A stretch of 64,000 nt of DNA from Natrononativus amylolyticus (GTDB lineage Archaea; Halobacteriota; Halobacteria; Halobacteriales; Natrialbaceae): assembly GCF_024362525.1 (NCBI RefSeq), contig NZ_CP101458.1:124001-188000 (forward strand), given 5' to 3'. Within the stretch, counting starts at the first letter, position 1. The number at the start of each line of letters is the position of its first letter. The notes under the pieces are model-generated. The model made no database searches. It was not told the DNA's origin and worked only from the letters and a program-made list of their open reading frames with translations. A program made the position numbers and the translations under genes. Of the stretch, positions 1 to 64,000 are shown one piece after another.

Positions 1-293
1 GCCCGCGATCGAGACGCCGTGATTCGACAGCGTGACGAGCCCGGCGCTGACCCACGCCCCGGGCCCGCCCTCGCCGGTGCCGTACAGCGACGCCGTCGCC
101 GCGACGGCCTGGAGCGTGACGCCGTAGGTGAGGAGAAACGAGCCGAGGCCGAACAGGAGCCCGGCCCGCCACGGTAATCCGCGAACGCTCCGGAGCCCGT
201 TCGCGGGCGCGTCGTCCCGCCCGTCGGTCGCGGACGCGGCTGTCGGCTCGTCGTCAGTCTGCGGCCCCTTCTCGTACTCGAGCTGTCGTTCCA
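1..293 (-). CDS. Membrane protein, N-terminal part (runs off window)
   Basis: The minus-strand reading frame opens at an ATG (293) and stays open to the window edge, giving about 97 residues. The first ~35 residues are polar and acidic (MERQLEYEKGPQTDD), followed by a hydrophobic segment around residues 43-66 (RAGLLFGLGSFLLTYGVTL), so this is the cytoplasmic head and first membrane span of a larger membrane protein. The style is that of conserved haloarchaeal multi-span proteins. I do not recognise a function. The gene is co-directional with metX/metY, whose stop lies about 77 bp upstream. Confidence 0.7.
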
Positions 294-369
294 TCGACTT
301 CGAGTGTTCGTCGCCGTCACTTCGTCGTTTCGGTTTACTGACCTTTCTTCCTGCGTGCCCTCGGGACGC

Positions 370-1569
370 TCAGGAGGAAAAGAGGCTCGTGTGTACCGGC
401 GCGAAGCCGTCGGCGTCGGTTTCCCGAGTGTCGGTGATCGACCGGCCCGAGAGCCCCGTCTCGAGCAGCGCAGCCAGCGGCGGTCCCACCTTCTCGGGTT
501 CGACCAGGAAGGCGTCGTGACCGTGGTCCGAGTCGACGACGTGGTGGGCGACGTCGACCCCCGCCTCGCGACACGCTTCGGCCAGCGCCTCGGACTGCTC
601 GACGGTGAAGTGCCAGTCGCCGGTAAAGGAGAGCGCGAGCAGTTCGCCCTCGAAGGCGGCGAGGGCGTCGGCGTCGCCCTCGTAGCCCGCCGCGAGGTCG
701 AAGTCGTCCATCGCGCGGGTCAGGTAGAGGTAGCTGTTGGCGTCGAAGCGGTCGGTGAACGTCTCGGCCTGGTAGTCGAGGTAGGACTCGACCTCGCGGT
801 AGGGGAAGAAGGCCGCGGCGGGGTCGGGGGGCTCCTCGCGCACCGTCTCCCGCCCCGCGGACCGGCGGCCGAACTTCCGGGCCATCGACGCCTTCGAGAG
901 GTACATGACGTGCCCGAGTTGGCGGGCTCGAGCCAGCCCGTCCGCGGGCTCCGGCCCCCCGTAGTAGTGGCCGCCGTTCCAGTTCGGGTCGCTGGTGATC
1001 GCCCGTCGGGCGACCGCGTCAAGGGCGAGACACTGGGCGTCGAGTCTGGGCGCGGCGGCGACGGCGGCCGCGCGCTCGACGTCGTCCGGGTACCGGCGCA
1101 GCCAGTCTAAGACGTTCATCCCGCCGACGCTGCCGCCGACGACGGCGTGCAGCCGTCCGACGCCGAGTTCGTCGAGCAGCCGCCGCTGGGCGCGGGTCCA
1201 GTCGCCCACCGTCACGGGCGGGAAGTCGGTGCCGTAGAGCTCGCCGGTCTCGGGGTTCTCGCTCGCGGGCCCGCTCGAGCCGTAACAGGAGCCGGGGACG
1301 TTCGCGCAGACGACGTAGTACTCGGTGGTGTCGACCGCCTTCCCGGGACCGACGACGTCGCCCCACCAGGCGCGCGCCTGGCCGGCGGTCTCGTCGCCCG
1401 CGTCCGGGCGGCGGGCGACGTGGGCGCTTCCGGTGAGAGCGTGACAGACCAGCACCGCGTTGTCCCCCGTAAAGTCGCCGTAGGTCTCGTAGGCGACCTC
1501 GAGCGCCGGGATCGACTCGCCGCACTCGAAGGTGAACTCCCCGAGATCTACGGTGTCCTTCGCGGTCAT
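370..1569 (-). CDS. metX: Homoserine O-acetyltransferase
   Basis: Acetylates the hydroxyl of homoserine with acetyl-CoA to give O-acetylhomoserine, the substrate of the next enzyme in methionine synthesis; cytoplasmic. The 399-residue protein has the family's alpha/beta-hydrolase fold. The nucleophile elbow is GGSVGGMN with Ser147, and a C-terminal Asp and His sit in FTGDWHFT and [10 protein letters not shown], completing the triad. AHWs like LTGSAH and [10 protein letters not shown] are typical of MetX. Its ATG overlaps the metY stop (ATGA, 1566-1569), so the two are translationally coupled. Some related enzymes use succinyl-CoA, which sequence alone does not settle. Confidence 0.95.
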
Positions 1570-2918
1570 GTCGGCCCTCCTCCCGACCTCGTTCGGCCCG
1601 GTTCACCGTTCGCGGCTTCGACGCTCACCCCCCGGCTCGCCGCTTCGATCGCCGCCTCGAGGTCCGCGAGAATGTCGCGGGGATCCTCGATGCCCACCGA
1701 GAGCCGGACCATGTCGGGGTGGACTCCCGCCTCCCGCTGCTCGTCGGGGGTCAGTTGGCCGTGGGTCGTGCTCGCGGGGTGGATGACGAGCGTCTTCGCG
1801 TCGCCGATGTTCGCGAGGAACTGGGCGACCTCGACCTCCTCGCAGAACCGCTTGCCGGCCTCGTACCCACCGTCGAGTCCGAAGGCGATCATTCCCCCAA
1901 AATCGGCGAGGTAGCGGCTCGCGTTCGCGTGGGTTGGGTGGTCCTCGAGACCCGGATGCGTTACCCAGGCGACGTCTTCGTGGTCGGCGAGGTAGTCGGC
2001 GACGACGGCGGCGTTCTCGCAGTGTTTCTCCATCCGCAGTGGCAGGGTCTCGAGGCCCTGGAGGGTCTGCCAGGCGTCGAACGGCGACTGCTGGTTGCCC
2101 AGGCTGCGCACCGAGCGGTAGCGGGCGGCGGCCGCCAGCGGCGCCTCGGGGAAGTCCCGCGAGAAGTCGACGCCGTGGTAGGCCGCGTTCTCCCCGGCGA
2201 TCTCGTCGTAGTCCTCCTCGGCCCAGGGGAAGTCGCCGCCGTCGACGAGCACGCCGCCGACGGTCGTCCCGGAGCCGTGAATCCACTTCGTCGTCGACTC
2301 CCAGACGACGTCCGCGCCGCACTCGAGGGGGCGACACAGCGCCGGCGTCGCGAACGTGTTGTCGACGACCAGCGGAACGCCGTTCTCGTGGGCGATCTCC
2401 GCGACGCGCTCGAAGTCCGGCGTCACGAGCGAGGGGTTGCCGATCGTTTCGACGTGGACGAACGCGGTGTCCTCGTCGATCGCTTCCTCGTAGGCGTCGA
2501 TAGCGAGGGTGGGGACGAACCGCGTCTCGACCTCCCGACGACTGGCCGTCTTCGCGAAGTAGGCGGTCGTCCCGCCGTAGGTGTCCGTCGAGCAGACGAC
2601 GTTCTCGCCCGCACGCGCGAGAATCAGGACCAATGAGTCGAGGGCGGCCATCCCGCTCGCGGTCGCCACCGCGCCCGCGCCGCCCTCGAGGGCCGCCAGG
2701 CGCTCCTCGAGGACTTCGACGGTGGGGTTGCTCAGCCGGGAGTAGACGTGGCCCTCCGCCTCGAGGGCGTACAGCTCGGCCGCCGCGTCGGCGCTCTCGA
2801 AGGCGTAGGAGGTCGTCTGGTGGAGCGGTGGCGCGACCGCGCCCGTGGCGGGGTCGGGCGACTGGCCGGCGTGGACGCTCCGGGTCGCGAACGCCCGCTC
2901 GCTCGAGTCGTCGCTCAT
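1566..2918 (-). CDS. metY: O-acetylhomoserine sulfhydrylase (PLP-dependent)
   Basis: Replaces the acetyl group of O-acetylhomoserine with sulfide to make homocysteine. The 450-residue Cys/Met-metabolism PLP enzyme has the signatures YSRLSNPT (about 59-66), ASGMAAL and the Schiff-base Lys211 in [13 protein letters not shown] longer frame opens at 2999, but I chose the ATG at 2918: the family begins around [10 protein letters not shown], the extra residues are unlike it, and a TATA box (2944-2949) sits about 28 bp upstream of 2918. The C-terminus overlaps metX by 4 bp. Cystathionine gamma-synthase or lyase is the alternative, but the MetX partner favours direct sulfhydrylation. Confidence 0.93.
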
Positions 2919-2923
2919 GTTTT

Positions 2924-2949
2924 GTATGCATACCTCTGGACGGATATAT
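2924..2949 (-). promoter_or_regulatory. metYX core promoter with operator-like palindrome
   Basis: On the minus strand a TATA-like catatatcc (2943-2950) lies about 28 bp upstream of the metY ATG, implying a leaderless transcript. The perfect palindrome gtatgcatac (2924-2933) sits between the TATA box and the start. A protein bound there would block initiation, so a repressor site is a plausible inference; the regulator is unknown. Confidence 0.5.
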
Positions 2950-3060
2950 GCGCCGCAGTAACGGCAAAAACCGCCCGTCCGCCGACCGTGTGTACGCACC
3001 GCACGCCCGCGCGTCGTTGGAACCGGTGGCCTTCTTAGCGAGCGCCCCCAACGACGTGGC

Positions 3061-4281
3061 GTGCACTCGAGCGCCCGCGACCGGATCGCTCTCGCCGCCG
3101 TCGTCTTCGCGGTGCTGTTCTCGCAGGTGTTGCTGTACCCCGGAATCGCCGATCTCGTCGCCGCTCTGGGTGCCGACGCGGCGACTTCGACGTTCGCAGA
3201 GACCCCGCTGGACGCCAGTATGTGGTTTCTGGTCGCCGAGTTCGCCGCCTACGTCGCCTTCGTCGGCGTCTGGGGGCTCGCGAGCGACGTGACCGGCCGC
3301 CGAACGCCCTTCATCGTCGCCGGGGCGCTTCTGGGCGCGGTCGGCTACCTCGCGCTCGCGCTCGCGCCGACGGTCGGTTCGGTCTCCTTCGAGGGCGTGC
3401 TCCTCCTGCGGGTCGTCCAGGGGGCGATGACGATCGGAGCGTTCTCGCTGACGATGACGATGCTGATGGACCTGGGGGGCGGCCACGGCAAGAATATGGG
3501 CGCCGCGGGGATCGCGATCGGCCTCGGCGCGGCGCTGGGTGCGCCCGTCGGCGGCCGGCTCACGGCGGTCGACCCGCTGGCGCCGCTGGTGGCCGCCGCC
3601 GGCCTGCTCGTGGTCGTCGCCGCTGCCGTCTCGCTCGTCTCCGATCGCGCTCCCGGCGACCGACGCGGGGCGCGGGCCGTTCTCGACAGCGTGCGGCGGC
3701 GGCCGACGCTCTCGCTGCCGTTCGCCTTCGGCTTCGTCGATCGGATGACGGCGGGTTTCTTCGCGCTCGTCGGGACCCTCTACTTCCAGGAGACGTTCGG
3801 CGTCGACCCCGCCACGACGGGGCTCCTGCTGGCGTGCTTTTTCGCCCCGTTCGCGCTGTTGCAGTACCCGATGGGGGTCCTCTCCGACCGGATCGGCCGC
3901 ACGATCCCCATCGTCGCGGGCTCGATCTGTTACGGTCTCGGCATCCTCGCCGTCGGCGCCGCGCCCACGGTCGCCCTCGCCGCGGTCGCGATGGTCGGCG
4001 TCGGCGTCCTCGGCGCGCTCGTCGCCCCCGCCACGATGGCGCTCGTCACCGACATCGCGGCCGACGACGAGCGCGGGGTCGCGATGGCCGGCTTCAACCT
4101 CGCCGGGAGCCTGGGCTTTCTCGGCGGCTTCCTCGTCGGCGGCACCGTCGCCGGCGGCGCCGGCTACGACGTCGCCTTCCTCGTCGTCGGCGGCCTCGAG
4201 ATCGCGATTGCGGTCGTCGCCGTGCCGATCTTCCTTCGGCTGTCGGTCGGCCGGCAGAGCCGGTTCGCCCTCGAGGACTGA
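3061..4281 (+). CDS. MFS transporter (probable drug/metabolite exporter)
   Basis: A 406-residue major facilitator with about 12 membrane spans. The loop 2-3 signature appears as LASDVTGRRTPFIVAG (residues ~75-90), and the equivalent loop 8-9 motif as GVLSDRIGRTIPIVAG, so both halves carry the MFS motif. The overall style is that of the 12-span exporters. It starts at GTG 3061; no upstream ATG fits the first span (RIALAAVVFAVLFSQVLL). The gene is divergent from metY, with 142 bp between the starts. The substrate cannot be read from sequence. Confidence 0.88.
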   Translation: MHSSARDRIALAAVVFAVLFSQVLLYPGIADLVAALGADAATSTFAETPLDASMWFLVAEFAAYVAFVGVWGLASDVTGRRTPFIVAGALLGAVGYLALALAPTVGSVSFEGVLLLRVVQGAMTIGAFSLTMTMLMDLGGGHGKNMGAAGIAIGLGAALGAPVGGRLTAVDPLAPLVAAAGLLVVVAAAVSLVSDRAPGDRRGARAVLDSVRRRPTLSLPFAFGFVDRMTAGFFALVGTLYFQETFGVDPATTGLLLACFFAPFALLQYPMGVLSDRIGRTIPIVAGSICYGLGILAVGAAPTVALAAVAMVGVGVLGALVAPATMALVTDIAADDERGVAMAGFNLAGSLGFLGGFLVGGTVAGGAGYDVAFLVVGGLEIAIAVVAVPIFLRLSVGRQSRFALED

Positions 4282-4349
4282 CGATCCTTTCGGCCCGACC
4301 GGACAGTTTCTCGAGTGGTCAGATCGGCTGCCATGGGTGTGTCGGGCAT

Positions 4350-4360
4350 CGGTTTATCCG
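4350..4360 (+). promoter_or_regulatory. TATA box of the halocyanin gene
   Basis: cggtttatcc (4350-4359) is centred about 30 bp upstream of the ATG at 4385, the spacing expected for an archaeal TATA element with a very short or absent leader. Confidence 0.5.
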
Positions 4361-4384
4361 CGCGGTTGACGAACGTTCAGTGTT

Positions 4385-5044
4385 ATGACGCACGATGATC
4401 CGCTTTCACGGCGGCGTCTCCTTCAGGTAGCTGGTGTGACGGTAGCGACCGCGACCCTCGCGGGCTGTGGTGACAACGGTGAGGACGAACCAGTGGACGA
4501 CCCGGACGACGAGCCGGCGGACGACCCGGATGACGACGCTCCCGTTGACGACGAGGAAGACGAACCGGACGATGACGAACCGGCCGACGACGAGGAGGAT
4601 GACGAACTGGACGATGACGAAGACGACGAGGAAGACGAAGACGAACCGGACGATGACGAAGACGACGAAGACGACGAGAACGGTGCCGCGGACCTCGAGG
4701 AGTGGGAGGACGTCGACGAGATCGTCCTCGACGGCTACACCCCGGGGTGGGAGGGCGTCGAACCGTCTGTGATCGAGGGCGAGGAGAACCCGACGCTCGT
4801 CCTCTTCGAGGGCCAGGAGTACGACATCACCTGGGAGAACATGGACGGCGAACCACACAACATCGAGATCTGGGACGACGACGGCGAGATCGTCGACGAC
4901 TACGAGACGGAGACCATCGAGGAAGAGGGCGAAACCCAGACACTGACCATCGAGGCCAGCGAGGAGATGGCCGAGTACGTCTGCGTGGTCCACCCCGGAA
5001 CGATGATCGGGGACGTGCAGATCGAGACCAACGGCGACGAGTAG
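4385..5044 (+). CDS. Halocyanin-type blue copper lipoprotein (Tat-exported)
   Basis: A 219-residue membrane-anchored electron carrier. The N-terminus has a twin-arginine motif (RRRLLQ, 9-14) and a lipobox ending in Cys28 (LAGC), so it should be exported folded and lipidated. Residues ~32-105 are an almost pure Asp/Glu linker rich in DDE and DEPDD repeats. The C-terminal domain (~115-219) is plastocyanin-like, with copper ligands His158 (PHNIEIW), Cys200, His203 and Met207 (CVVHPGTM). It probably shuttles electrons between membrane complexes or to an oxidase. The very long acidic linker is unusual in length but expected in charge for a halophile. Confidence 0.92.
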   Translation: MTHDDPLSRRRLLQVAGVTVATATLAGCGDNGEDEPVDDPDDEPADDPDDDAPVDDEEDEPDDDEPADDEEDDELDDDEDDEEDEDEPDDDEDDEDDENGAADLEEWEDVDEIVLDGYTPGWEGVEPSVIEGEENPTLVLFEGQEYDITWENMDGEPHNIEIWDDDGEIVDDYETETIEEEGETQTLTIEASEEMAEYVCVVHPGTMIGDVQIETNGDE

Positions 5045-5284
5045 CCCCGCCCGACGTGCTCCGTCTCTGGCGGCCGCGGTAGACCGGCGTTGGTGCCCTC
5101 GATCCGCTCGGATTCGAGTTCGAACGGTGACCTGTTCGTCTCGCTGGCATTCTCTCTGGTTACTTACTATCATACCCGGTTCTTCCCGTGTTGTGTGGTA
5201 GCACCTATCTCAAAATTCGGGCGTTTCGGGGCCTGTACTGCCAGGATAGCAAGATAGAAGTGGCGCGAATCCCTGAGTGTGTTT

Positions 5285-6295
5285 ATGAACGTAAACAGAG
5301 ATATTCTTCTCTTCGTCGCGCTCGCCCTCGCCTGGGGGACGTCGTTCGCGGCGATCGAGGTCGGCCTGGCGACGCTGCCGCCGATCCTCTTCGCCGCGTT
5401 CCGCTTCGACGTCGCCGCCGCCCTGTTCGTGGCGGCGGTCGTCGCTCTCGGCCTCGAGTGGCGACCGCGGACGCGAAGCGACCTGGCACTGATCGCCGTC
5501 GGCGGCGGCCTGGTGATCGGCGCGCACTTCGCGCTGCTGTTCGTCGGTCAGTCGTACGTCTCGAGCGGCGTCGCCGCGATCATCCTGAGTCTCACGCCGA
5601 TCGTGACGCCGCCGCTGGCGCTCGCACTGCTCCCGCGAGAGCGGATCCGCGCGCCCGCCGCCGTCGGCCTCCTGCTCGGCCTCGCGGGCGTCGTCGTGAT
5701 CGCGACCGACGGCGGCGCCCTGGGCGGCCAGGCGATCGGCGTCGCCTTGCTGTTCGCCTCCGCGGTCGTCTTCGCTCTCGGCGCCGTCCTCACCGCCCGC
5801 GTCAGCGGGACGCTTCCGCTGATCTCGCTGCAGGCGTGGTCGATGGCGATCGGGGCGGCTCTGCTACACGGGCTCAGCGCCGTCCACCCCGCCGAGTCGA
5901 TCGCGGCCGTCGAGTGGACGACCGCAGCCCTCGTCGCCCTCGCCTACCTCGCCGTCGTCGCCACCGGCGGCGGCTTCCTGGCGTACTTCGTGTTGCTCGA
6001 GCGCATCGGCGCGACCGAGATCAGCATGGTCAACTACGCGGTGCCCGTCGTCGCGGCGGTGTTCGGCTGGGCCGTCCTCGGGGAGTCGCTCACGCTCGCG
6101 ACGATCGTCGGCTTCGCGCTGATCGTCCTCGGGTTCGGGCTCTGTAAGATCGGCGCGCTCTGGCGGACCGTCGCGCCGGTCGTCGGCTACGGGCCCCACC
6201 GGCCGTCGACGGCCGCCGCCGGCGTCGTCGTGAAGGGGAACGTCTACGTGACCGGCACCGACCGCTACGCCGGTCCGGCGCAGTCTGCGGATTGA
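5285..6295 (+). CDS. DMT-superfamily (EamA) transporter
   Basis: A 336-residue membrane protein with ten predicted spans in two EamA repeats. The first repeat begins with the characteristic LALAWGTSFAAIEVGL and the second with AVVFALGAVLTARVSG; the C-terminal half has EISMVNYAVPVVAAVFGW followed by GESLT, a hallmark of the family. Probably a metabolite exporter. A GTG at 5279 gives two extra residues, but the ATG at 5285 is preferred. The last ~35 residues (from PVVGYGPHRPS) form a hydrophilic tail not typical of the family. Confidence 0.88.
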   Translation: MNVNRDILLFVALALAWGTSFAAIEVGLATLPPILFAAFRFDVAAALFVAAVVALGLEWRPRTRSDLALIAVGGGLVIGAHFALLFVGQSYVSSGVAAIILSLTPIVTPPLALALLPRERIRAPAAVGLLLGLAGVVVIATDGGALGGQAIGVALLFASAVVFALGAVLTARVSGTLPLISLQAWSMAIGAALLHGLSAVHPAESIAAVEWTTAALVALAYLAVVATGGGFLAYFVLLERIGATEISMVNYAVPVVAAVFGWAVLGESLTLATIVGFALIVLGFGLCKIGALWRTVAPVVGYGPHRPSTAAAGVVVKGNVYVTGTDRYAGPAQSAD

Positions 6296-6396
6296 TCCCG
6301 ACAGTACGGTCTCCTCGCCCCGCTCTGGCCCGTTTCTGTGGCATTCAAAAGTTCCATACCGCCTCGCGACCCAGTGGACCGTACCCAGGTGGTTCC

Positions 6397-7509
6397 GTGA
6401 CCGAGAAACGCGAATACAGAGGCGACTACCCCGACAGAACGCTGTACATCCCCGGCCCGACGGAGGTCCGCGAGGACGTCATCGAGGCGATGTGCGAACC
6501 GACGTTCGGCCACCGGAGCGATCGGATGACGGACCTGTACACCACGATCGTCGAGGACACGAGGGAGTTCCTCGACACCGACAACGACGTGATCGTCCTC
6601 ACGGGGTCCGGAACCGAGTTCATGGAGAGTTCGATCCTGAACCTCGTCGAGGAGACCGTCCTCGTGACGACCTGCGGCAGCTTCAGCGAGCGCCAGGCCG
6701 ACGTCGCCGAGCGCCTCGGGAAATCGGTCGACCGCCTCGAGTACGAGTGGGGACGGGCCGTCAAACCCGCGGACGTCCGCGAGGCCCTCGAGGAAGCCGA
6801 GACGGAGTACGACGCGGTCACCTGCGTGATGAACGAGAGTTCGACGGGCGTCCGGAACCCGATCGAGGAGATCGGCGACGTGGTCGCGGAGTATCCGGAC
6901 ACCTCCTTTATCGTCGACGCTGTCTCCGCGCTGGGTGGCGACTCCGTCGACATCGACGCCCACGGCATCGACGTCATCTTCACTTCGGTCCAGAAGGCGT
7001 TCGCCATGCCGCCCGGTCTCGCCGTGTGCGTCGTCAGCGAGGACGCCTACGAACGCGAGGTAGAGAGCGAGTCGGCGTCGTGGTACGGCGGCTTCCAGCG
7101 CTCGCTCGACTACTACGACCGGAAGGGCCAGACCCACTCCACGCCCGCGATCCCGGTGATGCTCGCGTACCGGACACAGATGAAACACATGCTCGAGGAA
7201 GGCCACGAGGCTCGAGACGAACGCCACCGCGAGATGGCCGAGTACACCCGCGAGTGGGCGAACGAGCACTTCGACGTGTTCCCCGAGGCGGGCTACGAGT
7301 CCCAGACGGTGAGCTGTATCGAGAACACGCGAGGGATCGACGTCGCTGAAACCATCGAGGCCGTCAGCGAGGAGTACGACATGGTGTTCGCGAACGGCTA
7401 CGGCTCGGATTTAGGCGAGGAGACCTTCCGCATCGGTCACATGGGCGAACACGACACAGAGAGCATCCGGGCGCTGACCGACGCCATCGAGGACGTCGCC
7501 GGGTTGTGA
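6397..7509 (+). CDS. Class V aminotransferase (alanine-glyoxylate / serine-pyruvate type)
   Basis: A 370-residue PLP enzyme of the alanine-glyoxylate/serine-pyruvate aminotransferase family. It has LYIPGPTEVREDV near the N-terminus, FGHRSDRM, TGSGTEFMESS for phosphate binding, an Asp in FIVDAVSALGG and the Schiff-base Lys200 in TSVQKAFAMPPG. The GTG at 6397 is chosen because an aggtgg ribosome-binding sequence lies just upstream and homologous proteins begin at this point. It likely transfers the amino group of alanine or serine to glyoxylate or a related keto acid. Its last 64 bp recur at 7722-7785. Confidence 0.9.
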   Translation: MTEKREYRGDYPDRTLYIPGPTEVREDVIEAMCEPTFGHRSDRMTDLYTTIVEDTREFLDTDNDVIVLTGSGTEFMESSILNLVEETVLVTTCGSFSERQADVAERLGKSVDRLEYEWGRAVKPADVREALEEAETEYDAVTCVMNESSTGVRNPIEEIGDVVAEYPDTSFIVDAVSALGGDSVDIDAHGIDVIFTSVQKAFAMPPGLAVCVVSEDAYEREVESESASWYGGFQRSLDYYDRKGQTHSTPAIPVMLAYRTQMKHMLEEGHEARDERHREMAEYTREWANEHFDVFPEAGYESQTVSCIENTRGIDVAETIEAVSEEYDMVFANGYGSDLGEETFRIGHMGEHDTESIRALTDAIEDVAGL

Positions 7510-7510
7510 G
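7447..7510 (+). repeat. Direct repeat, copy 1: 3' end of the aminotransferase gene
   Basis: These 64 bp encode the last ~20 residues (EHDTESIRALTDAIEDVAGL) and the stop. They match 7722-7785 at 63 of 64 positions; the single difference changes Val to Ala. Confidence 0.97.
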
Positions 7511-7721
7511 TCTGGTCACCGGTTGCGTTACCGCGAGCGAGCAGAGCGAGTGAGCGGGCCGACGACTGATGTGGAGAGCGCGGCGCTACGCGCCGCGACT
7601 AAGCGAACGGCGGAGCCGTGAGCTGAGGACGCTCCGCGTCCGGAACGGAAGGAGGAGTGCTTTTGGTCCAGCTTTTGCTGAGGGTCGCCGGAGACGGTCC
7701 GCAGCGCAAAAGGTGGGGGCC
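7511..7721. other. Hairpin-rich spacer between duplicated gene tails
   Basis: This 211-bp stretch separates the two copies of the aminotransferase tail. It contains gagcgagcagagcgag-type iterations, a perfect 8-bp stem with a tac loop (7579-7597), a 6-bp stem with a tcc loop (7627-7641) and a larger fold bounded by cttttgc (from ~7671) and gcaaaag (~7706-7712). A 71-codon frame from 7569 runs into copy 2 but looks non-genic (Arg-rich). The structure resembles a small palindromic insertion element rather than a gene. Confidence 0.6.
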
Positions 7722-7785
7722 GAACACGACACAGAGAGCATCCGGGCGCTGACCGACGCCATCGAGGACGCCGCCGGGTTGTGAG
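7722..7785 (+). repeat. Direct repeat, copy 2: displaced aminotransferase tail (gene remnant)
   Basis: A second copy of the aminotransferase 3' end, 275 bp downstream of the first and including the stop codon, with one substitution (gcc for gtc). The 275-bp offset is not a multiple of three, so the copies are in different frames. There is no room for the rest of the gene. It ends 15 bp before the convergent subtilase stop. Confidence 0.9.
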
Positions 7786-7799
7786 CCGGTCGACGACGA

Positions 7800-9200
7800 T
7801 TACCGAAACAGCTCGCGAAGGCGCTCGAGAATGCCCACGACCACGTCCACGAACCGCTGAAGCGCGGACGCGGCTCGGTCGAGTACGGACGCCGGCCCAC
7901 CGGTGATGACGCCGCCGTTCTCGCCGTCGGCCCCGCCACCGTGTTCACCCTCGCGCTCGCCGTCGTCGCCACTCGTCGCGCGGTCGTCGCTGACGGCCGC
8001 GCGGGCGTCCACGAGCCCGTGACCCTCTTCGCAGGTGCCGAGAACCGTCTCCGCCGTCTCGGCGAGCGTCCGCCGAACCGCTTCGTTCGGCCCCGGCCCG
8101 TCCGCCTCCACGCGCTCCCAGACCAGCGCCGCGACGCCGCTGACGAACGGGCAGGCGACGCTCGTCCCGTTCGCCTTGGCGTACTCGTTGCCGACGAACG
8201 TCGAGGCGACGTTCGTCCCCGGCGCCAGCAGCTCGACGGCGGAGCCGACGCTGCTGTAAGACGCCAGGGTGTCGTCCTCGTTCATCGCGGCGACCGCGAC
8301 GACGTCGTCGTGCGTGGCGGGGTAGGTCATCGTCTCCTCGTCGCAGGAGCCGTCCCCCGCGTTCCCCTCGTTTCCGGCCGCGGAGACGAGGAGGTGTCCC
8401 GCCGCGTGCGCGGCCTGGAGCGCCTCGTCCACCGCAGCGCTCTCGGTTTCGCCGCCGAGGCTCATCGAGACGATCTCCACGTCGTTCGACATGCACCAGT
8501 CGATTCCGGCGATCAGCTCGCTGTACCGTCCGCGTCCCCTATCGTCGAGCACCTTCACGGCGTACAGGTTCGCGTTCGGCGCCGCGCCCATCACGCCGAG
8601 GTCGTTGTCCGCCGCGGCGGCGACGCCGGCGACGTGGGTCCCGTGGCCGTGACGATCCTCGTAATCGGAGGACGGCCCGGAGGTCGTGAAATTTTGGCCA
8701 CCCGCGACCGAGAGGCTACAGTGATCGGTCTGGACCCCGGTGTCGAGGATGCCGATACCGACGCCCGTCCCGTCCGGGTCGACGTCGTCGGCGCCGATCC
8801 GCTCGTGGCCCCACGAGGCGCGCTGCTCCGGATGGGTGGAACAGTCCCCGCTGTCCGGGGGAAGCAACAAGTCGAGCAGGGACGGGCTCCACTCGTCGGG
8901 AATTCCCGTCTCGTCGTCCTCCTCGACGGACGCCACGCCGCTCGCGGCGAGTAGATCCTCCACTCGGTTCGCGGGGACCTCCGCGACCACGAAGTCGAAG
9001 TTGTCGTATTCGAGGACCGTCGTCCCGCCGATGGCCTCCACGACGCCGAGGAAGTCGCCGACTCCGTTTCGCGGATGGACGAACACCCTCCGAGTCTCCG
9101 ACGGTGTCGTCGTTCCCGATGCCGATCCCGAGACTCCGATCGCCCCCACGGCAACGCCGGCCCCGATACCCTGCAGGAGCTGACGACGACTGAGAGTCAT
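7800..9200 (-). CDS. Tat-exported subtilisin-family serine protease (S8)
   Basis: A 466-residue secreted endopeptidase. The N-terminus has a twin-arginine signal (SRRQLLQGIGAG, residues 4-15). Residues ~38-95 resemble an inhibitor-I9 propeptide. The catalytic domain shows Asp153 (ILDTGV), His186 (HGHGTHVAG), the oxyanion Asn277 (SAAGNEGN) and Ser347 (NGTSVACP). After the catalytic domain comes a Gly/Glu-rich linker and then an amphipathic helix at the extreme C-terminus (RFVDVVVGILERLRELFR) instead of the usual PPC-type domain. It converges on the aminotransferase gene. Confidence 0.95.
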   Translation of the reverse strand: MTLSRRQLLQGIGAGVAVGAIGVSGSASGTTTPSETRRVFVHPRNGVGDFLGVVEAIGGTTVLEYDNFDFVVAEVPANRVEDLLAASGVASVEEDDETGIPDEWSPSLLDLLLPPDSGDCSTHPEQRASWGHERIGADDVDPDGTGVGIGILDTGVQTDHCSLSVAGGQNFTTSGPSSDYEDRHGHGTHVAGVAAAADNDLGVMGAAPNANLYAVKVLDDRGRGRYSELIAGIDWCMSNDVEIVSMSLGGETESAAVDEALQAAHAAGHLLVSAAGNEGNAGDGSCDEETMTYPATHDDVVAVAAMNEDDTLASYSSVGSAVELLAPGTNVASTFVGNEYAKANGTSVACPFVSGVAALVWERVEADGPGPNEAVRRTLAETAETVLGTCEEGHGLVDARAAVSDDRATSGDDGEREGEHGGGADGENGGVITGGPASVLDRAASALQRFVDVVVGILERLRELFR

Positions 9201-9550
9201 GCATTCTGGAATGTAAACTCAGGTGATAAGCTTTCTGCACGGAGTTAGTACACGTCTCGGGGACGGACACGCCTCGCGCTCGTTTTCGAGCGCAGTGGAG
9301 CGGATCGCCGGAGAACGTTCTCCGGCCGAGCTGGCCGATATAGGTGTGAAAGAGGAGGCCGACACCGGTCGCGAGATGAGAGGTCGTGCGACCGATTCGT
9401 CGACGGGACGGGGCCGCGATCGCCGAGACGACCGTTCTCATCAATGCGGACACGTGAGGGGCAGTTTCGAGACGTAATATTGTTTCGACCCATCGTATAG
9501 GATTGTGTATAAGTTGTTATTGGTTGATTTGATGAACGGCCAGGTATACC
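9201..9550. other. Intergenic region between subtilase and lipoprotein genes
   Basis: About 350 bp with divergent promoters for the protease (minus) and the lipoprotein (plus; AT-rich from about 9475, with gtgtataagttg near 9504). Short frames here (for example 9245-9493 minus) have no protein-like composition. The main structure is the 20-bp palindrome at 9307-9326. Confidence 0.7.
9307..9326. repeat. Perfect 20-bp palindrome
   Basis: gccggagaac followed by its exact reverse complement gttctccggc, with no spacer. It lies 107 bp upstream of the protease start and about 225 bp upstream of the lipoprotein start. It could be a dimeric repressor site or a cruciform; its position between divergent genes argues against a terminator. 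Confidence 0.8.
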
Positions 9551-10723
9551 ATGAAAAAACGGTCCCGCTCAGGGCTCGTCGTCGCTATCGCAGTGTGTAT
9601 TCTTATCGCTGGTTGTGGTGGCTTCGCCGGGGGGCCAGGTGCCAATGAGACCGATGACGAAGGGCTTGACGAGGGTCTCAGCGATGACGCTGGGGACGAT
9701 GAACATGTCGACTCCGATGGCGATGGAACATCCACCGACGATAACGTATCAGACGATGCTAACGAAAGCGATGACAGCGATGCAATAACGACTGACGATG
9801 AGGCTGATGATACAGACGATGACAGTTACGACCAGGATGAACAGGAATCGAGCAACGAGAGCGCAGGTAATGGAGACGAGAGCGACGGTACACACGACGC
9901 TGACGAGTCGCTCGAGCCGGATCAATCGCTCCTAACACTCGTTGTAGTAGACGAAGACGGAGAGCCGCTCGAGGGTGTCGACGTGTTCGGTCTCGGTGCG
10001 GAACACGACGCCGATATCCCTCGTGAATTCAGCGGTGAAACTGACGACGATGGGCTCTACACGGACGAGATTTACGAGAACGAGTACGAAATCGATCTCG
10101 AGTTCGACGGGTACGAATCAAAAACATTCGACCACGTTCACGATGAAGAGCACGAGGTCACTGCGGAACTGGACTCGGAGAACGACTCCGGTGAGGTAAC
10201 GCTGGAAGTCGTTCACCCTGGAACGGGCGAGGGGATGGCAACGGAGCTGCGGACAAACGCGACAGAATCCGGAACCCATGACACCAATCAGGACGGCGAG
10301 GTTGTGTTAGAAGACGTCGAGCCGGGTGAATACAGCATAACTGCCACAGAACTCCCGTCACACCCGTCGTCTACTACCGAGTCGACCGAGTTCACCGTCG
10401 AGGAAACTCCATCTACCGTCGAGGTAGAGGGCGTTCCGTTTCCGGAAGATTGCCGCCTCGATATTGAGGTCGTCGATGGGGAAACCGGCGATCCAATCGA
10501 CGGCGCTTCCATCGGTGGTCACGTCGAAATGCACAACCACACCGAAATAGCGGAGGTAAATTCCGCTGAGACCGATGCGGACGGGGCTGCGACGCTCGTG
10601 GAAATTTGTGGTGAGTGGGAGATCATGGTGAGTGCTGACGACTACGAACAACAGATAGAACGACTGGACCTCGAGGAGAACGACAGTGCCACCGTAGAGC
10701 TGGAATCTGAGACGGATAACTAA
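9551..10723 (+). CDS. Secreted lipoprotein with three beta-sandwich (regulatory-like) domains
   Basis: A 390-residue protein with a Sec signal and lipobox ending in Cys22 (LIAGC). An acidic Ser/Asp/Glu-rich linker covers about 25-125. Three repeat domains follow, resembling carboxypeptidase-regulatory-like folds: ~128-205 (TLVVVDEDGEPLEGVDV), ~210-295 (VTLEVVHPGTGEGMATEL) and ~300-385 (LDIEVVDGETGDPIDGASI). Each has a G.P or G.A turn and a DTDG-like step, as in surface adhesion or scaffold proteins. The gene has visibly lower GC and more A/T-ending codons (gat, gaa, aac) than its neighbours, suggesting later acquisition. Function unknown. Confidence 0.85.
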   Translation: MKKRSRSGLVVAIAVCILIAGCGGFAGGPGANETDDEGLDEGLSDDAGDDEHVDSDGDGTSTDDNVSDDANESDDSDAITTDDEADDTDDDSYDQDEQESSNESAGNGDESDGTHDADESLEPDQSLLTLVVVDEDGEPLEGVDVFGLGAEHDADIPREFSGETDDDGLYTDEIYENEYEIDLEFDGYESKTFDHVHDEEHEVTAELDSENDSGEVTLEVVHPGTGEGMATELRTNATESGTHDTNQDGEVVLEDVEPGEYSITATELPSHPSSTTESTEFTVEETPSTVEVEGVPFPEDCRLDIEVVDGETGDPIDGASIGGHVEMHNHTEIAEVNSAETDADGAATLVEICGEWEIMVSADDYEQQIERLDLEENDSATVELESETDN

Positions 10724-10878
10724 CGCTCTCTGCCGAGATCCGTTTCGAACCGCGTAACAATCGTTCGTAGAGTCGTTGCCTCTCACCGGACCGACAAGCG
10801 GTATACTCTAGTGAACTGGTGGGTACGTATCGAACCTGTGATGCGGAGGTATCGGCGACGCGTGCCGAGAGCCGCCGG

Positions 10879-11157
10879 TCAGCCGGCGTAGGAGCTCTCG
10901 CCGACGACCTCGAGGAACTCGCCGCGCCCCTCCGCGGTTTCGGCGTCGAACTCGGTCACGCGGACGCGGACCTGCAACTCGACGTGCGCCGGCTCGGCGC
11001 CCTCGACGGCGAGAATGGTGTCGCCGATGCGGGCGATTCCGACCCCCTCGCGTTCATCGTACCGGGCGACGAAGACGTTCACCGTCTGCCCCGGTTCGAA
11101 CGTCGGCGTCGTACTCCGGAACTGCCAGCCTTTGAGATATTTTTTGAGGAAACTCAT
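10879..11157 (-). CDS. Small TRAM-domain RNA-binding protein
   Basis: A 92-residue protein. After a basic N-terminus (MSFLKKYLKGW) comes a TRAM domain (about 20-85): GQTVNVFVARYDEREGVGIARIGDTILAVEG, then VRVRVTEFDAETAEGRGEFLEVV. TRAM domains bind RNA, and stand-alone archaeal versions are thought to act as RNA chaperones. The ATG at 11157 overlaps the NhaC stop (11154-11157), so translation is coupled to an ion transporter with no obvious biochemical link. Confidence 0.88.
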   Translation of the reverse strand: MSFLKKYLKGWQFRSTTPTFEPGQTVNVFVARYDEREGVGIARIGDTILAVEGAEPAHVELQVRVRVTEFDAETAEGRGEFLEVVGESSYAG

Positions 11158-12728
11158 ACGCGGGCCACCTCCTCGGATTCGCGGTCGGTAACGTACTCCC
11201 TGCCGAAGCCGGTGATCGCCGCGAGGACGAACACCGTCACCAGCAGCCAGCCGTGGAAGACGTAGGGGAACACCTCGACCGGGTTGACGACCATCGCGGG
11301 CTCGAACCAGTCGTACTCCCCGGGGAGGTCCTCCATCGCGGTGAAGCCGACGAGGACGCCGCCGGACCACGGGAAGATGTACCCCAGCGCGGCCGTCTGG
11401 GCGTCTAAGATGTTCGCCCGCCGGTAGCCGTTGATGTTGAACCGCTCGCCGACCTTCGAGATGTACGGCCCGATGGCGACCTCGGCGGCGGTGTTGATCG
11501 TGATCGCGGCGTTGATCAGCGCCGCAGAGCCGACCATCGTCAACTCGGCGTTGCGGACGTTCGTCGCCAGCGTGTCGAGCGACCACTCGAGGATCGCCTC
11601 GAACGCCCCGCCGCGGATCATGATCTGGGCCGCGGCGATGATCAACAGGACGAGGATCGACAGCGCGAAGAAGCCGGCGGCGCCCTCGAGGATGCTCCCG
11701 CTGACGCCGACCGCGTCGGGATCGGCGACGATCTCCAGGATCGGCAGGAAGGCGAACTCCTGGGCGAGCGGGGCATCCTCGGGCGCCGAAAACAGGAGGA
11801 TGTCGCTGGCGGCAGAGAGGCCGAGCGCCAGGTTCAGCACCACGGCGGTGACGATCCCCCAGGAGATAGCCTCGACGATGTGACGGCCCTTGATGGCGGT
11901 GACGATGACGACGCCCATCGAGAGGAGGTGAACCAGCCCGATCGGCTCGCTCTCGGCGATGAAGATGTCGCGGGCGTCGCCCGGAATCCCCTCGAGACCG
12001 GGCATGACGCTGCTCGCGACGATGTAGGCGGGAAAGGCGATCGCCGCCGCGACGATCGCGTACTTGAACCGCGAGGCGACCACCCCGCCGATGTCGGCGT
12101 CCTGGGTGACGGCGCTGACGATCGTGGTGTCGCTCACCGGGGCGAGGTTGTCGCCGAAGATGGCGCCCGAGAGGATCGCCCCGAACATCAGGACGGGGTT
12201 CGCGCCGAGGAGGATTCCCACCGGGAAAAAGAGGACGACGAACGCGATCGTCGTCCCGTAGCCGGTTCCGATCCCCGTCGCGAGTACGGCGGCGAGAACG
12301 AACGTGAGCGCGGGAAACAGGGTCGCGCCGACGCCGGCGGCCTGGGCGGACCAGATCAGCCCTTCGACGAAGCCGCCGACCTGCAGGGTCTCCGAGAACA
12401 TGCCGGCCCAGATCCAGGCGACGATGGCCGTCACCGCGACCGGCTGGGTCATCCCCTCGAAGATGGTGTTCGCGTACTCCTTCCAGTCGCCGCGGACGAA
12501 GAACATCCCGAGGATCAGCCCGATGAGCATCCCCGCGACCAGCCCCTCCGTGTCCGAGATCCGCCAGAGGGCGGTCTGGGCGATCGCCCACGCGATGAAA
12601 AACAGGATGGGGAACGCGCTCATCCCGCGCCCGCCGTAGAACGAAATCGTCGGACCGTCGTCGGTCGGCTGTGCGAACTCGTCTGGAACCGGGTCGTCTG
12701 ATTCCGTCATATCGTCCGTCCCTGACAT
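11154..12728 (-). CDS. nhaC: NhaC-family Na+/H+ antiporter
   Basis: A 524-residue integral membrane protein with about 11-13 spans. It extrudes sodium in exchange for protons, or belongs to the malate-lactate antiporter branch of the same family. Family features include GTGYGTTIAFVVLFFPVGILLGANP and the strongly conserved GAIFGDNLAPVSDTTIVSA in the central half. The first 30 residues are an acidic cytoplasmic leader. An alternative ATG lies five codons in. Upstream (12740-12800) is AT-rich with candidate TATA sequences. It is in an operon with the TRAM protein. Confidence 0.93.
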   Translation of the reverse strand: MSGTDDMTESDDPVPDEFAQPTDDGPTISFYGGRGMSAFPILFFIAWAIAQTALWRISDTEGLVAGMLIGLILGMFFVRGDWKEYANTIFEGMTQPVAVTAIVAWIWAGMFSETLQVGGFVEGLIWSAQAAGVGATLFPALTFVLAAVLATGIGTGYGTTIAFVVLFFPVGILLGANPVLMFGAILSGAIFGDNLAPVSDTTIVSAVTQDADIGGVVASRFKYAIVAAAIAFPAYIVASSVMPGLEGIPGDARDIFIAESEPIGLVHLLSMGVVIVTAIKGRHIVEAISWGIVTAVVLNLALGLSAASDILLFSAPEDAPLAQEFAFLPILEIVADPDAVGVSGSILEGAAGFFALSILVLLIIAAAQIMIRGGAFEAILEWSLDTLATNVRNAELTMVGSAALINAAITINTAAEVAIGPYISKVGERFNINGYRRANILDAQTAALGYIFPWSGGVLVGFTAMEDLPGEYDWFEPAMVVNPVEVFPYVFHGWLLVTVFVLAAITGFGREYVTDRESEEVARV

Positions 12729-12894
12729 CGCATCACTGCCTGATGATTGTCAACGTCGGATTTAATACCAACTGTTAATTTTTAGAATTTATGCGCTGAC
12801 TGGTTGGCGAATCACCACCTCCCGACGGGGGAACCGTGAGAATCATCTGCTAGAGGAGCGGAAACGATCGAGAAACGCGCTTCTCGGCGGTCGA

Positions 12895-13182
12895 CTACTG
12901 GATGTGTCCTTCGCGGCGGAGCTGGTCGGCGTCGGCCTTCTCGTAGCGCCAGGTGATGTCGGCCTTCTCGTCCTGCCAGTCCCAGGGCTCGACGAGGACG
13001 ACGTCGTCCTCGCGGATCCAGATGCGCTTTTGCATCTTTCCGGGGATGCGCGCGGTGCGCTCTTCTCCGTCGGCACAGCGTACTTTGACCCGATTCGCCC
13101 CGAGCATGTTGGTGACGGTCGCGAAGACCTCGTCGTCGTCCGGCATTCGGAGGTTCTTTCGACCACCCTCGTCGTCGCTCAT
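12895..13182 (-). CDS. eif1A: Translation initiation factor aIF1A
   Basis: A 95-residue OB-fold factor that binds the A site of the small ribosomal subunit and promotes initiator tRNA placement. It matches the archaeal eIF1A pattern throughout: [51 protein letters not shown]-type core (residues ~20-70), followed by the conserved [16 protein letters not shown]. Length and start are as expected for the family. A TATA box 28 bp upstream suggests a leaderless mRNA. Confidence 0.97.
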
Positions 13183-13204
13183 GATCCGACGTTGGACTCC
13201 GAGG

Positions 13205-13214
13205 CGTTTAATGC
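13205..13214 (-). promoter_or_regulatory. TATA box of aIF1A
   Basis: Minus-strand gcattaaacg is centred about 28 bp before the ATG at 13182, the archaeal spacing for a leaderless transcript. Confidence 0.5.
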
Positions 13215-13274
13215 TTTACCGATTTCCGCCGCCGTCGCCCTCGAGTCATCGCCTTTCGGGCCGTGAAACCACGA

Positions 13275-13284
13275 CGTTTATTCC
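13275..13284 (+). promoter_or_regulatory. TATA box of the DUF7470-like gene
   Basis: cgtttattcc lies about 28 bp before the ATG at 13306. It is divergent from the aIF1A promoter about 65 bp away. Confidence 0.45.
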
Positions 13285-13305
13285 GCTCGCCTGTGCAGCG
13301 GGTGT

Positions 13306-13485
13306 ATGCTCAAGAACCTCGGGCCACTCGGCATCGTCGGCCTGCTCGTTATCCTCGGCGGGCTCGCGCTGATCGCCTACGCGAACGTCTTAGTCGCCGC
13401 GGGGCTCGCGCTCGTCCTCGCCGGCCTCGGACTCGTCGTCAAGGCGCTCGTCGCGGGAATGCTCGCGGCGTGGGGAATGGCGTAA
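13306..13485 (+). CDS. Small two-span membrane protein (DUF7470-like)
   Basis: A 59-residue protein (MLKNLGPLGIVGLLVILGG...). It has two hydrophobic segments at about 8-24 and 28-55, joined by YAN, and almost no soluble part. Size, the LGPLGI start and the LVLAGLGLVVKALV segment match a haloarchaeal small membrane family that I recall as DUF7470. Function unknown. It has its own TATA box, divergent from aIF1A. Confidence 0.8.
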   Translation: MLKNLGPLGIVGLLVILGGLALIAYANVLVAAGLALVLAGLGLVVKALVAGMLAAWGMA

Positions 13486-13570
13486 CGCTGCCTTTCGTAG
13501 GCGATTTCGTCCACGATCAGCTCTAAACGCCGGACGAAAAGAGAGCCGACCGCAACTCCTCGAAAGTCAG

Positions 13571-14935
13571 TTAGCAGTCCTCGTCGTCCTCGCCGTCATC
13601 CTTCTCGTCACCATCGTCCTCGTCATCGCTCTCGTCACCGTCTTGCTCGTCCTCGCCGCCTTCGTCGTCACCGCTCTCTTCTTCGTCGTCCGAAGCGTCT
13701 TCTCGCAGCGCGACGATCTCTCCGTTGTTGTACACGTACATCGTCTCGCCGCTTACCGCGAGGATCGTTCCGACGCGCTCGTCCTCGAGCGAAAGCACCC
13801 ACTTTTCGGTTCCGTCGTCGGCGTCGAACGCGACGAGCTTCCCGTCGTACGCGCTCGAAACCGTCGCGTTATAGGTGTTGAAGTAGATGTACGCGGTGTC
13901 GCCGCTGAGAGTCGGGATGGTACTGTTACCGTGCGTATACAGCGACCACAACCGCTCTCCACTCTCGGCGTCGTACACGTTCACACTGTCGTCTTGCTCG
14001 ATGACGCACACCTCGTCGGATACCGCGCCCACGGCTCCGGTTCCACCCCCGACGCGTTCACCTGTCTGTGCATCACAGGCACCCCAGTCGGTATACCCTC
14101 CGCCACCGGCGGCGACCATGGTCGCACTTGCGCGGGTTGGTCCTGGTGGAACGTGTGAACCGGTCCGTTCTTTCCACACTGCTTCGCCGGTTTCCGGCTC
14201 GAGTGCGACCGTGAGCTGGTTCGTCGAGGCGTACACCACCCCGTTCGCCGCGGCCGGATAGGTGGCGAACTCCTCTTCCGTCTCCCAGTGTTCGTCTTCG
14301 TGCTCGACGGTATCGCGGCGCCACGTCGTCGTGCCGTCCGCGGGATCGAGGGCGTAGAGCGTCCCGTCACCGAGGGCGTAGACGCCGCCGTAGGCGACGG
14401 TCGCGGGCGAAAACCCGTCCTCGGGCTCGAGGTCGGTCTCCCAGCGGACGCTGCCGTCGGTTCGGTCGAGTGCGACCACTTCGTCGCCCGAGAGGTAGAT
14501 CGTGTCGTCGACCACCGTCGGCTCGCGGGCATCCACGTCGCCGTTCTTCCAGCGGACCGAGCCGTCCTCGTCGTCGATTGCGGCGACGCCCTCCTCACCT
14601 GCGGTGTAAACGGTGTCGTCGGCGACGGCGATCCCGCCGCCGTACATACCGGCGGGTGCGATGCCGGAGCCGCCGTAGTGCTCGGCCGCCCAGGCGACCT
14701 CGAGGCGCTCGCCGTCGAACTCGTAGCCGTTCTCGACGGTTCGACCGTTCCCGGCATCGGCCTGGGAATCGGCCCAGTCCTCGTCGGTATCCGGATTCGG
14801 AATCAGTTCCGGGTCCGGGAGGTCGATCCCGACGTCGTCGTCGGAACCCACGCCCGTAGCCGTGAAGAGACCACCCGCGATGATCGCCGCACCGGCACCC
14901 TTCTTCAAGAAGCCGCGTCTGTGTTCACCAGACAT
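13571..14935 (-). CDS. Tat-exported PQQ-like beta-propeller protein
   Basis: A 454-residue secreted protein with a twin-arginine-type signal (RRGFLKKGAGAA, residues ~6-17). Residues ~75-410 form a beta-propeller of PQQ-type repeats, recognisable as AIDDEDGSVRWKNGD, ALDRTDGSVRWETDL, ALDPADGTTTWRRD, ALEPETGEAVWKER and AFDADDGTEKWVLS. No cofactor-binding residues of true quinoproteins are evident, so a structural or scaffold role (BamB-like) is more likely than dehydrogenase activity. The last ~40 residues are almost entirely Asp/Glu. No lipobox is seen. Confidence 0.87.
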   Translation of the reverse strand: MSGEHRRGFLKKGAGAAIIAGGLFTATGVGSDDDVGIDLPDPELIPNPDTDEDWADSQADAGNGRTVENGYEFDGERLEVAWAAEHYGGSGIAPAGMYGGGIAVADDTVYTAGEEGVAAIDDEDGSVRWKNGDVDAREPTVVDDTIYLSGDEVVALDRTDGSVRWETDLEPEDGFSPATVAYGGVYALGDGTLYALDPADGTTTWRRDTVEHEDEHWETEEEFATYPAAANGVVYASTNQLTVALEPETGEAVWKERTGSHVPPGPTRASATMVAAGGGGYTDWGACDAQTGERVGGGTGAVGAVSDEVCVIEQDDSVNVYDAESGERLWSLYTHGNSTIPTLSGDTAYIYFNTYNATVSSAYDGKLVAFDADDGTEKWVLSLEDERVGTILAVSGETMYVYNNGEIVALREDASDDEEESGDDEGGEDEQDGDESDDEDDGDEKDDGEDDEDC

Positions 14936-15152
14936 GCGTCAGTCGCTACCAGTATCGTCGGTATACTTATTGACTGATAAACACGAGCGTGAAAACACGA
15001 GAAATGGCGAAAAATAGATTAAGCCACTGATTAGTCGGTATAAAAATCTATAATCGTATACTTCCAGCCGTTTCACCGCCGGTCGAGGGGATCGAACTCA
15101 ATCGACGCCTCGAGGCCGCCCTCCGCCGACGAACCCCCGAAACCGGCCGCCG

Positions 15153-17135
15153 TCAGGCCTCGTTGTCGCCCGCTCGGTGTTCGCTGATGAGGCGGTCGAC
15201 CATCGAGGCGTTCTGCTCCTTTCGTCGCTCGGCGGCGCGCTCGCGCCAGTCGTCGATCACGGCCTCGACGTCGTCCTCGCGGGCGACGGCGAGTTCGTCG
15301 ACCTCCTGCATCGCGACGTCGTCGGCCGGGCCGACGGGAACCTCGCGGTCGAACAGGATCGCGTCGGCGATTTCGGAGAGTCCGCCGCCGTTTTTCAACA
15401 CCACGCGTGGTTCGAACCCCGCGAGTAACTCCGCCGTCGACCGGCCGGCGCCGCTGGCGTCGCGCAGGTAGACCACGTCCCCCGCGGCGATGCCGTACTG
15501 CTCGTCGGCCTCGCGGATCGCACCCTTGCTGAACTTCTCGACGACCTTCACCGGCACCAGCCCCTCCTTCTTCGCCGAGACGTCGCTGAAGTTCGAGTGG
15601 TCGAGCTTCCACAGCGCCTTCATCCGCTCGACCTTCTTCTCGAGGTCCGCGACTTCCTCGTGGGCCGCGTCGCGCTCGCGCTCGAGCTTCTCGGTCTTGC
15701 GCTCGAGGCGGGTCACCTCGCGGTCCTTGCGGACCTTTCGGCGTTCCTCCCGGCGGGTGACGGCGAGTTCGGCCTCGAGGTCCTCGATCGTCTCGTCGCG
15801 CTTCTCGAGGCGCCCCTCGAGGGTTTCGACGTGGCCCTCGAGGCGGTCGACCTGCCGTTCCAGGGACCTGATACGCTTCTCCTCGGGGGTGAGCTCCCGC
15901 GGCTGGTGGGTCGGCTCCTCCACCTCGCTCTCGTCGGATTCCGTGAGATCTCGGAGGACCGCCTCGACGCTCTCCTCGCCCGAGACGACCCGCGCGGTGA
16001 CCTCGTCGCGGTCGACCCCCGGCGGGAGTTTGCGGGCGATCCGCTCGAACTGGTCCTCGTGGGCGTCGAAGGCGTACAGCGCGGCGGCCATCGCGTCGCG
16101 CTGGTGGTCGTCGTCGTAGGGGTGTTCGCGGGTGCGGTGTTGTTTCTCGTCGATCGGCGGATCTCGCTCGGGGGTCCAGCCGGCGGCGTCGAAGCTCCGG
16201 CGGAACTTCTCGACGGTTTCGGGCATCGGCGTCACGTCCGCGGCGACGATCACGGGGCGGCCGCGCTCGACGATCCACTCGATCACGTCGGCCGCGTCGC
16301 TGGTGCGAGAGCTCCAGACGTCTAACACCTCGCCCTCGAGGCTGACGACGGCGACGGCGGTCGTCGTCCCCGGGTCGACGCCGACGACGACGTGGTCGCG
16401 CCGTTTTACCAGGGGTCTGAACTCGATGCCGTCGCGGCGCTCCCGTTCGATCTCGATCCGGACGTCGCCCGACCGGCGGTTCGAGACGGGGATGTCCGCC
16501 GGTCGCGCCTCCACCGTAAAGATCGCGTTCGCGAAGCCGCCGTAGGACTCGCGGACGTCCCGGTCGTACTCGAGGTTGTGGGCCTCGAGTTCGGACTCGA
16601 CCTCCCTGGCCTGTCGCTTGACCGCGCCGTGGATCCGCCGGGTGTAGCGGTCCTCGCTCCAGCCGCCCTTGCCGGTCGACCGCCCGCGGGAAACCTTGAC
16701 CGTCGTCGTGTCGGTAAAGGCGGAGACCTCGTGGCCGACGTTGTGGGCCGCCAGGCGGGCGGCCGCCTCGGCCTCCGCCATCGGCTCCTTCGCGTAGGGG
16801 ATGCCGTGACGTTTTGCCACCCGGGAGAGCGGCTCGGGCTGTTCGGCGCCGGTCACCTGGACCAGTCGCGTCTCGTCGGGCAGCGAGCCCAGGAAGTGGA
16901 TCAGCTGGTCCTTGTCGGCGGCCAGCTCGTACATGTTGTCCGTGGCGACGATCGCCGGCTCCTCCTCGCCGATCAGCCGCCGGAGCTTCCGGTGGGAGAC
17001 GACGTCGCGCTCGAGTCCCTCGTCGTCGCCGTCGTAGACGACGAGGGCGTAGGACGGCGAGTCACCGCGCACGTCGCCGCTCTGGATGTCGACCCCGAAG
17101 ACGACCGCATCAAGCGCACTCGTTCGCGTGCTCAC
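15153..17135 (-). CDS. DUF460 RNase H-like nuclease-fold protein
   Basis: A 660-residue protein of the archaeal DUF460 family. The centre carries an RNase H/RuvC-like fold: VVVGVDPGTTTAVAVVSLEG (~250-270) and IVAADVTPMP. An acidic HQRDAMAAALYAFDAH segment (~345) is where a catalytic Asp is expected. A long coiled coil (~415-505, LERQVDRLEGHVETLEGRLEKRDE) follows, then a C-terminal domain. It starts at GTG 17135, supported by a TATA box at 17157-17168. Probably acts on nucleic acid, but no activity is established for the family as far as I know. Confidence 0.88.
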   Translation of the reverse strand: MSTRTSALDAVVFGVDIQSGDVRGDSPSYALVVYDGDDEGLERDVVSHRKLRRLIGEEEPAIVATDNMYELAADKDQLIHFLGSLPDETRLVQVTGAEQPEPLSRVAKRHGIPYAKEPMAEAEAAARLAAHNVGHEVSAFTDTTTVKVSRGRSTGKGGWSEDRYTRRIHGAVKRQAREVESELEAHNLEYDRDVRESYGGFANAIFTVEARPADIPVSNRRSGDVRIEIERERRDGIEFRPLVKRRDHVVVGVDPGTTTAVAVVSLEGEVLDVWSSRTSDAADVIEWIVERGRPVIVAADVTPMPETVEKFRRSFDAAGWTPERDPPIDEKQHRTREHPYDDDHQRDAMAAALYAFDAHEDQFERIARKLPPGVDRDEVTARVVSGEESVEAVLRDLTESDESEVEEPTHQPRELTPEEKRIRSLERQVDRLEGHVETLEGRLEKRDETIEDLEAELAVTRREERRKVRKDREVTRLERKTEKLERERDAAHEEVADLEKKVERMKALWKLDHSNFSDVSAKKEGLVPVKVVEKFSKGAIREADEQYGIAAGDVVYLRDASGAGRSTAELLAGFEPRVVLKNGGGLSEIADAILFDREVPVGPADDVAMQEVDELAVAREDDVEAVIDDWRERAAERRKEQNASMVDRLISEHRAGDNEA

Positions 17136-17156
17136 GGGGGGCTATAGGGGTAGAAC

Positions 17157-17168
17157 GCGTATAAATCC
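17157..17168 (-). promoter_or_regulatory. TATA box of the DUF460 gene
   Basis: Minus-strand ggatttatacgc is centred about 28 bp before the GTG start at 17135, which supports that start codon. Confidence 0.5.
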
Positions 17169-17202
17169 GGCGCGGGTTTCGACCGCGAGTCGCCCGCCGT
17201 CG

Positions 17203-18135
17203 TCAGCCGTCGGCGTCCGGGTACGGGATCTCGAGGCGATCCCCGTCGTCGGGGACGAACACCCCCTCGCCGAACACCTCGCGGGCCTCCTCGAGGTGGG
17301 CGCTCGCGTCGCCGGCGTACCGCGAGGAGAGGTGCATCAGCGCGAGTCGCGTCGCGCCCGCCTCGCTGGCGATCCGGGCGGCCTGGCGGGCCGTCGCGTG
17401 GGCAGTGTCGGCGGCGCGGTCGACCCGGTCGTCGGCGAACGTCGCGTCGTGGATCAGCAGGTCGGGGTCGTCGGCGACGTCGACCGTCGCCGCCGTCGGG
17501 CGGGTGTCGCCGGTGTAGACCAGCACCCGACCGGGCCGGGGCTCCCCGACGACCTGCTCGGGGTCGACGACGGTGCCGTCCGCGAGTTCGACCGGCTCCC
17601 CCGCGTGGAGTCGCGAGAACGTCGGCCCTACGGGGACGCCGAGTTCCTCGGCGCGCTCGCGGTCGAATCGGCCCTTGCGGTCGTCCTCGACGAGCGCGTA
17701 GCCGGCCGAGCGGGTGTCGTGGTCGGTGTCGAACGCCCGCACCTCGTACTCCTCGGCGCGGTAGGCGACGTCGCCGCCGTCGACCTCGTTGATCCGCACC
17801 GGAAACGACGGGCGGTTGCCGAGCGCGTTGACGAGCCCCACTATCTGCCGGCGCGTGCCCCGCGGGGTGTGGATCGTTAGCGGGGCCTCGCGGTCGTTGA
17901 AGTCCATCGTCTGGAGCAGGCCGGGAATCCCGAGGACGTGGTCGCCGTGGCAGTGCGTGACGAACAGCTGGCCGACCGAGAAGCCGGTCCCGAAGCGCAT
18001 CATCTGGCGCTGGGTTCCCTCGCCGGCGTCGAACAGCAGCTCCTCGCCCTCCCGGGCGACGAAGACGCTGCTCGGGTTCCGCTCGGTGGTCGGAACGGCC
18101 CCGCTGGTTCCCAGGAACGTCACGCGCAATGACAT
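17203..18135 (-). CDS. rnz: Ribonuclease Z (tRNA 3' processing)
   Basis: A 310-residue metallo-beta-lactamase-fold endonuclease that removes the 3' trailer from tRNA precursors. It shows the N-terminal FLGTSGAVPT motif and the zinc motif HCHGDH (His61, His63, Asp65, His66). Downstream ligands include YTGDTRP and IHDATF, and a late His lies in LMHLSSRY. Length and motif order are those of short-form RNase Z. The gene is co-directional with DUF460 about 70 bp away. Confidence 0.96.
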   Translation of the reverse strand: MSLRVTFLGTSGAVPTTERNPSSVFVAREGEELLFDAGEGTQRQMMRFGTGFSVGQLFVTHCHGDHVLGIPGLLQTMDFNDREAPLTIHTPRGTRRQIVGLVNALGNRPSFPVRINEVDGGDVAYRAEEYEVRAFDTDHDTRSAGYALVEDDRKGRFDRERAEELGVPVGPTFSRLHAGEPVELADGTVVDPEQVVGEPRPGRVLVYTGDTRPTAATVDVADDPDLLIHDATFADDRVDRAADTAHATARQAARIASEAGATRLALMHLSSRYAGDASAHLEEAREVFGEGVFVPDDGDRLEIPYPDADG

Positions 18136-18348
18136 CGACTCTCCCTCCGCGCGCCGCGACTAAACCGGCTTCGAATCGGACGGCGCCTCGAGGTGTGTCG
18201 GTGACGTCTCGACGCGCCGCCGCCGTCTCGACCGAGGGGTCACGGACCGCGCCTCGCGTTCGGACCGAGCGTCACGACGCACGAAACGAAAACGACATTT
18301 TACGTCGATGGCCGTGTAACGGTCTGTTATCCACACCATCCCTTCACG

Positions 18349-19446
18349 ATGAGCCCCAGACTGGAGTCAGGTACGATCAAGCAACTCGCCGCCGTGGTGC
18401 TCGCCATCGTCGTCGTTCTGGCGGCAGGGGCGATCGTCGGCCAGGCGCCGGCGATCTTCGGCGCCGAGGTCAACGAGGAGCCGACCGCGTCGATCGAGTT
18501 CTCCGACCAGCGCAGCGACGGCACCAGCGTCGTCATCGACGAGGTGTCGCTGTCCGACGGCGGCTTCGTCGTCGTGACCGACGGTGCCGGCGAGATCGTC
18601 GCCGTCTCGGAGTACCTCGGCGGTTCGGACGACCCCCACGAGAACGTCACGATCAACCAGACCGCCGACGACGACCTCGACCTCCTGGGTCAGCTGACGG
18701 CGACGGTCCACCAGGACACGACGGGCAACGAGACGTTCATGTACGAGGAGTCCGACGGCGACGAGGACCGCCCGTACACGGAGGACGGCTACCCGGTCAG
18801 CGACACGGCGACGGTCACGATGGCAGACCGCCAGGACGGCGAGACGAGCACGTCGTTCCTCGTCGACTCCCTCACCGCACCGTCGTCGGCGTCGACACAC
18901 GAGACGATCGAGATCGTCGCGGAGATCAGAAACCCCAACGAGTTCACCTCCCAGCAGCACGTCGAACTCCGCCTCTCCGGGCAGGTGCTCGAGCGACAGG
19001 TGCTCGAACTCGAGGCAGACGACGCCCAGAACGTGACCTTCGAGATGAACACGAGCAACGTCGAGCCCGGAAACCACACCTTCGGCGTCTACACGGCCGA
19101 GGACGGCCTCCTCGAGACGATCGACCTCGAGTACGGCGGCCCCACGACCGTCGAGGTGACCGAGGCGAACGACTCGACCGTCACCGTCAACGCCTCGCTC
19201 ACCGCCGACGGCTTCGTCGGCGTCGAAGACGAGTCGGGCGACCTCCTCGGGACGAGCGAGGGCCTCGAGCCCGGCATCCACGAGAACGTCACCGTCGACC
19301 TCGAGGCGGAGGCCGAGAACGGATCGCTGACGGCCGTCGTCTTCGAGGGGGACCCTGACGACCCCGACGGCGCCACGCCGGTCGAAACGGACGGCGAGCG
19401 CGTCGAGGCGCCCGTTCCCGAAAACCAGGCGGGCGGCATCGAGTAG
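18349..19446 (+). CDS. Membrane-anchored surface protein with DUF7282-like domains
   Basis: A 365-residue protein. One N-terminal membrane anchor or signal (residues ~10-35) is followed by an extracellular region. Two related domains, about 45-165 and 240-335, share the pattern VTL.DGGFV.V.D..G...G.SE.L..G.HENVTV, as in the haloarchaeal DUF7282 family. Between them (~175-240) is a CARDB-like sandwich (APSSASTHETIEIVAEIRNPNEF). Many NxS/T sequons (for example NVTI, NETF, NVTF) suggest N-glycosylation. It is divergent from RNase Z. Function unknown. Confidence 0.82.
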   Translation: MSPRLESGTIKQLAAVVLAIVVVLAAGAIVGQAPAIFGAEVNEEPTASIEFSDQRSDGTSVVIDEVSLSDGGFVVVTDGAGEIVAVSEYLGGSDDPHENVTINQTADDDLDLLGQLTATVHQDTTGNETFMYEESDGDEDRPYTEDGYPVSDTATVTMADRQDGETSTSFLVDSLTAPSSASTHETIEIVAEIRNPNEFTSQQHVELRLSGQVLERQVLELEADDAQNVTFEMNTSNVEPGNHTFGVYTAEDGLLETIDLEYGGPTTVEVTEANDSTVTVNASLTADGFVGVEDESGDLLGTSEGLEPGIHENVTVDLEAEAENGSLTAVVFEGDPDDPDGATPVETDGERVEAPVPENQAGGIE

Positions 19447-19498
19447 CGGGGCCGGCTAACCGACCGATTCTTACCGCCGCCGTCCCTACCGACCGGCG

Positions 19499-20503
19499 AT
19501 GGACGCGCCGCTGTGGACCGAGACGTACGCGCCCTCGCTCGAGGAACTGCCACAGGACGACGCCCGCGAGTACCTCCTGCGGGCAGTCGAGGAGCCGATC
19601 AACCTCATCCTCCAGGGGCCGGCCGGCAGCGGCAAAACCGCGGCCGCGCGCGCGCTCGCCCGCGCCGCTCACGAAGACCCCGACAACGACTTCATCGAGA
19701 TCAACGTCGCCGACTTCTTCGGCCGGACGAAAACGGAGATCAAGAACGACCCCCGGTTCGAACACTTCCTGCGGGGGCGCTCTGCGCTCTCGAAGCGGGA
19801 CATGATCAACCACGTCCTCAAAGAATCCGCGAGCTACTCGCCGGTCGCGGGGACGTACAAGACGATCCTGCTCGACAACGCAGAGGACGTCCGCGAGGAC
19901 TTCCAGCAGGCGCTGCGCCGGATCATGGAACAGCACCACCGAACGACCCAGTTTATCGTCGGGACCCGCCAGCCGACGAAACTCATCCCGCCGATCCGCT
20001 CGCGGTGTTTCCCCGTCTCGCTGCGCGCGCCCTCGAGCGAGGAGACGGCCACCGTCCTCGAACGGATCGTCGAGGCCGAGGGCGCCGACTACGAGGCCGA
20101 CGGCCTCGAGTTCATCGCGGGCTACGCGGGCGGCGACCTCCGGCGGGCGATCCTGGCGGCCCAGACCACCGCCGTAACGGAGGGCGAGATCACGATGCAG
20201 GCCGCCTACGAGACCATCGGCTCGGTCGGCCGCGACGAGGAGATCGAGTCGATGCTCGACGACGCCGAAGCCGGCGCGTTCACCGACGCGCGCAAGACCC
20301 TCGACGACCTGCTCGTCGACGAAGGGCTGGACGGCGGCGAGGTGCTCGAGGCGATCCTCCGGGTGGCTCGCAAGCGCTACCAGGGCGCCGAACTCGCCCG
20401 CATCCACCGGCTGGCGGCCGATATCGAGTTCGAGATGGCCGAGGGCTCGAGCGACCGGATCCACGTTTCGCACCTGCTCGCGGAGTTAGGCCGAGACGCA
20501 TAG
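19499..20503 (+). CDS. rfcC: Replication factor C small subunit (third, rfcC type)
   Basis: A 334-residue AAA+ clamp-loader subunit that, with other RFC proteins, loads PCNA at primer termini. The Walker A is intact (GPAGSGKT, 40-47) and the SRC arginine-finger motif is present (168-170). Walker B reads LLDNAED (124-130) where clamp loaders normally have DEAD or DEAN, so the catalytic Glu is replaced by Asn. About 40 residues before Walker B (FFGRTKTEIKNDPRFEHFLRG) are also specific to this type. A TATA-like ttcttacc lies about 30 bp upstream. PCNA is encoded 25 kb away. Confidence 0.92.
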   Translation: MDAPLWTETYAPSLEELPQDDAREYLLRAVEEPINLILQGPAGSGKTAAARALARAAHEDPDNDFIEINVADFFGRTKTEIKNDPRFEHFLRGRSALSKRDMINHVLKESASYSPVAGTYKTILLDNAEDVREDFQQALRRIMEQHHRTTQFIVGTRQPTKLIPPIRSRCFPVSLRAPSSEETATVLERIVEAEGADYEADGLEFIAGYAGGDLRRAILAAQTTAVTEGEITMQAAYETIGSVGRDEEIESMLDDAEAGAFTDARKTLDDLLVDEGLDGGEVLEAILRVARKRYQGAELARIHRLAADIEFEMAEGSSDRIHVSHLLAELGRDA

Positions 20504-20863
20504 ATGGTCGAGAGCCGGATCACCGCGTTCGACCGGTTGTGGGCGCTAGTCGTGATCGTGCCGCAGATGCGGATACTGCACGCCGCCACCGTCACGGGAG
20601 TCGGCTCCCTGCTCAGCGTGTGGTCGGTGATCGGGCTCCTCACCGTCTCGCTGCTCGCCGGCGAGCTGTTGCTTCGGCGGTTCGGCCCCGCGATCGTCTC
20701 GCCGCTCTGGCGGGGCTTGCTGGGAGCGGCCGCGGGCACGATCGCCGCCGCCGTCGTTGCCGGGGCCGCGTTCGGCGTCGAACTCCCCGAACAGTCGACG
20801 GCCGTCGCCTTCTTGCTCGTCAGTGCCGCGATCACCGCCGTCTCCGTGCGACGACTCGAGTGA
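20504..20863 (+). CDS. Small membrane protein downstream of rfcC
   Basis: A 119-residue protein with three or four hydrophobic segments (~35-52, 65-90, 100-113). It begins directly after the rfcC stop, so it is probably co-transcribed. No family motif is recognised. The true start may be a later ATG. Confidence 0.65.
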   Translation: MVESRITAFDRLWALVVIVPQMRILHAATVTGVGSLLSVWSVIGLLTVSLLAGELLLRRFGPAIVSPLWRGLLGAAAGTIAAAVVAGAAFGVELPEQSTAVAFLLVSAAITAVSVRRLE

Positions 20864-20910
20864 GCCGGGATCTGTGGCCCTCTCCGCTCGGCGACGGGTC
20901 GGAGCGGCGC

Positions 20911-21486
20911 TCACTCGCTCGACTCTCGCGCCCGACGTTCGAGTTCCGCCATCGCCTCCGGTTTGCTCACGTACAGCAGGCCGATAAGGAGGCAGATTAC
21001 CCCAGCGACGACCGTGTCGTACTCCGCCAGCGAACCGCGGCCGAGATCGAGCGTTCCGAGACCGATGATTCCGAGCCCCGCGGCCGAGACGACGACGCCG
21101 AAGACCCGCCCCGAGAGGGAGACGTACCGCGACAGCAGCAGCGAGAGCGCGAGCAGGACGCCGGCTCCCAGCACAACGGCGAGCTTGAGGTCCAGCCACT
21201 CGCCGCCGGGCGCCAGTGCGGTCAGTATCCCCACGGAGATCGCCAGACAGGCGAGCAGCGCCAGCCCGGACAGCGCGTTTCGACCGCGCCAGCGGGTCCT
21301 GGAGACGTATCGGTAGCCGAGCAGGAGACACAGGATGGCGATCCCGCCGAGCCCCTGCAGCGCCTCTCGCGTCGTTGCCGCGCCCTCGAGCGCCCGGTAG
21401 CTCAGTCCGAGAACGATCGCCGCGAGCAGCCCGTAACACAGGAACCGAAACCAGCGCGGCCACTGCGGGCTTGAGTCGCGATCCAT
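20911..21486 (-). CDS. Multi-span membrane protein, hypothetical
   Basis: A 191-residue protein with about six hydrophobic segments (LCYGLLAAIVLGLSY, LGGIAILCLLLGYRYV, LALLACLAISVGILTAL and others) and a hydrophilic C-terminus. I chose the ATG at 21486 (MDRDSSPQWPRW), because the upstream extension overlaps the thioesterase promoter. It is divergent from the thioesterase gene. No family recognised. Confidence 0.75.
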   Translation of the reverse strand: MDRDSSPQWPRWFRFLCYGLLAAIVLGLSYRALEGAATTREALQGLGGIAILCLLLGYRYVSRTRWRGRNALSGLALLACLAISVGILTALAPGGEWLDLKLAVVLGAGVLLALSLLLSRYVSLSGRVFGVVVSAAGLGIIGLGTLDLGRGSLAEYDTVVAGVICLLIGLLYVSKPEAMAELERRARESSE

Positions 21487-21540
21487 ACGAACGCACCCCG
21501 CGGTGCGACCGAAAAAGCGTCGAAATCGCCCCGTTTCTAA

Positions 21541-21550
21541 CGGATTTATC
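21541..21550 (+). promoter_or_regulatory. TATA box of the thioesterase gene
   Basis: cggatttatc lies about 28 bp upstream of the ATG at 21575 and supports that start over the longer frame. Confidence 0.45.
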
Positions 21551-21574
21551 CGCCCTGTCGTGTTCCTGTGGGGC

Positions 21575-22012
21575 ATGCCCACGCTGCTCGAGACCTACAT
21601 CGAGAACCGCTTTCGGGTCCAGCCAAACCACGCGAACAACAACGAGACGCTTCACGGGGGCACCCTGATGAAGTGGCTCGACGAGGTCGGCGCGATGTCC
21701 GCGATGCGGTTTGCGGGGGAGACCTGCGTCACCGCGCGGGTGAACGAACTCGACTTCAAGCGTCCCATCGGGATCGGGGACACCGCCGTGGTCGAGTCCT
21801 ACGTCTACGACGCCGGGCGGACGAGCGTCCACGTCGCGCTGCGCGCCTGGCGCGAGGAGCCCCGCACCGGCGAGCGCGAGGAGACGACCGCCTCGAGTTT
21901 CACGTTCGTCGCCGTCGATTCGGAGGGAAAACCGACGCCGGTGCCCGAACTCGAGGTCGGGGGCGCGGAGGGCGAGCGGCTGCGGGACAGGGCGCTCTCG
22001 CGGGACCGCTGA
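21575..22012 (+). CDS. Acyl-CoA thioesterase, hotdog fold
   Basis: A 145-residue single hotdog domain of the YciA/BACH-type acyl-CoA hydrolases. Recognisable features are NHANNNETLHGGTLMKWLDEVGAMSAMRFAG, which contains the catalytic Asp/Asn region, followed by VTARVNELDFKRPIGIGDTAVVESYVYDAGRTS. It cleaves acyl-CoA to free acid and CoA; the chain-length preference is not readable. It starts at the ATG at 21575. Confidence 0.9.
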   Translation: MPTLLETYIENRFRVQPNHANNNETLHGGTLMKWLDEVGAMSAMRFAGETCVTARVNELDFKRPIGIGDTAVVESYVYDAGRTSVHVALRAWREEPRTGEREETTASSFTFVAVDSEGKPTPVPELEVGGAEGERLRDRALSRDR

Positions 22013-22061
22013 GAGCTACCCGAACCGGCAGGCTCTTTTCGCGCCTCTCCGAGGTGCCGGT

Positions 22062-22433
22062 ATGGCCTTCGCCGATCGTCTCGAGCAGGCCGGCGTCGTC
22101 GTCGGCTGTACGATCCTGCTCGCGATTCCGACCGCTGCGCTGATCGGCATCTTCGCCGACGTCGTCTTCCTTCCGCTCGAGTTGAGTCTCCTCGCACTGA
22201 TCCCTGGCTTCCTCGTGGGATTTCTCGTCCTCCGGTCGAGCCGGCTCACCTACGCCCACGTCTGGCGGTTCGGACTGACGACCTGGCTCGCGGCGTTCGT
22301 CCTCTGGGGCGTGTTCGACATCGCCCAGGACGAAACCGATGTCGCCGCCTCGCTCGCGGCCTGGTTCGGGGCGATCGGCGCCGGCGTCCTCGCCGCGACG
22401 GTCGACTGGTGGCGCGCGCGGCTCACCGGGTGA
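22062..22433 (+). CDS. Four-span membrane protein, hypothetical
   Basis: A 123-residue protein with about four hydrophobic segments: VVVGCTILLAIPTAALIGIF, LELSLLALIPGFLVGFLVL, WRFGLTTWLAAFVLWGVF and SLAAWFGAIGAGVLAA. It is co-directional with the thioesterase, 49 bp downstream, and convergent with the tRNA methylase. It looks like a conserved haloarchaeal DUF family. Function unknown. Confidence 0.75.
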   Translation: MAFADRLEQAGVVVGCTILLAIPTAALIGIFADVVFLPLELSLLALIPGFLVGFLVLRSSRLTYAHVWRFGLTTWLAAFVLWGVFDIAQDETDVAASLAAWFGAIGAGVLAATVDWWRARLTG

Positions 22434-22444
22434 GCGTCTCGCGC

Positions 22445-23530
22445 CTACTCGAGAACCAGCACGTATCGCGTGAGCGACCGGTGAACCCGCCGCTCGAAGG
22501 CGCTTTCGAGCTCCCATCCCGCGGCCCGCGCCTGAGCGGCCCACGACCGGTCGGCGACGACGACCGCCCGCGAGGCGACCCGGCGGGCCTCGGCGAGGGC
22601 GCCGGCGACGAGGTCCTCGAGGCGGTGGGTCGCGATCTTCGACTGGCGGCCGTAGGGTGCGTCGAAGACGACGGCGTCGACGGCGTCCGTTTCCAGTGGA
22701 AGGTGCGTGGCGTCGCCGCGGGTGACGTGGAACTCGCCCCGGGAGACGCCGACTGGAGAGGGAGTCTCGGGAGCCAGGAAGTGCTCGAGGTTCGTCCGCG
22801 CGCCCTCGACCATCTTCGCCTGGGCGTCGGTGCCGATCACGTCGGCGCCGAGCAGTCCCGCCTCGACGAGCACGCCGCCGGTGCCGCACATCGGATCGAG
22901 CACCGTCTGGCCGGGCGCCGCCCCCGCGACGTTCGTCACGGCGCGGGCGAGCAGCGGGTCCATGCTGCCCGGCTGGAAGAACGGCTTGTCCGTCGGCTTC
23001 CGGGTGCCGAAGTCCCTGACGCTCTCGACGACGAGCCAGCCGAGCGCGCAGGCGTCGACCGGCTCGCCGGTCGTTCTGTCCTCGTCGTCGCCCGCTTCGA
23101 GCACCTCGCCGCCGTCTTTCAACTCGCCCGCGGAGAACGCCGCGCGCAGCACGTGGTCCGGGTTCTCGAGGTCGACCGAGAAGCCGCGGTCGACCAGCAC
23201 CTGGCCCAGGACGCGCTCGGCCTCCCCGGTGCTGACGCCGGTCGACCCCTGCACGTCGGTCGCCCGGACCGCGACGCTTCCCTCGCGGTCGAGGCTCGCG
23301 GCCTCGAGAACCGCCCGCGCGCCCTCGACGCTGGCGTCGGCGTGGCCGAGGAGGTCGCTCGCCCGGCGGGTGTAAGCGAGTCCGCGAACCGCCCCGGGAA
23401 CCACGCCGCGGGCGACTGCGAGGCTGGGTGCGAGCCGGCGGATTCCGGTCGCGGCGTTGGCTGCCTCCCGGGCCGCGAACGCGTCGTCCTCGCCGCCGAA
23501 CTCGAGTAGATACACGCTCGTCCGTCGCAT
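22445..23530 (-). CDS. trmG10: tRNA (guanine10-N2)-dimethyltransferase (archaeal Trm-G10)
   Basis: Methylates N2 of G10 in tRNA with SAM. The 361-residue protein has an N-terminal THUMP-type region (~50-170), then a Rossmann methylase with motif I VLDPMCGTGGVLVEAGLLGADVIGTDA and the catalytic motif IV FDAPYGRQSKI, the DPPY-like form of this family. Homologues begin near MRRTSVYLLEFGGE, so the ATG at 23530 is chosen over 23578. Confidence 0.93.
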   Translation of the reverse strand: MRRTSVYLLEFGGEDDAFAAREAANAATGIRRLAPSLAVARGVVPGAVRGLAYTRRASDLLGHADASVEGARAVLEAASLDREGSVAVRATDVQGSTGVSTGEAERVLGQVLVDRGFSVDLENPDHVLRAAFSAGELKDGGEVLEAGDDEDRTTGEPVDACALGWLVVESVRDFGTRKPTDKPFFQPGSMDPLLARAVTNVAGAAPGQTVLDPMCGTGGVLVEAGLLGADVIGTDAQAKMVEGARTNLEHFLAPETPSPVGVSRGEFHVTRGDATHLPLETDAVDAVVFDAPYGRQSKIATHRLEDLVAGALAEARRVASRAVVVADRSWAAQARAAGWELESAFERRVHRSLTRYVLVLE

Positions 23531-23659
23531 CGGGCGGACAATGAGCCTACCGCTTCGGTTCCGCGAGCGACCGTTCACCGGCCGCAGTGGGCTCGAGACG
23601 CCCGATCGGGTCGAATCGCCTCACGTTAGAAACCGGATAGATCAGACATCGGTACCAAG

Positions 23660-23670
23660 CTTTATAAACC
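23660..23670 (+). promoter_or_regulatory. TATA box of tbp
   Basis: ctttataaacc (23660-23670) lies about 30 bp upstream of the tbp ATG, the clearest TATA element in the window. A second AT-rich element, cttaaatacg, follows it. Confidence 0.6.
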
Positions 23671-23695
23671 TTAAATACGTCTTTTTAAGCGACTA

Positions 23696-24256
23696 ATGAC
23701 GGATCCGAAGGACACCATCAACATCGAAAACGTGGTGGCATCGACCGGTATCGGACAGGAACTCGATCTCCAGAGCGTCGCGATGGACCTCGAGGGAGCC
23801 GACTACGACCCCGAGCAGTTCCCCGGGCTCGTCTACCGAACCCAGAACCCCAAGTCCGCGGCGCTGATCTTCCGGTCGGGGAAGATCGTCTGCACCGGCG
23901 CGAAGAGCACCGACGACGTCCACGAGAGCCTCCGAATCGTCTTCGACAAGCTCCGCGAACTCCAGATTCAGGTGAACGAGGACCCCGAGATCGTCGTCCA
24001 GAACATCGTGACCAGCGCGGACCTGGGGCGCAACCTCAACCTGAACGCGATCGCGATCGGGCTCGGCTTAGAGAACATCGAGTACGAACCCGAGCAGTTC
24101 CCCGGGCTCGTCTACCGCCTCGACGACCCCGAGGTCGTCGCCCTGCTGTTCGGCTCGGGTAAACTCGTCATCACCGGCGGGAAGAAGCCGGTCGACGCCG
24201 AACACGCCGTCGATAAGATCGTCTCGCGACTCGAGGACCTCGGCCTGCTCGAGTAA
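23696..24256 (+). CDS. tbp: TATA-box-binding protein
   Basis: A 186-residue general transcription factor that binds promoter TATA elements and recruits TFB. It consists of two direct repeats of about 90 residues, each containing the diagnostic EQFPGLVYR (~41-49 and ~132-140) and the A..LIF.SGK...TG or VALLFGSGK element. The acidic tail after the second repeat is short. Haloarchaea often carry several TBPs; this chromosomal, single-promoter copy looks like a housekeeping one, though that is inference. Confidence 0.97.
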   Translation: MTDPKDTINIENVVASTGIGQELDLQSVAMDLEGADYDPEQFPGLVYRTQNPKSAALIFRSGKIVCTGAKSTDDVHESLRIVFDKLRELQIQVNEDPEIVVQNIVTSADLGRNLNLNAIAIGLGLENIEYEPEQFPGLVYRLDDPEVVALLFGSGKLVITGGKKPVDAEHAVDKIVSRLEDLGLLE

Positions 24257-24369
24257 CCGACTTCTCGGTTTCCTAGACGGGACTGGCGACGCCGCGCGAC
24301 GTCCCGCCGTGATCCTCGCTAGCTCCGGCATTCGGCAGGCACAAAACGCGTGCCGAACTACCACCCGGT

Positions 24370-24759
24370 ATGGAGTTCACTGTCGCACAGGTGACGGCCG
24401 AGGGGATCGACCCGGCCGCCGGTGGTCCGCTCGCGTACCTCGGGACGTTTCTGGTGGCGACGGCGTTCTACGGCGTCACGCTCCACATCGCCGCGAGGTA
24501 CGTCCTGGGCGACGTCCGGGTTCGTCGCGCGTTCACCGTCGCCCCGGCGCTGGCGCTGACGTCGCTGTTGCTCCAGCAGTGGGGGCCGGTCGTCGTGATC
24601 CCGGTCACGCTCGCGATCGCCTACACCGCGATTCTGATCGTCTACGACACCGACTACAAGCTCACGCTGCTCATTTCGGTGATCTACTACACCGTCGCGG
24701 CGCTGATCGGGTTCACCGTCTTCAACGTCGTTCGACTGCTGGGGACCGCCCCCGGGTGA
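24370..24759 (+). CDS. Four-span membrane protein (DUF7473-like)
   Basis: A 129-residue membrane protein. Hydrophobic segments are at about 22-40 (LAYLGTFLVATAFYGVTL), 55-72, 75-92 and 98-118 (LLISVIYYTVAALIGFTVFNVV). The central VIPVTLAIAYTAILIVYDTDYKLTLL is typical of a conserved haloarchaeal family I recall as DUF7473. It lies downstream of tbp with a 113-bp gap. Function unknown. Confidence 0.8.
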   Translation: MEFTVAQVTAEGIDPAAGGPLAYLGTFLVATAFYGVTLHIAARYVLGDVRVRRAFTVAPALALTSLLLQQWGPVVVIPVTLAIAYTAILIVYDTDYKLTLLISVIYYTVAALIGFTVFNVVRLLGTAPG

Positions 24760-24773
24760 TCTGTCGCACGACC

Positions 24774-24792
24774 GAGACGTATAGGCCGTCTC
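24774..24792 (+). terminator. Possible transcription terminator hairpin
   Basis: gagacg and cgtctc pair around a 7-nt loop, 15 bp after the preceding gene's stop, followed by aaaac. A T-rich tract lies further on (24941-24960). Archaeal termination usually relies on T-runs, so assignment of the hairpin is weak. Confidence 0.3.
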
Positions 24793-25150
24793 AAAACGGC
24801 GGTAATAGCGTGCTGATCCGGCCTTCTACCGGCAACCGTTACCGATAGACACGCGCTCTCGGCGCCGCGTTCGGCCCAAAAAAATTACTGAAAAGTATAC
24901 TGTTTCACTCTATACCGGTGGCAAGAACGATCGTAAAGAATTCTTTTTTCTGTATCTTTTAGGCGGAAACGGCAGAAACCCCCCCTCTACACCTCGATCG
25001 AGCGTCAGACACACATAGGGGAACTGACAATCAAATTTAGTGAATCTTTCCCGGGATTAAGGCGAGTTCACGACCGTGGAAACGTGTCAATGATATTTGA
25101 TCTTCCCGAACCGAATAAAATTCTGTATAATCTATGGAAACGACCAAATC

Positions 25151-25160
25151 GGTTTATTTT
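25151..25160 (+). promoter_or_regulatory. TATA box of the DUF7344-like gene
   Basis: ggtttatttt is centred about 33 bp upstream of the ATG at 25190. It supports this start and a near-leaderless transcript. Confidence 0.5.
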
Positions 25161-25189
25161 ACCCCGGTTTCCCTGATGGATTACGCACC

Positions 25190-25759
25190 ATGACTATCAC
25201 TGACGATAGACCTACCGGCTCCGTAACCGCGCCCTCCATCGACGATTCCACCGACGAGGAGCCGACGGAACTCTCCCGCGACGACGTGTTTCACATCCTC
25301 CAGACCCAGCGCAGGCGAGACGCGATCGCGTACCTCCTCTCGATCGACGGTGCTGTCGAGATGCGAGACATTGCCGAGTACGTGGCAGCGAAGGAGAACG
25401 ATACAACCATCGATGACCTGACGTCTTCACAGCGCCAGCGCGTGTACATCGCCCTTTACCAGTCGCACCTGCCGAAACTCGACAAGGAAGGAATTATCGA
25501 CTACAACAAGTCCCGCGGAATCGTCTGGCCGACCGATCAGCTGTCGCTGTTCGCGCCGTACCTCGAGACCGAAACCGAACCCGAGCCCGCGGACGCCGAC
25601 CGCGGCGAGTACAACGTCTACTACGCCGCCGTCACCGCCCTGAGTGCGGTACTGCTGTCGGCGTCGGCGATCGGCGCGCTGGCGATCTCCGGCGTCGCAC
25701 TCGGGACGATCATCACGGCGCTGTTCCTGTTGGTGACGATTCTCAGCCAGTACTCCTGA
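25190..25759 (+). CDS. Winged-helix protein with C-terminal membrane spans (DUF7344-like)
   Basis: A 189-residue protein. An HTH-like domain (about 30-115) shows LSRDDVFHILQTQRRRDAIAYLLSIDGAVEMRDIAEYVA and the YQSHLPKLDKEGIIDYNKSRGIV wing. Two C-terminal hydrophobic segments (~145-185) follow. This combination is the haloarchaeal DUF7344 style, so it may be a membrane-tethered transcription regulator. It starts at the ATG at 25190. Target and signal are unknown. Confidence 0.88.
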   Translation: MTITDDRPTGSVTAPSIDDSTDEEPTELSRDDVFHILQTQRRRDAIAYLLSIDGAVEMRDIAEYVAAKENDTTIDDLTSSQRQRVYIALYQSHLPKLDKEGIIDYNKSRGIVWPTDQLSLFAPYLETETEPEPADADRGEYNVYYAAVTALSAVLLSASAIGALAISGVALGTIITALFLLVTILSQYS

Positions 25760-25862
25760 TCTCGCAGCTCTTTCGGCCGCCCTACCGCCTAAAACCTGTC
25801 CCCACCCGCCTTGTCGCTCGGTTCGCCCGCTGGTTCGCAGGCGCCGCGAGCGCCGACCTCGG

Positions 25863-26717
25863 TCACTCGACGAGCCGTTCGATCTCGGTCACCAGGATGC
25901 CGCTCGCCCCGCGGCGTTTGACCTCGGTGATCGTCTCGAAGACGTCGCGCTCGTCGACGACGGCGTGAACGGCGACGTTCCTCCCGCCTCCGTTTGCGAT
26001 GTCCATGACCGTCGGCCCGCCGAGGCCGGGGATCACGTCGCGCACCTCCTCGAGTCGGTCTTCGGGAACGTTCATCATCAGGTACCGCTTGCCGTCGGCG
26101 GCGATGACCGACGAGAGGGCGGTTCGAATCTCGCGCACCTTCGGCTCGTCGAGTACGTCCTCGCGGGCGAACAGCCGGACCGAACTCGAGAGTACCTCCT
26201 CGACGATCTTCAGTCGGTTCACCTTCAGCGTCGTCCCCGTGCTCGTGATGTCGACGATGGCGTCGGCCATCTCGACGTGGGGGGTGAGCTCGGTTGCACC
26301 CGTCACTTCGACGATCGTGGGGTCGACGCCGGCGTCGGCGAAGAAGTTCCGCGTGACGGTCGGAAACTCCGTGGCGACGGTCTTCCCGCCGAGATCGGCG
26401 ACGGCGTCGATCTCGCCGTCCTCGGGGGCGGCGAGAACGAGGCGGCACTTCCCGAAGTCGAGGTCCAGCAGCTCCTCGACGTTGCCGACGCCGGCCTCGT
26501 GGACCTGGTCGAGTCCGGTGATCCCCATCTCGGCGGCGCCGTCGGCGACGTACTCGGGGATGTCCGCCGCGCGGGCGAACAGGACGGTGACGTCGGGGTC
26601 GACGGTTTCGGCGTACAGCTTCCGGTCGGCGCCGTTCTCGAGATGGAGTCCCGCCCGCTCCAAGAGGTCGATCGTCGGCTCGTGCAGGCGGCCCTTGTTG
26701 GGAACGGCGATACGCAT
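25863..26717 (-). CDS. hisG: ATP phosphoribosyltransferase (long form)
   Basis: Catalyses the first and regulated step of histidine synthesis, ATP + PRPP to phosphoribosyl-ATP. The 284-residue protein contains [10 protein letters not shown] at the start and the [33 protein letters not shown] phosphoribosyl-binding region. An ACT-like C-terminal regulatory domain (from ~210) mediates histidine feedback. Haloarchaeal his genes are scattered, and no other his gene is visible here. Confidence 0.96.
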
Positions 26718-26821
26718 ACGCCGGTGGTTGGGGGCGTAGTGGCAACTGTCTTTTCATCGGCGTCAGTCGGCGAGACCGGGCGGTCGGCATCGATCCCCCC
26801 GGATTTCGACCTCGATAGCTT

Positions 26822-26835
26822 TACTTTCGAAAGTA
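26822..26835. promoter_or_regulatory. 14-bp palindrome upstream of copA
   Basis: tactttcgaaagta is a perfect palindrome 65 bp before the copA ATG and about 105 bp from the divergent hisG start. It is placed as a metal-responsive operator would be. Whether it acts on copA, hisG or neither is inferred from position only. Confidence 0.45.
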
Positions 26836-26900
26836 CGGGCCGAACGAATCGCAGAATCTGAGGGGCAACTCGCTTGAACCTGTGGCTCGTAGGTCTGCCC

Positions 26901-29531
<2,631 letters not shown>

Positions 29532-29574
29532 GGTCGCGGGCCACGAATTTTTCGGGCGCCCGCTATCCCGTCGG

Positions 29575-30495
29575 TCACTCGTCTTCGATCCGGACGTCGA
29601 ACTTCGAGGGCCAGCGGTACCGCCGACCGCCCCAGACGAACGTCCGGCGGGCCAGCCCGTACGCCATGAGCGGCACGGACGCCAGGACCGCGGGGTACGC
29701 CAGCAGGAAGGTCCACCGGCGGATTCCGAACGACGCGTACAGCGCCCCCAGCAGTGCCGTCAGCACCGCGATCGCCGGGAGCGGAACCGCCAGGCCTGCG
29801 GCGGTGACCGCCGCGGCCCCGACGCCGCTCGCGGCGTTCGCCTTCGGACCGTGGCGGTGGGCGATTTTCGTGAATCGCGCGTGTCTCTCGAGCGTCCCGC
29901 GGATCGTCCCGCCGATCTCGACGCGGCGCGGCCGTTTGACGGGCGTGACCTCGAGGTGCTCGCCCAGCAGGCCGTCGTCGCTCACCGTTCGGCGAAGTTC
30001 GTCGAGGAAGCCCGCCTCGTCGAGGTCGTCGCGCTCGAAGATCACCGACCCGGCCCACGCGAGATCGTTGACGTAGACCGAGAGCGTTCCCCCGACGACG
30101 TACAGCGGCTCGAGCAGGAGCGACAGCGGGTCCGTGCCGACGAAGACCGGCAGTTCCGTCGTCGGACCGTGAACGGCGTAGTCGGCGTGCAGCCCCTCGA
30201 GCCAGTCGGGTGGGTGATGGAAGTCGTCGTCAGTCCACACGATGCGCTCGCTCTCGGCGGCTTCCATCCCGGCGGCGACGGCGTTCGCCTTCCCCGAACA
30301 CCCGTCGGGCTCGCCGGCGACGACGACGCGAGCGCCGTCGGGAAGCGTGTCGGCGCGTTCCGCGACGGGATCGGTTTCGGCGTCACAGACGACGAGCAGT
30401 TCGTCGTCCTCGCCCAACTGGGCGGCGACCTCCTCGCAGACGCCGCCCGGCTCGACCGTCGGCAGAATCACACTCGTCGGCGGACTCTCGGCCAT
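29575..30495 (-). CDS. Membrane-associated glycosyltransferase family 2
   Basis: A 306-residue GT-A fold protein. It has SVILPTVEPGG at the N-terminus, a GCSGKANAVAAGMEAAESE helix and the metal-binding DxD region as WTDDDFHHPPDWLEG (around residue 92). Hydrophobic segments at ~215-240 and ~245-280 anchor it. The C-terminal spans suggest that it elongates a membrane-bound lipid glycan, with an S-layer or polar-lipid glycan as possible acceptor. The sugar donor is unknown. Confidence 0.85.
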   Translation of the reverse strand: MAESPPTSVILPTVEPGGVCEEVAAQLGEDDELLVVCDAETDPVAERADTLPDGARVVVAGEPDGCSGKANAVAAGMEAAESERIVWTDDDFHHPPDWLEGLHADYAVHGPTTELPVFVGTDPLSLLLEPLYVVGGTLSVYVNDLAWAGSVIFERDDLDEAGFLDELRRTVSDDGLLGEHLEVTPVKRPRRVEIGGTIRGTLERHARFTKIAHRHGPKANAASGVGAAAVTAAGLAVPLPAIAVLTALLGALYASFGIRRWTFLLAYPAVLASVPLMAYGLARRTFVWGGRRYRWPSKFDVRIEDE

Positions 30496-30586
30496 ACCGG
30501 TGACCTCTCTCGCCGGCGTGATAAACCGCCGTCATCCCTGCCGACGACCGTCACCTGCGAAGTGATCGTAACTCGAGGCGCTCCGT

Positions 30587-31465
30587 CTACGCCCGGCCGC
30601 CGTCTCTGTTGCGCTGAACGAGGTAGACGACGACCACCGCCCAGAGCGCCCCAGTGAACCCGAACACGCCGGGGGCGGCCGGGCGGGGTTCCCCGCTGAA
30701 CGCCGCCCCCGCGTAGACGAGTGCGTACGCGCCGATCGGAACGCCCACGTACAGCCACACGCTCGGGAACCAGCCCGCTTCTGCGGCTCGAGGCGCCGTC
30801 GCGTCGACGAACAGCGCGACGAAGGCGAGGACCGAGAGCGGCACCAGGACGAACAGCAGGAGGACGGACAGTCCGAGTTCGGCGCCGCTCTCGGGCGCAA
30901 TCCCCAGCGTGTAGCCCAGTGCGATCGGCGCGAACAGCGCGTACGCGACGACGAGGCGGTACCACCACCGCGAGTCGGATGACGCCCGATCTGCGGCGGT
31001 TTCCGGCTCGAGCACCCGGTGGTCTCGACTGAGTCGCCGCGCCGCCCACCCGCTGAACTGGGCCGCGAGCATCGTCACGAGCACGGTGAGTCCGACGCCG
31101 AAGACGACGCTGAGCGGCGTCAGAACGACCGCGACGGCCGCCATTCGCGGCGAGGCGGCCCAGATCGTCGCGGCCGCGTTGGCCAGGTAGACGAGGACGG
31201 CCGCGAGCGAGCCCGCGAGGCCGGTCCAGATCCCGGCGCGGCGGCTGTCGGGTTCCCGGTTGCTGTAGTAGTAGCCGACGAACAACGCGGCCAGCAGCAG
31301 GGGCGTCCCCGAGATCGACCCGCCGAGAACGACGCCGTCGTCTACGCCGGCCACCGACTCCCACGAGAGCAGCAGCGTGACGGGCACCGTCGCGAGCCCG
31401 ACGAGGATCGCGACCCGCAGCGACTTGTCGGTCAGTCCATCGGAGAGGCGACGAACGGGGTGCAT
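30587..31465 (-). CDS. Multi-span membrane protein, hypothetical
   Basis: A 292-residue protein with about eight hydrophobic segments. The first half has LLLAALFVGYYYSNREPDSRRAGIWTGLAGSLAAVLVYLANAA, a pattern seen in haloarchaeal DUF5518-like proteins; this assignment is uncertain. It starts at the ATG at 31465. It is co-directional with the GT2 gene and the SpoIIM-like gene. No catalytic motif is visible. Confidence 0.75.
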   Translation of the reverse strand: MHPVRRLSDGLTDKSLRVAILVGLATVPVTLLLSWESVAGVDDGVVLGGSISGTPLLLAALFVGYYYSNREPDSRRAGIWTGLAGSLAAVLVYLANAAATIWAASPRMAAVAVVLTPLSVVFGVGLTVLVTMLAAQFSGWAARRLSRDHRVLEPETAADRASSDSRWWYRLVVAYALFAPIALGYTLGIAPESGAELGLSVLLLFVLVPLSVLAFVALFVDATAPRAAEAGWFPSVWLYVGVPIGAYALVYAGAAFSGEPRPAAPGVFGFTGALWAVVVVYLVQRNRDGGRA

Positions 31466-31546
31466 CGGTGGTTCCGGTACAGCGCGCGAAGCGATCAATC
31501 TTCTGACTGAAATCGGCCGCCGGCGCGGCCGAGTGCTCCCGTCGCT

Positions 31547-32338
31547 TCAGGGACCGTCCTCGAGGCCGGCGCCGAACAGCGCCTCGAGCAGCGCGGGCGT
31601 CACGTACGCCTCGACGAACGCCGCGACGACGAGGACGAGCCAGGCGAACAGCACGAGCAGCCCCGTCCGCGAGAGGTACGCCCGCGTGAGGAACGACTCG
31701 CGGGTGCCCAGTACCCGCTGGCCGAACCGGTGGACGAGCCGGAAGCCGACGCCGGAGGCCACGAACAGCGCGGGCAGCTCGAAGATTCCGTGGGGTGCGA
31801 GGCCGACGACGATGAAACCGACGCCGGCGAGTCCCGCCATCGAGAGGGCGATGTTTCCCACGAGCACGCCGTTTAACACCATTACGAACGCGGTGAACAC
31901 ACCCAGCGTGAACGCCCCGAGGATCGACATCACGAACGGCGGGGTGTTGTTGAGGATGAAGAAGGTGGCCGTCAGCTCGAGTTCGAACTCCTCGCCCGGC
32001 TCGCCGTCCTCGAGGCCGAGTTCGTCGCCGACGAGTTCGAGGAAGAGCTCGGTGAGGTCGATCCCCGCGAGCAGGAGCACCGCACCCAGGAGCGAGCCGA
32101 CGGCGAACAGCCCGGTCGCGAACCAGACGTAGCGGCGGTGTTCGGCCCACGCCGCGGAGAGCCGGTCGGGGGCGGTCACCGAGAGGGCGACGATCGCGAC
32201 GGCGGTGAGGGCGGCGCCGAGGGCCACCGTCGGCTCGCCGCGGTCGACCACCGCGACGGCCCCCGTCGCGATCGTCGCGAGGACGACGACGAGGGAGACG
32301 GCCAGCCAGCTTCGGGTGCCGTCCGAACGGTCTGTCAT
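31547..32338 (-). CDS. Stage II sporulation protein M-like (DUF95) membrane protein
   Basis: A 263-residue membrane protein with about six spans. The SpoIIM/DUF95 signatures are ILNNTPPFVMSILGAFTLGVFTAFVMVLNGVLVGN (~140-175), GLAPHGIFELPALFVASGVGFRL (~188-210) and the C-terminal VVAAFVEAYVTPALL. In bacteria SpoIIM acts in septum remodelling; archaeal homologues lack sporulation and their role is unknown. It starts at the ATG at 32338, where the hydrophobic part begins. Confidence 0.9.
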   Translation of the reverse strand: MTDRSDGTRSWLAVSLVVVLATIATGAVAVVDRGEPTVALGAALTAVAIVALSVTAPDRLSAAWAEHRRYVWFATGLFAVGSLLGAVLLLAGIDLTELFLELVGDELGLEDGEPGEEFELELTATFFILNNTPPFVMSILGAFTLGVFTAFVMVLNGVLVGNIALSMAGLAGVGFIVVGLAPHGIFELPALFVASGVGFRLVHRFGQRVLGTRESFLTRAYLSRTGLLVLFAWLVLVVAAFVEAYVTPALLEALFGAGLEDGP

Positions 32339-32535
32339 ACGATTCGATAGACTGGGCGACTCAATAAAACCCGCCGCCTCGAACGCCTCTCCGGTCGTCG
32401 TCACGCGACGGAACCCGAACCCTGGGTCGGCCGTCCGGACTATCGAGGCGCCCGTTCGGCTACTGCCCTGCGACGATTCCCAGCGACTGGGAACGCGCTC
32501 GCCGCTTAATCCGATCCACCCCTTACGGTCCGACG

Positions 32536-32658
32536 ATGTCCGTTGGAAAGTTCCTCGACGGTGACGAACTGAATGGAACGCACGCCGCGATCGTCTTCAC
32601 CCTCTGGATCTCGCTCGTCCTGGGTGCGGGCATACTGCTCGTGCTCAACGTGTCGTAG
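32536..32658 (+). CDS. Forty-residue single-span membrane peptide
   Basis: MSVGKFLDGDELNGTHAAIV followed by a strongly hydrophobic stretch to LLVLNVS. There is one membrane span and a short cytoplasmic N-terminus. A TATA-like gcttaatccg lies about 30 bp upstream. It is divergent from the SpoIIM-like gene. Too short for family assignment, but codon use and the promoter support a real gene. Confidence 0.55.
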   Translation: MSVGKFLDGDELNGTHAAIVFTLWISLVLGAGILLVLNVS

Positions 32659-32666
32659 CGCCCGCC

Positions 32667-32963
32667 ATGGTCGACGAACCGCCGGCCACGCTGCGACGGT
32701 TCGATCTCGAGCGCGCCGACGAGGTCGTCAGGCGCCACCTTCGACGCGAGTACCTCGAGCACCCGACGCGCGGTCCGTACGTCAAGTCGCGCGTGCTGTA
32801 CGAGGGCGTCGAAGCCGAGATCGATCCGGCGTTTTCCCTCGAACTGTTCGGGATGTTCTGTGAGAGTCGGCCCTACCTCGAGAAGTGGTCGCGGGGCTAC
32901 AGCGGCTCCTACCGGTATCGGATCCTGGCCGCCGAACTCGACCGCGACCCGGGGTCGACCTGA
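32667..32963 (+). CDS. Small basic/acidic soluble protein, hypothetical
   Basis: A 98-residue soluble protein beginning 8 bp after the 40-residue gene, so probably co-transcribed. It is rich in charged residues (LERADEVVRRHLRREYLEHPTRGPYVKSRVLYEG) and ends in SGSYRYRILAAELDRDPGST. It has a conserved look but no known motif. It converges with the threonine synthase homologue. Confidence 0.65.
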   Translation: MVDEPPATLRRFDLERADEVVRRHLRREYLEHPTRGPYVKSRVLYEGVEAEIDPAFSLELFGMFCESRPYLEKWSRGYSGSYRYRILAAELDRDPGST

Positions 32964-32971
32964 GCGGCGAC

Positions 32972-34279
32972 TCAGTCCCCGAGAACGCCGTGGGCCTCGA
33001 GCGCCTCCCGGATCGCCGTCCACTCGGGCTCGACCCGCGGGGCCTCGTGCGTTCGGCCGTTCTTGAACCCGCTCGAGGTCGCGATCGCGACGACGGGCGA
33101 CTCGAGTTCGGGAGCCGAGACGGGCTCACCGTCCGCGTCTACGGCGACTGGACCGTCGCCAGCGTGAGCCGAGTCGAGCTCGAATAATGCCTGGAGCCCC
33201 GCGACGCCGGCTGCACCCGAGTCTTCCTGCCAGAGCCCGCTCCGCGCGAGGCGGTGGTGGCTCTCCTCGAGTTCGGCCTCGCTGAAGCCGACGACGATAC
33301 CGCCGCTCTCGCGGATCGCGCGCAGTCCGCGCACGCTGCTCGTCGTCGCCTTGATGGAGTACGCCTCGGTGGGTTCGGGCTCGACGCGGGCGATTTCTCG
33401 CCCCGCGGCGACGGCCGCCCGGAGCGGGGCGCGCACGCCGGGTTCGCAGGCGACGATCGACGGCGTCCGATCGGCGAGACCCAGCGACTCGAGTTCGCGA
33501 AACCCCTTCCAGACGCCGTACAGGAGTTCGGCGTAACAGGTCGGAACCGCGACGGTGCCGGGAACCGACCCGTCGAACTGGCAGTAGAGCTCGTAGGCGA
33601 TCGTCTTGTACCCCTCCGGCCCCCAGGCGTGGCCGGTGTGGACCCGGGTGCGAGAGCTGACGGCGTGGAAGCCGTACTCGTCGGCGAGCCGATTCACGGC
33701 GTCCTGTCGCACCTCGATGTCGTCGACGGCCAGGAGGACGGCCCCGTAGCGCTCGATGAACGCCTGGACCGCGGGCGGGGTCCGCGAGGCGGTGAACACG
33801 ACGCAGGGGAGACCGGCGCGAGCGGCGTAGGCGGCGGCCGCGGCCCCGTGGTTTCCGGTTGAGGAGGCGACGACCCCCGCCGCGCCCTCGCGGGCGGCGG
33901 CGCTGACGGTACACCGGTTCAGCCGGTCCTTGTGGCTCCAGGTTGGGTTCTGACTCTCGTCTTTGACGTACACCTCCTCGAGACCCAGCCAGTCGCCGAC
34001 CGCCGGCACCGACACCAGCGGCGTGTTCCCCTCGCCCAGCCGCGTTTCGGGGGCGAGCGGCGGCAAGAGTGGTTGCCAGCGCTCGAGTCCCGCTTTCGGC
34101 GGTGCGTCGAACAGCGCGGACTCGAGGTCGTCGTAGGCGTAGTCGACGCCGACGGGGTACTGCACCTCGTCGGTGCTCGCCTCCGGACAGCCGCCGGTGA
34201 GCGCCGGCTCGAGGGGGTACTCGATCTCGGGGGCTGCGAGTGAGCGCTGACCGGTCGCCAGCGATCGGTCGGGGTTCAT
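32972..34279 (-). CDS. thrC: Threonine synthase-like PLP enzyme
   Basis: A 435-residue fold-type II PLP enzyme. The Schiff-base Lys117 is in NPTWSHKDRLN, the phosphate loop is ASSTGNHGAAAAAYAARAGL and the C-terminal region has IATSSGFKN. It probably converts O-phosphohomoserine to threonine. A start at the ATG at 34279 gives a long hydrophilic head (~60 residues) before the conserved LGEGNTPLV region. A threonine synthase paralogue with different specificity is possible. Confidence 0.88.
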   Translation of the reverse strand: MNPDRSLATGQRSLAAPEIEYPLEPALTGGCPEASTDEVQYPVGVDYAYDDLESALFDAPPKAGLERWQPLLPPLAPETRLGEGNTPLVSVPAVGDWLGLEEVYVKDESQNPTWSHKDRLNRCTVSAAAREGAAGVVASSTGNHGAAAAAYAARAGLPCVVFTASRTPPAVQAFIERYGAVLLAVDDIEVRQDAVNRLADEYGFHAVSSRTRVHTGHAWGPEGYKTIAYELYCQFDGSVPGTVAVPTCYAELLYGVWKGFRELESLGLADRTPSIVACEPGVRAPLRAAVAAGREIARVEPEPTEAYSIKATTSSVRGLRAIRESGGIVVGFSEAELEESHHRLARSGLWQEDSGAAGVAGLQALFELDSAHAGDGPVAVDADGEPVSAPELESPVVAIATSSGFKNGRTHEAPRVEPEWTAIREALEAHGVLGD

Positions 34280-34395
34280 GGCGGGCGCAACGAGGCGTCG
34301 GAAAATAGCTCTGGTGGACGCCCGCAGGACTCCGGGGTCTCGAGACCGCGACGGGAGACGGCAGATTGACGCCCCCGGAGCGGAAAGCTCGAGCC

Positions 34396-35694
34396 ATGAG
34401 TACGCTGGCGATCACGGGCGGACGGCTGCTTCTGCCGGAGCTGACGATCGAACGCGCGGACGTGCTGGTCGACCGGGAAACCGGCGAGATCCTCGAGATC
34501 GCTCCCGACCTCGCGGGCGCGGCCGACGAGCGCCTCGACGCCTCGAACTCGCTGGTGACGCCGGGGTTCGTCAACGGCCACTGTCACGTCGCAATGTCGC
34601 TGTTGCGGGGGTACGCCGACGACAAGCCCCTCGAGACGTGGCTCCGCGAGGACGTCTGGCCGGTCGAGGGGGCGCTCACGGCCGAGGACGTCCGCGTCGG
34701 GACCGAACTCGGCGTCCTCGAGATGATCAAGTCGGGAACGACCGCGTTCGCGGACATGTACTTTCACGTCCCCGAGATCGCCAGTGTCATCGAGCAGGCG
34801 GGCGTGCGCGCCCGTCTGGGACACGGCATCGTCACGATCGGCAAGGACGAGGAAGCCGCCCGCGCGGACGCCGAAGAGAGCCTCGCGGTCGCCGCCGAGT
34901 TCGACGGCGCGGCCGACGGCCGGATCGGAACGGCGTTCATGCCCCACTCGCTGACGACCGTCGGCGAAGAGTATCTCGAGGAGTTCGTCCCCGAGGCCCG
35001 CGACCTCGGCGTCCCAGTCCACTACCACGCGAACGAAACCCGCGACGAGGTGTCGCCGATCGTCGACGAACGCGGGATGCGGCCGCTCGAGTACGCCCTC
35101 GAGGTGGGGATGCTCGAGCGCGAGGACTTCCTCGCCCACGGGGTCCACGTCGACGAGCGCGAAATCGACCTGCTCGCCGAGAGCGGCGCGAGCGTGATCC
35201 ACTGTCCGGCCTCGAACATGAAACTCGCCAGCGGGATGGCCCCCGTTCAGGATCTGCTCGACGCCGGCGTCACCGTCGGCCTCGGCACCGACGGCGCGGC
35301 CTCGAACAACGACCTCTCGATGCTCGACGAGGCCCGCGACGCGGCCATGCTCGGGAAACTCGCGACCGACGACGCGAGCGCCGTTCCCGCCGAGGCGGTC
35401 GTCGAGATGACGTTCCGAGGAAGCGCCGACGCCCTCGGCCTCGAGTCCGGCCGCCTCGTCGAGGGCGCCCCCGCCGACCTCGCGGTGATCGACCTCGAGA
35501 AACCGCACCTCACGCCGGCCCACGACCTCGTGAGCCACCTCGCGTACGCGGCCGCGGCGGCCGACGTCCGTCACACCGTCTGTGACGGCAGGGTGCTGAT
35601 GCGCGACCGCGAGGTGCAGACGCTCGAGGAGGGGGCGGTGCTCGAGCGGGCCACAGAGCACGCCTCGGCGCTCGCGGAGCGGGCCGACGGCTGA
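34396..35694 (+). CDS. mtaD: 5-Methylthioadenosine / S-adenosylhomocysteine deaminase
   Basis: A 432-residue amidohydrolase that deaminates MTA or SAH to the inosine form. Metal ligands are His62 and His64 (GHCHV), a His in PVHYHANETRDE, a later His in SVIHCPASNMKLASG and Asp in GLGTDGAASNNDLSM. Length and motif order match the MTA/SAH deaminase family. It starts at the ATG at 34396. It lies about 970 bp from adenosylhomocysteinase in the same direction, so both SAH-consuming routes are close together. A guanine or atrazine-type deaminase is a weaker alternative. Confidence 0.93.
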   Translation: MSTLAITGGRLLLPELTIERADVLVDRETGEILEIAPDLAGAADERLDASNSLVTPGFVNGHCHVAMSLLRGYADDKPLETWLREDVWPVEGALTAEDVRVGTELGVLEMIKSGTTAFADMYFHVPEIASVIEQAGVRARLGHGIVTIGKDEEAARADAEESLAVAAEFDGAADGRIGTAFMPHSLTTVGEEYLEEFVPEARDLGVPVHYHANETRDEVSPIVDERGMRPLEYALEVGMLEREDFLAHGVHVDEREIDLLAESGASVIHCPASNMKLASGMAPVQDLLDAGVTVGLGTDGAASNNDLSMLDEARDAAMLGKLATDDASAVPAEAVVEMTFRGSADALGLESGRLVEGAPADLAVIDLEKPHLTPAHDLVSHLAYAAAAADVRHTVCDGRVLMRDREVQTLEEGAVLERATEHASALAERADG

Positions 35695-35790
35695 CGACGG
35701 ACTCGTTTTGAACGCTCTCTGCGGTCGATAAACGCTTAGAACGGTTTTCGAGAGGCTATTACCGTTCGCGAACGACCCGAACGTCCGGCG

Positions 35791-35800
35791 GGGTTTATTC
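35791..35800 (+). promoter_or_regulatory. TATA box of the HAGP-repeat protein gene
   Basis: gggtttattc is centred about 30 bp upstream of the ATG at 35827. A gggtgg ribosome-binding-like sequence sits directly before the ATG. Confidence 0.45.
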
Positions 35801-35826
35801 GTTGTTTCTTGAATTTCTCGGGTGGA

Positions 35827-36498
35827 ATGAGATACGACCAACGTCTGGCGGCGCTGCTTGCCGCCGTAATGATACTGTCCGTTGTTGCACTGCCCGGAAT
35901 GGTTGCTGCGGAGGAGGGCGAAAACGACCATCTCGACGTCGACGTCGAACAGGACGAGCTGGTGTACGTGACCGTTACCGCGAACGACACCGCAGTTGAG
36001 AACGCCACACTCAACGTTTCGGTGGCCGACGAGAACGCCTCGTACGCCGATGCGGGCGACTACGATAACGCGACCGACGAGAACGGGACGGCCTCGTTTT
36101 CGGCTCCGAACGAAACCGTGAACGTGACTGTTACGGCGACCGCCGATGGCGCATTCGGAACGGCGGAGGCGACCTTCGAGCCAGCGCCTGAGAACGGTGG
36201 CGAACCCAAATTCTCGAACTTCGGTGAACGGGTTTCGTGGTTCGTCTCAGACAACTTCGGCTCGACGGACGGTCCGTTCGGCCTCTCGGTGGCGAGTTTC
36301 GTCCTCGAGAACAACCCGGGTAACGCGCCCGAACACGCCGGTCCGTCCGGCGACCAGGGGCCGCCGGATCATGCCGGTCCGTCGGACGACAACGGCGACG
36401 AGGAAGACGACGATGAGGAGGACGACGACCGCCAGGGGCCGCCGTCACACGCCGGCCCGCCGGATGATGACGACTCGGACGACACGGACGATAGCTAA
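35827..36498 (+). CDS. Secreted Asn/Thr-rich protein with HAGP repeats
   Basis: A 223-residue protein. A Sec signal peptide (ending near MVAAEEG) is followed by a beta-sandwich-like region (~30-115) dense in NxS/T sequons, such as NATLNVS, NASY and NVTVTAT. After a linker come three repeats: PEHAGPSG, PDHAGPSD and PSHAGPPD, separated by Asp/Glu runs. The repeats place one His each beside acidic residues, so metal or mineral binding is possible (inference). There is no C-terminal anchor. It lies between two SAH-metabolism genes but shows no link to them. Confidence 0.82.
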   Translation: MRYDQRLAALLAAVMILSVVALPGMVAAEEGENDHLDVDVEQDELVYVTVTANDTAVENATLNVSVADENASYADAGDYDNATDENGTASFSAPNETVNVTVTATADGAFGTAEATFEPAPENGGEPKFSNFGERVSWFVSDNFGSTDGPFGLSVASFVLENNPGNAPEHAGPSGDQGPPDHAGPSDDNGDEEDDDEEDDDRQGPPSHAGPPDDDDSDDTDDS

Positions 36499-36665
36499 CC
36501 GCTCGACGCGTCCACGCGACGGAGTTTTGTTCCGTCAGAGGCACGCCCCCGTCGTCGGACCGTTGCATCGACTCGAGCCCGCTCGAGAAACCGGGTTCGA
36601 GCGAACTGCATACGCCCCGCTGTCGCTTCGGTAGCGTTTTCCCCTCCGTCACACTCTGTTCGCGT

Positions 36666-37949
36666 ATGACCGACTATCCGCCGATCAGCGAGCAGCTAGA
36701 CGACGTGGCGGCCGCTCGCGAGGAGGGCCGACGCAAGATGGACTGGGCGAGCCAGCACATGCCGATCTTAGCGCACCTGCGCGAGGAGTTCGTCGCCGAG
36801 CAGCCCTTTTCGGGCGAGCGCATCGCGATGGCGATGCACGTCGAGGCGAAGACGGCGATCCTGGTCGAGACGCTCGCGGAGGGCGGCGCCGAAGTTGCGG
36901 TGACGGGCTGTAACCCGCTGTCGACTCACGACGACGTGAGCGCGGCGCTCGAAGCCCACGAGAACATCACGAGTTACGCGAAACGGGGCGTCGACGACGA
37001 GGAGTACTACGCCGCCATCGAGGCCGTCATCGCCCACGAACCCACCGTTACCGTGGACGACGGCATGGACCTCGTCGCCGCGATCCACGAGGACCACCCC
37101 GACCTGATCGAGGGGATCGTCGGCGGCGCGGAGGAGACCACGACGGGAGTCCACCGTCTGCGCGCGATGGACGCGGACGGGGCGCTCGAGTACCCCGTCT
37201 TCGCGGTGAACGACACGCCGATGAAGCGGCTGTTCGACAACGTCCACGGCACCGGCGAGTCCTCGCTCGCGAGCATCGCCATGACCACGAACCTCTCGTG
37301 GGCCGGCAAGAACGTCGTCGTCGCCGGCTTCGGCTACTGCGGGAAGGGCGTCGCCCGCAAAGCGGCGGGCCAGAACGCGAACGTGATCGTCACCGAAGTC
37401 GAGCCCCGCCGGGCGCTCGAGGCCCACATGGAAGGCTACGACGTGATGCCGATGGCCGAAGCAGCGGAGATCGGCGACGTCTTCCTCACCACCACGGGAA
37501 ACCGCGACGTCATCGTCGAGGACCACTTCGAGGCCATGCAGGACGGCGTCCTGCTCGCCAACGCGGGTCACTTCGACATCGAGATCGACCTCGAGGCGCT
37601 CTCTGACCTCGCGGTCGACACCTACGAGGCCCGCGACGGCGTCGAGGCCTACGAGATGGACGACGGTCGCCGGCTGAACGTCATCGCGGAGGGACGACTC
37701 GTCAACCTCGCGGCGCCGATCTCGCTCGGCCACCCCGTCGAGGTGATGGACCAGTCCTTCGGCGTCCAGGCCGTCTGCGTCCGCGAGATGCTCGAGAACG
37801 CCGAGCAGTACGAGGCGGGCGTCCACGACGTCCCCGACGAGCTAGATAAAGAGATCGCCGAGATCAAACTCGCCGCCGAGGGCGTCGCCCACGACGCGCT
37901 CACCGACGTTCAGCGCGAGTACATGGGCTCGTGGGACCACGGAACGTAA
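36666..37949 (+). CDS. ahcY: Adenosylhomocysteinase
   Basis: A 427-residue NAD-dependent enzyme that splits S-adenosylhomocysteine to adenosine and homocysteine, removing the methylation inhibitor. It has the conserved VTGCNPLSTHDDV, GAEETTTGVHRL, NDTPMKRLFDNVHGTGES and the Rossmann motif VAGFGYCGKGVARKAAG (~216-232), then the C-terminal HPVEVMDQSFGVQA. It follows the HAGP-repeat gene by 168 bp. Confidence 0.96.
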   Translation: MTDYPPISEQLDDVAAAREEGRRKMDWASQHMPILAHLREEFVAEQPFSGERIAMAMHVEAKTAILVETLAEGGAEVAVTGCNPLSTHDDVSAALEAHENITSYAKRGVDDEEYYAAIEAVIAHEPTVTVDDGMDLVAAIHEDHPDLIEGIVGGAEETTTGVHRLRAMDADGALEYPVFAVNDTPMKRLFDNVHGTGESSLASIAMTTNLSWAGKNVVVAGFGYCGKGVARKAAGQNANVIVTEVEPRRALEAHMEGYDVMPMAEAAEIGDVFLTTTGNRDVIVEDHFEAMQDGVLLANAGHFDIEIDLEALSDLAVDTYEARDGVEAYEMDDGRRLNVIAEGRLVNLAAPISLGHPVEVMDQSFGVQAVCVREMLENAEQYEAGVHDVPDELDKEIAEIKLAAEGVAHDALTDVQREYMGSWDHGT

Positions 37950-38111
37950 CTCGCAGAGGTAGCCCGCCGTGGTGAGGTTGACGGCGGTCTACTGTTAGCG
38001 CCCCTCAATCAAAACTTTCCTGCAGTTTCGATCAGTTTCCCGACGCCTGGGAACCATTTGCCGGTTATACGTGGATAGGCGTCCACTGTTCACCTGTAGA
38101 GGTACAGGACA

Positions 38112-38645
38112 ATGGCAGCAACCACACAAAACAGATTGGAAAGCCGTCTCGGTGGCGTAACGCTCGAGGGAACCCCCCACCAGCTCAGCGCGTGGGCGGT
38201 CGTCGGTCTCCGGCTCATCATGGGCTGGGTGATGCTCACCGCCGGCTACGGAAAGATCGTCGGCGAGTTCAGCGCCTACGGCTACCTCGCGAACGTCGAC
38301 CCGGCCAGCCCGGCGAGCGCCGCCTTCGGCGCGATGGCCGAGAGCGGCGCGATGATGGCCGCCGTGGACGTGATTATCCCGTGGACACAGCTCCTGATCG
38401 GCATCGCGCTGATCACCGGCGCGTTCGTCCGCCTGGCCGCGCTGGGCGCGTCGATCCAGATGGTGATGTTCTACTTCGGCAGTTGGGACGTCGCCGGCGG
38501 GTTCCTCAACGACCAGCTCGTCTACGCCGCGGTGTTCCTCGCGCTGGGCGCCTTCGCGGCGGGCCGGATCCTCGGCCTCGGCCGCTACCTCGAGGAGCTC
38601 CCGATCGTCGAGCGCTACCCGAAACTCCGGTACCTGCTCGGGTGA
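38112..38645 (+). CDS. DoxX-family membrane protein
   Basis: A 177-residue protein with four hydrophobic segments in the DoxX arrangement: GLRLIMGWVMLTAGYGKI, the loop, VIIPWTQLLIGIALITGAFVRLAALGASIQMVMFYFG and QLVYAAVFLALGAFAAGRILGLGRYLEE. The gene has its own upstream region (160 bp) after ahcY. A role with a terminal oxidase or in redox homeostasis is family knowledge; the partner is not visible. Confidence 0.9.
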   Translation: MAATTQNRLESRLGGVTLEGTPHQLSAWAVVGLRLIMGWVMLTAGYGKIVGEFSAYGYLANVDPASPASAAFGAMAESGAMMAAVDVIIPWTQLLIGIALITGAFVRLAALGASIQMVMFYFGSWDVAGGFLNDQLVYAAVFLALGAFAAGRILGLGRYLEELPIVERYPKLRYLLG

Positions 38646-38757
38646 GCCACTCGGTGGTCGCTTCTCTTTCCTGCCTTTCTCCCGTCGCTCGTTCCAGAGC
38701 CGGCAGCACGCCGTCGCGAAAGGAACGCCCAAGACCTTCCTTCACGTAGCCGTGGAT

Positions 38758-39576
38758 ATGGATCCGCTCTTTCAACGGGACGCATACACGCGCTCGCTGC
38801 TCGCCGCACTGTTGCTCGCCGCGGGCGGCCTCGTCGCCGCCCAGTTCACCGTGCTGCCGGCGGTGTTCATCGACCCGACGCTCGCGGAGTCGCCCGCGGA
38901 CGCCGCGCGGTCGGCGATTCTCGCGATGATGGCGCTGAACTTCGTCGGAATGGTGATCGTCGGCGCCGTCTACCTCCGCTGGCGCGGCTACGGCTGGTCG
39001 TACCTCGACCTGCGCGCGCCGACGGCCCGGGAGTGGGCGTACACCCTCCTCGCGACGGTCGTCGCGATCGCCGTCATGTACGCCGTCAGCATCCTGTCGA
39101 CCGTTCTCGGACTTCCCGAGGCGGACAACCAGGTCATCGAGTTCATCGGCGACGACTCGACGATGGTGTTGCTCATGCTCGTCATCGTCTTCCTGTTCAA
39201 CGCCCCGGCCGAGGAGTTCCTGTTCCGAAACGTGATCCAGAAGCGCCTCTACGCCGCCTTCACACCGATCGGGGCCGTGATCGCCACGAGCGCCATCTTC
39301 GCCGCGGTTCACATCCCAACGTACGGCCTGGCGCTCGACGGCACGGCCGCCGATCCAATGGCGCTCGTTCCGATCATGCTCACGCTCTTTATCGGCTCGA
39401 TCATCTTCGGCTACCTGTACGTCGTCACGGAGACGCTCGTCGCGCCGATCGCCGCCCACGCCTTCTACAACGCCTTCCAGTTCGCGCTGCTCTACCTCGT
39501 ACTGGAGTTCTTCCCCGAGGAGTTCGAGGCCGCGATGGCCGTCGTCGTCGACCTCCTGCCCGCGCTCGCGCTGTAG
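38758..39576 (+). CDS. CPBP-family intramembrane metalloprotease
   Basis: A 272-residue membrane protein of the CAAX/ABI (CPBP) group. The glutamic-zincin motifs are APAEEFLFRNVIQKRL (EExxxR), then FAAVHIPTYG and AAHAFYNAFQF, giving the expected Glu-Glu and two His ligands inside membrane segments. It starts at the ATG at 38758; a GTG two codons earlier is an alternative. Substrate unknown. Confidence 0.9.
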   Translation: MDPLFQRDAYTRSLLAALLLAAGGLVAAQFTVLPAVFIDPTLAESPADAARSAILAMMALNFVGMVIVGAVYLRWRGYGWSYLDLRAPTAREWAYTLLATVVAIAVMYAVSILSTVLGLPEADNQVIEFIGDDSTMVLLMLVIVFLFNAPAEEFLFRNVIQKRLYAAFTPIGAVIATSAIFAAVHIPTYGLALDGTAADPMALVPIMLTLFIGSIIFGYLYVVTETLVAPIAAHAFYNAFQFALLYLVLEFFPEEFEAAMAVVVDLLPALAL

Positions 39577-39596
39577 TCGGCGCCGGACTCCACCCC

Positions 39597-39606
39597 GTTT
39601 ATTAGC
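39597..39606 (+). promoter_or_regulatory. TATA box of hjc
   Basis: cgtttattag is centred about 28 bp upstream of the hjc ATG at 39628. Confidence 0.45.
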
Positions 39607-39627
39607 ACCCGGCGGCGAGGTACGGGC

Positions 39628-40146
39628 ATGTCTCAGGCGAAGGGTGACCGCCGCGAGCGCGAACTCGTCAACAGACTCGACGAGGCGGGCTTCGCGGTGA
39701 TGCGGGCACCCGCCAGCGGCGCGGCCACGGAGCGGGAACTGCCGGACGTCCTCGCCGGCGACGGCGAGCGGTTCTACGCCATCGAGGCGAAGTCGAGTTC
39801 CGGGAAACCGATCTACCTCACCGGCGAGGAGGTCGAGGCGCTCATCTACTTCGCGCGGAACTTCGGGGCGAAACCCCGAATCGCCGTACGGTTCGACCGC
39901 GAGGACTGGTACTTCTTTCACCCCGGCGACCTCTACGTCACCGGCGGGGGCAACTATCGGGTGAAAAAAGAAACCGCGATCGCCGACGGCGTCGACTTCG
40001 CGGAGTTCATCGGCGACTCGAGGAAGGTCACCCTCGAGGAGGTCGGCCAGACCGATCCCGGTCCGGACCCGGAGATCCTCCGCGTGCTGAACGCGGTCGA
40101 ACAGGGCGTGATGGGCGCCGAGGAGGCCGCGGAGCTGCTCGAGTAA
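39628..40146 (+). CDS. hjc: Holliday junction resolvase Hjc
   Basis: A 172-residue structure-specific nuclease that resolves four-way junctions. The nuclease core is intact: Glu12 (RRERELV), Asp40 (ELPDVLA), Glu53 and Lys55 (AIEAKSS). Residues ~120-172, beyond the core, form an acidic tail ending in [24 protein letters not shown], a helical extension. The start at the ATG at 39628 has a clear TATA box. Confidence 0.95.
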
Positions 40147-40190
40147 TCGGACAGAGAACTTATGATTTCTCTCGACAACCGTCTATCACG

Positions 40191-41072
40191 ATGACGGAGA
40201 CCGCGATCGAGTGGCGGATCGACGCGGCGAACTCGTTCGCCGTTCGCGCCGTCTGCTACGCCTGGATCGGACTGTTCGGCGGCGGGCTCCTCGCCGTCGC
40301 CGCGAGCGCCGGGGTCGGCGCGGTGGCCGCGGCCGTCGAGGGGAACGTCGCGTCGCTCGCGCTCCTCGCGCTGTTCGTGCTCGTCGGCGGCCCGTTCTCG
40401 CTGCTCTACCTGCTGCCGGCGATCCGCGACGCCGACTACCGGCCGGGGCTCTCGCTGTTCGTTCCGGACCCCGTCTCCGACCCCGCGGAGACGACCGCCG
40501 AGCGGTACGCGGCCGTGTTCACCCCCTGGCGACTGCTCGCGGCGGCGGTGGTGGGCGCGGTCGTGCTCGCGGCGGCCGTCGTCGTCGATCCGCGAGCCCT
40601 GGGCGTTCTCATCGGAGCGCTGTTCGTCGCCCTCGTGGCGACGTCGGGGCTCACTACCTGGGGGCGGCTCTCCCCGGACGGACCGACACTCGAGTACCGC
40701 ACCGGCACCGTCCCGCTCGGGGGAATCGACGGCGCTCGCCGCCTCGACGTCGGCGGAACCGTGCTGTACTGGGTCTCCTACCGTTCGGGCGTCCGATCGT
40801 TCGGAACGCCCTCGTTACTCGCGTTCACCCCGGAGGCCGCGCGGGCTTTCGAGGCGGTTCTCGAGGACCTCGAGCCGGCCGACCGCGCCGAGCCGGAGCC
40901 GCGAAACTGGCCGGTGACGATCGTCGCCGGCGGGATGGGGGTTACGTTTCTCGCCGTCGCCGCGGGGCTGTTGCTCGTCGACGTCGTCCCGCTCGCGATC
41001 GGGGCGTACGCGGCGCTGATGACCGGACTGCTCGGCGTCCTGTTCGTCTGGGCGGCGTACGCGCTGACCTGA
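40191..41072 (+). CDS. Membrane protein with PH-like middle, hypothetical
   Basis: A 293-residue protein with about six hydrophobic segments in pairs: ~17-60, ~65-85, ~120-155 and ~245-290. The segment between the last two pairs (~160-235, TLEYRTGTVPLGGIDGARRLDVGGTVLYWVSYRSG) looks like a small beta-rich domain, similar to the PH-like modules of bacterial membrane proteins. A TATA-like cttatgattt (40157) lies about 30 bp upstream. Function unknown. Confidence 0.75.
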   Translation: MTETAIEWRIDAANSFAVRAVCYAWIGLFGGGLLAVAASAGVGAVAAAVEGNVASLALLALFVLVGGPFSLLYLLPAIRDADYRPGLSLFVPDPVSDPAETTAERYAAVFTPWRLLAAAVVGAVVLAAAVVVDPRALGVLIGALFVALVATSGLTTWGRLSPDGPTLEYRTGTVPLGGIDGARRLDVGGTVLYWVSYRSGVRSFGTPSLLAFTPEAARAFEAVLEDLEPADRAEPEPRNWPVTIVAGGMGVTFLAVAAGLLLVDVVPLAIGAYAALMTGLLGVLFVWAAYALT

Positions 41073-41130
41073 TCGGGTATCCGACGCTGTCGGGGTCAAC
41101 GTTCTTCGTCGTTCGAGTCCTCCGACACCT

Positions 41131-42465
41131 ATGACCGTCTCGGCTCGACCACCGGGGCCGCGCGGCGCGCCCGTCGTCGGCGTCATCCCCCGATACGCGA
41201 GGGACCCGTTCCGCTTTATGACCGCCGTTCGCGACGCCTACGGCGACGTCGCGGCGTTCGATTTCGGACCGGTAGACACGTACATGGTGACCTCCCCCGA
41301 GGGGATCGAACGGGTTCTCGTCGGCGAGGAGCACCGGTACTCGAAACCCGACTTCCAGACCGACGCGTTCGACGACCTGCTCGGCGAGGGGCTGTTGCTG
41401 AGCGAGGGCGACCTCTGGCGCGAGCGCCGTCAGCTGGCGGGGCCGGCCTTTGCCCCCGCCCGGATCGACGGACTGGCACCCGTGATGGCAGACCGGGCGG
41501 CGGCAATGGTCGATCGCTGGACTGACGGCGAGGTCAGGGACCTCGAGTGGGAGATGGCCCGCGTCACCCTCGAGATCATCGTCGAGGCGATGTTCGGCGT
41601 CGACCTCCCGGTCGGACTGGCGAAGAAAACGGCGCTGTCCCTCGAGCCGATCGGTAGCCGATTCGAACCGGACCCGCGCCGAGTGGTGGTGCCCGACTGG
41701 CTGCCGACCCCGGAGAACCGCGAGTTCGCCCGCTCGCTCGCCCGCCTCGAGGAGGTCGTCGACGAACTGATTTCGAGGCGTCGGCGAAATGGGATCGCCC
41801 GCGGCGACCGGGACCTGCTGGCGCTGCTGTTGCGCGCGGAGGGGGCCGGCCGGATCGACGAAACCGGGATTCGGGACGAACTCGTCACGATGCTGCTCGC
41901 GGGCCACGATACGACGGCGCTGGTGCTCACCTACACCTGGGCGCTACTCTCCGAGAACCCCGATGTCGAGGGGACGGTCCACGACGAAGTCGTCCGCGTT
42001 CTCGGCGACGAACCGCCGACGGCGGCCGCCGTTCGAAAGCTCGAGACGCTGCGAAACGCCCTCCGGGAGTCGATGCGGCTCTACCCGCCGGTGTACGTGC
42101 TGTTCCGCCAGGCCGACGAGACGACCGAACTCGCCGGCTACGAGATCCCTGCGGGATCGTTCGTCATGCTCCCGCAGTGGGCGGTCCACCGCGACCCGCG
42201 CTACTTCCGGGGCCCGGAGCGGTTCGACCCCGATCGCTGGCGCGAGCCGACCCACTCCACCTACGCCTACTTCCCGTTCGGCGCCGGCCCGCGGGGTTGC
42301 ATCGGGAGGGGATTCACCATGCTCGAGGCGCCGATCATCGCCGCGACCGTGATCCGGGAGTTCCGCCTCGAGCGCCGTGCCGACGGTCCGATTCCGCTCC
42401 GGGGATCGCTGACGGTTCACCCCGCCGACGGGATGGAGATGCGCCTGCACCGTCGAGACGAGTGA
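41131..42465 (+). CDS. Cytochrome P450
   Basis: A 444-residue soluble haem monooxygenase. The I-helix oxygen-binding motif is LAGHDTTALVLT, the K-helix ExxR is ESMR and the haem-binding loop is FGAGPRGCIGRGF with Cys as the thiolate ligand. PERF-type signatures appear as FDPDRW. No ferredoxin or reductase gene is adjacent. The substrate is not readable; fatty-acid or terpenoid hydroxylation is typical of this archaeal group (inference). Confidence 0.94.
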   Translation: MTVSARPPGPRGAPVVGVIPRYARDPFRFMTAVRDAYGDVAAFDFGPVDTYMVTSPEGIERVLVGEEHRYSKPDFQTDAFDDLLGEGLLLSEGDLWRERRQLAGPAFAPARIDGLAPVMADRAAAMVDRWTDGEVRDLEWEMARVTLEIIVEAMFGVDLPVGLAKKTALSLEPIGSRFEPDPRRVVVPDWLPTPENREFARSLARLEEVVDELISRRRRNGIARGDRDLLALLLRAEGAGRIDETGIRDELVTMLLAGHDTTALVLTYTWALLSENPDVEGTVHDEVVRVLGDEPPTAAAVRKLETLRNALRESMRLYPPVYVLFRQADETTELAGYEIPAGSFVMLPQWAVHRDPRYFRGPERFDPDRWREPTHSTYAYFPFGAGPRGCIGRGFTMLEAPIIAATVIREFRLERRADGPIPLRGSLTVHPADGMEMRLHRRDE

Positions 42466-42484
42466 TCGACGCTCTCCAGTCAGC

Positions 42485-44290
42485 TCAACCGAGTTCCGCC
42501 GGCTCGACCGGCGCGTACCGCACGATCGGATCGAAGTGCTCGAGGGCGAACCGGTCGCCCTCGGTGATCCCGCGCGCCGCCTGACTCTCGAGTTCGGTCG
42601 CGACGAACCGCCGGGCGACCAGCGCCGTTCTGCCGTTCCCGTCCTCGAGGGCCGTCTGGGCTTCCTCGAGCAGCAGGGCGGCGGTGAAGACGTCGAAGAC
42701 GTAGTGGGCGAGGCGCTTGGCCGAAAGCTGTGCGTACTCGCCGTCGGCGTCGGTCAGCGTCGCGAGCGCGCTTGCGAGGTCGCGGTACTCGGATTCGACG
42801 GTTCCGGCGGCATTCGCGAGTGCGGGGTGCTCGACCGCGGCGAGCCCCCCTTCGATCGCCTCGAACAGCGGTTCGTGAGCGGCCTCGCGCTCGAGCGCCC
42901 GGAGCACGTCGAGCGAGAGGACGTTCTCGGTGCCCTCCCAGATGGGCAGCACCTGCGCGTCCCGGAGCAGCCGGTTGGTGACGAACTCGTTGACGTAACC
43001 GTTGCCGCCGTGGATCTCCATCCCGTAGGAGGCGGCGTCGACGGCCATCCGGGCGGTTCGAAGCTTCGCGATCGGGATCAGCAGGCGCATCAGCCGGTAG
43101 GCGTCGTCAGCTTCTTCCCCCGCTCGTTCGGCCCGCTCGCGCTCTGCGAACAGCCGCGCGGCCTCGAAGACGTACGCCGTCGCGGCCTCGTGGGAAACGG
43201 CCATGTCGACCAGATCCGCCCGCATGAGCGGGTACTGGTCGATCGTCTCGCCGAACGCCTCCCGGTTCGCGGCGTAGATCTTGCTCTCGAGGGCCACTCG
43301 CCCGATGATCCCACAGGAGGCGGCGGCGTTCGACAGCCGCTCGAGGTTGAGCATCTCGGCCATCTGTTTGAAGCCGTATTCCGCCTCGCCCACGAGATAC
43401 GCCTTCGCGCCCGTGAACTCGACCTCACCCGTCGGCACCGAGATGGTGCCGAGTTTGTCCTTCAGCCGGCGGTACAGCTGGTCGTTGAGTTCGTCGGGGG
43501 AGAGGGGGCCGTCCTCGAGCAGGTCGCCTTTCGTCACCGGTCCGCCTTCCAGAGCCGAATGCGACACGAGAAACATCGAGAGCCCCGCCGTTCCCTCGGG
43601 GGCACCCTCGGCCCGAGCGAGCGCGAGCGTTCCTTCGGCGTCGATGTTGGAGCAGAACCACTTCTCGCCGTACAGGCGCCAGCACCCCTCGTCTTCGTCC
43701 CATTCGGCGCGCGTCTCGGCCGCGCCGACGTCGCTGCCGCCCTGCTTCTCGGTGAGGAACATCGCCCCCTCGATGAGGCCGTCGTACTCGCGGTTCGTCA
43801 GCGCCTCGCGGTAGGGCTCGAGGTCGTCGTCGCCGAACTTCTCCAGAACCAGCGCCGCCCCCGCGGTCATCGCGACGGGGCAGTCGAAGCCGGGGTCGGC
43901 GTAGCTCAGCAGGTACTGCATCGCGAGATTGTGCGAGAACGGCAGCGGCTCCTCGCGACCCGGCGGGGCCTCGAAGACGTCGGCGACGATCCCCGACTCG
44001 TAGACGGCTCGCTCGTTCTCGTACTGCTCGGCGGGGTACCGCACGCGATTCTGGATTTCGCCGTGTTTGTCGTAGGTCTCGAGCTCCGGTCCGTGGTCGT
44101 CGATGTAGTCGGCGCTGTCGGCGACGACGTTCCCGACGAGGTCGCCGAAGGACTCGAGGCGGGGCTCCGCCCAGTCGAACTCCTCGCGCGTGTACACCCG
44201 CCGGAGCTCCCGCTGCAGGGTCCGGTCGAGCGCCCAGTAGTTGACGTGACGCCCCTCGTCGAAGGCGCCGTAGTCGATGGGTGGTGACAT
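42485..44290 (-). CDS. AidB-like acyl-CoA dehydrogenase
   Basis: A 601-residue FAD protein, longer than ordinary acyl-CoA dehydrogenases (~380). The region FLTEKQGGSDVGAAETRAEWDEDEG...LYGEKWFCSN is the AidB/isovaleryl-type signature, and GNGYVNEFVTNRLLRDAQVLPIWEGTENVLSLDVLRAL is the C-terminal FAD-binding segment. A C-terminal helical extension of ~150 residues is typical of AidB-type proteins. AidB in bacteria binds DNA during alkylation stress; the archaeal role is unknown. It starts at the ATG at 44290, divergent from the hydrolase. Confidence 0.88.
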   Translation of the reverse strand: MSPPIDYGAFDEGRHVNYWALDRTLQRELRRVYTREEFDWAEPRLESFGDLVGNVVADSADYIDDHGPELETYDKHGEIQNRVRYPAEQYENERAVYESGIVADVFEAPPGREEPLPFSHNLAMQYLLSYADPGFDCPVAMTAGAALVLEKFGDDDLEPYREALTNREYDGLIEGAMFLTEKQGGSDVGAAETRAEWDEDEGCWRLYGEKWFCSNIDAEGTLALARAEGAPEGTAGLSMFLVSHSALEGGPVTKGDLLEDGPLSPDELNDQLYRRLKDKLGTISVPTGEVEFTGAKAYLVGEAEYGFKQMAEMLNLERLSNAAASCGIIGRVALESKIYAANREAFGETIDQYPLMRADLVDMAVSHEAATAYVFEAARLFAERERAERAGEEADDAYRLMRLLIPIAKLRTARMAVDAASYGMEIHGGNGYVNEFVTNRLLRDAQVLPIWEGTENVLSLDVLRALEREAAHEPLFEAIEGGLAAVEHPALANAAGTVESEYRDLASALATLTDADGEYAQLSAKRLAHYVFDVFTAALLLEEAQTALEDGNGRTALVARRFVATELESQAARGITEGDRFALEHFDPIVRYAPVEPAELG

Positions 44291-44424
44291 GGCCGCTACT
44301 GTGCGGGCCACCCCGATAAACTGTCGCTCGAGAAACCGTTCGTCCGTTTCCCGACGTTGTTTTCGACCGTCGAGAAGCCGCCTCGAGGCTCGATTTCAAG
44401 GGGGTTCGACACGTCGGTGGGCGT

Positions 44425-45285
44425 ATGCCACGGGCGACCAGCGACGGCGTGTCGATCTACTACGAACGCGACGACGGCGAGGACGTGCCGGTGGTCTTCG
44501 TGCAGGGACTCGGCTACGGGCGGTGGATGTGGCGCTGGCAGCGCGAGGCGGTCGCCGGCGACCACGAGGTGATCGCCCCCGACAACCGCGGAACGGGCCG
44601 CTCGGAGGCGGGACTGCCGCCGGTCGTTCCGAAACTCCCGCGCAAACTCCGCGCGGCGCTGCTCGCGGGGCCGCTCAGCTACTCGGTCGAGGGGATGGCC
44701 GCCGACCTCGAGGCCGTCCTCGAGGACGCGGGCGTTCGTGAGGCCCACGTCGTCGGCGCGAGCCTCGGCGGCATGGTCGCGCAGGCGTACGCCCTCGAGT
44801 ACGCGAGAGCGAAGACGCTGACGCTTTGCTGTACGACACACGGCGGCTCCGACGCGCTGGCGATCCCCGAGGAGACGATGGCGCACCTCGGCTCCACCCC
44901 GAAGGGGGCGAGCGAGCGCGAGGTCGCCCGCCACCGGATGCGCCCCGCCTTCACCGAGCGCTTTACCAATCGGAACCCCCACCTGATGGACCGGATCGTC
45001 GAGTGGCGCCTCGAGCAGGACGCGAGCGACCCCGCCCGCGAGGCTCAAGGCGGCGCCGCCCTCGCACACGACGTCGGCGACCGCCTCGGGGAGATACGGG
45101 TGCCGACGCTGGTGCTCCACGGAACGGACGATCGTGTCGTCCCCGTCGAGAACGGCGAGCTGCTCGCCGAGAAGATTCCGGACACCCGCCTCGAGACGTT
45201 CGACGGCGGCTCCCACCTCTTTTTCATCGAGGACGACGACCGGGTGACCGAACGGCTGCTGGCGTTTCTCGAGACGGGTGAGTGA
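44425..45285 (+). CDS. Alpha/beta hydrolase
   Basis: A 286-residue alpha/beta-fold hydrolase. The nucleophile is Ser113 in GASLGGMV, the acid is Asp in LHGTDDRVVP and the His in FDGGSHLFF. The oxyanion region is QGLGYGRWMW. Similar proteins are annotated as 3-oxoadipate enol-lactonases or esterases, but substrate cannot be read. It is divergent from the acyl-CoA dehydrogenase (134 bp), so the two may share regulation. Confidence 0.88.
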   Translation: MPRATSDGVSIYYERDDGEDVPVVFVQGLGYGRWMWRWQREAVAGDHEVIAPDNRGTGRSEAGLPPVVPKLPRKLRAALLAGPLSYSVEGMAADLEAVLEDAGVREAHVVGASLGGMVAQAYALEYARAKTLTLCCTTHGGSDALAIPEETMAHLGSTPKGASEREVARHRMRPAFTERFTNRNPHLMDRIVEWRLEQDASDPAREAQGGAALAHDVGDRLGEIRVPTLVLHGTDDRVVPVENGELLAEKIPDTRLETFDGGSHLFFIEDDDRVTERLLAFLETGE

Positions 45286-45332
45286 GCCGCCGGCTCAGAG
45301 TCACGAACCGCTCGCGAAAATCGGCGCGTCGG

Positions 45333-46076
45333 TCAGTCGCTCTGGATGCGCGGGGCCAGCATGTAGGTGACCTGTCCCTGCCCCTCGCCGAAGCCGTAGT
45401 AGAGCTTGATCGGGAACTCCTCGCCGAGGTCGAGGGTGACCTCCGCGTCGCCGGGGATCGCCTTGTTCATGTCCTTCAGGTAGTCGAGGCTGAACAGCGA
45501 GTGTGCCGACCCCGTCTGGAGGTCGATCAGCTCGTCGCGGGTGAGCTCGAGGTGGACGTCGTCGGTGTCGCCCTCCGCGTCGACGTAGAAGTACTCCTCG
45601 GCCTCGTCGACGCCGAGCGCGATGTGATCGGAGACCATGTCGGCGGCCTTCACCGAGCGGTTGACGTCCTTCCCCTCGAGGACGACCCGCGCGGGGAGAT
45701 CGAGTTCGGGAATGTCGGGCTCCTGGCGGATCGAGTCGGGGTCGATCAGCGCCAGGGTGTACTCGAGCCCCTCGATCTGGATGTGAAGCTTGCGGGTCTC
45801 CTCGTCGAGTTCGAGCTGGATGAGCTGGCCGGATTCGGCCATCCCCGCGATGTCCTCGAGCCGCGAGAGGTCGACGCCGATCAGCCCGCCGTCGGCTTCG
45901 TAGGACTCGAACGCGGCGGCATCGAGCGAGAGGTCGACCATCCCGACGTTGGCGGGGTCGACGGCTCGAATCTGGAGGCCGTCTTCCTCTAAGTGGATCT
46001 TACACTCGTCGACCAGCACGCTCACCGAGTCGAGCGCGCTGGTGAGCGTTGCCGCGCTCACGATGGCCTTGAACAT
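45333..46076 (-). CDS. pcn: DNA polymerase sliding clamp (PCNA)
   Basis: A 247-residue clamp subunit that forms a trimeric ring tethering polymerase and repair factors. Family features include the N-terminal [19 protein letters not shown], the central [26 protein letters not shown] and the C-terminal [24 protein letters not shown]. Strongly acidic surface residues are expected for a halophile. A TATA-like ctttttgta lies about 30 bp upstream on the minus strand. It is divergent from the APH-like kinase. The clamp-loader subunit rfcC lies 25 kb away. Confidence 0.96.
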
Positions 46077-46201
46077 ATAGGACGGGCTACGAACGGTCGG
46101 TACAAAAAGCCACCCTTTGTGCGGTGAAAGTGAAGCGGGCGGTGACTGTCGTCGCCGCCGGGACCCAAAGGATCTTTGCGGCCTGACACGTCGTCCGTAC
46201 G

Positions 46202-47158
46202 ATGGACGCTCTCCTCGCGACGGCCCTCGAGGCCGCTGCCCCCGACCGACAGGTCGCGACCGTGAGCGAGGCCGGCCCCTCCTGGAACGACACCAACCGG
46301 ACCGTCGCCGTCGAGTTCGCCGACGGCACCGCGGCGTACCTGAAGGTCGCGGCGAGCGGCGACGGCAGCCGGATCGCGCGCGAGCGGGCGGTGATCACCT
46401 ACCTCGACGCCCGGCGGACGGTTCCCGTTCCGTCCGTTCTCGCGGGCGATCCGTCGGGGGCCGTCCCGTACCTCCTCACCGAGGCGATGGCGGGCGACCG
46501 ACTGCTGGGCCTGTGGGCCGACGCCGATCCGGACGAGCGAACCGCGCTTGCCCGCCGGGTGGGCGCCGCCCTGGGCCGGGTCCACGGCCACCGTTTCGAG
46601 GACCACGGACAGGTCGCCGGCGGCGGGAGCGACGGCCTCGAACTCGAGACCGCCCCGTGGACGGACGTCCTCGTCGAGACGGTCGAGGAGATGCGCGCGA
46701 TCGCCTCCTGTTCCCGGTTCGACGACCACTTCGACCGGGTGATCGCGGCCGTCGAGTCGAACCGCGGGCGCCTCGAGGCGGCGCCGGCGGCGCTGCTCCA
46801 CGGCGATCCGGCGAGGCCGAACTGCGTTCGCCGGGGGAGTGAGATCGGCCTCCTCGACTGGGAACTCGCCCACGTCGGCGACCCCGCCCGCGATCTCGTG
46901 CGGGTGCGCGACCAGCAACTCGACTCGCTTCGCGAGCGGGCGTCCGACCAGCTCGTCGGGGCGCTCCACGCGGGCTACCGCGCGGAAGCCGGGAGCCTCC
47001 CGGCGGGATTCGAGGATCGGCGGCCGATCTACGAGGCCGTCCGGCTGCTCGGCGTCTCCGGCTTCTTCGACAAGGTGGTCGCCTTCGTCGACGAACCTAC
47101 CGACGAACTCGAGTCCTGGCTGGAGGCGGAGCTGGATCGGCGCCTCGAGGCGCTTTGA
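46202..47158 (+). CDS. Phosphotransferase of the APH (aminoglycoside kinase-like) fold
   Basis: A 318-residue protein kinase-like fold. The catalytic loop is [10 protein letters not shown], with the Asp and Asn in HGDxxxxN, and the metal Asp is in [16 protein letters not shown]. The N-terminal lobe carries [21 protein letters not shown]. It probably phosphorylates a small alcohol or sugar; true aminoglycoside resistance is not implied. It is divergent from PCNA and upstream of rlmE. Confidence 0.85.
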
Positions 47159-47236
47159 CGCCGGCCTCGAGGAGCACTGTCGCGGTTTCTCGCCGGTGAA
47201 CGATACGCGTATCCGACTCGAGGCGCTACCGACCCC

Positions 47237-48019
47237 ATGAGCCGAAAGGACGACTACTACAACCGGGCCAAACAGCAGGGCTACCGGAGCCGGGCGGCCT
47301 ACAAGCTGAAACAGCTCGACGACCTCGAGAACCTGATCGAGGGCGGGGACACCGTCGTCGACCTCGGGGCGGCTCCCGGCGGCTGGACTCAGGTCGCCGC
47401 CGAGAAGGTCGGCCCGAAGGGCACCGTGATCGCCGTCGACCTCCAGCGGATCAAGAGCTTCGAGGAGTCCTACGACGACCGCATCGAGACCGTTCGCGGC
47501 GACATGACTCAGGACCGGACCCGCGAGCGCGTCCTCGAGATCGCCGGCGACGAGGTCGACTGCGTCGTTTCGGACATGGCGCCCAACATGTCCGGCGAGT
47601 ACTCCCTCGATCAGGCGCGCTCGCTGCACCTCGCGCGGATGGCGTTCGAAACCGCCCTGGACCTGCTGGGCGCCGGTGGTAACTTCGCGGTGAAGGTGTT
47701 CGAGGGGCCGGACGTCGACGACCTCCGGGCGGACATCGGCGAGGAGTTCCAGTACGTCCGCGCCACCAGTCCGAAAGCCTCCCGCAAGGAGTCCTCCGAG
47801 ATCTACCTGCTCGGGAAGGGGCGGCTCACCGCCCCCCTCGAGGAGGGCGAGGAGCTCGAGGTCGAGATCGTCGACGTCGGCAGCGAGGGCGACGGGATCG
47901 CCTCCGTCGAGGGGTTCCGGCTGTTCGTCCCCGGCACCGAGGCCGGCGAAACCGTTACGGTTCGCGTCGAGGACGTCAAACCACACTTCGGGTTCGCACA
48001 GCGCCTCGAGCGGGGCTGA
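47237..48019 (+). CDS. rlmE: rRNA 2'-O-methyltransferase RlmE with C-terminal TRAM domain
   Basis: A 260-residue SAM-dependent methylase of the FtsJ/RlmE group, which methylates U2552 of large-subunit rRNA in bacteria. The N-terminus has RSRAAYKLKQLDD, the SAM motif I is VVDLGAAPGGWTQVA (~38-52), and the K-D-K catalytic residues fall in YKL, SDMAPN and AVKVFEG. The C-terminal ~60 residues (AP LEEGEELEVEIVDVGSEGDGIASVEGFRLFVPGTEAGE) form a TRAM RNA-binding domain, an archaeal fusion. It shares the TRAM module with the protein at 10879. Confidence 0.93.
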   Translation: MSRKDDYYNRAKQQGYRSRAAYKLKQLDDLENLIEGGDTVVDLGAAPGGWTQVAAEKVGPKGTVIAVDLQRIKSFEESYDDRIETVRGDMTQDRTRERVLEIAGDEVDCVVSDMAPNMSGEYSLDQARSLHLARMAFETALDLLGAGGNFAVKVFEGPDVDDLRADIGEEFQYVRATSPKASRKESSEIYLLGKGRLTAPLEEGEELEVEIVDVGSEGDGIASVEGFRLFVPGTEAGETVTVRVEDVKPHFGFAQRLERG

Positions 48020-48021
48020 GC

Positions 48022-48372
48022 CTACGCGCGCTCGAGGTCGCGCTGTGGCGTCGAGTCGGACCCGGTCGACTCCGACCGCCGCTCTGCGGCGTCGGTCGAC
48101 TCGACGATCCGGTCCAGCCGGCGCTCGAACTCCCGTTCGTCGATCTCCTCGGTCGCGTACGCCGTCTGGAGCGCCTCGAGCGGGTCCCGAGATCCGGTGG
48201 CCGACTCCGGCTCCATCCGATAGGCCTCGAGCACGTCGAGCCGGACGAGCAGCCAGCCGACGAAAGCGAGGCCGGCGCTGAACGCGAACAGCAGCGGGGC
48301 GTTGACCGCGAGGACGATCGCGGGCACGAATCCCAGCATCGCGTAGAAGGGGAGGCTGCCTCGGCTGTCCAT
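48022..48372 (-). CDS. SHOCT-domain membrane protein
   Basis: A 116-residue protein. Two hydrophobic segments (~9-45) are followed by a short SHOCT helix (DPLEALQTAYATEEIDEREFERRLDRIVES, ~63-92). SHOCT motifs usually mark oligomerisation or membrane tethering. The ATG at 48372 is the only suitable start. It is convergent with rlmE, with stops 2 bp apart. Confidence 0.85.
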   Translation of the reverse strand: MDSRGSLPFYAMLGFVPAIVLAVNAPLLFAFSAGLAFVGWLLVRLDVLEAYRMEPESATGSRDPLEALQTAYATEEIDEREFERRLDRIVESTDAAERRSESTGSDSTPQRDLERA

Positions 48373-48433
48373 GTCGGACCATTGTCACCAGCCCAAAAGT
48401 ACGTTGTGATGGGACGTGCGTCGGTGAGGACGA

Positions 48434-48610
48434 CTACTCGCCGTCCTCGAGGCGGTCGTGGCGCTGGTCGATCTCGTCGAGCAGGTCGAGGGTCTTGCGG
48501 ATCGAGGCCCGAATGGCGTCGCTGCGGTTGACGAACTTGCCGTCGTCGCCGACGTGTTCGTCCAGGTCCTCGAGCAGTTCCTGCGGGATTTCGACGCTGA
48601 TTTTGGGCAT
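48434..48610 (-). CDS. Ribbon-helix-helix (CopG/MetJ-type) regulator
   Basis: A 58-residue protein. The N-terminal strand MPKISVEIP is followed by helix LLEDLDEHVGDDGKFVNRSDAIRASIRKTLDLL, the standard RHH arrangement, then an acidic tail. It should dimerise and insert the strand into the major groove. Its start is 45 bp downstream of the TatCt stop, with the same orientation. Haloarchaea encode several such small regulators; the target is unknown. Confidence 0.88.
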   Translation of the reverse strand: MPKISVEIPQELLEDLDEHVGDDGKFVNRSDAIRASIRKTLDLLDEIDQRHDRLEDGE

Positions 48611-48655
48611 GGCTGTCGGTTCGCACAGTACCGCCGTTAAGCCGTCGGTTGCCCG

Positions 48656-51016
48656 CTACTCGGCCGCGGCGCCCGGTTCGGGGTCGGGGTCGGCCGTGGT
48701 GCCGCCGCGGCCGCCGCCGAACAGTCGGCCACCGCCGGTGAGCACGTAGAGGACCGCCAGGCCGAGGAGGTAGGTGACGGCCACCGGCAGCGCCATGAGG
48801 ATCATCGTCAGGATCCCCCGCGGGCTGACGAACGCGGCGACGGTGAAGATGGCGACGATTACCGGCCGCCACCCCCTGAGCATCGTCCGGTAGTTGACGA
48901 TGCCGCCGACGTGGAACAGCGCCATCGTGACGATGATGTTGAACAGGAAGCCGATCCCGACGGTGGTGAAGATCACGAGCCAGAAGAAGCTCTTGATCCG
49001 GAAGGAGACGGTCATCCCGGCGTTGATCGCGTCGGCGACGAGGTAGGAGATGACCGCGGGGGCGACCCAGAAGAACCCGAGGTAGGTCCCGACGGCGAAG
49101 CCGGCGAGCAAGGTGCCGCCCCAGACGAGGAAGACCCGCTCGTCGCCCCGCACGAGTCCGCGCTCTCTGGCCGCCGGCCAGCCGTAGTAGAGGATCAGCG
49201 GGAGCACGGCGACGACCCCCGCGAGCACGCTCACCTTCACGGCGAAGATCAGCACCTCGACGGGGTGGAGCGCGATGACGATGTCCATCTGGTTGATGAG
49301 CTCGTTGAGCTCCATCCCCTCGGGATCGACGTCGTTGCGGATGGCGACCTCGTGGAGGACGTCCTCCGGCATCCGGTCGAGGAATGTGACGAGCACGTCC
49401 CGCACCCCGCCCTGGTAGAGCCAGAAGAACGTCGCCGCCATCACGACGAGGAAGGTGCCGACGATGCGGAACATCTTCGAGGTCAGGCTGTTCAGGATGA
49501 AGACGAGGTCGTAGGCGTAGCCGCCGACGTCCTCCTCGGTGGTCTCCTCCTCGGTGAACGGATCGAGCATCCCAGCGGCGGTGCTCGAGAGGAAGCTTCC
49601 CTCTTCTTCCTCCGCGCCGGCCGCCGCGGAGCCACCGGACGCGCCGGCCCCGGCCGTCTCGCCGCCTTCGCTCGTCTCGCCGTCGCCCTCCTGTGCCGCC
49701 TGGAGGGTGTCGTAGCGGTCGAGGATCGCCTGGGCCTTCTCCTTGTCGTCGTCGTACATCGCCGTACGGGCGTGATCGAGGGCCTCCTCCTCTTCCATCG
49801 CGAGGAAGACCTGCGGCGGGACGGCTTCGATCGCCTCGGCGTCGAGAACCTCGAGGTCGATCTCCTCGGGGTCGCCGGTACGGATCGCCGACTCGCGGGG
49901 GTAGACCGGCCCGCGGAGGACGGCGAGCGTGTAGAGCAAGAGCAGCGCCCCGCCGATCGCGAGCGCGGCGTAGGCGCCGATGACGACCGGCCCGAGTTCG
50001 CCGTAGGCGGCGGCCGTGTCCTGGACCGCCTGCCGGTACGGTGTCGCCCCACGCGGGTAATACGGGATCTCGGGGGCGAGTCTCGAGTGAACCGTCCGGT
50101 CCAGGTAGCGGAAGCCGTCGAGCTGGATGAACGCGGCGGCGGCGGCGAAGACGATCGCGAGCCCGCCGCCGAACTGGAGGAGTCGGCGCTTGATCAGCGC
50201 GGTTCCGCCGGCGGCCTCGGCGGCGCCGCGCCGGCGGATGTTAGTGACGACCTTCGCCAGGCCGAGGCTGAGCACGTAGAGGGCGACCATCGGCATCGCC
50301 CACATGATCAGCGTGAACGGGTCCGGCGGCGAGAACAGCGCGCCGAAGACCGTGACGCCGACGATGGCGTGGCGCCACTTGTCCCGGAACGTCTCGTAGG
50401 GGACGATCTCGGTGTACGAGAGGACGCCCATGAATAGCGGGAGCTGGGCGGCCAGTCCGAACGAGATCGTCAGTAGCGCGATGAACTCGGTGAACTCGGT
50501 AATCCCGAAGCTGGGTTTGACGCCGAGTTCGACGGCGTTCGACGCGAGGAAGTCGAAGACGTACGGGAAGAAGATGCTGTAGGCGTAGACGATGCCGAGC
50601 ACGGCGAGCGTGATCGACGTCAGCCCGAACAGGACGAGGTAGGTTTTCGTGATCGGGACGACGGACTCGACGCCCCGGCGGCGAAGCGCGTCCCGCGAGT
50701 AGTAGAGCAAGGCGGGAATCGCGACGATGACGCCGACGACCATCCCGATTTTCGCCTGCAGAAGAATCACTTCGAACGGCGTTCGGGTGATGAGGTCGGT
50801 CGCCTCGGCGGTGTGCTGAGCCATCTCGGCTTTCGCCGTCGCCTCGAGGAAGCCCCAGACCCAGATCCGCAGCGCGTAGAACGTCCCCATGAAGCCGATG
50901 ACGAAAACGATGAACACCTTCTGGAGGTGCGTCTGCGCGCTCGAGAAGACGGCGCCGAGTGTCTCCCGGCCGCTGTTGATCGCGCGGGCGGTGTCCTCGT
51001 CGACGGCAGAACTCAT
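48656..51016 (-). CDS. tatC2: Twin-arginine translocase TatC, double-domain type (TatCt)
   Basis: A 786-residue protein of the Tat pathway. It is a tandem fusion of two TatC domains. The first (about 25-275) has LLFGLTSITLAVLGIVYAY, the second (~515-755) has PLILYYGWPAARERGLVRG and a characteristic FSYFL-like sequence; both show conserved Glu and Pro-rich loops, and each half has about six spans. A charged, Ala/Gly-rich linker (~395-510) joins them. The signal-binding site is probably in one half; the fused form is typical of haloarchaea. A TATA-like gttgataact lies about 30 bp upstream. It is divergent from TatCo. Confidence 0.93.
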   Translation of the reverse strand: MSSAVDEDTARAINSGRETLGAVFSSAQTHLQKVFIVFVIGFMGTFYALRIWVWGFLEATAKAEMAQHTAEATDLITRTPFEVILLQAKIGMVVGVIVAIPALLYYSRDALRRRGVESVVPITKTYLVLFGLTSITLAVLGIVYAYSIFFPYVFDFLASNAVELGVKPSFGITEFTEFIALLTISFGLAAQLPLFMGVLSYTEIVPYETFRDKWRHAIVGVTVFGALFSPPDPFTLIMWAMPMVALYVLSLGLAKVVTNIRRRGAAEAAGGTALIKRRLLQFGGGLAIVFAAAAAFIQLDGFRYLDRTVHSRLAPEIPYYPRGATPYRQAVQDTAAAYGELGPVVIGAYAALAIGGALLLLYTLAVLRGPVYPRESAIRTGDPEEIDLEVLDAEAIEAVPPQVFLAMEEEEALDHARTAMYDDDKEKAQAILDRYDTLQAAQEGDGETSEGGETAGAGASGGSAAAGAEEEEGSFLSSTAAGMLDPFTEEETTEEDVGGYAYDLVFILNSLTSKMFRIVGTFLVVMAATFFWLYQGGVRDVLVTFLDRMPEDVLHEVAIRNDVDPEGMELNELINQMDIVIALHPVEVLIFAVKVSVLAGVVAVLPLILYYGWPAARERGLVRGDERVFLVWGGTLLAGFAVGTYLGFFWVAPAVISYLVADAINAGMTVSFRIKSFFWLVIFTTVGIGFLFNIIVTMALFHVGGIVNYRTMLRGWRPVIVAIFTVAAFVSPRGILTMILMALPVAVTYLLGLAVLYVLTGGGRLFGGGRGGTTADPDPEPGAAAE

Positions 51017-51126
51017 TGACTGCTCGTGGGTAGCTTACATCCAGTTATCAACCTTTCGTGTGTCTGCGCGCTGCGGGGCGGCGATCCGGCCGCGGGCGCC
51101 GTCTCGCGGGGGGCGTAAGAAAAAGG

Positions 51127-51135
51127 CCTATAACG
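51127..51135 (+). promoter_or_regulatory. TATA box of the TatCo gene
   Basis: cctataacg is centred about 29 bp upstream of the ATG at 51160. ggcctat occurs twice here (51125 and 51139). Confidence 0.45.
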
Positions 51136-51159
51136 AGTGGCCTATCTATATCCCGATAG

Positions 51160-52617
51160 ATGCCGGACGAGTCGGAGGAGGGTGCAGACGTCGACCGGCC
51201 CGAGGAGCCACGGGAGTCGCCCGCGGAGCGACCCGACGCCGACGAGGCTCCGACGGACGGCGACGAGCCGGAAACCGGCGACGAGGAGCCGCCGGACCCG
51301 TCCGAAGCGGCCGACGACCCTGATCCGCCGGAGGCCGACTCCGAGACGGCTGCGGAGACTGACGCCGACGAGCCCGACTCGGCCGACGAACCCGACACGG
51401 CTACGGAATCCAGCGACGCTGACGCCGAGACGGACGAACCCGTCGCACTCGAGCCGGAGCCCGAACCCGGGGAGACCGACCCGTTCGAGCCGGCCGATCG
51501 GTACCCGGAGTCCGATTCGAGCGGCGGGCTCGAGAAGGTCGACGACGCTCCCGAGGACGACGCGCCGGCGGCGGACGCGCCGCGCCCGCCAGAGGAGCGA
51601 GAGTCCTCGAGCGCCCCGGAGCCGGGAGCCCAACACGACGCGGACGGTGAGGCGGCGGACGACGGTGACGAGGCGGCGGGCGACGACGAGACGTCGCTCG
51701 AGCCCGCCGAAGCCGACAACCCGCGCGAGCGAGACGACCTCCCGTCCGCACCCGACGACGACGTTTCGGCGGCCCCCGAAGACGACCAGCCCGAGGCGAA
51801 AACCGACGGCGAGGGCGTCGTCCGCGACCACAACGAGGGGCCGGCTCAGGAGCCGACGTACCCGGATCCGGACGAGGACATCGGCGGTATCTCGACGCCG
51901 CCGGACGACCAGGAGATGCCGCTGGCCGATCACATCGAGGAGATGATCATGCGGCTCGCGGTCGTTCTTCTGGTCGGCTCGGCGTTCACCGCCCTCGGGC
52001 TGCTGTGGGCGTCGGACGCCATCGCGATCATCTGGGCCGACGTCATCCCCGACAGCGAGCTCCGGCCGCCCCACGTTTACCACCCGCTCGAGCTGTGGCT
52101 GACCCGGATCAAGGTCGCCGCGCTGCTAGGGATCATGGCCGCCTTACCGATGGTCGTCTACCAGACGTACCTGTTCATGAAGCCGGGGCTGTACCCCAAC
52201 GAGCGCAAGTACTACCTCGCCGCCGTGCCGACGAGTGTGATCCTCGCGGGACTCGGCATGCTGTTTTCGTACTTTCTCATCCTCCCCATCCTGTTCCGGT
52301 ACTTCACCTTCTACTCGGAGGGGAGTGCGAACATCGCCTACGCGCTGGGCGAGACGTTCAACCTGATAATCACGCTCACCGGCTTTCTCGCGGTCGTCTT
52401 CCAGATTCCGCTGTTCATCATGCTCGCGATCATGATGGGCGTGACGACCCGCCGCTGGCTCGCCGACAAGCGACTCTACTTCTGGGCCGCGTTCGCGGGG
52501 CTCGCGTTCATGTTCACGATGGACCCGACGATGATGGCGCCCATCTTCGTCGCGCTCACGATGATCATGTTGTTCGAGGGGACGCTGCTCGTCCTCAAGT
52601 GGGTCGGCCGGGAGTAG
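51160..52617 (+). CDS. tatC1: Twin-arginine translocase TatC, single-domain type (TatCo) with acidic extension
   Basis: A 485-residue protein. Residues ~1-245 form a highly acidic, Pro/Glu/Ser-rich disordered head with no hydrophobic segment, predicted to be cytoplasmic. The TatC domain (~250-485) begins PLADHIEEMIMRLAVVLLVGSAF, with KVAALLGIMAALPMVVYQTYLFMKPGLYPNERKYY and GLGMLFSYFLILPILFRYF as family signatures. It is the receptor for twin-arginine precursors with TatA. The long head is its most unusual feature. Confidence 0.92.
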   Translation: MPDESEEGADVDRPEEPRESPAERPDADEAPTDGDEPETGDEEPPDPSEAADDPDPPEADSETAAETDADEPDSADEPDTATESSDADAETDEPVALEPEPEPGETDPFEPADRYPESDSSGGLEKVDDAPEDDAPAADAPRPPEERESSSAPEPGAQHDADGEAADDGDEAAGDDETSLEPAEADNPRERDDLPSAPDDDVSAAPEDDQPEAKTDGEGVVRDHNEGPAQEPTYPDPDEDIGGISTPPDDQEMPLADHIEEMIMRLAVVLLVGSAFTALGLLWASDAIAIIWADVIPDSELRPPHVYHPLELWLTRIKVAALLGIMAALPMVVYQTYLFMKPGLYPNERKYYLAAVPTSVILAGLGMLFSYFLILPILFRYFTFYSEGSANIAYALGETFNLIITLTGFLAVVFQIPLFIMLAIMMGVTTRRWLADKRLYFWAAFAGLAFMFTMDPTMMAPIFVALTMIMLFEGTLLVLKWVGRE

Positions 52618-52671
52618 CCCCCACCGACCTCGAGAGTGTGGCGTCTCGGCAAATCGGGACGGCAGACCGTC

Positions 52672-53550
52672 TCAGTCGTTCGATGAGGGGTACTCGGCGC
52701 TGAAGACGTCCTCGACGAGCGGCTCTGCCGGGTCGGATTCGGCCGCGGCCGGACTGACGCTGCCGGTGCGGTAGCCGTGGAGGTCGAGGGTGACGTGGTC
52801 GAAGCCGAGGTCGGCGAGCGGGTCGCGGATCGACTCGACGAACTCGATCTCCAGGGCCCGCTCGAGTTCGTCGGGCGCGATTTCGATCCGTGCGAGGCCG
52901 TCGTGGTCGCGGACGCGAAAGCCCTCGAACCCCCACTGGCGCACCAGGCTCTCGGCGCGTTCGATGCGGCTGAGCCGGTCTTCGGTCACCGAGAGGCCGG
53001 TCGGGATCCGCGAGGAGAGACAGGCCATCGCGGGTTTGTCGGCCACGGAGAGGTCGTAGCGGTCGGCGATCTCTCGCACCTCGTCTTTGGTGATCTCGTG
53101 GGCGAGCAGCGGCGACGAAATATCGAGCTCCTCGACAGCTCGCAGGCCGGGGCGGTGGCCCGCGCCGGGGTCGTCGGCGTTGGTGCCGTCACAGACCGTG
53201 TCGATCCCGAGGTCGCGGGCTTTCTCGAGCATTCGTCCCAGTCGCATCGTCCGGCAGTGATAGCAGCGATCCTCGTCGTTCTCGACGAAGGCGTCGCTGT
53301 CGAGTTCGGAGAACTCGACGACCTCGTGGCGGATGCCGATCTCCCCGGCGACCCGTCTGGCGTCCGCGAGCTCGGCCGCGGGGAGTGTCTCGCTCTTCGC
53401 AGTACAGGCCACCGCGTCCTCGCCGAGGGCGTCGTGGGCGAGCGCGGCGACGACGCTCGAGTCGACGCCGCCGGAGAAAGCGACGAGAACGCCGGTTCGG
53501 TCCGCGAGGTCGGCGCGGGCGGCTTCGAGTTTCGCCTCGACCGTGGTCAT
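52672..53550 (-). CDS. larE: LarE-type ATP-dependent sulfur transferase
   Basis: A 292-residue PP-loop protein of the nickel-pincer cofactor pathway, which adds sulfur to the pyridinium dicarboxylate precursor. The ATP motif is AFSGGVDSSVV (about 28-38). Cysteines include CYHCR (~98-102) and ACLSSRIPTG (~176), the latter being the LarE sulfur-donor position. I chose the ATG at 53550 because a longer frame adds residues unlike the family. No larB or larC is nearby. It is divergent from the next membrane protein. Confidence 0.9.
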   Translation of the reverse strand: MTTVEAKLEAARADLADRTGVLVAFSGGVDSSVVAALAHDALGEDAVACTAKSETLPAAELADARRVAGEIGIRHEVVEFSELDSDAFVENDEDRCYHCRTMRLGRMLEKARDLGIDTVCDGTNADDPGAGHRPGLRAVEELDISSPLLAHEITKDEVREIADRYDLSVADKPAMACLSSRIPTGLSVTEDRLSRIERAESLVRQWGFEGFRVRDHDGLARIEIAPDELERALEIEFVESIRDPLADLGFDHVTLDLHGYRTGSVSPAAAESDPAEPLVEDVFSAEYPSSND

Positions 53551-53644
53551 ACCGCGCTCCTTCGCGGTGCGCGGGCAAAAGCGCGTTGTCGCGTCCCTGC
53601 AGCGTCGACAGTTAAGGGGCCTCTCGTGGTAGCTGCCGGAGACC

Positions 53645-54205
53645 ATGTTCGGACGCTCGAGCGAGCGGGGAACGGACGACGCGCGGGCCGGGGCGCCGAC
53701 TCGAGAGGGGCGATCGCGCCCAGAACACGTCGCCTACGCAACGGCTCGCGGGCTCCAGGCGGGGTTCGTGGCGACGCTGATCATGACCGCTTTTCGTCTT
53801 CCCATCCTCCGGTCGCTGCCGCCGTCGGCGAACTTCTGGGCGCGGTACGTCAGCGGGGGCGACGCCGACGACCACCCGGTGGCGGGGCTCGTTCTCCACC
53901 TCGTCTACGGGGTTTCCGCGGGAGCGGTGTTCGGCGGCCTGTTCGCGCTCCTCGACGCGGAGCGGTCGATCGAACCCGAACAGCGGGGGCTCGTCTGGGG
54001 GGCGGTGTACGGGATGGGGCTGTCGGCGTTCGGCTCGCAGTTCATGCTGAAGGAGCTCCTCGACATCGAACTCGAGGCCGACGAACTCGCGCTGTTTCAC
54101 GCCGCACACCTCGTCTACGGGCTCTCGCTGGGCGCGTGGGTCGGCTCGCGAACCGAGGGCGTCGAGGACCCCGAGGAGGAGTACGAGTACGACGAGGAGA
54201 ACTGA
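53645..54205 (+). CDS. Four-span membrane protein (DUF6789-like)
   Basis: A 186-residue protein. A hydrophilic N-terminus (~1-35) is followed by four membrane segments (ATARGLQAGFVATLIMTAFRLPIL, VLHLVYGVSAGAVFGGLFAL, GLVWGAVYGMGLSAFGSQFML and LVYGLSLGAWVGSRTEG), then an acidic tail of EEEYEYDEEN. The AGFVATLIMTAFRLP and HLVYG repeats are typical of a conserved haloarchaeal family. Function unknown. Confidence 0.78.
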   Translation: MFGRSSERGTDDARAGAPTREGRSRPEHVAYATARGLQAGFVATLIMTAFRLPILRSLPPSANFWARYVSGGDADDHPVAGLVLHLVYGVSAGAVFGGLFALLDAERSIEPEQRGLVWGAVYGMGLSAFGSQFMLKELLDIELEADELALFHAAHLVYGLSLGAWVGSRTEGVEDPEEEYEYDEEN

Positions 54206-54553
54206 TCGCAGCCGGACTCGCTCGGATCGAGTTGCGGAGACCCGCGCGTATGCGGAGGTTTCGACGCTGACGGGCCGTCGGAACGCACCCGGTTCGTCGC
54301 GGACGCCGCGACCGTCGAGACCGTGGATCTGGTCGAAAAGTAGCATCGGTAATCGTCGGGAAACGCTAGTGGTAACCGAACCGGTAGGCGGTCCGAACCC
54401 GTCGGTAGGACGTACGTACGCAGCCACGGGGGTGATTTTCTCGGAGCACGACGGGTGTTCGGCGGGGCTCTGATCGTGTTCACAGGCCGTCGCTACCGAT
54501 CTCCAATCGGCTCATAACAATCGTCGCACCCCGTGGTATTCAGCATCGACGCA
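54206..54553. other. Intergenic region, no gene seen
   Basis: About 350 bp. A short minus-strand frame (54115-54483) is antisense to the preceding gene's end and lacks protein-like composition. There is a cgtacgtacg self-complementary decamer near 54411. I see no other structure. Confidence 0.65.
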
Positions 54554-55804
54554 ATGAAGCGACGAACCTATCTCGCCACGGCGGGTGCACTGGCGCTCGC
54601 AGGCTGTATGAGCTCCGAGGACAGTGACGACCCAACGAACAGCTCTAACGACTCCGACGACGGGGACGACACCGAACCGGACACCGGCTCGGACGACGGC
54701 ACCGACGAACCGGACGACCCCGAGGAGGACCACACGTTCGACGACTTCGAGGACCTGGCGAACTGGGAGGTCCTCATGGGGTCGATGTCGGTCGACGACA
54801 GCCAGTCCTACGAGGGCTCCCAGTGTGCGCTGCTCGAGGCCAGCGAGTCCGACGGCCAGGTCCGGATCTCCCGGACGTTCTCCGAGTCGGTGGACTGCTC
54901 GGACATGATGCCCGGTCTGGCGATCGCCACCGATATGCCGGTGACGCCGGTCATCCAGCTGTACGACGAGGACCGGGGCAAGGCGGTCTACCGCCAGCGC
55001 CTCCAGGGCGACCTCCCGTTCGAGCGGATCAACTTCGGCATCGACTACATGCAGGAGGATCCGGACCTCAGCGAGATCGTCGAGGTCCACATCGTCCTCT
55101 GGACCGGCGACGAGGCCGAAGGCCGGATGTGGGTCGACGACCTCCACTTCGTCCCGCGTCCGGAGACCGGCAAGGTGATGCTCCAGTTCCCCGGCGCGTA
55201 CGAGTCTCACCACGAGACGGTGCTCCCGATGCTCGAGGAGCACGACTACCCCGCGACGGCGTTCGTCCCGACGGCTCGCATCCGCGACTCGTCAGATCAC
55301 GACGGCAGCCGGCTGACCAGAGACCAGCTCGACGACCTCGCGGACGCGGGCTGGCTGATCGGCAGCCAGAGCCTCCACGGCAACTCGCTGACCTCCCTCG
55401 AGGGCCGGAGCCAGGAGGACGAACTCGCCGACTCGCGGGCGTGGCTCGAGGACAACGGCTACGACGGCGCGGGCTACCTCTCGTACCCCTCGGGCGCCTA
55501 CGACGGCGAGACGCTCGACCTCGCCAGGGAGCACTACGACCTGGCGTTCGTCGGCGACTACGCCCCGCAGGGGTACGTGACGAACCCGGTGCTGTGCGCC
55601 CAGGTGTCATCGCCGGACGCCGATCGGGCCAGACACGTCCTCGACATCACCGCCGAGTTCGGCGGCATCACGGCGCTCTCGTACTACCAGCTCGAGTCGA
55701 CCGACGACTTCGAGTCGATGCTCTCACACCTCACAGAGCTCGTCGAGGCGGGAGACCTCGAGGTCATCACGCCGGCCGACGTCGAAAACGAGTACGTCCT
55801 CTGA
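54554..55804 (+). CDS. Polysaccharide deacetylase-fold lipoprotein lacking metal ligands
   Basis: A 416-residue exported lipoprotein. The N-terminus has MKRRTYLATAGALALAGC, a Tat-like RR motif and a lipobox ending at Cys18. Residues ~60-210 are a carbohydrate-binding-like sandwich (DDFEDLANWEVLMGSMSVDD). The C-terminal ~200 residues are NodB-like: GKVMLQFPGAYESHHETVLPMLEEHDYPATAFVP, GWLIGSQSLHGNSL, then YPSGAYDGETLDLA. The TFDDG motif is QFPGA, and the SHTxxH motif is SQSLHG, so the metal-binding Asp and His residues are gone. It is likely a glycan-binding pseudoenzyme. Confidence 0.87.
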   Translation: MKRRTYLATAGALALAGCMSSEDSDDPTNSSNDSDDGDDTEPDTGSDDGTDEPDDPEEDHTFDDFEDLANWEVLMGSMSVDDSQSYEGSQCALLEASESDGQVRISRTFSESVDCSDMMPGLAIATDMPVTPVIQLYDEDRGKAVYRQRLQGDLPFERINFGIDYMQEDPDLSEIVEVHIVLWTGDEAEGRMWVDDLHFVPRPETGKVMLQFPGAYESHHETVLPMLEEHDYPATAFVPTARIRDSSDHDGSRLTRDQLDDLADAGWLIGSQSLHGNSLTSLEGRSQEDELADSRAWLEDNGYDGAGYLSYPSGAYDGETLDLAREHYDLAFVGDYAPQGYVTNPVLCAQVSSPDADRARHVLDITAEFGGITALSYYQLESTDDFESMLSHLTELVEAGDLEVITPADVENEYVL

Positions 55805-55871
55805 GGGCTATCACGCCCGTTCGCATTCGGCCCTCCAAACCGCCGGCGCCGCTCGCCGGCCGCTCTCGTCG

Positions 55872-56075
55872 TTATCTGCCGGCTCGAAGCACCTTGAGGA
55901 GCCCCTGTGCGGCCATGCCGATCAGCGCCCACTTCCAGGCCAGCACTGCGACGCCGAGCAAGAGGACGGCCCGGGGCGTGTTGTTGCGGTCGAACGCGCG
56001 TTTCGCCTCGAGCAGGACGGTGACGACGGTGAACGATCGCGTCGCCTTCGAGCCGAGGAATCGGGTGAGTGCCAT
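55872..56075 (-). CDS. Small protein with C-terminal hydrophobic region, hypothetical
   Basis: A 67-residue protein, MALTRFLGSKATRSFTVVTVLLEAKRAFDRNN, then a hydrophobic segment (AVLLLGVAVLAWKWALIGMAAQGLLKVLRAGR). The basic, amphipathic first half and one or two membrane-associated helices are typical of small haloarchaeal proteins. It converges with the deacetylase-fold gene. Longer frames upstream are Arg-rich shadows. Confidence 0.65.
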   Translation of the reverse strand: MALTRFLGSKATRSFTVVTVLLEAKRAFDRNNTPRAVLLLGVAVLAWKWALIGMAAQGLLKVLRAGR

Positions 56076-56137
56076 ACGTGATCGAGGCGCCCTGGCGGGA
56101 TAACGACCACGCCGGAACGCGCAAGCGCCGAATCGGT

Positions 56138-57109
56138 TCACTCGGGATCGAACCCGCCCGCGAGATAATCCAGGGCGAACAGGGCGAGTGCGCCGACGAG
56201 CGCCCAGACGGCCGCGGCGACGTACCCGTCGGTCGTCCAGACGTACGCGCCGTCGACCATGTCGTTGATGTTGAAAAGCGGCGCCGGCGTCGAGCCCGCG
56301 ATGAGGCTGACGAGAAACAGCAGCGTCAGCTCCCGGTTCCACTCGAGGGCGCGGCGGACGACGCGCGCGATCGTGAGCAACCCGACGAGCCCGCCGGTGA
56401 CGAACAGGAGCACGGAGGTGCCCGGATCGACGAGCGCGGCGAGCGAACCGCCGCTCACCAGCCCGGCTGCGGCCGACGTCAGCGCGCTCAGTTCCCCCGA
56501 GAGCACCACGTACTGGCCGAGCAACACGAGGATCAGCGCTCCGGAGATGCCGGGCAGGATCATCGCGCTGATGGCGAAGATGCCGGCGACGAAGATCACG
56601 ACCGGACCGCTGCCGGGGATCTCGAGGACGCCACTGCCGACCAGGAGCGCGAAGCCGACGCCGGCGACGACGGCCACGCCCTCGAGAAGGGACGTGACCG
56701 ACAGCCCCCGGTAGAGGACGATCGCCGACGCGGCGATCAATCCGGTGAAAAAGCCCGAGAGCGCGACGGGGTTGCTCTCCGCCAGCATGGTGACGAGTTC
56801 GGCGATGATCGCGACCGCGGTCACCATCCCGACGCCGAGCGGTAACAGGAACTGCAGATCGATCTCGGTCAGCGCCTCTCGAGCGCGGCCCCGGCGTGCG
56901 GGGTCGTACCCGCGGCAGACGTCGGTGATCCGACCGGGGGTTATCGCGGTGATCGCGGCGAGCAGCCGCCCGTAGAAGCCGAGCAAGAGCGCGACGGTGC
57001 CGCCGGAGACGCCGGGGAGGGCGTCGGCGGTACCCATACAGAGCCCGTAGACGTAGACGCGAAACAGTTCGAGGTGGTCGAGGACCCGTTCGTGGACGTT
57101 ATAGCCCAT
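56138..57109 (-). CDS. DUF368 membrane protein (polyprenyl-phosphate translocase candidate)
   Basis: A 323-residue membrane protein with about ten spans. The DUF368 signature is GTADALPGVSGGTVALLLGFYGRLLAAITAI (~23-55), and a second, related element is SAMILPGISGALILVLLGQYVVLS (~178-202). Bacterial DUF368 proteins have been reported to recycle undecaprenyl phosphate across the membrane; archaeal members may do the same for dolichyl phosphate in S-layer glycosylation (inference). It is divergent from the HhH-MutS-like gene. Confidence 0.9.
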   Translation of the reverse strand: MGYNVHERVLDHLELFRVYVYGLCMGTADALPGVSGGTVALLLGFYGRLLAAITAITPGRITDVCRGYDPARRGRAREALTEIDLQFLLPLGVGMVTAVAIIAELVTMLAESNPVALSGFFTGLIAASAIVLYRGLSVTSLLEGVAVVAGVGFALLVGSGVLEIPGSGPVVIFVAGIFAISAMILPGISGALILVLLGQYVVLSGELSALTSAAAGLVSGGSLAALVDPGTSVLLFVTGGLVGLLTIARVVRRALEWNRELTLLFLVSLIAGSTPAPLFNINDMVDGAYVWTTDGYVAAAVWALVGALALFALDYLAGGFDPE

Positions 57110-57335
57110 CTCGACACGCTCCTCGAGGGACGCTGGTCTCGGCGATCGGTAGGAAGGGGAACCGTCGGCGTACGCACATAGCTACACACTCCGGGTCGAC
57201 CGGCATAAATCACACCACCTCGACTCGAGGCGCGCGGCTCCGTCTCCAGTGTCGAACTCGGGTCCGTCGCCCGCCACCCGACTGACTGTCTCGAGGGCGA
57301 GAGGTTTTTCTCGGTCGCCTGTAATACCACAGTCG

Positions 57336-59336
57336 ATGAAACTCGAGTCGATTCCGGGCGTCGGCGAGAAGACCGCCCGCGCGCTCGCGGAACTCGAGGA
57401 GCCCGAGCGGGCGCTGCGAAGCGGCGACGTCGCCACGATCGCGCGAGCGCCGGGGATCAGCCAGGGTCGGGCGGCCCGGATCGCCCGCGGCGCGATCCGC
57501 CGGGAGCACGACGACCCCGGCGGCTTCCTCGCGACCGACCGCGCCCGCGAGATCTACCGCACCGTCCTCGGCCTCTGCCAGGAGCGCACCGTCACCCGCT
57601 ACGGCGCCCAGCGCCTCGAGACGTTCTACCCGAGCGCGCGCCGGTCGCGCATCGAGGAGGCCCAGGCCGTTACGAGGAACGCGCTCGAGCGCGAGCCCAC
57701 CCCCGACCTGCTCGCGGCCTTAGAGGACGTCACGCCGCTCGAGCGACCGGGCGACGTTCGCGTGCGCGATCGGTGTCTGGCGACGGCCGACGCCGAGCGC
57801 TACGCCGAGGCCCGCGAGGCGGTCCCCGAACTCTCCGTCGAGGTCGTCGAGGACGCCCAGGGGCTCGCCGAGCTCGCCCGGGGCTACGCGACCGTGATCG
57901 CGATCGACGAGGCGTTCTCGGGGATCGACCTCGAGGGCGACGTCCGGGTCCGGCCGAACGCCCTCGAGTCCCCCGCCGAAATCGTCCCCGAGCGCCCCCT
58001 GGCCTTCTTCGCCCGCAACCGCGACTCGATCCGGGCCGCGGCGGCGGTCCACCGTGCGGCCGGCCTCGAGGCCGATTGCGACCTCGAGGCTCTGGAGAAC
58101 GGCCTCGAGCGGCTCGCAGCCGACGGCACGGTTGCGGGCGACGACGAACTCGACCGGCTGTCCGTCGCGGTCGACGATCTCGAGACCGCCGCGAGCACGG
58201 CGGAAAGCGTCGCCAACGATCGGCTTCGGGAGGCGATCCGCGAACAGGACGTCACCATCGAAGGGGCTGACCTGCTCTCGCTGGTCGAGCGCGGCGCGGG
58301 CGTCGACTCGCTGCTCTCGCGGGAACTCGCCGACGAGTACGCCGCCGCCGTCGACGCCGCCCGCGAGCACCTGATCGACTCGCTTTCTCTCGAGTCGGGC
58401 GAGGACGACCTCGCCCGCCGGGCCTTCTCCGACGAGCCGACGTTCCCCGTCGAGTACGACGACGAGACGATCTCGCGGCTGCGTGAGGAGCTGTCGGCGA
58501 CGAAGGAGCGCCGTGCCGCCCGGCTCAAGCGCGACCTCGCCGCCGACCTCGCCGCCCAGCGCGAGGGGGCCGAGCGGCTGGTCCGGGACGCTCTCGAGCT
58601 AGACGTCGAACTCGCCGTCTCCCGGTTCGCCCGCGATTTCGAGTGTACGATGCCCGTCTTCGACCCCGGCGACGGGGTCGCGATCGAGGGTGGTCGCTCG
58701 CCGCTGCTCGACGAACCGCTCGAGAAGGTCGATCCCGTCGACTACGAGGTCTCCGGCGTCACCCTGCTGTCGGGGGTCAACAGCGGCGGGAAGACCTCCA
58801 CGCTGGATCTGGTTGCCGCTGTCGTCGTGCTGGCGCACATGGGGTTTCCCGTCCCCGCCGACGAGGTGCGCCTGCGCCGGTTCGAGGCGCTTCACTACCA
58901 CGCCAAGACCCAGGGAACCCTCGACGCGGGCGCCTTCGAGTCCACGGTGAGGGAGTTCGCCGCCCTCGCCGACGGCGGCGCGGAGTCGCTGGTGCTCGTC
59001 GACGAACTCGAGAGCATCACCGAACCCGGTGCCTCGGCGAAGATCATCGCCGGGATTCTCGAGGCACTGTCAGAAAACGGCGCGACGGCGGTGTTCGTCT
59101 CACACCTGGCGGGAGAGATCCGCGAGACGGCCGAGTTCGAGGTTGCGGTCGACGGCATCGAGGCGGTGGGGCTCGTCGACGGCGAACTCGTGGTCAACCG
59201 CTCGCCAGTTACGGACCACCTGGCGCGGTCGACGCCGGAACTGATCGTCGAGAAACTGGCGGGAGAGGAAAGCGGCGGCGCAGGTGGCCGGGGTGGGGAG
59301 ACGTTTTACGAGCGCCTCCTCGAGAAGTTCGAGTGA
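57336..59336 (+). CDS. MutS-related ATPase with N-terminal helix-hairpin-helix
   Basis: A 666-residue protein. An HhH motif (LESIPGVGEKTARALAEL, ~3-20) binds DNA. The MutS-type core and coiled-coil levers run from about 140 to 500, and the ATPase site has Walker A SGVNSGGKTSTLDLV (~490) and Walker B SLVLVDELESITEPG. There is no mismatch-recognition N-terminal domain and no Smr nuclease domain, so it is neither MutS1 nor a standard MutS2. It starts at the ATG at 57336. It may act on branched DNA structures (inference). Confidence 0.88.
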   Translation: MKLESIPGVGEKTARALAELEEPERALRSGDVATIARAPGISQGRAARIARGAIRREHDDPGGFLATDRAREIYRTVLGLCQERTVTRYGAQRLETFYPSARRSRIEEAQAVTRNALEREPTPDLLAALEDVTPLERPGDVRVRDRCLATADAERYAEAREAVPELSVEVVEDAQGLAELARGYATVIAIDEAFSGIDLEGDVRVRPNALESPAEIVPERPLAFFARNRDSIRAAAAVHRAAGLEADCDLEALENGLERLAADGTVAGDDELDRLSVAVDDLETAASTAESVANDRLREAIREQDVTIEGADLLSLVERGAGVDSLLSRELADEYAAAVDAAREHLIDSLSLESGEDDLARRAFSDEPTFPVEYDDETISRLREELSATKERRAARLKRDLAADLAAQREGAERLVRDALELDVELAVSRFARDFECTMPVFDPGDGVAIEGGRSPLLDEPLEKVDPVDYEVSGVTLLSGVNSGGKTSTLDLVAAVVVLAHMGFPVPADEVRLRRFEALHYHAKTQGTLDAGAFESTVREFAALADGGAESLVLVDELESITEPGASAKIIAGILEALSENGATAVFVSHLAGEIRETAEFEVAVDGIEAVGLVDGELVVNRSPVTDHLARSTPELIVEKLAGEESGGAGGRGGETFYERLLEKFE

Positions 59337-59382
59337 CCGGGCCGCCCGAAGAGCTATGGGTTCAAGCATCTAACATGTGCGC

Positions 59383-59919
59383 ATGGTCCTGTCATCGATC
59401 CTCGACGGCCTCGGAACCGCGTGTAAACGGGCCGGTCCCGGCCGTCTGCCCGGCGCCGACCGCCCGGTCCTCGGCGCGGGGTACGCCGGTGCGAGCGGCG
59501 CGCTGGTCGCCGCCGCCCTGTTCGCGGTCGCCGTCCTCGTTCTCTCCGCGCTCGGCTCGACCCTGGAGATCGCCGATCCGGCGTTCGTGATGATCGCCGC
59601 CCAGGCGCTCCTGTTCGTCGTCCCCGCGGCGTTCGTCGTGAGCGCCCTCATCTGGTTCGTGCTGCCGACGGGAACGGCGAAAACCGGCGCGGTCGCAGGC
59701 GCGCTGGCGACTCTGCTGACGTATCTCGTCGCCACCGCTCTGCTCGCCGTCGTCGCGACCGTCGCCGCCGCGGCGTCCTGGTCTGGCGGCGACCCCGCCG
59801 GCGCGTCCGTCCTCGCGGTACTCTTCGGCGTCGCCGCGTTCGTGTGGACGGCCTGGATTGCGGTGCCGGTCGGCTGTCTCGGCGGCGCGATCTACGAACG
59901 CGTCGGGACGACGGCCTGA
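59383..59919 (+). CDS. Four-span membrane protein, hypothetical
   Basis: A 178-residue protein with four or five hydrophobic segments: SGALVAAALFAVAVLVLSALG, FVMIAAQALLFVVPAAFVVSALIWFVLP, AGALATLLTYLVATALLAVVATVAA and VLAVLFGVAAFVWTAWIAVPVG. A GTG two codons upstream is an alternative start. It sits between the MutS-like gene and the Orc gene, in the same direction. No family recognised. Confidence 0.72.
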   Translation: MVLSSILDGLGTACKRAGPGRLPGADRPVLGAGYAGASGALVAAALFAVAVLVLSALGSTLEIADPAFVMIAAQALLFVVPAAFVVSALIWFVLPTGTAKTGAVAGALATLLTYLVATALLAVVATVAAAASWSGGDPAGASVLAVLFGVAAFVWTAWIAVPVGCLGGAIYERVGTTA

Positions 59920-60019
59920 CGGCGGCGTCTGCGACTATCTGCGCCGGCTCGAGTCCGACCGGGAACGAAACCCCTAGACGCGCAAACAACTAAGTAGCTT
60001 CGACAGCGTGGTGAAAGTA

Positions 60020-61153
60020 ATGCCCGGTGATCCCGAGGAGGGGATGTTGTCGTGGGACGAGTCCGTGTTCCGCAACGAGCACGTCTTCGAGATCGACTAC
60101 GTCCCCGAGACGTTCAAGCACCGGGAGTCACAGATGCAGAGCCTGACGTACGCGTTGCGCCCGGCCGTGCGGGGCTCGAGGCCGCTCAACGTCATGGTTC
60201 GGGGGCCGCCGGGAACCGGGAAGACGACCTCCATCCAGAAGCTGTTCGACGAGGTCGGCGCCCAGACGCGGGACGTCCGGACGATCCGGGTCAACTGCCA
60301 GGTAAACGCGACCCGCTACTCGGTGTTCTCCCGGCTGTTCGAGGGCACCTTCGACTACGAGCCGCCCTCCTCCGGGATCTCCTTCAAGAAGCTGTTCGGC
60401 CAGATCGCCGAGAAGCTGATCGAGGAGGACCGCGTGCTCGTCGTCGCTCTGGACGACGTCAACTACCTCTTCTACGAGAACGAGGCCTCGGATACGCTGT
60501 ACTCGCTGCTTCGCGCCCACGAGGAACACCCCGGTGCGAAGATCGGCGTCATCGTCGTCTCCTCCGACCCCGCACTCGAGGTGATCGACGAACTCGACTC
60601 GCGCGTCCAGAGTGTCTTCCGGCCCGAGGACGTTTATTTCCCGGTGTACGACCAGCCCGAGATCGTCGGCATCCTGAGCGAGCGGGTCGAACGCGGCTTT
60701 CACGACGGCGTCATCTCCCGGAGCGTCTTAGAGCACGTCGCCGACCTCACCGCCGACAGCGGCGACCTTCGCGTGGGGATCGACCTGCTCCGGCGAGCGG
60801 GGCTCAACGCCGAGATGCGCGCGAGCCGCGTCGTCGAGATGGCGGACGTCGAGAAGGCCTACGAGACCTCGAAGTACATCAACCTCTCGCGGAGCCTCTC
60901 GGGACTCACCGACAACGAGCGGGCGCTGCTCACCGTGATCGCCGAGAACGACGGCGCACAGGCCGGCGACGTCTACGACGCCTTCAACGAGGACACCGGT
61001 CTGGGCTACACCCGCTACTCGGAGATCGTCAACAAGCTCGATCAGCTCTCGCTGATCGACGCCGACTACGCCGAGATCGAGGGCCGCGGGCGCTCCCGGT
61101 CGCTCACGCTATCCTACGACAAGGACGCGATTCTGGATCGCCTCGAGGAGTAG
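60020..61153 (+). CDS. orc: Orc1/Cdc6-family replication initiator
   Basis: A 377-residue AAA+ protein. Walker A is GPPGTGKTTS (~58-67). Walker B is VVALDDVNYLF, with DD where Orc1/Cdc6 proteins often have DE. The sensor region is VIVVSSDPAL. A C-terminal winged helix (~290-377) is recognisable (LLTVIAENDGAQAGDVYDAF, LDQLSLIDADYAEIEGRGRSR). It starts at the ATG at 60020; a GTG at 60008 gives four more residues. No origin repeat was seen next to the gene. Confidence 0.93.
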   Translation: MPGDPEEGMLSWDESVFRNEHVFEIDYVPETFKHRESQMQSLTYALRPAVRGSRPLNVMVRGPPGTGKTTSIQKLFDEVGAQTRDVRTIRVNCQVNATRYSVFSRLFEGTFDYEPPSSGISFKKLFGQIAEKLIEEDRVLVVALDDVNYLFYENEASDTLYSLLRAHEEHPGAKIGVIVVSSDPALEVIDELDSRVQSVFRPEDVYFPVYDQPEIVGILSERVERGFHDGVISRSVLEHVADLTADSGDLRVGIDLLRRAGLNAEMRASRVVEMADVEKAYETSKYINLSRSLSGLTDNERALLTVIAENDGAQAGDVYDAFNEDTGLGYTRYSEIVNKLDQLSLIDADYAEIEGRGRSRSLTLSYDKDAILDRLEE

Positions 61154-61186
61154 CTCTGCGACAGAGAGAACAGCGCCGGAGACGAC

Positions 61187-62203
61187 TCAGCGCTGTGATT
61201 CCCGCAGGATCAGCGGCCCGATCGCGAGGGTCCGCTTCGCGACGGTCGCGACCCGGGTGACGTAGGTCGTCAGCAGGAAGAACGGGACGAGGGTGGTCGT
61301 GAACGCGATCCCGACGAGCCAGAGCAGGTTTTCGACGCCGGCGGTCGTTCCGGGAACCGACGTCGCGTCGACGAACGATAGCATCATCCCCGCGATCAGC
61401 AGCGCCGGAATCGCCGCGTAGAGGATGAGTCGCGAGAGATCGATCAGCTCCCACTGGAAGTACAGGGTCTTGATGTGCTCGCGGGCGGGGCCGAACATCG
61501 TCAGCGAGGTTCGAAGCTCGTCGAACGCCTCGAGCTGTTCGTCGTCGAGATCGTCACCGTACTCGTCCTCGATGCGGTCGATCTGGAAGATCTTCCAGGA
61601 GTAGTTGTAGTCGAGGGCCGCGTTGACGACCTCGAAGGTGCCGAACTTCGCGCCCTCGAGCTGGTCGCGGACGGTTTCGGCGTTGCCGATGAGGCTCTCG
61701 GTGAACTCGTCGACCTCACCTCGCAGGTCGTCGCTGTCGGCGTTCTCGACGCTCTCCTCGAGCGAGCGGGCTCGCTGCTCGGTCGTCTCGACGAGTTCGC
61801 GCAGCAGCGCGGAGGGATCCGCCGGCGCGGGTTTCCCGGTCAGTTCCTTGACGTAGCCGCGAAAGTCCATCGTGTCGCTCATCCGCTGGCGCTGATCACC
61901 CAGCGGGCCGTTCTCCTGGGAGATGATCAGCTGGCTGATCGTGACGACGAGGGTGACGCCGGTGATGAGCGCGCTGATCATCGTCGAGAACATCGCCTCG
62001 ATGACGGCGCGCTCCTCGAGCATCTCCGAGAGCGTCGGTTCGACGATGGCGCCGAGCATGAACAGCCCGAAGAAGAGCACCGAGAGCAGGCCGGTGACGA
62101 GCAGTCGGTTCGCACTGAGCAGTACCCAGAGCTTCAGCCGGCTCTCGTTGGCCCGCTCGCGCATCGTGTTCGCGGTGCCGGCGTCGCTCTCGTCCTCACT
62201 CAT
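61187..62203 (-). CDS. Membrane protein with large cytoplasmic-type loop, hypothetical
   Basis: A 338-residue protein. Two N-terminal spans (about 32-52 and 72-92) and two C-terminal spans (about 265-330) flank a ~150-residue acidic helical loop (~100-255). The helix starts DFRGYVKELTGKPAPADPSALLRELVETTEQRARSLEESVENAD. Conserved residues in the second span include TGVTLVVTISQLIISQENGPLGDQR. The gene overlaps the end of the 67-residue DUF4177-like gene by 8 bp, so the two are probably one unit. Function unknown. Confidence 0.82.
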   Translation of the reverse strand: MSEDESDAGTANTMRERANESRLKLWVLLSANRLLVTGLLSVLFFGLFMLGAIVEPTLSEMLEERAVIEAMFSTMISALITGVTLVVTISQLIISQENGPLGDQRQRMSDTMDFRGYVKELTGKPAPADPSALLRELVETTEQRARSLEESVENADSDDLRGEVDEFTESLIGNAETVRDQLEGAKFGTFEVVNAALDYNYSWKIFQIDRIEDEYGDDLDDEQLEAFDELRTSLTMFGPAREHIKTLYFQWELIDLSRLILYAAIPALLIAGMMLSFVDATSVPGTTAGVENLLWLVGIAFTTTLVPFFLLTTYVTRVATVAKRTLAIGPLILRESQR

Positions 62204-62399
62204 CGTCCGAACCCGCCGGTCGTTTGAGCACGAGGAACTTGGTGCCGCCGCCGCTGTAGTCGATGGTGTCGACGAGCTCCCACCCGTCGGCTCCCAGCTC
62301 GTTCAGCACGGTCTTCGGGTCGGCCGCCTCCTCCATCGTCGGCCCACGGGGTGGACGAACGGTCTCGTACTCCCAGATCGTCCCGGTGTTCCCTGCCAT
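62196..62399 (-). CDS. DUF4177-like small soluble protein
   Basis: A 67-residue protein. The pattern WEYETVRPP...VLNELGADGWELVDTIDYSGGGTKFLVLKRP matches the DUF4177 family, a small alpha/beta fold. It starts at the ATG at 62399. It overlaps the downstream membrane gene by 8 bp, hence is co-expressed with it. Function unknown. Confidence 0.85.
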   Translation of the reverse strand: MAGNTGTIWEYETVRPPRGPTMEEAADPKTVLNELGADGWELVDTIDYSGGGTKFLVLKRPAGSDDE

Positions 62400-62491
62400 C
62401 GGATCCACTCCTACCACGAAGCGCGTGAAAACCGTTGCTCTGGCGGACACACTGTCGGCCACTCGGTCCGGTCGCTCACCGAACCCCCTCC

Positions 62492-62764
62492 TCAGGCCTG
62501 CTCGAGGTCTTCGCGATACGTCTCGGCGTGCTCGAGCGCCCGGTCGATGCTGTTTGCGGTGTCGGCGTCCGACTGCTCTCGAGCCTGCCGGAGCGTGTTC
62601 AGGTGGCCGTCGAGGACGGCGTGGTCGGCCTCCCGGTCGGCGGCGGCGAGTTCGGCGAACGCCCCGGCGGTCTCGCGGAGCGCGTCGCGGACGTCGTCGT
62701 CGGCCGTCTCGGCGGCTCCCTCGAGTTCGCTCCGGGCCTGCTGTAAGTGCTGATCGTCGGCCAT
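62492..62764 (-). CDS. Small helical protein (DUF7553-like)
   Basis: A 90-residue acidic helical protein. MADDQHLQQARSELEGAAETADDDVRDALRETAGAFAELA and LDGHLNTLRQAREQSDADTANSIDRALEHAETYRE form two long helices with a heptad-like pattern. It resembles a haloarchaeal family I recall as DUF7553. It is upstream of the DUF4177-like gene in the same direction. Function unknown. Confidence 0.8.
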   Translation of the reverse strand: MADDQHLQQARSELEGAAETADDDVRDALRETAGAFAELAAADREADHAVLDGHLNTLRQAREQSDADTANSIDRALEHAETYREDLEQA

Positions 62765-62862
62765 ACCGGCACCACCACGACCGCGGTGAAAACGCTTATC
62801 GGTGGGGAAAGCGGGGTGGGGTTTCGACGTCGACGCGGACGATCGACCACCCTACCGGTCGG

Positions 62863-63519
62863 TCACGCGTCGGTCGACCCGCGAACGAGCGAGGTGAAGT
62901 TCTCGAAAACGCGGGCGGCCGTCACGTCGTCGTAGGAGTGGTCCGTCTCGGTCCACCCGAAGTCCCGCTCGATCCGGTTGTGGTAGTCGCTCGAGAGCTC
63001 CGGGTGGAACTGGACCGTCCACAGCGGCGCGTCGCGGTGGCGGGTTCCGAAGTGCGGCGAGTGCTCGGTCCGCGCGATGGTCTCCATTCCCTCGCCGGGT
63101 TCGAGCACGCTGTCGCCGTGAATTGCCGGGACGACGGGCGCGACGCCGTCGAACAGCGGGTCGCCGTCGAAATCGACGGCGACCAGCCGGTGGGTCGGAC
63201 CGACGTGCTCGACCCGGCCGCCGAGCGCGGCGTTTGCGACCTGGTGGCCGAAGCAGACTCCCAACGTCGGGATCCGCCGTTCGACGAGTTCGCGGATCAG
63301 CTCCTGCTGGTCCGCAATCCAGGGCTCGTCCTCGACCTCGTACACGCCGGCGGTGCTTCCCGAGATCACGACGGCGTCGATCCCCTCGAGGTCGGGGCGC
63401 TCGCCCGCGGGGAAGTTACACTCGAGACAGCCGGGGAAGTGACTCGCGAGTTCGTTGGAGTGGTACTCGTAGGCGGCGTCCACCTCGTTGTGGACGACGA
63501 GAACGGTCGGCGACTCCAT
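62863..63519 (-). CDS. Class I glutamine amidotransferase-like protein
   Basis: A 218-residue GATase1-fold protein. The nucleophile is in TLGVCFGHQVA and the catalytic His/Glu in VQFHPELSSD. The N-terminus is VLVVHNEVDAAYEYHSNELA. It may release ammonia for a partner or act as a stand-alone hydrolase; no synthase subunit is adjacent. It is divergent from uvrB. Confidence 0.9.
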   Translation of the reverse strand: MESPTVLVVHNEVDAAYEYHSNELASHFPGCLECNFPAGERPDLEGIDAVVISGSTAGVYEVEDEPWIADQQELIRELVERRIPTLGVCFGHQVANAALGGRVEHVGPTHRLVAVDFDGDPLFDGVAPVVPAIHGDSVLEPGEGMETIARTEHSPHFGTRHRDAPLWTVQFHPELSSDYHNRIERDFGWTETDHSYDDVTAARVFENFTSLVRGSTDA

Positions 63520-63612
63520 AGCTGGACGGACGACCCCGACAATGATAGGTATCGGGGGTCTTCGGGGTCAAGCGTGCCGGTCAAGTAGCTCCGGTCCCTT
63601 ACTCGATTCACC

Positions 63613-64000
63613 GTGAGCGACACTCGAGGCCCCCTTCAGCCGGACCGCCCAGACGTCGAACATCCCTTCGAGGTCGACGCGCCATTCGAGCCAGCGGGCG
63701 ACCAGCCCGAGGCGATTTCCCAACTCGCCGAGGGATTTCGGTCGGGCATGGACAGACAGACGCTCCTCGGCGTGACGGGGTCGGGGAAGACCAACACCGT
63801 CTCGTGGGTCGTCGAGGAGGTCCAGAAGCCGACCCTCGTCATCGCCCACAACAAGACCCTGGCGGCGCAGCTGTACGAGGAGTTCCGGAACCTCTTTCCG
63901 AACAACGCCGTCGAGTACTTCGTCTCCTACTACGACTACTACCAGCCCGAGGCCTACGTCGAGCAGTCGGACACCTACATCGACAAAGACGCCTCGATCA
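63613..64000 (+). CDS. uvrB: UvrABC excision nuclease subunit B, N-terminal part (runs off window)
   Basis: About 129 residues of UvrB are present before the window ends. It starts at GTG 63613 with a hydrophilic leader, then [18 protein letters not shown] and the Walker [11 protein letters not shown] (~55-64), followed by [45 protein letters not shown], which is diagnostic for UvrB. It is the helicase-like subunit that verifies damage with UvrA. A bacterial-type repair gene, but common in haloarchaea. Confidence 0.96.

Follow-up and report, generated by a model that had tools for sequence, protein, structure and literature searches.

The window is the whole stretch of DNA that was analysed, 64,000 nucleotides from Natrononativus amylolyticus, and positions are counted from its first letter. 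The locus comprises a class-V aminotransferase gene, a spacer of 211 bp and a convergent subtilase gene (Table 1). The tail of the aminotransferase gene is present twice in direct orientation, with a spacing of 275 bp and 66 of 68 positions identical. The first-pass annotation had described a recurrence of the last 64 bp of the gene with one mismatch. This was confirmed, as the sole difference between 7447-7510 and 7722-7785 (63/64) is T at 7496 and C at 7771. Among exact direct repeats with a spacing below 1 kb, none in the whole 64-kb window is longer than the 50-base core of this repeat (7446-7495). Because the runners-up with such spacing reach only 29, 24, and 21 bases, the tail repeat is far beyond chance. 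A 29-base exact direct repeat with a spacing of 279 bases was noted at 23810-23838.

In copy 1 the aminotransferase gene has its functional 3' end, in frame and with TGA at 7507-7509. Copy 2, which is non-coding, is a remnant of the gene tail in its native position, and about 15 bp separate its end from the stop codon of the convergent subtilase. Orthologues of the aminotransferase with 80-89% identity were found at 80 haloarchaeal loci. The protein did not reach any NCBIfam equivalog cut-off; the best matches, BhcA-like and PhnW-like, stayed below. Subtilase orthologues lie 3' of the same aminotransferase at 18 other loci (some genomes counted twice), and the subtilase is the native downstream neighbour of the gene in many relatives.

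Table 1. Features of the aminotransferase/subtilase intergenic region in the window
Feature	Position	Strand	Basis
Class-V aminotransferase gene, GTG start, 370 codons + TGA	6397..7509	+	Open frame; Pfam PF00266 Aminotran_5, E=1.4e-20
Tail copy 1, end of the aminotransferase coding sequence with its stop codon	7443..7510	+	66/68 identical to 7718-7785
Left linker from stop codon to element, GTCTGGTCACCGGTTGCGTTACC	7510..7532	+	Same 23-base length and partly similar in Halopiger goleimassiliensis (L023/L129)
Conserved core of the structured element: long-range closing helix and two internal hairpins	7554..7667	+	Model R1, 127 bits, E=2.6e-29; covariation (57 homologues); no Rfam match
Right end of the element: U-rich GTGCTTTTGGTCCAG and terminal hairpin, arms CTTTTGC / GCAAAAG	7658..7717	+	Sequence
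Tail copy 2, repeat of the gene tail without an attached open gene	7718..7785	+	Repeat comparison; native position in empty-site comparisons
Convergent subtilase (peptidase S8) gene	7800..9200	-	Pfam PF00082, E=3.7e-51

The spacer contains the perfect stem-loops and the CTTTTGC/GCAAAAG arm pair that had been noticed in the first pass, the former being GCGCGGCGC/GCGCCGCG, ACGGC/GCCGT, and GGACGC/GCGTCC. The minimum free energy of the spacer was unexceptional for its composition (z = -1.2), and the folding-energy score was set aside as uninformative; the case for structure is carried by covariation across relatives. The consensus of the element runs from GCGGGCCGACGACYGAYGTGG through one or two hairpins to GGAACGGARGGAGGAGTGCTTTTGRT. 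Beyond this comes a terminal hairpin that varies between copies, with CTTTTGC/GCAAAAG as one example of its arms. Most other element copies have an equivalent of this right-end hairpin, and there it often adjoins the next gene directly at its stop codon. In an alignment of 57 copies, which had been fitted to the model, 97.4% of the cells of a 27-pair structure were paired. Two-sided changes were found at 18 of the 27 pairs compared with 2-5 when the partners were slid by 1-3 columns, and the covariation score was 0.179 compared with 0.012-0.058 in the slid controls. The closing helix, which joins both conserved ends, showed the coherent changes UA to CG, GC to CG, and GC to UA. At several of its positions G-U predominates when the + strand is read (GU 45, GU 48, UG 30). 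A fold of the opposite strand would have mismatches at these places, so it is probably the + strand that folds. Together with the strong covariation, the frequent G-U pairs point to an RNA with secondary structure read from the + strand, and transcription of the element on this strand appears most likely. As a first guess, its role could be that of a structured element marking 3' ends or gene boundaries where genes converge.

Many element copies (L091, L094, L002, and others) are extended on the left by an additional module, GGCCGGGAG - hairpin - CCCGGGGGAGGGCAGGC. This module is missing from the copy in the window and may belong to the same RNA as the core. Several genomes (L023, L094, L105) have extra small palindromes within the hairpin loops, which look as if they take up further hairpin repeats.

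To follow the spacer beyond the locus, its interval was used as a query. It recurs alone, without the tail, at further places in its own genome, and matches were obtained in 124 of 125 genomes of the family, a count to which the gene tail itself contributes. From 15 sequences a covariance model of the element core (R1) was built, and it gave 17 matches in the window genome at E ≤ 0.01, of which 11 were at E ≤ 3e-5. Uniqueness of the spacer, which the first-pass annotation had named as fatal to its reading, was not observed: at E ≤ 1e-4 the family was present in 214 of 293 Halobacteriales genomes, the weak matches in GC-rich genomes possibly including chance hairpins. In a phylum-wide sample the matches were confined to Halobacteriales (15/148 genomes), and strong matches (above about 50 bits) came mostly from Natrialbaceae. 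The window spacer is thus one copy of a dispersed, structured intergenic element found throughout the Halobacteriales.

The copies are mostly intergenic and adjoin many other gene 3' ends. With a rough codon-bias gene call, a minus-strand gene was located to the right of the element in 28 of 40 copies, and convergent flanks were the commonest arrangement. Similar copies stand behind thermosome and Lrp-like genes in different genera, which argues that many of them are old and conserved in position. A known structured RNA family was ruled out as the identity of the spacer: none of 16 element loci gave a match at gathering score in Rfam 15, and positions 7300-7900 of the window gave none even at E ≤ 1. 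Literature searches turned up no account of the element, and its conserved words were absent from the papers of the library searched. An integrated virus or plasmid was rejected as the source of the spacer, as phage records held no match to it; two partial, unannotated matches were obtained on plasmids (Haloterrigena, Natrinema). Eight viral contigs with a 19-base word of the element were dismissed as chance hits, their sequence being unrelated and the rest of the element absent.

The orthologous gene 3' end was surveyed at 80 haloarchaeal loci and in 120 of 125 Natrialbaceae genomes, the window genome included. The order tail/element/tail is a real, recurrent arrangement. It was found behind the gene in 6 of the 120 genomes, belonging to six different genera, and the element sits between both tails in every one. 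Identity of the two tails was 63/64 and 66/68 (97%) in the window, 91% in G112 (L119), 39/40 (97.5%) in G105 (L120), where copy 2 is cut to 40 bases, 88% in G028 (L139), 89% in G096 (L140), and 64/64 (100%) in Natrinema mahii (G062; L141/L039). G096 has an additional 24-base tail remnant before the element, as read by eye. Three other genomes, G031 (L130), G007 (L020), and Halopiger goleimassiliensis (G011; L129), have the element directly 3' of the gene with no second tail; in H. goleimassiliensis it is interrupted on its right side.

The carriers are scattered in the gene tree, and the nearest gene relative of each is without the arrangement. A single clade of carriers was not recovered in any bootstrap tree, while the strongly supported branches alone are still compatible with a single origin. 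The window tails have private variants in common, and of 200 tails none is closer to copy 2 than copy 1 of the same genome, which fits a recent duplication or gene conversion. Homogenisation is not universal, since the tails of G028 differ by 12% and have different closest sources, copy 1 matching the sister species and copy 2 matching Natrinema tails. For G028, a simple chimera (gene from Haloterrigena, downstream region from Natrinema) was considered and not adopted, because its subtilase is closest to that of Haloterrigena salina (90% versus 89% for N. versiforme).

Related genomes without the insert, which had been proposed as a check, do exist. In the same-genus pair G112/G111 (L119 versus L136), the gene is 95% identical as far as 4 bases beyond the stop, and copy 2 plus the next 630 bases align with the empty site without interruption, at 90% identity. 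The same pattern was seen at 78% for N. mahii and N. versiforme (L141 versus L047). In both pairs, copy 1 and at most 5 further bases are followed by the element and then by copy 2, which is joined to the native flank (about 650-700 bases). The extra DNA therefore consists of the element and one tail, and it is copy 2 that keeps the native flank.

The two copies have different boundaries. Copy 1 runs on from the gene without a break, whereas copy 2 begins abruptly at a gene position 67-75 bp ahead of the stop, where microhomology of a few bases (TGGG) is possible. At this junction ACG or CCG stands where genes read ACATGGG or ATATGGG (TCTACGTGGGC). The change is common to G112, G105, G028, and N. 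mahii; the copy-2 start TCTACGTGGGCGAACACG is shared by the first three and slightly altered in N. mahii. None of 181 scored coding tails had the junction change, all of them reading ATGGG. The pattern occurred in 4 of 392 Halobacteriales genomes, every one of them a carrier, the G105 version being shortened. As these shared changes are non-coding and were never seen in coding tails, the four junctions probably derive from one event. The window junction (AAAAGGTGGGGGCCGAACACG) is without the TCTACG signature of the other carriers and may represent a separate, independent event.

To see whether duplication accompanies the element elsewhere, 33 element-bearing loci were compared with themselves, a comparison that would miss duplications below 11 bp. 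The only duplicated flanks were those of the N. mahii copy at the same gene (L109); close-set repeats at L115 and L002 were unconnected to any gene tail. The expectation from the first pass that the hairpin spacer would recur at other gene 3' ends, each with a duplicated tail, was thus borne out for its position and failed for the tails. Tail duplication is not a property of the element, since the copies at other genes occur without it. The 211-bp spacer is non-coding and encodes no enzyme, no terminal inverted repeats pair its two ends (all hairpins are internal), and no short target duplication was seen at the element.

The aminotransferase gene end has also been duplicated around other DNA. 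In Natrialba hulunbeirensis and Natrialba sp. SSL1 (L178 and L180, the same as L014 and L011), a 2.19-kb insert with a lipoprotein-like and a secreted-protein ORF lies between the gene and a second tail of 115-127 bp, about 2.2 kb 3' of the aminotransferase. In G094 (L223) and G095 (L224), the aminotransferase tail recurs beyond the subtilase as a degenerate 140-bp copy with frameshifts, which suggests an earlier insertion of the subtilase itself behind this gene. No integrase was recognised in the inserts of Natrialba (L178), G094, and G095, whose ORFs were read by eye. In Natronobiforma cellulositropha (L069:4087-6200), a tandem duplication of 1,056 bp, 90% identical, starts in the last 27 bases of the gene, and in H-GB1-1 (L022) 35 bp of the tail, stop codon included, are duplicated in tandem, with the element absent. 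Away from the gene, repeats of 45-130 bp were few in 633 kb of loci plus the window, other matches being mostly 250-370 bp; this is a partial control, as the loci were centred on the aminotransferase gene. The best reading is that this gene end is a recombination hotspot, with support that is partly biased by the gene-centred loci.

We consider it rather probable that the locus is a composite of a working gene end, an element copy, and a relic tail, formed by homology-anchored joining, after which the tails would have served as homology arms. Incoming DNA with a gene tail and the element would pair with the resident gene along the tail that both have conserved; illegitimate rejoining inside the resident tail would then leave both tails behind. 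Donor DNA with the cassette could then enter other lineages through ordinary homologous recombination, while recombination between the two tails would delete the element and leave the gene intact. The patchy distribution, the shared junction, and the within-genome similarity suggest that gene conversion keeps the copies alike in some genomes; in the polyploid Haloferax volcanii gene conversion is efficient (PMC8223754). Judged from the sequences compared, one origin, spread by recombination between lineages with the tails supplying homology, and repeated loss would fit best. Gain and loss probably proceeded through recombination between gene tails rather than by a transposon. Against this explanation stand the deviating window junction, possibly an independent event, and the instability to be expected of 64-bp direct repeats at a spacing of 275 bp. 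The earlier suggestion that a C-terminus could be supplied by either copy is reasonable in mechanism for the window, as tail recombination would restore an intact gene, but the truncation to 40 bases in G105 indicates that copy 2 is not maintained for this purpose.

The first-pass annotation had proposed an element inserting at the gene end while regenerating its target, or else a recombination product that swapped the tail. A MITE-like or enzyme-moved element that created a 64-74 bp target duplication would explain why occupied sites equal empty sites plus element and tail, exactly as after insertion and duplication, and why duplicated lengths are alike (64-75 bp) and positions near-identical in six genera. 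It is nevertheless quite unlikely, because the tested element copies elsewhere have no duplicated tails, the spacer has neither inverted termini nor an encoded protein, and the conserved positions behind the thermosome and Lrp-like genes in several genera are unlike recent mobility. Target duplications of 64-74 bp are also untypical of known transposases. Moreover, several carriers share a derived junction across genera, which points to common descent and recombination rather than to a fresh insertion each time. The recombination product that had been offered as the alternative fits better, given the shared junctions and the tail-free copies elsewhere. Inheritance from a Natrialbaceae ancestor that already had tail/element/tail, with conversion preserving six cases and repeat recombination removing the rest, would account for the shared copy-2 junction and for sister species that lack the arrangement and have an otherwise similar gene, and it could draw on the same efficient gene conversion in haloarchaea (PMC8223754). 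It would require very many losses (114 of 120 genomes are without the arrangement), direct repeats so close are not expected to last, and the window junction differs; we regard it as unlikely.

Slippage during replication could have duplicated tail and element in tandem locally, with later loss of the second element and no gene transfer. Element-free tandem tails are indeed known at this gene (the 35-bp and 1,056-bp units at L022 and L069), and the near-identical window copies must be recent or homogenised. Such a history is very unlikely, as each case would need a second, precise deletion and the junction common to several genera would be left unaccounted for. Least probable of all is a remnant of an integrative element, with the aminotransferase 3' end as attachment site and the tails as attL and attR. 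A repeated 3' end that keeps the gene intact is what such integration would produce, and other cargo (the 2.19-kb insert and the subtilase) is flanked by tail copies at the same gene. Yet no recombinase gene was present among the inserts read, the spacer had no match among phage records, the insert is a dispersed chromosomal repeat, and the duplicated lengths vary from 27 to 141 bp. An exact 24-mer of one common tail version was absent from 2.9 million viral contigs (IMG/VR).

REP, ERIC, BOX, and similar sequences are dispersed palindromic intergenic repeats of prokaryotes. Like them, the element is short, non-coding, multi-copy, intergenic, hairpin-forming, and frequent near gene 3' ends. It differs in its larger core (63-115 nt), its covarying long-range closing helix and conserved single-stranded motifs, and its restriction to Halobacteriales in the sample. 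For immunity gene arrays of the Vibrio T6SS, homology-facilitated illegitimate recombination that leaves orphan downstream gene parts has been proposed (PMC5361080). The arrangement described here likewise has a conserved anchor, new cargo downstream, and the old 3' piece kept behind the cargo; the kept piece, however, is a tail of 64-75 bp and not a gene, the cargo is non-coding, and the mechanism is a proposed one. Tyrosine recombinases integrate mobile elements at gene 3' ends, a subject that has been reviewed (PMC8371274). A duplicated 3' end flanking an insert with the gene kept intact resembles such integration, whereas the lack of integrase or mobile-element genes, the variable duplicate length, and the missing tail 24-mer in viral contigs do not. 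MITEs occur in haloarchaea, Haloquadratum walsbyi among them (PMC3119063). The element resembles these in being a small non-autonomous repeat in a haloarchaeal genome, but the inverted termini and short target duplication of MITEs were not seen at it.

A more far-reaching proposal is put forward tentatively, as a possibility that we would not call probable: the element would be a new, order-wide haloarchaeal structured RNA at gene ends, and tail/element/tail a passive cassette moving between genera by homologous recombination via its own tail copies. An abundant intergenic element with strong covariation across Halobacteriales is missing from Rfam 15. If it is transcribed, it would be a new archaeal RNA class, and its role at gene ends is directly testable. 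The duplicated tails around unrelated inserts point to a possible transposase-free route for gain and loss of downstream DNA in haloarchaea that leaves the gene intact, and this is relevant to the part that recombination between genera plays in the shaping of archaeal genomes.
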